This document shows positions 1-26,248 of a DNA stretch of 26,248 nt, piece by piece; within the stretch, counting starts at the first letter, position 1; each line of letters opens with the position of its first letter. The translations under genes were made by a program, and so were the position numbers. This stretch comes from a virus. Where the stretch lies: IMG/VR virus record IMGVR_UViG_3300049259_000271, positions 1 through 26,248 of that record. One strand, written 5' to 3'. The notes under the pieces were generated by a model. The model searched no databases, was not told the DNA's origin, and worked only from the letters and a program-made list of their open reading frames with translations.

Positions 1-1820
1 TCTACAACGCGGGCCGCTCCATGGGCGCGACCAAGAACGACCAGATCTGCGCGATCATGACGGCCATGCAGGAGTCCGGTCTCGTCAACCTGGACCACGG
101 TGACCTGGACTCCGTCGGCCTGTTCCAGCAGCGCCCCTCCCAGGGCTGGGGCACCAAGTCCCAGTGCATGGACCCGACATACGCGGCCAAGAAGTTCTTC
201 CAGACCCTGTTCAACATCACCAACCGGGCCAAGATGTCGCTCAGCGTCGTCTGCCAGAAGGTCCAGCGTTCGGCCTACCCGGACGCCTACGCCAAGCACC
301 AGCCCGCCGCGACGGCCATGGTCAACGACATGTCGAAGTCCGGCGGCACCTCGGACATCGTCACCTCGGGCAAGCCCTCCGCCGGGGCCACCGGCACCGC
401 GACCAACAAGCAGCTCATCCAGGTCGCCAAGGACCTCGTCACGACCTACCCGAGCATCCCGTACACCCAGAAGTACGGCGGGACCCAGCTCGCGGTCATC
501 TCGAAGAACCCGCCTCCCGGCCTGGACTGCTCCTCGTTCATCCAGGCGGTCGTACTGCGGGCGCTCGGCGGCCTCTACAACTTCCCGCGCACCACCACGA
601 CGCAGCTCCCCTTCTGCCGCAAGGTCTCGGTGGCGGTGGCCATGAAGACCCCAGGCGCACTGCTCTTCAAGGGCTCCCCGCCCCACCACGTCGAGATGAG
701 CATCGGCGACGGCAAGCACACGGTGGGAGCGCACCGCACGGGCACGTACGCCTCGGTCGAGGCCATCGGTGCCTCGTACTGGGACACGGGCGCCCTGATC
801 CCCCGGATCGACTACGGCACGCTGGGCATGGGAGATGGCTCTGCGGACGGCGGAACGACCACGGACACCCCAGGAGCCACGGCGGCCGGAACGGTCTATA
901 CGGACCCGTACAACACCACTCCGGGGTACAACGCCAACGACCCCTTCGACAAGCTCTTCGGGGACACGGCGTGGCAGCCGGTGGCGAGCCAGAAGAACGA
1001 CACCGGCTACATCCTCAGCCAGTCCCTGACCGGCATCAAGAGCCTGCTCAACGACCAGCCCTTGCTGCCGTACCTGAAGAACCTCTTCTCGGCGACCATG
1101 AGGTCCTTCTGCTCGGCTCCGAACGGCGACCTGATCTCCTGGTTCCCGGACTACTACGGCCTGTGGGGGACCTCGGCCAAGATGGTCGTGCAGCCGATCG
1201 AGGTGAAGGACTTCTCGGTCACCTGGGACGACAGCTTCTTCGTGACCCACCAGTTCGTCGCCACGACCCCGCAGGGAGGCGCCGGGCAGAACGGCCTCAA
1301 CCTGGCCACGGGGGAGGTCTCCTCGCTCGTGAGCGCGGCCCTGGATCCCCTGGTGGTCGCCCAGAACCTGAGCTACACGCGGGGTATCGCCTCGATCGAC
1401 ATCCCGGCCCTGATGTACGCCCTCTTCAAGGTCGACGCCACCGAGCAGGCGGCGTCGGACTTCGCCCAGTGGATCTACCAGCGCTTCGGCGCCCGGCCGG
1501 ACTTCCAGCAGCTTCCGAACCTCGTGGGGCCGTCGGCACAGTTCTTCGCCTCGATCTACTACTTCATGCGTCAGTGGGCATACCAATACAACGCCGACGT
1601 ACCCCTGACGTTCATGCCGGAGCTGTACCCCGGCATGTTGCTCCAGATCCCGGCCTTCAGCTTCCAGGGATACGTCAACTCGGTGACCCACAGCTTCCAG
1701 TTCGGGGACGACGGCTTCTTCAACACCACGGTGAACATCTCCGCCCCGGCCCGCCTCTCGGACACCGGCAACGCGGCGGACGTCCTGATCGGCCTGCCCC
1801 GCGCAGGCGGTCTGATCTGA
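1..1820 (+). CDS. Tail hub-like protein with lytic transglycosylase-like and NlpC/P60 domains (5'-truncated)
   Basis: The frame is open from base 3, so the true start lies left of the window; the ATG at 21 is internal to a conserved domain. Numbering from that ATG: residues 1-60 form the actinobacterial lysozyme/transglycosylase-like segment, with QESGL (Glu18 a candidate catalytic acid) and GLFQQRPSQGWGT. Residues 130-260 look like an NlpC/P60 peptidase, with the nucleophile in DCSSF (Cys170) and the basic residue in PHHVEMSIGDG (His223). The C-terminal 300 residues include PGMLLQIPAF followed by GYVNSVTHSFQFGDDG, a pattern I associate with baseplate hub proteins (gpD/gp27/XkdQ type). I infer a tail-tip protein that both builds the hub and opens peptidoglycan during DNA entry. 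Its place before the OB-fold and gp25-like genes supports this. The enzyme domains are fairly certain; the hub assignment is less so. Confidence 0.8.
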   Translation, partial: YNAGRSMGATKNDQICAIMTAMQESGLVNLDHGDLDSVGLFQQRPSQGWGTKSQCMDPTYAAKKFFQTLFNITNRAKMSLSVVCQKVQRSAYPDAYAKHQPAATAMVNDMSKSGGTSDIVTSGKPSAGATGTATNKQLIQVAKDLVTTYPSIPYTQKYGGTQLAVISKNPPPGLDCSSFIQAVVLRALGGLYNFPRTTTTQLPFCRKVSVAVAMKTPGALLFKGSPPHHVEMSIGDGKHTVGAHRTGTYASVEAIGASYWDTGALIPRIDYGTLGMGDGSADGGTTTDTPGATAAGTVYTDPYNTTPGYNANDPFDKLFGDTAWQPVASQKNDTGYILSQSLTGIKSLLNDQPLLPYLKNLFSATMRSFCSAPNGDLISWFPDYYGLWGTSAKMVVQPIEVKDFSVTWDDSFFVTHQFVATTPQGGAGQNGLNLATGEVSSLVSAALDPLVVAQNLSYTRGIASIDIPALMYALFKVDATEQAASDFAQWIYQRFGARPDFQQLPNLVGPSAQFFASIYYFMRQWAYQYNADVPLTFMPELYPGMLLQIPAFSFQGYVNSVTHSFQFGDDGFFNTTVNISAPARLSDTGNAADVLIGLPRAGGLI

Positions 1821-1830
1821 GGAGGGCGGC

Positions 1831-2637
1831 ATGTACCAGTCGGTCTTGGCCAAGCGGCAGGGCACCGGTTCCTCGGGAACCGGGTTCGCCTTCGTGCTCG
1901 TGGACATCAAAGAGGTTCATCCCGACACGAACATCTGCCTCGCGCGGGACGTGGACAACAACGCGAGCTACTACCAGCTCGGGCTGAACAAGCGCGGGGA
2001 AACCGCGTGGCCCCAGGTGGGGGAACAGTGGATCATCGACCGTTCGATGGGTCACTGGATGCTCCAGTGCAAGGTCACCGACACCCAGGCGCCGGTCTTC
2101 ACCGGCAACTTCTCCACGATGGACGCCGACCTTCTCCGCCTGGTGACGATCTTCCAGGGTCTCGGCCTGATCCAGGACGGCACGACGTCCGGCACGGTCC
2201 CGTCCATCACCGGCTCCAAGGCCCAGATCTCTCCGGCCGTCCAGCAGATCATCACGATCCTGGCCGCCAAAGGGGTCCTGCACGATGCCACGACGGCCGC
2301 CACGGTCGCGGTGGACACCTGGATCACCCCGACTCTCGCGGCGGGCTGGACGCCCTTCACTGCGGGTGTGGCGCCCCGCTTCAAGCTCAACTACGACAAC
2401 ACCGTGACCGTGGAGGGGCGGGCGGTCCCTCCGGGCACCGTGACGGCAGGAGATCTCGTCTTCACGATCGATGCCGGGTTCCAGCCGCCCGTCTCGAAGT
2501 ACTTCACGACCATGGTCGCCAACAGCGCGGTGGGCAACCTGATCTTCGGGGCCGATCGGAGCGTGAGGATCTGGGACTTCGGGGCCACCACGGTGACCCG
2601 GCTGCTCATGCAGTGCCGCTACTCGCTGCTGCCCTGA
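1831..2637 (+). CDS. OB-fold spike/tail-tip-like protein
   Basis: The 268-aa protein starts at ATG 1831 after a strong GGAGGG site, 10 bases past the previous stop. Residues 15-100 have the alternating strand pattern of a gp5/VgrG-type OB domain, including QVGEQWIIDRSMGHWMLQCK. The middle (about 100-170) is Thr/Ala-rich and may be helical. Residues 180-268 (GWTPF, then a strand-rich stretch with TVEGRAVPPGTV) resemble the small beta-sandwich head often found at the C-terminus of Gram-positive phage tail-tip proteins. Between the hub-like gene and the gp25-like gene, a central spike or a hub-attached binding protein is the natural reading. I did not recognise a specific family name, so the function is inferred from fold pattern and synteny. 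Confidence 0.6.
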   Translation: MYQSVLAKRQGTGSSGTGFAFVLVDIKEVHPDTNICLARDVDNNASYYQLGLNKRGETAWPQVGEQWIIDRSMGHWMLQCKVTDTQAPVFTGNFSTMDADLLRLVTIFQGLGLIQDGTTSGTVPSITGSKAQISPAVQQIITILAAKGVLHDATTAATVAVDTWITPTLAAGWTPFTAGVAPRFKLNYDNTVTVEGRAVPPGTVTAGDLVFTIDAGFQPPVSKYFTTMVANSAVGNLIFGADRSVRIWDFGATTVTRLLMQCRYSLLP

Positions 2638-2641
2638 TGTC

Positions 2642-2659
2642 CGGCGAACCTCCTCGCCG
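2642..2659 (+). promoter_or_regulatory. Hairpin with anti-Shine-Dalgarno loop upstream of the gp25-like gene
   Basis: CGGCGA (2642-2647) pairs with TCGCCG (2654-2659) around the loop ACCTCC. That loop is complementary to the AGGAGGT ribosome-binding site 12 bases downstream (2671-2677), so the two could pair as a pseudoknot and damp translation of the next gene. The pairing is visible in the sequence; a regulatory role is inference. Confidence 0.3.
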
Positions 2660-2682
2660 CTGAAAGGGTGAGGAGGTGGCCC

Positions 2683-3108
2683 ATGAAGACGCTGGCCCTG
2701 TCCGGCGGAGACCTGGTCCTGGGGTCCGGCGGACTCCAGATGCTGGACGGCCCTGCCAAGATCCGCCAGGACGTGGCGCTGTGTCTGGGCGAGGAGTACG
2801 GGCTCGACCCCTACCATTCCGGCTGGGGCTCTGTGCTGAAGAAGTACATCGGCCTCCCCATCACCGGGGACACGCCCATGCTGGTCCAGGCCGAGGTGAA
2901 CCGGGTCCTCCAGCAGTACATCACCAACCAGCAGGCCCGTCTGGACGCTGCCGCGCTGAACAACCAGCAGCACACCGTCACGACGAACGAGATCATCCGT
3001 ACGGTGAACTCGGTCGACGTCTCCGTGCTGTTCGACACGGTCTCGGTCCTGATCAACCTCACGACCATGGCCGGACAGACGATGACGATCTCCAGGACGG
3101 TGAGCTAG
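2683..3108 (+). CDS. gp25-like baseplate wedge protein
   Basis: I place the start at ATG 2683, not GTG 2668, because AGGAGG at 2671-2676 is correctly spaced for the ATG and would lie inside the longer version. The 141-aa product has the size and layout of T4 gp25/P2 W-type wedge proteins: an N-terminal strand segment (LALSGGDLVLGSGGLQMLDG), KIRQDVALCLGEEYG, a GWGSVLKKYIG segment, a central helix with VQAEVNRVLQQYITNQQARL, and C-terminal strands. It directly precedes the baseplate J-like gene, the usual W-J order. In known baseplates this protein joins wedges to the tube/sheath base. The family call rests on pattern plus synteny. Confidence 0.7.
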   Translation: MKTLALSGGDLVLGSGGLQMLDGPAKIRQDVALCLGEEYGLDPYHSGWGSVLKKYIGLPITGDTPMLVQAEVNRVLQQYITNQQARLDAAALNNQQHTVTTNEIIRTVNSVDVSVLFDTVSVLINLTTMAGQTMTISRTVS

Positions 3109-4937
3109 TGGCGACCACTCAGGCGGACATCGCCTCCCAGATGAAGGCCGCCCTCACGGTCTCCATGCCGGAGCTGGACACCTCCGTGGGAACCCCGGCG
3201 GCCAAGATCCTGGACGCGGTGGCAGGCTCCGTCTCGGACGCGTATGTGGAGAACCAGCTCCTGACGTACACGTACGACATCGACTCCAAGACCGATGCCG
3301 ACCTGGACAGCTTCTGCCAGCTCTTCGGCATCGCGCGGCTTCCGGCCAAGCGGGCGACCGGCACGGTCACCTTCACCCGGGGGTCGGAGAACACTGACGC
3401 GATCGTGTTCATCCCGATCAACTTCCAGATCACCTCGTCGACCGACACCGGGATCATCTTCCAGACGGTCACCGGCGCGACCATGAACGTGGGGACTCTC
3501 TCGGTCTCCGTTCCGGTCCAGGCGGTCGACGCGGGCCCCGGCGGCAACATCGGCCCGAACCTGATCACGAACATGTCCTCGCCCATCCAGGGTGTGGCCT
3601 CGGTGACCAACACGGCGGCCACCACCGGCGGTGTGGACCAGGAGACGGATACCGCGCTGCGGGCCCGCTGGAAGGCCACGGTCTTCCGGAACATGGCGGG
3701 CACCGAGGACATGTTCCTCGGCATCGCCCTGAATGATCCCGACTGCTTCGCGGCCCAGGTGGTCACGGCCACCAAGTCGATCCGGGAGCAGGTTCAGATC
3801 GTCTCCGGCGCCGCAACCTCCACGGTCAACGACGCCAAGTACGTCTTCGGCACGCCGGTCTTCCTCGGTGAGGACATCGACAACGGCGACGTCTTCGTGA
3901 ACGGACACGACTACACCTTCACCGCGACCGTGCCTCCCACGGTGACCGTGAACAACGCCACGGTGATCCCCGACGGCACGATCTGTGACCTGGAGTACCA
4001 GTACACGCCGAACGCCTCCCGGTCGGACCCGGCCAACGCGATCCTGAACCGGATCGACGTATGGTGTGCGGGTGCCCGCGCGGTGGCTGCTCAGCAGTCC
4101 ACGGTTTTTAAAAACACGGTCACCTTCACCACCTCCGGCACGATGAACCGGACGGGCTTCGTACGGCCGGACGGCACCAACCCGACCAACGCGAACGTGT
4201 ACATCCCGCTCGCGTATGGGCCGATCCTCACGGTCTCTCCGACGATCACCATCGCGTCCACGACGTACGGTCTCGCCACGGTCGCCAACCCCATGGGCAC
4301 GGTCACCGGCGGGGTCACGTACGCCTACCAGATCGTCCACGACAACACCTCGGCCGGATGGACGCCCATGTCCCGCTTCGGCCTGGAGTGGAACGCGGGG
4401 ACCCTCCCGGCCAACAACGCGGTCTTCACCGTGGGCGTGGACGGCGCGTACACGTACAACGACATCCCCACGGCCGTGCAGAAGGAGATCGACTCCTGGC
4501 GCCTGGCCGGTACGGACGCGCGGGCGCATCAGGCGACCAACGCCCTGCTGCGCTTCTCCTTCGCGATCATGTACGACCGGAACGCCTACCCGCCCCAGGT
4601 CAATCAGGCGATCAACTCGGCCCTGTCGAGCTGGCTCAACTCGCTCGGACTCTCGGCCGTGGTCCAGGTCTCCGACGCCCTCCAGACCGTCCACAACGTG
4701 CCCGGCGTGGACAACGTCCGCTTCCTCAACGGTTCGGACTACCCGACCTGGACTTTCCCCACCACGAACAACTTCGCGGTAGGCGTCCAGCGCCTGACCC
4801 CTACCGGAACCGTGCAGACCTCGTACGTCACCTCCACCGGCCGCTCGCTGGACGTGAACTTCACCGACTCCGAGGTCCCGCAGTTCGGCGGAGGCATCTA
4901 CGCACAGAAGGCCCAGAACTCGTGGGGGGCGTACTGA
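3108..4937 (+). CDS. Baseplate J-like protein
   Basis: Translation starts at GTG 3108, whose G is the last base of the preceding TAG stop, indicating coupled translation. The frame is also open upstream (from 2676), but that part overlaps the gp25-like gene out of frame and is a shadow. Of 609 residues, about 125-195 carry the Baseplate_J core: VPVQAVDAGPGGNIGPNLI, then GGVDQETDTALRARWK. The C-terminal part (VNQAINSALSSWLNSLGLSAVV onward) fits the helical and ferredoxin-like end of J/gp6 proteins. It is longer than the usual 350-480 residues because of a beta-rich insertion at roughly residues 240-460. J proteins form the wedge ring of the baseplate. The 12-bp palindrome GTTTTTAAAAAC lies at 4104-4115 in the insertion. 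Confidence 0.85.
   Translation: MATTQADIASQMKAALTVSMPELDTSVGTPAAKILDAVAGSVSDAYVENQLLTYTYDIDSKTDADLDSFCQLFGIARLPAKRATGTVTFTRGSENTDAIVFIPINFQITSSTDTGIIFQTVTGATMNVGTLSVSVPVQAVDAGPGGNIGPNLITNMSSPIQGVASVTNTAATTGGVDQETDTALRARWKATVFRNMAGTEDMFLGIALNDPDCFAAQVVTATKSIREQVQIVSGAATSTVNDAKYVFGTPVFLGEDIDNGDVFVNGHDYTFTATVPPTVTVNNATVIPDGTICDLEYQYTPNASRSDPANAILNRIDVWCAGARAVAAQQSTVFKNTVTFTTSGTMNRTGFVRPDGTNPTNANVYIPLAYGPILTVSPTITIASTTYGLATVANPMGTVTGGVTYAYQIVHDNTSAGWTPMSRFGLEWNAGTLPANNAVFTVGVDGAYTYNDIPTAVQKEIDSWRLAGTDARAHQATNALLRFSFAIMYDRNAYPPQVNQAINSALSSWLNSLGLSAVVQVSDALQTVHNVPGVDNVRFLNGSDYPTWTFPTTNNFAVGVQRLTPTGTVQTSYVTSTGRSLDVNFTDSEVPQFGGGIYAQKAQNSWGAY
4104..4115. repeat. Palindrome GTTTTTAAAAAC, copy 1
   Basis: This perfect 12-bp palindrome sits inside the baseplate J-like gene, read as Val-Phe-Lys-Asn with codons (gtt, ttt, aaa) that the surrounding gene rarely uses. 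The same 12-mer recurs at 16910-16921 and 20774-20785. Confidence 0.85.
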
Positions 4938-4938
4938 G

Positions 4939-6312
4939 ATGACGACGCCGATCTTCAATCAGTCGACGAGCTTCTTCGACACCTCGGCGACGACGAACAC
5001 CGGGATCATCCCGCTCCAGTCGGACCCGGCCGGACCGGCTGTCACGGGCGTCGAGCGCGCCACGAACATGCTGCTCCCGGACGCTCCGACGATGCAGCAG
5101 CTCAGCAACTTCCCGGACGACCTGTACGACCTGCGGGAGACTTCGGCGCTCGTACGGCTCATGAAGGTGCTGCTCGGCGACGCTGGGGTGGGCCAGCTCC
5201 GCAAGCGCACCATGGTGACCCGGCTGGAGTCGGCCCTCAACGGGGCGAACTTCTTCGACCTGGACCGCTTCTACGGCGCCATCTTCGGTGCCCTGCGCAA
5301 CCCGGCCGAAGCCCTCGTGATCAATCCCATGGACGACGTCGCCACGCCGGACGAGTGGGACTCGATCAAGGCGGCCGACGCCTCGTTCCGAGAGCGCATC
5401 TCCGAGCTGGCGAAGGCCATCGCCATGGGGGGCACCATCCCGGGCCTCCAGCAGGCCGCTGAGGCCATCGTGCAGGCCCCGGTGGACATCTACGAGTCCT
5501 GGCAGCTCCTGGACGCCTACGGGGACGTTCTCAGCTCCAGCCCCAACACCTGGGACGAGACCGAGGTCCTCTTCCCGACCTGGCAGAGCTTTCCGTCCAC
5601 CACGACCTGGAATCGCGTGGAGGGCACCATTCAGGTCGGCCGGACCAATACCCTCTCGCGCTCCGAGATCATCGTGCGGCCCCGGAAGGACTACGCCTCC
5701 ACGCCGGAGCACATCTACGACTTCCCGCGCGAGGAGAACGCGATCGTCCGCGTACTCCAGAAGCTGCGCCCGGCAGGAACGATCGTCACCGTCGACCCCG
5801 ACATGGGCGACCCCTACGTGGCCACGAGCATCTCCGGCCTCCAGGCCGACTCGGAGTTCTGGGAGATCGTCCCCAAGGTCCAGCCCAAGAGCGGACTGAT
5901 CGGCGAGGCCACCGCCGTCTACCCGTACTCCACCCAGCAGTCGGCCGCCAACGCCGCCACGGTGGCCGCAGGAGGCATCGTCCCCGCTGACGTCCACCGA
6001 GTGCTCCCCATCCCTCCCTGGGTCGCCTCGCAGGGCAAGACGTGGTCGTACAACGGCTCGATCTCGGCCGTCACCTCGTACACATTCGCGCCGCCCGACT
6101 CGACAGACATCCTGGACGCTCAGGACAGCACTGCGAGCGCGTACGCGGACGACCAGACCGTGGTCTACCGGGACGGCACGGAGGTGCGCTACACGGCCCG
6201 CAAGGGGGTCCTGAGCGCCCAGCAGGCCACGGCGGCCCAGACGGTCGCGGACGGATCCCTGGTGGCCCACCCGTACACCGGCGACCGGAAGGCCGTACTG
6301 AGCCATGACTAG
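4939..6312 (+). CDS. Baseplate/tail protein of unknown family (possibly gpI-like role)
   Basis: The 457-aa product starts at ATG 4939, one base after the J-gene stop. Its N-terminal third is helical (LLPDAPTMQQLSNFPDDLYD; RLMKVLLGDAGVGQLRKRTM; FYGAIFGALRNPAEAL). The C-terminal half is strand-rich with many aromatic residues (HIYDFPREENAIVRVLQKLRP; SEFWEIVPKVQPKS). I see no catalytic motif or membrane segment. The slot after W-like and J-like genes is where P2-type phages place gpI, which joins baseplate to fibres, so a similar linking role is plausible. This is a positional inference only. The last eight bases overlap the start of the next gene. Confidence 0.5.
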   Translation: MTTPIFNQSTSFFDTSATTNTGIIPLQSDPAGPAVTGVERATNMLLPDAPTMQQLSNFPDDLYDLRETSALVRLMKVLLGDAGVGQLRKRTMVTRLESALNGANFFDLDRFYGAIFGALRNPAEALVINPMDDVATPDEWDSIKAADASFRERISELAKAIAMGGTIPGLQQAAEAIVQAPVDIYESWQLLDAYGDVLSSSPNTWDETEVLFPTWQSFPSTTTWNRVEGTIQVGRTNTLSRSEIIVRPRKDYASTPEHIYDFPREENAIVRVLQKLRPAGTIVTVDPDMGDPYVATSISGLQADSEFWEIVPKVQPKSGLIGEATAVYPYSTQQSAANAATVAAGGIVPADVHRVLPIPPWVASQGKTWSYNGSISAVTSYTFAPPDSTDILDAQDSTASAYADDQTVVYRDGTEVRYTARKGVLSAQQATAAQTVADGSLVAHPYTGDRKAVLSHD

Positions 6313-9300
6313 TGTCCAGATCGTCCCGGGAGACCTCGGCCTGCCGTCGCTGTCCAGCCTGTACGTGGACGGCATGCCGATCAACAACCTCATGGCGGTC
6401 CTGGAACTCAACGCCGCCTGGATCGCCCGGCTGCGGGAGGCACAGGACCAGCAGTTCTGGTCCACTCCTCCCCGCGCGAACACCGACCGGACCCGGGAGG
6501 TCATGGAGGTCTCGCTGAACGCCCCTCAGCGGATCAACTTCGTCTCCCTCTCCGTGGCGCACTTCCCCCACCGCGCCTGGGTCCAGTACCTGAACGCGGA
6601 CGGGGTCTGGCAGACCCTGAAGCAGTCCTCGGGCCTGTACGCGTCCATGTCCGTCCAGGAGTCTGTGCCCCTGGTCATTTCCTCCGGCGTCAACAGCGCC
6701 TCGAAGGCCCACTACCAGCACTTTGGCGCTGGACACTGGACGCCCTACCGGATCAAGGTCGAGCCCGTCACGGCGACCCGGCTGCGCGTCGTCATGGCCC
6801 GCATCCCGGCCGACGCGGCCCCCATCAACACCCTGCGGCAGAAGGTCGCGTACTGCCTGGGGGTCAAGGACTTCTCGGTCGGCTACGAGGCCACCAGCGA
6901 TACCGACGTACCCGTGGTGACCCGCTCCGGCGACGTACCCACGGAGTCCTCCGTCATCGCGTCCTCCACGGACATCCTCGGCTCCTCGGTGAATTACGTC
7001 GTCCGTGCCAACAGGGCGGCCGACCTGCTCGCCGGACGCAGCCAGTGGAAGTCCGGTCCCCAGCCGCTCGCAACGGCCGTGGTGAACCTCTACGTGGACG
7101 CCCGCGACTCCAGGGGCAACCCGCAGATCATCGAGAAGTTCTTCCTGGACCCGCTCCACACCGGGTCCACCATGAACCTCTACTACTCCCTGGACGATCC
7201 CTCCCCGCTGCGCTTCCGTGCCTCGGAGACCCCTCTCGCCTTCCCCATGACGCGGCCCTTCGGCGCGACGATGCCGGAATCCGCCGACGACGGGATCCTC
7301 TTCCCGATCACCACGGCCTTCCTGGACATCGACAACAAGGCCGTCCAGTTCGACCCGCGCAAGCCCTTCCAGTTCGGTATGCAGGTCCAGCCCCAGTTCC
7401 CCTCCACGGACACTGGCGACTCGGTGATCTACGACGACGGGGTCCTGAAGATCTTCTTCGGGCCCGACCCCACCGGCGTGGGGAGCGACGGGGTCTTCCA
7501 GGTCTCCCTGGGCACGATCCTGCTGAGCTATCCCGAACTGGTCTTCGACTTCAACGCGCGCCTGCGGTTCGTCCTCCAGTACGACGGCACCGACCTGACG
7601 CTGTTCACCCCGGTTCCGACCACGGGCGACGAGCTGGCCGAGGGGACCCTCTTCAAGAGCATCTCCTCCGTCTCCGGAGACATCCCGGACGACACCGAGC
7701 GCCCGGACACCCTCCGGGTCGGTGGAGACCTCACGGCCGCTCCCGAGGACGCTGTACCGGCCAACGCCCGGCTGCTCTCCCTGTACATCAAGACCGGCAA
7801 CCCGGACACGGTCACTCAGTTCGCCAAGTTCTGGCTGGACCCGTCGAGCTTCGTGGTGACCCCGGAGTACCCGGTGGGTGTCCTGCCGACGGACAACGCG
7901 ATCCTGCGGTACGACCCCTCACAGCGCACGGACGGCGTCGAGTCGCTGAACCCCTACGGCTTCCTCGGCGGCCCGGCGGTCGTCTACGAGGAGGTCAACT
8001 GGACGCCGATCGGCAGGGACTACCAGCTCAAGAAGGGTTTCTACGACTTCGACCCGACCAGGGCCCGGTTCTTCAAGCTGGAGTTCTCGAACCTGATCGC
8101 GGAGCCGTACGAGACCGACCAGCCCGTGGTCCTGACGGCCAAAATCTTCGCCCAGAAGCAGACCACCACGTCATCGATCGAGAAGGCCACAGCGACCAGC
8201 TCGAACACGGGCGGATCCGGTGTGCAGACCAACGCTACGGTGGCCGTGGTCAACCGTTACGCGGACCAGACCCTCCTGACGGCTTCCGGCTCCTCGGCGA
8301 CCAATACGACCAACCAGACGGCCACGTACCTGCCGACCGAGGCCCAGTACGTCAAGGACCCCCAGGGCGCCGCCCTCATGTCCCAGACGGCCGCCTACTG
8401 GAACTTCTCGCAGCAGAATCCCAAGACGACGATGCCCCGGCAGTCGGTCTCGGGCCAGCACTACTACGAGACGGTCACGGTCGCGACCAACAAGCGGGTG
8501 GCGTACTTCGTCGGTCTGTCCTCGATCATCATGTACCGGCAGAACCGGCAGATCGCCGACGACGAGGACCAGTACCTGGAGCTGTTCCACGACGATCAGG
8601 ACCTGATCTACGAAGAGGGCGTGCCGAACTGGTCTCTGGGGGAGGGGCAGATCTACACGTCCCCCTCGCTCGGGGCCCCGGTCACCATGACCTCCCAGCC
8701 CCTGAACTCTTTCCGCAGGGTGCGCGGGCTCCAGTTCGCCACCACGCAGTCGGCGCCCAAGCAGCTCCTGCTGGATCCCGACTTCGACGACCTCTCCCTC
8801 CAGTACTGGCAGCCGCTGGGAGACGCCTCGATCGTTCCCGACCCGTACTTCAACACCAACGTCGGCTCGCTGGTGAAGATCACGCGCGCCGGGGCACCGG
8901 TGACCTGGTCCTCCATGGAGGAGAACGGGACCTGGAACCAGATCGAGGACCTGGACCCCAACCCCTACAAGCCGACCTACGACCTGATCCAGGGAGACAT
9001 CTCCTCGGCCTCCACCGGCGGCATCCAGTCCTTCCAGGACCTGGACGTCTCCCCGATCGGCAAGCTCTACGCGGCGGCCCGCATCCTGGCTCCGGCGGAC
9101 CTGAGCGCCCCCGTCACCCTCCAGCTCGTGAACGGTGACGGCACGGTGCTCGCGCAGGAGTCGACGACGGCTTCGGCCGGACAGATCGTGGAGTGGTCGG
9201 TCGAGTACAACATCGGCACCGGCGGAGTACCGTCCGGCACCCTCCTGTGGTCCGCCGTGGAGGGGCTGGCGGCCGACTGGGACGGGCTGGAGGCCATCGG

Positions 9301-9922
9301 TACCTGGAACGACGTGGCGGCCGGAGAGGTAGTCCGGGACATCTACGGCGTCACGGTGCAGCTCTTCCAGGACCAGGCAACCTCGGACGTCTGGTACGTC
9401 GACAACATCTCGATCTTCAACGACGCGATCATGTGGGAGTTCTCCCGGGACGGCGGCCAGACCTTCTGGCCCGTGTGGGACATCCGCAACGACCCGCACG
9501 GCACCTTCCTCTTCCCCGACGGGGACGAGCAGGAGCCCACCGGAGGGTCGGCGATCGTATGGCGGGCCACAGGAGCCGCTTCGGATCTGAGCATCTCCGC
9601 CCTCCAGATCCGGCCCTGGTTCGACTCCGTGATGATGGGCATGCCCGCGAAGTTCTCGATCCTCAAGGGGACCCCGAACCTCACACCGTTCGACCAGAAC
9701 CCGGACGTCACCGACGACCCGATGTTCAAGGTCTGGCACCACGCGATCCCGCAGGACTGGTACTACATCTACCGCCAGTGGCTGCGCCAGAACCTTTCGC
9801 CCACTCCGGTCATCCAGCGGTCCTACCTGCCGGACACCATCCCCGAGGGCGTGGACGAGGGATCCCCGGCTGCGCCGGACACCTCGATCATGCCGTCCTC
9901 GTTCGTCTACACCGGCTCGTAA
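6305..9922 (+). CDS. Large minor tail protein with carbohydrate-binding-like beta domains
   Basis: At 1205 aa this is the largest gene here. ATG 6305 overlaps the previous gene by eight bases with only a weak upstream GGAAGG, so translational coupling is likely. The N-terminal 220 residues mix helix and strands (LELNAAWIARLREAQDQQFW; RINFVSLSVAHFPHRAWVQY), somewhat like a discoidin-type sandwich. Residues 230-640 are almost all beta. About 640-700 is a Thr/Ser-rich linker. From about 815 to 1040 there is a CBM-like jelly roll (LLLDPDFDDLSLQYWQPLG; GKLYAAARILAPADLSAPVT; DVWYVDNISIFNDAIMWEF). No enzyme motif is seen. Its place between baseplate and fibres suggests a peripheral baseplate protein that binds host surface sugar or anchors fibres. 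Confidence 0.6.
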   Translation: MTSVQIVPGDLGLPSLSSLYVDGMPINNLMAVLELNAAWIARLREAQDQQFWSTPPRANTDRTREVMEVSLNAPQRINFVSLSVAHFPHRAWVQYLNADGVWQTLKQSSGLYASMSVQESVPLVISSGVNSASKAHYQHFGAGHWTPYRIKVEPVTATRLRVVMARIPADAAPINTLRQKVAYCLGVKDFSVGYEATSDTDVPVVTRSGDVPTESSVIASSTDILGSSVNYVVRANRAADLLAGRSQWKSGPQPLATAVVNLYVDARDSRGNPQIIEKFFLDPLHTGSTMNLYYSLDDPSPLRFRASETPLAFPMTRPFGATMPESADDGILFPITTAFLDIDNKAVQFDPRKPFQFGMQVQPQFPSTDTGDSVIYDDGVLKIFFGPDPTGVGSDGVFQVSLGTILLSYPELVFDFNARLRFVLQYDGTDLTLFTPVPTTGDELAEGTLFKSISSVSGDIPDDTERPDTLRVGGDLTAAPEDAVPANARLLSLYIKTGNPDTVTQFAKFWLDPSSFVVTPEYPVGVLPTDNAILRYDPSQRTDGVESLNPYGFLGGPAVVYEEVNWTPIGRDYQLKKGFYDFDPTRARFFKLEFSNLIAEPYETDQPVVLTAKIFAQKQTTTSSIEKATATSSNTGGSGVQTNATVAVVNRYADQTLLTASGSSATNTTNQTATYLPTEAQYVKDPQGAALMSQTAAYWNFSQQNPKTTMPRQSVSGQHYYETVTVATNKRVAYFVGLSSIIMYRQNRQIADDEDQYLELFHDDQDLIYEEGVPNWSLGEGQIYTSPSLGAPVTMTSQPLNSFRRVRGLQFATTQSAPKQLLLDPDFDDLSLQYWQPLGDASIVPDPYFNTNVGSLVKITRAGAPVTWSSMEENGTWNQIEDLDPNPYKPTYDLIQGDISSASTGGIQSFQDLDVSPIGKLYAAARILAPADLSAPVTLQLVNGDGTVLAQESTTASAGQIVEWSVEYNIGTGGVPSGTLLWSAVEGLAADWDGLEAIGTWNDVAAGEVVRDIYGVTVQLFQDQATSDVWYVDNISIFNDAIMWEFSRDGGQTFWPVWDIRNDPHGTFLFPDGDEQEPTGGSAIVWRATGAASDLSISALQIRPWFDSVMMGMPAKFSILKGTPNLTPFDQNPDVTDDPMFKVWHHAIPQDWYYIYRQWLRQNLSPTPVIQRSYLPDTIPEGVDEGSPAAPDTSIMPSSFVYTGS

Positions 9923-9931
9923 GGAGAGACC

Positions 9932-10708
9932 GTGCGCGCACACTTCACCCGGCCCGTCACCGACGAGCAGGGCGACCTTCTGCCGAACGTGCAGATCTCC
10001 CTGTTCGACCCGGCGACCACCACCCTGATCAGCCAGGTCGTCTACTCCACCGACACGGGCAACAACATCCTGTCCAACCCGTACGTGTCGTCCACGGGCA
10101 TCATCGACGTCTACCTGGACCAGCCCACCCGGGTCCGGGTCGGCGTCGTGCAGGGCAACCTGCCGATGCAGTTCTACGAGGACGTGGACGTACTCGCTGC
10201 GGGCTCGGACTCCGCCCACACGGGCAGCGGTCCGAACTCCGTCGTGATCGGCTCGGGAGCCTCCTCCCTCGGGGACTCCTCCGTGGCCCTCGGGCAGGCC
10301 GCCTCTTCCACCGGCAACAACGCCGTGGGTCTGGGATCGTCCACCAACGCCCTGGGTGACTACTCCACGGCCGTGGGACCCGCCGCGACGGCCCAGAACC
10401 CCTCCGGCACCGCCCTGGGCCGTCAGGCGGCTGTCACGGGCGACGCCGGTACGGCGGTGGGCCATGGCGCTTCTGTCTCGGGTACGTCCAGCACCGCCCT
10501 GGGTGACGGCGCCACGGCCGACTGGGTCCATGCCACGGCCATCGGCGCGGGGGCGGAGGCCGACGGGGACAACCGGATCGTGATCGGCACCTCGGCCGAC
10601 CAGGTGGTCATCCCGGACGGATCAGGCATCGTCCTCTTCGCCCCCGGCGGCCAGCAGTTCCTGGTGACGGTCAACGACGACGGGAGCCTGAACACCGCCC
10701 TCGTCTGA
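9932..10708 (+). CDS. Short tail fibre: anchor plus eight 14-residue YadA-head-like repeats
   Basis: The 258-aa protein starts at GTG 9932 behind AAGGAGA, nine bases past the previous stop. Residues 1-88 are an N-terminal anchor (MRAHFTRPVTDEQGDLLPNV) shared with the next two genes. Residues 95-210 are eight consecutive 14-residue units of the YadA-head type, e.g. SVALGQAASSTGNN, AVGLGSSTNALGDY, STALGDGATADWVH. In adhesins these units build a trimeric left-handed beta-roll. The tail (VIGTSADQVVIPDGSGIVLF) is short, with no distal binding domain. I infer a trimeric fibre that is either a shaft segment or a minimal receptor binder. The repeat call is direct; the role is inference. Confidence 0.75.
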   Translation: MRAHFTRPVTDEQGDLLPNVQISLFDPATTTLISQVVYSTDTGNNILSNPYVSSTGIIDVYLDQPTRVRVGVVQGNLPMQFYEDVDVLAAGSDSAHTGSGPNSVVIGSGASSLGDSSVALGQAASSTGNNAVGLGSSTNALGDYSTAVGPAATAQNPSGTALGRQAAVTGDAGTAVGHGASVSGTSSTALGDGATADWVHATAIGAGAEADGDNRIVIGTSADQVVIPDGSGIVLFAPGGQQFLVTVNDDGSLNTALV

Positions 10709-10716
10709 TGTCGCGG

Positions 10717-10734
10717 TCCGGGGCAGCCCCCGGA
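10717..10734 (+). terminator. Hairpin between first and second fibre genes
   Basis: TCCGGGG (10717-10723) pairs perfectly with CCCCGGA (10728-10734) around CAGC. There is no T-run, so it may attenuate or process the message rather than end it. It is followed by GAAAGGGTGA and then the next ribosome-binding site, the same GAAAGGGTGA that follows the hairpin before the gp25-like gene (2662-2671). Confidence 0.35.
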
Positions 10735-10760
10735 AAGGGTGAAGACCGAGGAGGAGATCC

Positions 10761-13568
10761 GTGTCCCGAGCGCACCTGTTCCGCCCCATCACCGACCGCG
10801 AGGGCAACCTCCTGTACAACGCGTCCGTGACGGTCCGCGAGGTGAACTACTCGATCCCGATCGGACAGCCGCTGTACGCGGGACCGACGGGGGACACTGC
10901 CCTCGCGAACCCCTTCACGGCCGCCAACGGTGTGATCGACTTCTGGCTGGACGACCCCCAGCGGGTGTCTCTCCTCGTCGAGCACGAGACCGTGGACGAC
11001 ATCCTGGTGTACCTGGACGCGCCTCCTCCGCCGGAGGAGATCGTCTCCTCGTCGGCACCCCTGGAGATCGTGAACACGCCCTCCACCTCGGGGCAGGTGC
11101 TCCTGAGCACCGCGACGGCCGGAGAGGCGCAGTGGGGCAACCCTCCGGCCGGTACCGGGCTCACTCCGGTCGTCGTGGTTTCCAACCAGTCCTTCAACTC
11201 CGGCACGGACCCGGTGGGCTGGCCGTTCGTCCAGAGCAACGGCGGAGCGCACGTCTACGACGCGCTCACCATCCCGCCGGGGACGAACTACAACTACTCG
11301 CTGAAGATGACCCAGTCGGCGAACAACGGATCCGTGGCCCTCACCGGCCCGACGTTCACCCTGCTGGAGTCCGGCCGTCTGTCCCTGTGGATCAAGTCGT
11401 CCTTCACCGGCGCGGAGACCTTCACCGTCAAGGTCATCGACCCCTCGGCCGTTCAGACCACCCTGGCCACGGTCAACGCCACCCGGGACTGGGGCTTCTA
11501 CTCCTTCGACCTGGCCGCCGGTACCTGGACGCCCCTCTTCACGTACACCGGCCAGGCCTCCTTCACCGCCGGGGACCACTTCCTGTGGATGACGGGCTAC
11601 GTCTCGCAGTACGGCGGGAACATCCCCCCGCACACCCACGCGGGCGCCGGGGCGAACTCAGTGGCCCTGGGGACCGGAGCCACGGCCACGGCGGCCACCA
11701 CGACCGCTGTGGGCGCCTCTGCGGACGCCACGGCCACCGGAGCCACGGCCTTCGGGTACAACGCCAACGCGAACGGCCAGTACGCCCTGGCGGCCGGTAT
11801 GAACTCCGTGGCGGGCACCGACTACTCCATGGCGATCGGGTACGGGGCCCTGGGCTCCATCTCCCAGACGGCCTGGGCCGCGATCGGGTACGGGGCTTCG
11901 GCCAACGGCCTGGAGGCATTGGCCTTCGGCAAGTCGGCGTCCGCCGGATCCGACTACGCCGTGGCGATCGGTTCTACGGCGACCGTGGGGTCCTCCAGCA
12001 ACTCGGCCGTCGCCATCGGCCAGCAGGCCCAGGCCCTGGCGCCCTCGGGTGTGGCCATCGGCCAGCAGGCCGTCGTGAACTCCACGCACAACAACTCCGT
12101 GGCACTCGGTGCCTTCTCGGCGACCACGAGTGCCAACCAGGTGATGCTGGGGCACACCGGATCGATCACCACGATCACGGGCTCGCTCCAGAACTACGGC
12201 ATCGCGTCCCTGGGCTCCTCGGACAGCCGGATCGGCTTCTACGGGGTGGCAGGCAACACCCTTCAGACCGTCGCGGGATCCGATGACGGCAATGCCACGC
12301 TGCGGTCTCTCGTCAAGGCCCTGGCGACCTACGGCCTGATCGTGAACAACACGGTGGAGCAGCCGTTCGCCAGCCCCAACCCGGTCGGGATCATCGACTA
12401 CTTCTACCACCAGGATCCGGGGGACGGCACGCTCGGCAATGCCGACTTCGACTTCCTGCCGTACACCTATCGGCCGCTGCCGTTCTCCGACCAGTCCCCG
12501 TACCCGTCGGGGCCCCAGTGGTTCGTGGGAGCCGACCACAACGGCTACAAGGGCTACGCGGGCGGCCTGGGCACGATGAAGAACTTCTACCAGCCCCGGC
12601 AGAGTTTCTACGTCTCCACGACCTTCACGGGCACCGGCAACAAGATGGCCATCGCGATCCGTCACACGGGCGCCAGCGCCTCCGCTGCGGCTGCCGCCTA
12701 CGTGATCCTCGACCAGGCCGCCGGTACGGTCGCCGTGGCCACCAAGGCCGCCGGGGACGCCTCGAACGTCTACACGATCGCGGGCGGCAACTCGGTCCTG
12801 CTCTCCACTGTCGGCTCGCTGCCCTTCGACGGCAACACCCACGCGATCATCATCTCGGTTTCGGGCTCCAACGTGATGTACGTGGACTCGTTCTTCGGCA
12901 CTCCGATCTTCTTCAGCGTTCCGGCGATCAACCTCACCGGCACGTACATGGGCCTCGACTTCGCACAGACCTCGACGAAGTTCAACAACCTGGTGTTCAT
13001 GGGGCCGAACATCTTCGACGGCTTCAAGACCACCGGCGCCCTGAGCAACACGGCCTCCGGCGAGGCCTGGTGGCCCGTCCAGTCCGGTGTGGGCGCCGGA
13101 TCTACGGTGAGCGTCGCGGGTAACCTCCAGCTCACCGGCGCCGCCTCCGGCTACGCCCTGGCGTACGTCCTGACCCCGGCGACCTCTTCTGCCAAGCAGG
13201 TCAACACCCGCTGGAACGCCTCCATCACCCCGACCACTGGCATGGGTGTCGTCGGCCGGTACGTGGACGCCAACAACTACTACTTCTGCAACAACTCGCA
13301 GATCACGAGGGTCCTGGCGGGCACTCAGACCACCCTGGCCACCTACAGCTCCAACATGGCGGTCAGCGACCGCATGCAAGTGACCTTCAACGGCAGCGGC
13401 CTGATCACCGTGACCCGCAACGGCACGGTGGTCGCCTCCACCACCGACACCACGTCCACGCTGCTCGCGTCCAACCGCTACGGCCTGGGCATCCGGGGTG
13501 CCGGTACGGCGGGCTTCCAGTACTTCTGGGCCTACGACCAGATCAACGGAGGGGTGCTGTACAAGTGA
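10761..13568 (+). CDS. Long tail fibre: anchor, beta domain, YadA-head repeats, trimer motif, two distal lectin-like domains
   Basis: The 935-aa protein starts at GTG 10761 after GAGGAG. Residues 1-90 repeat the anchor of the neighbouring fibre (RAHLFRPITDREGNLLYNAS). About 125-290 is a beta-sandwich. About 300-460 holds eleven or so YadA-head units (SVALGTGATATAAT, ALAFGKSASAGSDY, AVAIGQQAQALAPS). Residues 485-530 (SRIGFYGVAG, then LRSLVKALATYGLI) match a module in the next fibre and may form the trimer neck. The distal part has two concanavalin/LamG-like sandwiches, about 590-760 and 770-930 (the latter including VVGRYVDANNYYFCNN). The distal domains are the likely host-glycan binders. The gene overlaps the next by four bases (GTGA). 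The module order is clear; ligand specificity is unknown. Confidence 0.75.
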   Translation: MSRAHLFRPITDREGNLLYNASVTVREVNYSIPIGQPLYAGPTGDTALANPFTAANGVIDFWLDDPQRVSLLVEHETVDDILVYLDAPPPPEEIVSSSAPLEIVNTPSTSGQVLLSTATAGEAQWGNPPAGTGLTPVVVVSNQSFNSGTDPVGWPFVQSNGGAHVYDALTIPPGTNYNYSLKMTQSANNGSVALTGPTFTLLESGRLSLWIKSSFTGAETFTVKVIDPSAVQTTLATVNATRDWGFYSFDLAAGTWTPLFTYTGQASFTAGDHFLWMTGYVSQYGGNIPPHTHAGAGANSVALGTGATATAATTTAVGASADATATGATAFGYNANANGQYALAAGMNSVAGTDYSMAIGYGALGSISQTAWAAIGYGASANGLEALAFGKSASAGSDYAVAIGSTATVGSSSNSAVAIGQQAQALAPSGVAIGQQAVVNSTHNNSVALGAFSATTSANQVMLGHTGSITTITGSLQNYGIASLGSSDSRIGFYGVAGNTLQTVAGSDDGNATLRSLVKALATYGLIVNNTVEQPFASPNPVGIIDYFYHQDPGDGTLGNADFDFLPYTYRPLPFSDQSPYPSGPQWFVGADHNGYKGYAGGLGTMKNFYQPRQSFYVSTTFTGTGNKMAIAIRHTGASASAAAAAYVILDQAAGTVAVATKAAGDASNVYTIAGGNSVLLSTVGSLPFDGNTHAIIISVSGSNVMYVDSFFGTPIFFSVPAINLTGTYMGLDFAQTSTKFNNLVFMGPNIFDGFKTTGALSNTASGEAWWPVQSGVGAGSTVSVAGNLQLTGAASGYALAYVLTPATSSAKQVNTRWNASITPTTGMGVVGRYVDANNYYFCNNSQITRVLAGTQTTLATYSSNMAVSDRMQVTFNGSGLITVTRNGTVVASTTDTTSTLLASNRYGLGIRGAGTAGFQYFWAYDQINGGVLYK

Positions 13569-15952
13569 GCCGCTGCCACATCCACCTGCCGATCATCAAC
13601 AGCGCGGGCGACGTCTTCCCGTACGCCTCCGTCACCCTGCTGGATGGGGAGAGCGGCGGTGCCCTGGGGGTGGATGTCTTCGCGCAGGCGGACGGCGGCA
13701 ACCCGATCTCGTTCCCGCTCTTCACCGACCCGGCGGTCATCGACCTGTGGACCGATGTGGCGGTCCGGGTCCAGATCGTCGCCGAGGTCTCGGACAACAC
13801 ACGGCTGGTCCTCTACGGGATCGACATCCTGCCTCCGGCGGACAACATCGTCACGAGCCCCATCCCGATCGGGATCACGGGAGCGGACGCGATCGAGTCC
13901 ACGGCCGTGCTCATGTCGGCCGAGCTGGGGCACGCGGTCTTCCGTACGACGGATCCCGTGGGCACCCACGAGCACGAGGGCGATTCGGCGGGCTCCGTGG
14001 TGCTCACGGCCGAGCCCCCGACGGACTTCAACCCCTACCAGAGCTGGATCGGGTACCACGCGGGAGAGAACGCCTCCCCGTCTTCGATCGGCTCCTCGGC
14101 CGTCGGCGGCCATGCCACGGTGTACGGCGCCTCCTCCACGGTCCTGGGGATCGCGGAGATCGTCCTCCACGCCTCCACGGGCGTCTCCGGAGACATGGCC
14201 GTGATGCTCTCCTCGGAGGACGGCACAGCGTCCGCAGGATCCGTTGTGGCGGGCGCCGGGAACGTAACGGCCCTAGGGCGCGACATGGCCGTCCTGGGCT
14301 CCCTGAACACCGCTACGGGCAATGCGACGGGCTCGGCCCTGGTCGGCCCCGGCAACACGGTGGGGGCCACCAATACCGTCAAGATCGGGTCCGCCCACAC
14401 GACGGCCACCGGCGCCGGGAGCAATCAGGTCGTCATCGGAATCGGCAACTCCGCCCAGAACAACCAGCTTCCTTGGGCCGCCGTCCAGAGCCCGATCGCG
14501 CTGGGCCAGAACATCTCCCTGGCCGGGGACCCCTCGAACGTAGCCAGCTCCGACGACTGGTTCGGAGGAGTGGGTCCGCTCGCCATGGGCAAGGACGACC
14601 TGACCTTCACGCCGTCACTCATGCTGGTCCAGGGCAACGCGGTCACCCAGATGGCCCTGAGGGCCCAGGGCGACGTGGTGGCCAACGGCCAGCGGACCTA
14701 CTCCAACGCGAGCACGACCCTGGGCTTCTTCGGAGCCGTCGGCGACGTGCGCAAGAAGGTCTCGTACGACCCGAACGACTATCCCCATCAGCTCATCACG
14801 GACGTGATGCAGGCCCTCTCGAAGATCGGGCTGATCTACACCAACGACATTCCGCAGGTGTACCAGGGCGGCCACCAGGCCGACGGGACGGCCATGGAGT
14901 TTGCTGAGACCGGCCAGGCCCTCCAGTGGAAGCTGCCGCCGACCTCTCCCGCCTACCGGCCGCTGAACGACTTCACGATCGCCTCCAGCAAGATCGTCCT
15001 GAATGCGGCCAGGGGGCCGTTCCCGACCCGGGGTGTCCCGGCGGTCTACTCGGCCGCCCTCTCCGACGTGATCGTGCAGGGGCAGTTCGTCTACAACCCG
15101 ACCGGCACGAACGCCATCACCAACCCCGGCTTCGAAACGGACACCACGGGCTGGGCCACCTGGGACAGCTCCACGATCGCGCGGGTGACCACCAAGGCGA
15201 AGTACGGGGATGCGTGTCTCCAGATCACCCCGTCCGGCACCGGATGGGCCGCCCGGACCATGTACAAGGTCGCGGTGACCCCGGGGCAGGCGGTGAATGT
15301 CTCGGCGTACGTGAATCCGGACTCCGCCGTGAACTGCCGGATCAGCCTGGAGTGGATGAACTCGGGAGGCACCTACCTCACCGGTGTGCCGATCTACGTC
15401 AACGACCAGATGCTCCCGTTGAACGCCTGGACCCGGATGAGCGCCTCCACCACGACGGCTCCGGCGGGAGCGGCGTTCGCCCTGCTCGTGGTGGGCTACT
15501 ACGGCTCCGTGAACACCCCGTCCTCGGACAAGGTCTATGTCGACTCCGCCCAGATCGTCGTGGGGTCCGCCGTACTGCCCCCGTACGTCGACAGTTCCGG
15601 GTACCACCCGGACGACGCCCACACGGGCCTGATGATCCGGTGCCTGCACGAGAAGTCCGTCGTGAGCGGCCAGACGATCGCGACCCCGAAGGGGTATCTC
15701 GTCGGCCGCCGGAATGTGTACGCCGTGGCGGGGAATGCCATTACCTCAACGGTGGCCACCCATTCCACGCCGGTGGCCACCGGCCAGATGCTCCAGGCGG
15801 ACTGTTCCGGGACCTCGGTCATCATCCGGGCGAACGGGACCCAGATCTCCACCTTCACGGACTCCACGTGGACCACCCGGGTCAAATTCGGGTATCGCAT
15901 ATGTGAGTCGACCCAGGCCTCCGACTTCCTCGTACTGCCCTTCGGATTCTGA
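13565..15952 (+). CDS. Long tail fibre with YadA-head-like repeats and a distal CBM-like domain
   Basis: Start GTG 13565 lies in the GTGA overlap with the previous gene. Of 795 residues, 1-85 are a diverged copy of the shared anchor (SRCHIHLPIINSAGDVFPYAS). About 158-290 carries degenerate YadA-head units (SSAVGGHATVYGASSTVLGI). About 375-420 has the neck-like module also seen in the previous fibre (TLGFFGAVGDVRKKV, then MQALSKIGLI). About 515-675 is a CBM4/9-like jelly roll (NPGFETDTTGWATWDSST; VTPGQAVNVSAYVNPDS; KVYVDSAQIVVG). The C-terminus ends in another sandwich (TRVKFGYRICESTQASDFLV). I infer a second receptor-binding fibre with a different specificity head. It is the last gene of the tail operon. 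Confidence 0.75.
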   Translation: MSRCHIHLPIINSAGDVFPYASVTLLDGESGGALGVDVFAQADGGNPISFPLFTDPAVIDLWTDVAVRVQIVAEVSDNTRLVLYGIDILPPADNIVTSPIPIGITGADAIESTAVLMSAELGHAVFRTTDPVGTHEHEGDSAGSVVLTAEPPTDFNPYQSWIGYHAGENASPSSIGSSAVGGHATVYGASSTVLGIAEIVLHASTGVSGDMAVMLSSEDGTASAGSVVAGAGNVTALGRDMAVLGSLNTATGNATGSALVGPGNTVGATNTVKIGSAHTTATGAGSNQVVIGIGNSAQNNQLPWAAVQSPIALGQNISLAGDPSNVASSDDWFGGVGPLAMGKDDLTFTPSLMLVQGNAVTQMALRAQGDVVANGQRTYSNASTTLGFFGAVGDVRKKVSYDPNDYPHQLITDVMQALSKIGLIYTNDIPQVYQGGHQADGTAMEFAETGQALQWKLPPTSPAYRPLNDFTIASSKIVLNAARGPFPTRGVPAVYSAALSDVIVQGQFVYNPTGTNAITNPGFETDTTGWATWDSSTIARVTTKAKYGDACLQITPSGTGWAARTMYKVAVTPGQAVNVSAYVNPDSAVNCRISLEWMNSGGTYLTGVPIYVNDQMLPLNAWTRMSASTTTAPAGAAFALLVVGYYGSVNTPSSDKVYVDSAQIVVGSAVLPPYVDSSGYHPDDAHTGLMIRCLHEKSVVSGQTIATPKGYLVGRRNVYAVAGNAITSTVATHSTPVATGQMLQADCSGTSVIIRANGTQISTFTDSTWTTRVKFGYRICESTQASDFLVLPFGF

Positions 15953-16031
15953 TCTTGTGGTAGACGCTCGGATGTCCGTCTGGCTAAACTTCTGCTAGGA
16001 ACAATTCCTGGAGAAGGACGGAGGGACGGAC
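15953..16031 (+). promoter_or_regulatory. Operon boundary with hairpin and motif AACAATTCCTGGAGAAG
   Basis: The gap holds a 5-bp hairpin (AGACG 15962-15966 with CGTCT 15977-15981), possibly a weak terminator for the fibre gene. It is followed by AACAATTCCTGGAGAAG at 16000-16016, a relative of the motif at 17900, 20803 and 23197. An overlapping inverted repeat is AGGAA-CAA-TTCCT (15997-16009). The next gene has a clear GGAGGG site at 16020-16025. Only 15 bases separate the motif from the ATG, so here it may be an operator rather than a -10 box. Confidence 0.35.
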
Positions 16032-16343
16032 ATGAGCCTCGATCACGTGGCAGCGCGCATGGTGATGCGGGCCCGGCAGCTCGAACGCGCTCTGCACGAT
16101 CCCGGTCCCTGGTCCATCACGGTGGGCCCCCATCCCGACGAGTGGAAGCTCCCCGCCCGCAAGGTCGTCGGGGAGGACCACGTCACCTTCATCGCGGTCA
16201 TTCCGCTGACGGGCGACAGCCCGGTCATGGCGGAACTGAACTCCGGCGACGAGATCGTGGCCGTGAAGCTCCTGGAGCCCGTCGGCGGTTACGCCCAGAT
16301 CTCCTGGACCTTCGAGGTCAATGAGGCCTCGGTGAGCGCATGA
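16032..16343 (+). CDS. Small protein of unknown function
   Basis: The 103-aa product starts at ATG 16032 with GGAGGG six bases upstream. It begins with a likely helix (DHVAARMVMRARQLERAL) and continues as alternating strands (WSITVGPHPDEWKLPARKVV; HVTFIAVIPLTGDSPVMAEL; IVAVKLLEPVGGYAQISWTF). This suggests a small alpha-plus-beta-sandwich fold. No catalytic, metal-binding or membrane features are visible. The stop codon overlaps the helicase start in ATGA, so the two are co-translated and may act together. I do not recognise the family. Confidence 0.7.
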   Translation: MSLDHVAARMVMRARQLERALHDPGPWSITVGPHPDEWKLPARKVVGEDHVTFIAVIPLTGDSPVMAELNSGDEIVAVKLLEPVGGYAQISWTFEVNEASVSA

Positions 16344-17893
16344 CGGAACAGCAGACCCTGGAAGCCCCCTCGGAATGGCCCGAGGGGGCTCTCTACTACT
16401 CCCCGCGCGGCCTGTACCCCTTCCAGACCGAACACGTCGCCAGGGCATACCTGAGCATGCTGGACGGCGCCCAGGCGGAGTGGATGTTCTCCTGGGACAC
16501 CGGCCTGGGGAAGTCCCATGCGGCCATGCAGATCGCGGCCCTGGCCTTCGAGGACCGCACGGCGGACTTCGTGCTGCTCGTGTGCGAGAAGAACAAGCTC
16601 CTGGAGTGGAAGGCCGACTTCGAGAGGTTCACGAAACTCACGGTCCGGATCCACCACGGCCCCTCGCGCAAGGTCAAGCTGGACCGCGAGGCGCTGCCGG
16701 ACGTCCTGATCACGACGTACGAGACCGGCAAGGCCGATCTGGTGGCGGTGGACAAGTCCGGCCGCCGCAAGGTCCTGAAGGACGGCAACCTGCTGGAGAG
16801 GGTCCGCCAGACCCGTCCCATGGTGTTCTTCGACGAGGCGGACAAGCTCAGCAACCGGACCTCGGCGACCTACAAGGCGTACGACCACTCCCTGAAGGCT
16901 CTGAGGCAGGTTTTTAAAAACCTGCCGACGATCATGATGACGGCGACCTCGATCCGGAAGGACTACGAGAACGCCTTCAACCAGCTCCGGCTGCTGAGGC
17001 CGCAGTCCATGCCGCTGGTCAAGGAGTTCGAGTCGTACTTCGTGCGGGGCCGGGACATCTACGGCAAGGCCCGCTACTGGGACCACCGGACCGAGGAATT
17101 CGCTGCGATCTGCCAGCCCCTCATGCTCGCGAAGTCCAAGACCGACCCCGACGTGATCGACCAGTTCCCCACGATGACCGAGGAAGCCCTCTGGGTGGAG
17201 CTGGACGCCGATCAGCGGAAGCTCTACGACCTCGTGGCGGAATTCGACGGAGTGGGCGGACAGCTTCAGGCCCTGAGGCAGATCTGCGCCAATCCGAAGG
17301 CCATCATCCACAGCGCCCACGAGGGCTCCTCCAAGCTCGCGAAGGGTCTCCTGGAGGAATTGGGCATGGAGTACTTCCTCGGGCTCTCCAGCGCGAAGAC
17401 AGACGCTCTGGGGAGCTATCTGGAGCCCGTGGTGCTGGACCAGGAGGACAAGGCTATGGTCTTCACCTTCTTCGGCCCCTCGGTGATCCCGTGGCTCAAG
17501 ATCGACCTCATGGAGCGGGGACTCAAGACCTTCACCCTGGAGGAACTGGACGACTTCAGGGCCCACCGTGGGGGAGCGGTCCTGCTCTCCTCGGATGCGG
17601 GGGCCCGGGGTATCAACGTGCCCGAGGCCAGCTATCTCGTGGAGTACGACATGGCGGTGACGTACGGGCTCCGTACGCAGCGCCTGAACCGGGTGAGCCG
17701 GATCGGCTCCGGAGGTCCCTCGGTGACCGTACGGTCGATGCTCGCGCGCAGGACCGTGGAGGTCGGGCTGATGTTCTCGATGCTCCGTGGGAACGTACAG
17801 TCGGACGAGTTGCTCGGGCGGGGAGTCACCGGCGAGGAGTACATGTCGGCCTCCATGAGGAAGGCACTGCTCACTGAGGACATGGGGAGTTGA
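16340..17893 (+). CDS. SNF2-like superfamily 2 DNA helicase/translocase
   Basis: The 517-aa protein starts at ATG 16340, overlapping the upstream stop. Helicase motifs appear in order: motif I DTGLGKSHAA (Lys58), motif II FFDEADKL (Asp165-Asp168), motif III TATS (201-204), motif V SSDAGARGINVPEA, and motif VI QRLNRVSRIGSGG (about 447-459). The RxxRIG form and the two-lobed layout fit SNF2/Rad54-like translocases, common in large actinophages. Such enzymes move on duplex DNA and remodel bound proteins or recombination forks. The gene stands apart from the replication cluster, just after the tail operon. The palindrome at 16910-16921 lies between motifs II and III and is extended there to 22 bp. 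Confidence 0.85.
   Translation: MTEQQTLEAPSEWPEGALYYSPRGLYPFQTEHVARAYLSMLDGAQAEWMFSWDTGLGKSHAAMQIAALAFEDRTADFVLLVCEKNKLLEWKADFERFTKLTVRIHHGPSRKVKLDREALPDVLITTYETGKADLVAVDKSGRRKVLKDGNLLERVRQTRPMVFFDEADKLSNRTSATYKAYDHSLKALRQVFKNLPTIMMTATSIRKDYENAFNQLRLLRPQSMPLVKEFESYFVRGRDIYGKARYWDHRTEEFAAICQPLMLAKSKTDPDVIDQFPTMTEEALWVELDADQRKLYDLVAEFDGVGGQLQALRQICANPKAIIHSAHEGSSKLAKGLLEELGMEYFLGLSSAKTDALGSYLEPVVLDQEDKAMVFTFFGPSVIPWLKIDLMERGLKTFTLEELDDFRAHRGGAVLLSSDAGARGINVPEASYLVEYDMAVTYGLRTQRLNRVSRIGSGGPSVTVRSMLARRTVEVGLMFSMLRGNVQSDELLGRGVTGEEYMSASMRKALLTEDMGS
16905..16926. repeat. 22-bp perfect palindrome containing GTTTTTAAAAAC, copy 2
   Basis: The half-site GGCAGGTTTTT (16905-16915) is followed at once by its exact reverse complement (16916-16926). 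The central 12 bp equal the copies at 4104 and 20774. It lies inside the helicase gene and is read as Gln-Val-Phe-Lys-Asn-Leu-Pro. Confidence 0.85.
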
Positions 17894-17921
17894 CGCCCCA
17901 GCATTCGTTGGAGTAGCGTTT
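17893..17921 (+). promoter_or_regulatory. Promoter-like motif AGCATTCGTTGGAGTAG after the helicase gene
   Basis: GCCCC (17895-17899) plus the 17-mer at 17900-17916 matches the element before the DinG-like gene (20798-20819) at 18 of 22 positions. TAGCGT (17914-17919) could be an actinobacterial-type -10 hexamer. No convincing -35 is seen. No plausible coding start or ribosome-binding site follows, so the motif may drive a non-coding transcript. Confidence 0.4.
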
Positions 17922-18119
17922 ACAACGTCAACCCCTTGCGGGGCTGCACACAGCAAGACTGGGTCTCCGTACGGAACTGGACAGGTCGAGTGCCACGCCC
18001 CAGCTCTGCATTCGTTCTCCTCCCGCTATCCCAAGCTTTGGAGAGCAACCCCTAAAGGCCTCTGCGGCCCGATGGATGAACAACGGTCCCGGGCGGGGCC
18101 CAGAACCCCGCCCGGGACC
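17922..18119 (+). ncRNA. Candidate structured non-coding RNA
   Basis: The stretch follows a promoter-like motif and ends in a perfect 14-bp stem-loop. Within it are CCCC-TTGC-GGGG (17932-17943), GCTG-CACA-CAGC (17942-17953), the palindrome TCCGTACGGA, and a stem pairing GTTCTCC (18014-18020) with GGAGAGC around a C-rich loop. The C/T-rich CTCCTCCC could pair with ribosome-binding sites. The sequence GCATTCGTT of the promoter motif recurs at 18008-18016, also after an ACGCCCCAG. Overlapping reading frames lack the codon bias of neighbouring genes. No tRNA cloverleaf could be completed. The RNA call is inference. Confidence 0.3.
18085..18119 (+). terminator. Very strong 14-bp stem-loop
   Basis: GGTCCCGGGCGGGG (18085-18098) pairs perfectly with 18106-18119 around the 7-base loop CCCAGAA. 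There is no T-run on either strand, but such GC-rich hairpins often end transcription in actinobacteria. It could close the helicase operon or the candidate RNA. Confidence 0.5.
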
Positions 18120-18508
18120 ACTGAGACTTCGTACGTGATCAGGCTGTGACCTCTTTCTCTTGACGTCGTAGCGGAAGCAGCCCCCTGCGGGGAAGCGCGG
18201 TTGCGTACGAGCGTGCGGCCACCGGCGCTGATCACTCGGCAACAGGGACTCCCCCGTCTCCGCCGGTGGCCGCACAATGAAGCCCCGGAGGGCTCTTATC
18301 CGTCCCTCCGGCAGGGGCAAGGCGGTGTCCAAACCGCTGCGCCATACGGGCCATGTCCTCCCGTAGCCCCGGAAAAGGTCACAGGGAACTTCCCGGGTTC
18401 AGCGTGCTTGTCGAGAAACACCGGCCGCAACCGGTGGACTCCAGGCCGAGGACAGGCCCGGCGTTGTTCACGCGGGAAAAGCGTTCGCCCGTTCCCGAAA
18501 TGAAGCAC
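18120..18508. other. Structured non-coding stretch with serial stem-loops
   Basis: No credible gene is found here; the open frames lack ribosome-binding sites and the phage's codon bias. It contains a perfect 15-bp stem (18213-18227 with 18261-18275) enclosing a 33-base loop. Further stems are CCGGAGGG/CCCTCCGG (18285-18292, 18304-18311), GCGGT/ACCGC, TACGGG/CCCGTA, CACCGG/CCGGTG and CGGGAA/TTCCCG. CCCC-TGC-GGGG (18182-18192) echoes the hairpin at 17932. A string of independent stems fits a structured RNA or a protein-binding region such as an origin; I cannot tell which. Confidence 0.45.
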
Positions 18509-18574
18509 GAAGGCCCTCTCAGGGTCCGTCCAACTCGTGGAGGACGGGGTTTTGGCACCTGAGGGGGCCTTTTC
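18509..18574 (+). terminator. Rightward intrinsic terminator with T-run
   Basis: GAAGGCCCTCTCAGG (18509-18523) pairs with the stretch from 18558 (CCTGAGGGGGCCTTT) with one G-U pair, and the stem is followed by TTTTC. An inner stem CCGTCC/GGACGG sits in the loop. This would stop transcripts coming from the helicase side before they run into the leftward genes. Confidence 0.6.
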
Positions 18575-18600
18575 GTATGCCCGGACATCCCCAGGACACG

Positions 18601-18638
18601 GCAGAGCCCCCTCCGACGACGAATCGAGGGGGCTCTGC
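18601..18638 (-). terminator. Terminator hairpin for the leftward genes
   Basis: GCAGAGCCCCCTC (18601-18613) pairs perfectly with 18626-18638 around a 12-base loop, 64 bases past the stop of the leftward antirepressor-like gene. It lacks a T-run. With the rightward terminator at 18509 it forms a back-to-back pair between converging units. Confidence 0.5.
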
Positions 18639-18680
18639 CTGACAAACACCCTGCTCACCGGAAGACCAGTGGACCGGATA

Positions 18681-18705
18681 TTGACCCTGACCCTATCAGG
18701 GTCAA
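18681..18705. promoter_or_regulatory. 10-5-10 perfect inverted repeat at the antirepressor gene's stop
   Basis: TTGACCCTGA (18681-18690) and TCAGGGTCAA (18696-18705) are exact reverse complements around CCCTA, covering the stop codon of the leftward gene. As RNA it is a 10-bp stem that could act as a first terminator. As DNA it has the look of a dimeric repressor's operator. Confidence 0.5.
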
Positions 18706-19640
18706 CGGCGCATCAGGGCCGTACGGACGCTGTGGATGTCGACGACCTCACCCTCCCCGGCGTGCTCCATGGCGGGCGGCAGAGTGCTCGGGGGAGTGGG
18801 GACGCGAGCCCCGATGCCCAGGAGGTCAGGACGGCCCTCGTCGCGCATCCGCTGCTGGATCCACTCCAGCCCCTTGACGGTCACCCGGAGCTGGCTGTGC
18901 GCCTCCTTGAAGCCCCCGGACTCATGGTCGGGCCGGGACCTCGGAGCGAGCCGGAGATGGTCGCTGTGGGCCGCGTAGGGCACGTACTGGCCGTCCGCCT
19001 TCCGCTGGGCCATACCCCGGTCCACGATCCAGTCGAACAGGCGCCGGGGACCGACCCGGTCCGAGATCGCCGCGTCCCGCTTGAGAATGTAGGCCGCCTC
19101 GCGGACCGAGTAGTCCTGGCCGGTGTCGGCGAGGGTCTGCCAGGCCTCCGCCGGGGGCTTCAGCTCGTCCCTCTCGGCCTCCGCCTGGGCCTGGAGGAGT
19201 TCGGCCCGCTCGCGATCCTCCACGGAGTCGGCCAGGGCCCGCAGGGCCTCCGAATAGGTCTGAGGCAGAACGTGCTTCGACTGGGCCTGGATGTCCTCCG
19301 CGAACTGGGTCTGGATCACGAAGTATTGCTGGGCCGCCGCGATCTCCGGCTTGCGAGAGTCGCTGTTGAGGAACACGAAGTGGCAGGCCGTCCGGCTCAG
19401 GCGGAAGTCCGTCCCCGTACGTCCGGCGCTTTTTACTGGCACCAGTGAAAAGTGGTCCGGCAGGTTGTAGCCGTTCTTGGACATGACCGCTCGGGCTTCG
19501 TTGATGGCCCGCTGGAAGTTCTGCCAGTTGCTGTAGCCGGTCGGCGCCAAGAGGTCGCGGGCCATCCAGTGCTCACCCCGGTCGTCAACCCGCTTCAGCG
19601 CGTCGAACGGAGTGGTGGTCGACCTGGTCAAGTCGCTCAT
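18702..19640 (-). CDS. Antirepressor-like protein: DinD/BRO-type N-terminus plus KilAC-like C-terminus
   Basis: The 312-aa protein starts at ATG 19640 with GAAGGA about seven bases upstream. Residues 17-110 (EHWMARDLLAPTGYSNWQNF; INEARAVMSKNG; TACHFVFLNSDSRKPEIAAAQQYFV) resemble the DinD/BRO-type domain. Residues 115-160 are a charged, probably coiled-coil helix. Residues 165-270 look like a KilAC domain (DYSVREAAYILKRD; RRLFDWIVDRGMAQRKADGQYVPY; LRVTVKGLEWIQQRM). In temperate phages such two-part proteins relieve repression by binding a repressor; some act in lytic phages with unknown targets. It lies downstream of the winged-helix gene on the same strand and is probably co-transcribed. The domain call is fairly firm; the target is unknown. 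Confidence 0.75.
   Translation of the reverse strand: MSDLTRSTTTPFDALKRVDDRGEHWMARDLLAPTGYSNWQNFQRAINEARAVMSKNGYNLPDHFSLVPVKSAGRTGTDFRLSRTACHFVFLNSDSRKPEIAAAQQYFVIQTQFAEDIQAQSKHVLPQTYSEALRALADSVEDRERAELLQAQAEAERDELKPPAEAWQTLADTGQDYSVREAAYILKRDAAISDRVGPRRLFDWIVDRGMAQRKADGQYVPYAAHSDHLRLAPRSRPDHESGGFKEAHSQLRVTVKGLEWIQQRMRDEGRPDLLGIGARVPTPPSTLPPAMEHAGEGEVVDIHSVRTALMRR
19430..19451. repeat. Imperfect 22-bp inverted repeat inside the antirepressor-like gene
   Basis: TTTTTACTGG (19430-19439) and CCAGTGAAAA (19442-19451) pair around CA with one mismatch. The T- and A-runs stand out from the GC-rich surroundings. It could be an internal protein-binding site; no function is shown. Confidence 0.4.
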
Positions 19641-19664
19641 GTATCGTCCTTCGTGTCGTGGATG

Positions 19665-19686
19665 GCCCCCTCTTTCGAGAGGGGGC
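19665..19686. terminator. UUCG-loop hairpin between the two leftward genes
   Basis: GCCCCCTCT (19665-19673) pairs perfectly with AGAGGGGGC (19678-19686) around TTCG. The tetraloop reads UUCG only in rightward RNA, which then runs into TGTTTGC. For leftward transcripts it would be an attenuator between the winged-helix gene and the antirepressor-like gene. Confidence 0.45.
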
Positions 19687-19711
19687 TGTTTGCATTTCAG
19701 ATCCTAGGCCC

Positions 19712-20632
19712 TCACACCGACAAGGGGTCGGCCCAGCGGGCCCAGTCCTCGGCCGTAGAGGTCCGCCACAGCTCGGCCAGGCGCTCGATGCCCTCCCGGT
19801 GCTCCGCCGTCTCGGTCCCGTCCAGTTCGGCCAAGAGAGCGTCGGCCAGGGCCGGTCCGTGGTTCGGGCGCTGCGGCTGGGTGATCCGGATCTGCTCCTC
19901 GGCGTGTTGGCGCAGGAGGTTGCCCTCGCGGATCCGCAGGTTCATCGGGTCGAAGCGGTCGTCCAGGAACCAGGTCCAGTCCAGTCGGTACCGGGTCGCC
20001 CTGGCCTTCCCGGTCCGCAGGAGGATCCCGCAACCGAAGCTCTCGAATTTCTTGGCCAGGCGCTTGGCCCTGTCGGTCCCACCGGCCAGCTCGGCCCACT
20101 CCTTCGCCGACAGCTCCACGGACTCCAGGCCGGTCAGGACCGCGATCCTCCAGCCCTCCGGCCCCAGTTCGGTCTTCTTCCTGCTCCAGATGTCCAGGGC
20201 CGGGTCCATCACCGCCAATCGGTGCGCGAGTGAGTCACCATCTACATAGGAGTTCCAGCCCTTCATCCCTACAGAGATTGAAGGGCTCTTAGAGGTATAT
20301 GAGCTGGTGACTCGTTCCCGCACCGATTCGGCGAGACGGTAGATCGAGACCTCACGGCCGTCGGAGTCCCAGGACTTACCGCGCTCGACTGTCTGCACGA
20401 GACCGTGGGCGGAGAGGCCCCAGGCGTGGGCGGAGAGGGTCTCCAGGACGGAGTTGAAGGCGACCCCGGCGGAGCGCTCCAGAGCGCGCATGCCCTGCTG
20501 GTCGGGATCGAGGTACAGGGCGAACGCGATGCGGCACTCCACGATCGCGTCGGGATGGTCACGCAACACGGACCTGATGTCACCAAGGTCAACGTGCAAT
20601 GTGGTAGGTGCTGCGGTAGCGTGATTGGACAC
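19712..20632 (-). CDS. Tandem winged-helix-like DNA-binding protein (initiator or regulator)
   Basis: The frame is open from 20929, but that version would swallow the divergent promoter region. GTG 20632 is the only usable start just before the conserved-looking sequence, though its ribosome-binding site is weak. The product is 306 aa. Residues 45-100 (QGMRALERSAGVAFNSVLET, then GLVQTV and DGREVSIYRL) and 160-222 (LSAKEWAELAGGTDRAKRLA, then CGILLRTGKARATRYRLDW) each read like a winged helix: recognition helix, then a two-strand wing. The Ser/Thr-rich linker between them is encoded by a GC-poor patch holding a nested inverted repeat. Two winged helices around a linker are typical of replication initiators, but a transcription regulator is equally possible. 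I found no close family by eye. Confidence 0.6.
   Translation of the reverse strand: MSNHATAAPTTLHVDLGDIRSVLRDHPDAIVECRIAFALYLDPDQQGMRALERSAGVAFNSVLETLSAHAWGLSAHGLVQTVERGKSWDSDGREVSIYRLAESVRERVTSSYTSKSPSISVGMKGWNSYVDGDSLAHRLAVMDPALDIWSRKKTELGPEGWRIAVLTGLESVELSAKEWAELAGGTDRAKRLAKKFESFGCGILLRTGKARATRYRLDWTWFLDDRFDPMNLRIREGNLLRQHAEEQIRITQPQRPNHGPALADALLAELDGTETAEHREGIERLAELWRTSTAEDWARWADPLSV
20232..20313. repeat. Nested inverted repeat in a GC-poor patch; candidate origin or operator
   Basis: Outer arms GAGTCACCA (20232-20240) and TGGTGACTC (20305-20313) are perfect. Inner arms AGCCCTTCA (20257-20265) and TGAAGGGCT (20279-20287) are also perfect, nearly concentric (gaps of 16 and 17 bases between arms). 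The patch is close to 50% GC, with codons such as tat, gta, gat and tca that are scarce nearby. It lies within the winged-helix gene, over its linker. Confidence 0.5.
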
Positions 20633-20715
20633 GTGAATATGGGCCTGTCTGTCGTTGGTAGCGAGGCGGGTCCGAGCGTCGGGGCTGGCAGGCCCTAGAC
20701 GCTCAACACATGGCG

Positions 20716-20743
20716 ATCGTACCTCGCGAAGGGCGAGTCGCAA
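20716..20743 (-). promoter_or_regulatory. Leftward promoter for the winged-helix/antirepressor pair
   Basis: On the minus strand TTGCGA (20743-20738) and TACGAT (20721-20716) are separated by 16 bases, a fair match to the vegetative consensus. The spacer holds the inverted repeat CTCGC/GCGAG, a possible operator. The predicted leader to GTG 20632 is roughly 75-80 bases. Confidence 0.45.
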
Positions 20744-20779
20744 GAGGGGCCCCAGGGAAACTTGGGGCCCCTCGTTTTT
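20744..20779 (+). terminator. Rightward intrinsic terminator with T5 run
   Basis: GAGGGGCCCCA (20744-20754) pairs perfectly with TGGGGCCCCTC (20763-20773) around an 8-base loop and is followed by GTTTTT. No rightward gene precedes it within 2.8 kb, so it probably insulates the DinG-like unit from antisense read-through. Its T-run belongs to the palindrome at 20774-20785. Confidence 0.6.
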
Positions 20780-20785
20780 AAAAAC
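20774..20785. repeat. Palindrome GTTTTTAAAAAC, copy 3
   Basis: This is the only intergenic copy of the 12-mer. It lies between the leftward promoter and the DinG-like gene's promoter motif and overlaps the T-run of the terminator at 20744. Confidence 0.85.
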
Positions 20786-20797
20786 CACAGGGGTGGC

Positions 20798-20858
20798 GCC
20801 CCAACAATCCTTGGGGTAGTCTCTGGAGTGCCAGAGACGATCCCGCCAGGAGGCGCCC
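20798..20858 (+). promoter_or_regulatory. Promoter motif and leader of the DinG-like gene
   Basis: GCCCC plus AACAATCCTTGGGGTAG (20798-20819) includes an inverted repeat CCCCAA-N6-TTGGGG. TAGTCT (20817-20822) may be the -10. A second repeat, TCTCTGG-AGTG-CCAGAGA (20820-20837), falls at the expected start point. The leader shares GCCAGAGAC and AGGAGGCGCCC with the leader at 23207-23255. The start of the gene is fixed by AGGAGG at 20848-20853. Confidence 0.5.
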
Positions 20859-22868
20859 ATGACCACCTTCCCCGAGACCTTCACCCCCGGGCCCCGTACG
20901 TGGGACGACGTGGAGGTCAACCTCGCCAAGGAGCTGCCGGGCTACGAGCCCCGCGTGCCCCAGCAGGTACTGGCTCTGGGGATCCAGGAGGCCATGACCG
21001 AGGGCGCCCACCTCCTCGCGCAGGCGGGCTGCGGCACCGGCAAGTCCATCGGCGGAACGGTCCCGATGATCCTGGCCGCCAAGGCCGCCAAGACCCGCGT
21101 GGTCGTCGCCACCGCCACCAAGGCGCTCCAGGAGCAGTACGCGGTCAAGGACCTGCCGTTCCTCCAGGAGAAGAGCGGCGTCGACTTCACCTGGGCGCTC
21201 GTCAAGGGCCGCTCCAACTACGCCTGCGCGGCCAAGCTCGCCGGGGAGGACATGGAGCGCCACCCGGTCGCCATGGCCGTCCGCGAGGAGCTGGAGGCCA
21301 CCCCCGAGCACGACGGCGACCGCGAGCACTTCACGACCGAGATCGACGACATGAGCTGGATGAAGCTCTCCTCGTCCTCGAACGAGTGCCCCGGCAAGTC
21401 CGAGTGCCCCTTCGGCGCCATCTGCTACGCCGAGGCGGTCAAGGAGCGCGGCCAGCAGGTCGACGTGGTGATCACCAACCAGGCCATGCTGATGACGGAC
21501 GTCGCGATCCGCGAGAAGACCCGTGACCGCGAGCAGGGCCCGGTGGCCATGCTGGGCGACTACGGCATGGTGCTCTTCGACGAGGGCCACGAGCTGCCCG
21601 AGTACGCGATGAACGCGCTCGGCAACGACATCACCGGTACCGGCATGTCCCTGGCCGTCCGCGATGTCGTCAGCTTCGCGGCCCTGCACGGCACCGACCT
21701 CTCCTACCGCGCCGAGGACATGGGCCGGATCATGGAGCGCCTCAACGGCCTCCTCCTGCCGCTCGGAGGGAACGCCGTCACCCTCGCCTGGTTCGCAGAG
21801 AACTTCGAGCCCTTCACCGACGTCATGGAGCTGTTCAAGCTCCTGCGCCTGGACCTCCAGTCCCTGGGGATCCGCAGCGAGGCCGACAAGGAGAACGCCC
21901 GCCGGAAGATCCTCTTGACGCGTCTGAGCAACGCCATGGCGACTCTGGAGGAGCTGCTCGTCTCCGAGGACGCCGACCGCGTCCGCTGGATCGAGACCTA
22001 CGAGGTGCGCGGCGAGACCCGCTGGCGGATGAAGGTCGCGCCGGTCCAGGTCGGCCCGTGGCTGGCCCGGAACCTCTGGCCGTTCGTGTCCGCCGTGATC
22101 ATGTCCGCCACCCTGTCGGCCGGTCGCAACAGCGACGGCTCGAAGGACTTCTCCTACATCGAGCGCACCTTGGGCCTGTACGGCGCCCGCTCGGTGGACG
22201 TCGGCACGCCCTTCGACTTCGGCCAGCAGGCCCTGATGTACGTGCCGGACAAGAACGTCCCGAACCCCAAGGACCGGGGCGCCTGGATGGCCCGCACGAT
22301 GGCCGACACGCTCCAGCTCATCGACGCGGCCAAGGGCGGCGCGCTGCTGCTCTTCACGAGCCGTACCGCCATGAAGGAGTCCTTCGAGAACCTCTCGGAG
22401 GGCCTGGAGAACCGGGGTCTGACCGCGCTCATGCAGGGTGATGGCCAGACCAACAAGGAGCTGGCCCGGATCTTCAAGGAGGACACCCATTCGGTCCTCT
22501 TCGCCCTGAAGTCCTTCTTCGTCGGCGTCGACATCCCGGGCGAGGCCTGCCGCCTGGTGATCATCGACAAGATGCCCTTCCCGGTCCCCTCCGACCCGAT
22601 CTTCGCGGCCCGGTCCCTGGCCGAGGAGCGCGCGGGGCGCCGGTCCTTCTCCACCCTGTCCATCCCGATGATGACCCTGACTCTGGAGCAGGGTGTGGGC
22701 CGTCTGATCCGGACCAAGGAGGACCGGGGTGTCGTGGCGATCATGGACTCCCGGCTCAGCTCCACCCCGTACGGCCGCTCGATCGTCAGTGCGCTGCCTG
22801 ACTTCCCGACCACCACGAAGCTCTCGGACGTCCGGGACTTCTACGCCGGGAAGAGCTTCGGCCGGTGA
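20859..22868 (+). CDS. DinG/XPD-like Fe-S superfamily 2 helicase
   Basis: The 669-aa protein starts at ATG 20859 behind AGGAGG. Motif I is AGCGTGKS (56-63) and motif Ia is ATATKALQEQ. Four cysteines sit between motifs I and II as in Fe-S helicases: Cys123 (NYACAAK), Cys177, Cys183 and Cys189 (NECPGKSECPFGAICYAE). Motif II is DEGH (241-244). FFVGVDIPGEACRLVIIDKM and EQGVGRLIRTKEDRG are motifs V and VI. Length and layout match DinG. Family members unwind DNA, D-loops, R-loops or DNA-RNA hybrids 5' to 3', so a role in phage replication, recombination or R-loop clearance is likely. It has its own promoter-like motif and overlaps the next gene by four bases. I see no fused exonuclease domain. Confidence 0.88.
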   Translation: MTTFPETFTPGPRTWDDVEVNLAKELPGYEPRVPQQVLALGIQEAMTEGAHLLAQAGCGTGKSIGGTVPMILAAKAAKTRVVVATATKALQEQYAVKDLPFLQEKSGVDFTWALVKGRSNYACAAKLAGEDMERHPVAMAVREELEATPEHDGDREHFTTEIDDMSWMKLSSSSNECPGKSECPFGAICYAEAVKERGQQVDVVITNQAMLMTDVAIREKTRDREQGPVAMLGDYGMVLFDEGHELPEYAMNALGNDITGTGMSLAVRDVVSFAALHGTDLSYRAEDMGRIMERLNGLLLPLGGNAVTLAWFAENFEPFTDVMELFKLLRLDLQSLGIRSEADKENARRKILLTRLSNAMATLEELLVSEDADRVRWIETYEVRGETRWRMKVAPVQVGPWLARNLWPFVSAVIMSATLSAGRNSDGSKDFSYIERTLGLYGARSVDVGTPFDFGQQALMYVPDKNVPNPKDRGAWMARTMADTLQLIDAAKGGALLLFTSRTAMKESFENLSEGLENRGLTALMQGDGQTNKELARIFKEDTHSVLFALKSFFVGVDIPGEACRLVIIDKMPFPVPSDPIFAARSLAEERAGRRSFSTLSIPMMTLTLEQGVGRLIRTKEDRGVVAIMDSRLSSTPYGRSIVSALPDFPTTTKLSDVRDFYAGKSFGR

Positions 22869-23146
22869 TCACGGCCGTCCTGTCGGGCTCCCTGCTCCAG
22901 TTCAAGCAATGGTGCGGGGAGAACGGAGCCGACCCTCGGGACCGGAACATCGTGTACGTCCGGCACATCTCGGACCTGAGGGGGCTCGGGAAGCCGGTCG
23001 AGGTCATCGTCTACGGGACCTTCTTCGAGGAACGCAAGAACGCTGAGCAGCTCCACTACGAGACCCTCATGATCCAGCGCCAGAACAAGGACCTCCCGGA
23101 CCCGGATCCGCCCCGCCCCTGGTCATGGAGCATCACCACCCCATGA
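22865..23146 (+). CDS. Small protein of unknown function
   Basis: The 93-aa product starts at GTG 22865 within the GTGA overlap with the DinG-like gene. It shows strand-helix-strand alternation (AVLSGSLLQFKQWCGENGAD; NIVYVRHISDLRGLGKPVEV; VIVYGTFFEERKNAEQLHYE) and a Pro/Asp-rich tail. The pattern is that of a small alpha/beta domain, but no nucleotide-binding signature is present. Coupling to the helicase suggests a partner or accessory role, which is inference. An intrinsic terminator begins three bases after its stop. Confidence 0.65.
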   Translation: MITAVLSGSLLQFKQWCGENGADPRDRNIVYVRHISDLRGLGKPVEVIVYGTFFEERKNAEQLHYETLMIQRQNKDLPDPDPPRPWSWSITTP

Positions 23147-23148
23147 AC

Positions 23149-23191
23149 GAAGCATCCCTCCCGGTCGGCATTCAGGAGGGGTGCTTCCTTT
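23149..23191 (+). terminator. Intrinsic terminator after the DinG-like unit
   Basis: GAAGCATCCCTCC (23149-23161) pairs with GGAGGGGTGCTTC (23175-23187) with a single T-G pair, followed by CTTTTC. It is well placed to end transcription three bases after the stop codon. Confidence 0.75.
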
Positions 23192-23192
23192 T

Positions 23193-23255
23193 CTACAGGA
23201 ATTCCTGTAGTCTTCCATCAACGCCAGAGACACCAACCGCCGCAGGAGGCGCCCT
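23193..23255 (+). promoter_or_regulatory. Promoter/operator with an 18-bp perfect palindrome, and leader
   Basis: CTACAGGAATTCCTGTAG (23193-23210) is a perfect palindrome whose right end supplies the GTAG of the shared motif; TAGTCT at 23208-23213 may be the -10. The leader carries GCCAGAGAC (23223-23231) and AGGAGGCGCCC (23244-23254), as before the DinG-like gene. The next gene also begins ATGACCAC, as that gene does. Confidence 0.5.
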
Positions 23256-23993
23256 ATGACCACGCTCGTTCCGCTCACCCGCACCCAGAAGCTCGCCCTG
23301 GCCGACAAGTCCCTCAAGGACGTCGCGCTGGATCTGCTGGGTGAGATTCCCCAGGAAGAGGCCGGTACGGACTTCCCGGGTCTGCCGAAGGCCCTGACGG
23401 CCACGGCGGAGATCCGCAGCGCCCTGGCGATCCTCTCCAAGACCTTCAACAAGGTCACCGTCTCCGAGCGCCGGACGATGAAAACGGAGGAGGTCGGCTC
23501 GATCGGTGTCGAGATGGAGGCGATCAAGGCCGTCGGCAAGCTCCTCGCCGAGCGCGAGGAGGCGCTCAAGGAGTACGTCAAGACCCACCAGGACGTGGAG
23601 GCCGAGGAGCAGGGCCGCGCGTTCCCCAAGGACGTCATCCGGGGCGGCAAGATCATCGCGGAGGCCACTCCCCGCGACAAGGACGGCCACTACATCCTGG
23701 CGGCCAAGGGCGAGGCGGTCGACACCGAGATCCCCGGCACCACGCTCCGTTTCTCGACCCAGTTCTCCTCCGGCCGCACCTCGGAGAACCTCGGCGCCAT
23801 CACCGAGATGTTCGAGAACGGCGAGATCGACGAGGCGGCCTACAAGGCGATGACCGTCGTCCGCCGGGTCCCCACCGCCGAGAAGATCCGCGCCTACGTC
23901 CTCAAGACGGGCCGCACGGACATCCTCGGCCGGATCGTCAAGAAGGGCCGTGACGGCTCCGCCCTGTACCTCCGCGCTCTGAAGAAGCGCTGA
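23256..23993 (+). CDS. Protein of unknown function with central coiled coil
   Basis: The 245-aa protein has an optimally placed AGGAGG. The N-terminal 60 residues are helical. Residues 70-120 are a long charged helix, probably coiled coil (GVEMEAIKAVGKLLAEREEA; LKEYVKTHQDVEAEE). Residues 125-190 appear strand-rich (GHYILAAKGEAVDTEIPGTT). The end is helical and Lys/Arg-rich (VRRVPTAEKIRAYVLKTGRT, then GSALYLRALKKR), suggesting contact with nucleic acid. It has its own promoter-like motif before it and a strong hairpin after it, so it is likely made as a separate, perhaps abundant, product. I do not recognise a family; a single-strand-binding or recombination accessory role is only a guess. Confidence 0.7.
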   Translation: MTTLVPLTRTQKLALADKSLKDVALDLLGEIPQEEAGTDFPGLPKALTATAEIRSALAILSKTFNKVTVSERRTMKTEEVGSIGVEMEAIKAVGKLLAEREEALKEYVKTHQDVEAEEQGRAFPKDVIRGGKIIAEATPRDKDGHYILAAKGEAVDTEIPGTTLRFSTQFSSGRTSENLGAITEMFENGEIDEAAYKAMTVVRRVPTAEKIRAYVLKTGRTDILGRIVKKGRDGSALYLRALKKR

Positions 23994-24006
23994 ACCCCGA
24001 GATACC

Positions 24007-24039
24007 GGCCGGAGAAGCTCTCTCAGAGCTTCTCCGGCC
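24007..24039. terminator. 15-bp perfect hairpin
   Basis: GGCCGGAGAAGCTCT (24007-24021) pairs perfectly with 24025-24039 around CTC. It lies 13 bases after the previous stop and 18 bases before the next start. There is no T-run, so termination may be partial, with read-through feeding the next three genes. Confidence 0.6.
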
Positions 24040-24057
24040 CCGCTGTAGGAGGAACCC

Positions 24058-24546
24058 ATGACAGAGACCCAGGAGACCGCTGGCGGCCAGGAGGAAGCCC
24101 ACGAGGCCGCCGAGGGCCTCGCCGTCGTGCCGTTCTCCGAACTGACCGCGAAGTACGACATCCGAGCCCAGAAGGATCCCGGCAGCGACCGGGAGTTCTT
24201 CATGTGGGACAACATGTTCACCCTGAACGAGAACGGCCAGCCGCTGCCCGCGTACACCGTGCAGGAGACGGCCAAGCTGTTCTTCGGCAAAGGGCCGGAC
24301 TGGCTCCGCTGGAGGTACCGCCCGGCGAACCACTACCCCAAGGGCTACTTCGTCCTGGACGAAGTGGTGCTGGAGCCCAAGCGGACCGAGACCGGCAACC
24401 GCTACTACACGCTGGCCGACATCGAGCGGATGGCCCACGCGCTCGTGGAGAACGGCGCGATCGACGGAGCGAAGTTCTCGATCGTCCTCCAGCTCGTCCT
24501 GCTCCAGGCCGTGATGCACCGAGTGATCGAGGAGCCCGTTCCGTGA
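24058..24546 (+). CDS. Helix-turn-helix (MerR-type) DNA-binding protein
   Basis: The 162-aa protein has AGGAGG just upstream of ATG 24058. After an acidic, disordered first 25 residues, a MerR/excisionase-like HTH appears at about 80-130: AYTVQETAKLFFGKGPDWLRW with recognition and wing residues (RYRPANHYPKGYFVLDEV), then RYYTLADIERMAHALVENGA, the usual second helix pair. A hydrophobic helix follows (FSIVLQLVLLQAVMHRVIEE), possibly for dimerisation. Proteins of this layout are common in actinophage replication regions, where they are thought to regulate or recruit. It overlaps the phosphoesterase gene by four bases (GTGA). Confidence 0.7.
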   Translation: MTETQETAGGQEEAHEAAEGLAVVPFSELTAKYDIRAQKDPGSDREFFMWDNMFTLNENGQPLPAYTVQETAKLFFGKGPDWLRWRYRPANHYPKGYFVLDEVVLEPKRTETGNRYYTLADIERMAHALVENGAIDGAKFSIVLQLVLLQAVMHRVIEEPVP

Positions 24547-25580
24547 CCCTTCCCGCCAGGACCGCGAAGTACAACAAGCCCGTGCGCCGCGAGGACGTGG
24601 TGATCGATCCCGTGGACGAGCCGCGCAAGGTGATCCTCTCCGGCGACACGCACGGAGACGGCGGCCACGTCCGCTGGATCGTCCAGCACGCCAAGCAGAC
24701 CGGCGCGGACGCCGTGTTCGTCCTCGGTGACTTCGGCATCTGGGACCACCTGGACAACGGCCGGTTCACCGACACCGTCTCCAAGGACGCTCAGCGTCAT
24801 GGCGTCCCGGTGTTCTTCCTGCCGGGCAACCACGACAACTACGACCTCCTGTTCGAGTGGGAGGCCACCAAGCCCCGGACGGCCGATGGCTTCTTCGAGA
24901 TCAAGCCGGGGCTCTACTACTCGCCCCGGGGCCACCGGTGGACGTGGCATGGCACCCGCTTCATGTCCCTGGGCGGCGCGTACAGCGTCGACAAGCAGCC
25001 GAGGGTCCTCCAGGACGGCATCGCGCTGCGGAGGGCCCAGGCGGCCGAGGAGAGGGGCTCCCAGCTCGCTGCGAAGGACCGGTACATGCTCCGGCTGGGT
25101 CAGTGGCAGTGGTGGGGCCAGGAGGAGATCTCCCAGGAGGAGCTGGACCACGCGCTGCGGGACGGTGAGGTCGACATCCTGCTGACTCACGACAAGCCGC
25201 GTCTGTCCTCGCCGGGCTGGAACCGCAAGGACCTGGAGGAGTGCTGGACTAACCAGGAGGCGATCCAGGACGTCGTGGACGAGAAGAAGCCCAAGCTCCT
25301 CGTCCACGGGCACCTGCACTGGCCGTACGACCAGCGGCTCCCGAGCGGGACCGTGGTCAAGGGGCTCGACTGCGACCCGGACGCCTCCCGGCATTCCGGC
25401 GGCACCGGCATGAAGATGGCCTCGATCGCGGTGCTGGAACTCGGCAAGACCTGGGACGACGGCAAGGAGAACTTCACCCTCGTCTGGGAGGGCAAGACCT
25501 TCGAGGGCTGGTCGAACGAGATCCGCCGGGACTTCGAGCTGCGTCAGGACGCCACGGCCGAGCTGGAGGTCTCGGAGTGA
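24543..25580 (+). CDS. Calcineurin-like metallophosphoesterase
   Basis: I choose GTG 24543, in the GTGA overlap with the HTH gene; the frame is open further upstream to 24204, but that part is a shadow of the HTH gene. All metal-binding motifs are present: GDTHGD (Asp35, His37), GDFGIWD (Asp63), GNHDNYD (Asn96, His97), LLTHDKP (His near 213) and VHGHLHW (about 253-258). The 345-aa length is somewhat above the minimal fold. Family members hydrolyse phosphomono- or diesters, including nucleic-acid ends and cyclic nucleotides; the exact substrate cannot be read from sequence. The next gene overlaps by four bases and is an exonuclease, so a DNA end-processing role fits. Partner detection and catalysis remain inference. 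Confidence 0.85.
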   Translation: MTLPARTAKYNKPVRREDVVIDPVDEPRKVILSGDTHGDGGHVRWIVQHAKQTGADAVFVLGDFGIWDHLDNGRFTDTVSKDAQRHGVPVFFLPGNHDNYDLLFEWEATKPRTADGFFEIKPGLYYSPRGHRWTWHGTRFMSLGGAYSVDKQPRVLQDGIALRRAQAAEERGSQLAAKDRYMLRLGQWQWWGQEEISQEELDHALRDGEVDILLTHDKPRLSSPGWNRKDLEECWTNQEAIQDVVDEKKPKLLVHGHLHWPYDQRLPSGTVVKGLDCDPDASRHSGGTGMKMASIAVLELGKTWDDGKENFTLVWEGKTFEGWSNEIRRDFELRQDATAELEVSE

Positions 25581-26248
25581 CCCTCCTCCTCGTGGACGCC
25601 AACAACCTCTTCGCGAGGGCGTGGCACGCCACTCGCAATGAGGCCATGACGGCGGACGGGGAGTCCACGGCGGCGTTGGTGGTCTTCACCAACATCCTGC
25701 TGCGGCACATCCGCGAGGAGGATCCCGACCGCGTGGCGGTCTGCTGGGACGGGGGAGGGTCGCGCTACCGCACGGCCCTCCTGTCGACCTACAAGGCCAA
25801 CCGGCGCACGGCGACCTCTATGCGCACCAGCCGGGAACGCTTCCTCGTGAAGGAGTTCCTCTCGCTGGCCGGGGTGTTCCACACGGAGCGCCCCGGCGTG
25901 GAGGCGGACGACCTGATCGCGAAGTACTGGTACGAGGCCGAGGAGAAGATCGTCCTGGTCTCGGAGGACAAGGACTTCCTCCAGCTCGTGGGATGGAACC
26001 CGCAGGGTTACGACTGCGAGGTCCTGCGGTCGACCGGCGAGCGGTGGAACCGGTTTACGGTCCAGGACAAGTTCGGGATTCCGCCGGAGTGGCTGACGAC
26101 CTGGATGGCTCTGGTCGGCGACACCTCGGACAACATCCCCGGTGTGACCGGCATCGGCCCTGTGCGGGCCACACAGCTCGTCCAGGAGGCCCGGGGGGAC
26201 CTGGAGGCCATCGAGGACGAGAAGGTCCGGGAGAGCCTTCCTCAGGCC
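25577..26248 (+). CDS. 5'-3' exonuclease / flap endonuclease (3'-truncated)
   Basis: The frame opens at GTG 25577, overlapping the phosphoesterase stop, and stays open for 224 codons to the window end. Motifs of the T5-exonuclease/Pol I N-terminal family follow in order: VDANNLFARAWHA (Asp7), VCWDGGGSRYRTALLSTYKA (Asp58, then the helical-arch basic residues), EADDLIA (109-115), SEDKDFLQL (Asp131, Asp133), and GDTSDNIPGVTGIGPVRATQL (split here by the H3TH motif, 181-201). These residues bind two metal ions and the duplex. The enzyme removes RNA primers or 5' flaps during phage DNA replication. The missing end would hold about 50-80 residues in a standalone exonuclease, or more if fused to another domain. 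Confidence 0.9.
   Translation, partial: MTLLLVDANNLFARAWHATRNEAMTADGESTAALVVFTNILLRHIREEDPDRVAVCWDGGGSRYRTALLSTYKANRRTATSMRTSRERFLVKEFLSLAGVFHTERPGVEADDLIAKYWYEAEEKIVLVSEDKDFLQLVGWNPQGYDCEVLRSTGERWNRFTVQDKFGIPPEWLTTWMALVGDTSDNIPGVTGIGPVRATQLVQEARGDLEAIEDEKVRESLPQA

What the first reader, a model, noticed from the sequence alone, without database searches (positions are those of the whole stretch)
20232..20313. Possible replication origin inside an initiator-like gene
Two perfect, nearly concentric 9-bp inverted repeats occupy a GC-poor, codon-atypical patch that encodes the linker between two winged-helix-like domains. Phage lambda has its origin inside gene O, over the linker-coding part, so the arrangement is reminiscent. 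The neighbouring helicases and exonuclease fit. Origin function is inference; an operator or internal promoter is the alternative.
Basis: partly seen in the sequence, partly recalled or inferred. Interest (0 to 1): 0.6.

Follow-up and report, generated by a model that had tools for sequence, protein, structure and literature searches.

The report
Stem-loop origin candidate inside phage gene
A large soil phage, probably of actinobacteria, carries inside one of its genes a long, evolutionarily preserved DNA stem-loop around the weakest-melting stretch of the region, most likely the place where copying of the phage genome begins, although an RNA or regulatory role is not excluded.

Summary
The two 9-bp inverted repeats belong to one element: two 24-bp inverted arms (20217-20240, 20305-20328; 21/24 complementary) around a 64-bp core that is the weakest 60-bp duplex of the 26-kb window. 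It lies in the linker-coding part of a leftward orphan gene (19712-20632).

All four relatives found (three distinct sequences; 59-78% protein identity) keep gene and element. Synonymous resampling almost never gives such arms (at most 1/20,000). Third-position GC in the core is 0.47-0.73 against 0.87-0.91 elsewhere. Arm changes are compensated. So selection acts on the nucleic acid.

The origin reading is favoured, not proven. In two distant phages the gene upstream of the same helicase is an HTH_36 initiator-type gene whose linker holds lambda-style iterons. The window family has DnaB and a DnaC-like loader but no HTH_36 initiator, and its 156-kb relative shows no other iteron array. The element itself is not lambda-like: one inverted pair, no direct iterons, no O homology. 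Compensatory pairing keeps an RNA or ssDNA hairpin as a serious rival; operator or looping is third. GC skew was uninformative. The two winged-helix domains are unproven.

The parts
19712..20632 (-). Host gene of the element: 306-aa orphan DNA-binding-like protein (probable winged helix - linker - winged helix - helical tail), GTG start; candidate initiator
   Evidence: ORF and translation; relatives at 77%, 60% and 59% identity, protein alignment; no significant Pfam/PHROG/NCBIfam/PDB match; low-confidence model
20217..20240 (.). Arm 1 (24 bp) AATCGGTGCGCGAGTGAGTCACCA
   Evidence: Inverted partner of arm 2; conserved in all relatives with compensatory changes; absent elsewhere in the window and the 156-kb relative
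20305..20328 (.). Arm 2 (24 bp), on the - strand AATCGGTGCGGGAACGAGTCACCA
   Evidence: As arm 1; 10 of 11 conserved-residue codons in the arms identical in all four sequences against 63 of 134 elsewhere, p = 0.009
20241..20304 (.). AT-enriched core between the arms, candidate unwinding element; contains an inner 9-bp hairpin
   Evidence: GC 0.47 and weakest 60-bp duplex of the window; GC3 0.50 against 0.89 outside, also depressed in all relatives
20257..20287 (.). Inner hairpin AGCCCTTCA/TGAAGGGCT, 13-nt loop
   Evidence: inner pairs with compensatory changes; weakly significant against synonymous shuffles
20714..20743 (-). Probable leftward promoter of the gene (TTGCGA - about 16 bp - TACGAT); the TACGAT segment is conserved in all relatives
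   Evidence: Read from the sequence and alignment; the consensus scanner did not list it; inference
20744..20778 (+). Rightward intrinsic terminator between the divergent genes, kept in all four sequences
   Evidence: no convincing + strand gene lies between 17893 and here
20859..22868 (+). DinG/XPD-type helicase, first gene of the replication operon, divergent from the element's gene
   Evidence: Helicase_C_2 E 5e-37, phrog_2488 E 5e-58
18702..19640 (-). Antirepressor (KilAC/ANT), next gene of the leftward operon
   Evidence: ANT E 3e-16

Best explanation
The element is the phage's own replication origin, buried in the gene of its initiator. The two inverted 24-bp arms are binding sites for the protein encoded around them (two DNA-binding domains would fit two conserved blocks per arm, AATCGGTGCG and GTCACCA, with a more variable middle). 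Binding, helped by supercoiling and possibly by extrusion of the arms as a cruciform, melts the weak 64-85-bp core; the phage DnaC-like loader then places DnaB there, and the phage primase, SSB and DnaE-type polymerase encoded in the adjoining operon extend the forks. Shown here: the element, its conservation, the low-stability core, selection on the nucleic acid, the replication-gene neighbourhood, and embedded iteron arrays in syntenic initiator-type genes of distant relatives. Inferred: that the protein is the initiator, that it binds the arms, that the core melts, that replication starts here.
For: All relatives keep protein and element. Arms are far beyond what the protein sequence forces; GC3 dips in the core in all of them, although its sequence has diverged; the core is the weakest duplex of the window and among the weakest 0.1% of positions in the 156-kb relative. 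The gene is divergent from, and next to, an operon holding DinG helicase, primase, SSB and DNA polymerase with DnaB and, in two relatives, a DnaC-like loader. In L007 and L008 the gene upstream of the same helicase is an HTH_36 initiator-type gene whose linker holds 22-bp-spaced iterons, plus an AT-rich stretch in L007 and a GC3 dip in L008; the window family lacks HTH_36. No other iteron array in the 156-kb relative: its only strong array encodes Asp/Ser repeats. The arms occur once per genome. Precedent: repABC oriV lies in an A+T-rich part of repC without iterons, and silent mutations there abolish replication (PMC3155836).
Against: No direct iterons; GC skew shows no switch at the site. 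The protein has no detectable similarity to any initiator, the structure models are poor, and the L007/L008 parallel is by position only and in opposite orientation. The compensatory pairing, including inner pairs, is more than two protein sites would need. Only three distinct relatives, from two clades.
Confidence: 0.48

Rival explanations
1. The element works as RNA (or as single-stranded DNA): a long hairpin in the leftward mRNA that controls expression or decay of the gene-antirepressor operon (for example an RNase III site), or a rod-like antisense RNA from the + strand that ends at the terminator at 20744-20778.
For: RNAalifold finds 32 pairs, 7 with changes on both sides, exceeding nearly all shuffles. 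The arms keep two wobble pairs on the + strand where the - strand has mismatches. A rightward terminator with no gene to terminate is conserved in all four sequences.
Against: Both strands fold about equally well and the evidence points to different strands in arms and core. The core is enriched in A+T at synonymous sites, which a stable RNA does not need. Inner structure is only weakly above synonymous shuffles. No Rfam family at the gathering threshold.
Confidence: 0.25
2. The arms are a pair of operators for the encoded regulator or another phage repressor, which loops the 64-85-bp core and shuts its own operon off, about 300 bp downstream of the promoter.
For: Arms behave as two copies of one site with parallel changes; the +21-bp spacing of L004 is two helical turns; the gene sits at a divergent regulatory node beside an antirepressor.
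Against: No copy of the site near either promoter or anywhere else in the 156-kb relative; looping does not explain the AT-enriched core or the inner paired changes.
Confidence: 0.15
3. A recombination, packaging or partition site, or the relic of an in-frame palindromic mobile element now kept only by chance and protein need.
For: Palindromic elements inside genes and structured recombination sites are known (general knowledge); the core has atypical composition.
Against: One copy per genome, same position in all relatives; the core kept low GC3 despite sequence divergence and the arms stayed complementary, so it is not a decaying relic; no bacterial genome hit for the paired arms.
Confidence: 0.08

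Closest known systems
Phage lambda ori inside gene O (and Stx phage relatives)
   Same: Origin placed in the middle of the initiator gene, with an AT-rich stretch (PMC7466680)
   Different: Lambda has 4-6 iterons in series, each an imperfect inverted repeat, beside the AT-rich region; here one inverted pair of 24-bp arms flanks the AT-rich core, and the protein has no HTH_36 or O-type match
repABC plasmid oriV inside repC
   Same: Origin in the central part of the initiator gene, A+T-rich, no iterons; silent mutations of the A+T region kill replication (PMC3155836)
   Different: The passages read report no inverted arms; no RepC-type family match for this protein; alphaproteobacterial plasmids, not phages
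L007/L008 large phages: HTH_36 initiator-type gene with 22-bp-spaced iterons in its linker, upstream of the same DinG helicase
   Same: Same position next to the helicase, linker-coding part with repeated sites and atypical composition
   Different: Same-strand orientation, five to six direct iterons, unrelated protein
Mycobacteriophage RepA origins (Miko, Rachaly)
   Same: Origin suspected within or just upstream of an HTH replication gene transcribed against the structural genes (PMC7157519)
   Different: No repeats were identified there; no match of this protein in the phage collection

Membership tests
Lambda-type origin in an O-type gene | Initiator of the Phage_rep_O / HTH_36 type | tested here: not met
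   No Pfam hit, no HTH_36 in the record or relatives
Lambda-type origin in an O-type gene | Four or more iterons in series, about one to two helical turns apart | tested here: not met
   Only one inverted pair; no direct family in the linker; L007 and L008 do meet it
Lambda-type origin in an O-type gene | AT-rich, easily melted stretch next to the sites, inside the gene | tested here: met
   Core GC 0.47, weakest 60-bp duplex of the window
Lambda-type origin in an O-type gene | Helicase loader (P/DnaC type) and DnaB in the replication module | tested here: inconclusive
   In relatives G003 and G004 a DnaC/IstB-like loader next to DnaB; in G001/G002 only DnaB found; the window ends before this place
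Lambda-type origin in an O-type gene | Initiation of replication at the site | not testable with these tools
   Needs infection time course or plasmid assay; GC skew uninformative
repABC-type origin within repC | Protein of the RepC family | tested here: not met
   No Pfam or NCBIfam match of that kind, no plasmid tblastn match
repABC-type origin within repC | A+T-rich central part of the gene, without iterons | tested here: met
   GC3 dip in all relatives; no iterons
Conserved RNA hairpin | Compensatory base changes that keep a stem | tested here: met
   7 of 32 pairs with double changes, but only three distinct relatives and the structure was derived from the same alignment
Known Rfam family | Score above gathering threshold | tested here: not met
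   No match in the window; the permissive search on L001 gave only sub-threshold matches

The most novel reading that the evidence does not exclude
A new kind of embedded phage origin: an orphan two-domain initiator whose gene carries a single long inverted-arm (cruciform-forming) origin around an AT-rich core instead of iterons, maintained by compensatory evolution against the coding sequence.
Probability: 0.3. Interest if true: 0.68.

Novelty: new variant of a known kind. Interest (0 to 1): 0.5.

Why it matters
If it is an origin, it gives a directly testable start point of replication for a group of large, so far uncultured phages, and a second architecture (inverted arms around a weak core) for origins hidden inside initiator genes beside the lambda iteron type. 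If it is an RNA, it is a long conserved hairpin inside a phage gene at a divergent control node. In either case a protein-coding stretch is under clear double selection, so silent-mutation experiments can separate the roles.

Tried and rejected
Chance or codon-driven palindrome: rejected by synonymous shuffles and resampling. Recent insertion: rejected, same place in all relatives. Repeat of the site elsewhere (operators, iterons): none in the window or the 156-kb relative. Known RNA family: none at the gathering threshold. Bacterial or plasmid copies: none for the protein or for the paired arms in bacterial genomes. Hits L009-L014 to the loose arm pattern look like chance: only the outer 10 bp match and none encodes the protein. 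GC-skew test on G001: no switch at the site. AlphaFold and Foldseek for the protein: confidence too low; best fold hits, among them winged-helix regulators and a Rep-DNA complex, are all at E above 0.6 and not used. Strand of the hairpin: undecided. Racecar-type Arthrobacter phages: no such gene annotated beside their helicase.

Full report
OBSERVATION. The window is a 26-kb piece of a large contractile-tailed phage (baseplate J, tape-measure, virion proteins). The leftward gene 19712-20632 encodes a 306-aa protein. A scan of all 24-bp inverted repeats puts it first in the window and joint first in its 156-kb relative; five resampled windows reached 18-19. Both strands fold far better than dinucleotide shuffles and than synonymous-codon shuffles. 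The core is 47% GC in a 67% GC sequence and is the weakest 60-bp duplex of the whole window.

RELATIVES. The protein has no match among phage or plasmid records, in the bacterial genome collection or in protein-family libraries. Going through the neighbouring helicase gave four viral contigs that keep it: L002 and L003 (same sequence, 77%), L004 and L006 (about 60%). All carry the arms at the same codons. Arm complementarity in window, L002, L004 and L006 is 21, 21, 23 and 22 of 24, against 12.5-14.4 expected when synonymous codons are redrawn (at most 1 in 20,000 as good). In the arms 10 of 11 conserved residues keep the very same codon in all four sequences, elsewhere 63 of 134 (p = 0.009). 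Two arm positions changed in both arms at once: position 17 A to T between the clades and position 23 C to T in L002, the latter a silent change matched by a Gly-to-Ser change in the other arm. GC at third positions falls in the core to 0.50, 0.47, 0.73 and 0.50, against 0.87-0.91 outside and 0.90-0.92 expected for the same residues; only 0.06% of 20-codon windows inside well-called genes of the relative are as low as 0.45. The core sequence itself has diverged, so low GC3 is being kept. The arms occur nowhere else in the window or in the 156-kb relative. L004 has 21 bp more in the core, two helical turns.

STRUCTURE OR BINDING SITES. A consensus fold over the four sequences gives 32 pairs, 7 with changes on both sides, above nearly all shuffles and all slid controls; the structure was derived from the same alignment and there are only three distinct relatives. 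On the + strand the arms keep two wobble pairs that are mismatches on the gene strand, while the inner part is better on the gene strand, so the strand cannot be named. The same data also fit two copies of one protein site that changed together: the ends of each arm are conserved, the middle less so.

NEIGHBOURHOOD. Right of the element, divergent, stands a DinG/XPD-type helicase that opens the replication operon; left of it follows a KilAC antirepressor. In the 156-kb relative the operon runs on to metallophosphoesterase, DnaB, primase, SSB and DNA polymerase. In G003 and G004 a DnaC/IstB-like loader stands beside DnaB; no HTH_36 initiator is found in the window family, and none of the genes between helicase and loader in L004 looks like one (reading of the ORFs). 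A rightward intrinsic terminator lies between the divergent genes in all four sequences.

AN INDEPENDENT PARALLEL. Two more distant phages (L007, L008; helicase 39-40% identical) gave no match to this protein. Upstream of the same helicase they carry an HTH_36-type gene (for L008, for both; the L007 match is just under the cut-off), in L008 followed by an AAA/IstB-type loader. The linker of that gene in L008 drops in GC3 to 0.45-0.6 and holds about 24-bp palindromic units of the type GTAACAGCG..CCCGTTACG, partly at 22-bp steps; L007 has six units GTCTCAGAnnGAGAC, followed by an AT-rich stretch. These look like textbook lambda-type origins inside initiator genes. The window family has a different protein and a different repeat layout in the same neighbourhood, which is the best reason to read its element as an origin too. 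It remains an argument by position.

KNOWN CASES. Lambdoid origins lie in the middle of gene O with iterons and an AT-rich region (PMC7466680). The oriV of a repABC plasmid lies in an A+T-rich part of repC without iterons, and silent changes to that part abolish replication (PMC3155836). For RepA mycobacteriophages an origin inside repA has been suspected (PMC7157519). The element shares 'inside the initiator gene, weak core' with these, and differs in having one long inverted pair of arms. It is not a member of the lambda type: iterons and O-type protein were tested and not met.

VERDICT. Origin is the best single reading (0.48), an RNA/ssDNA hairpin next (0.25), operator or loop third (0.15). 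GC skew could not help. The winged-helix assignment remains plausible but unproven because the models are poor.

Noticed in passing
L024:5690-6420 (156-kb relative G001, 45.7-46.4 kb): Two Y-RNA-like (YrlA) RNAs with tRNA-like, permuted-looking modules and five copies of GATGCGAAnnn.GGG.TTCCTTC, directly beside a TROVE/Ro60-type gene with a VWA domain (L024:6429-8147) and near a tRNA-His guanylyltransferase (Thg1) gene: a phage-borne Ro-Y RNA set; the YrlA matches are below the gathering score.
   Followed up: partly
L007:4328-4560 and L008:4304-4490: Clear lambda-style iteron arrays inside HTH_36 initiator-type genes of two roughly 150-kb phage contigs, probable origins.
   Followed up: partly
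window 20744-20778: Conserved rightward intrinsic terminator with no convincing rightward gene in the 2.8 kb before it; suggests an antisense transcript across the leftward operon or an insulator for the helicase promoter.
   Followed up: partly
window 18085-18119, 18213-18275, 18600-18639: Three perfect 14-15-bp inverted repeats in the region of the leftward operon.
   Followed up: no
window 20818-20842: Inverted repeat GTCTCTGG AGTG CCAGAGAC just before the helicase start, possible operator; in the relatives only parts of it are kept.
   Followed up: no
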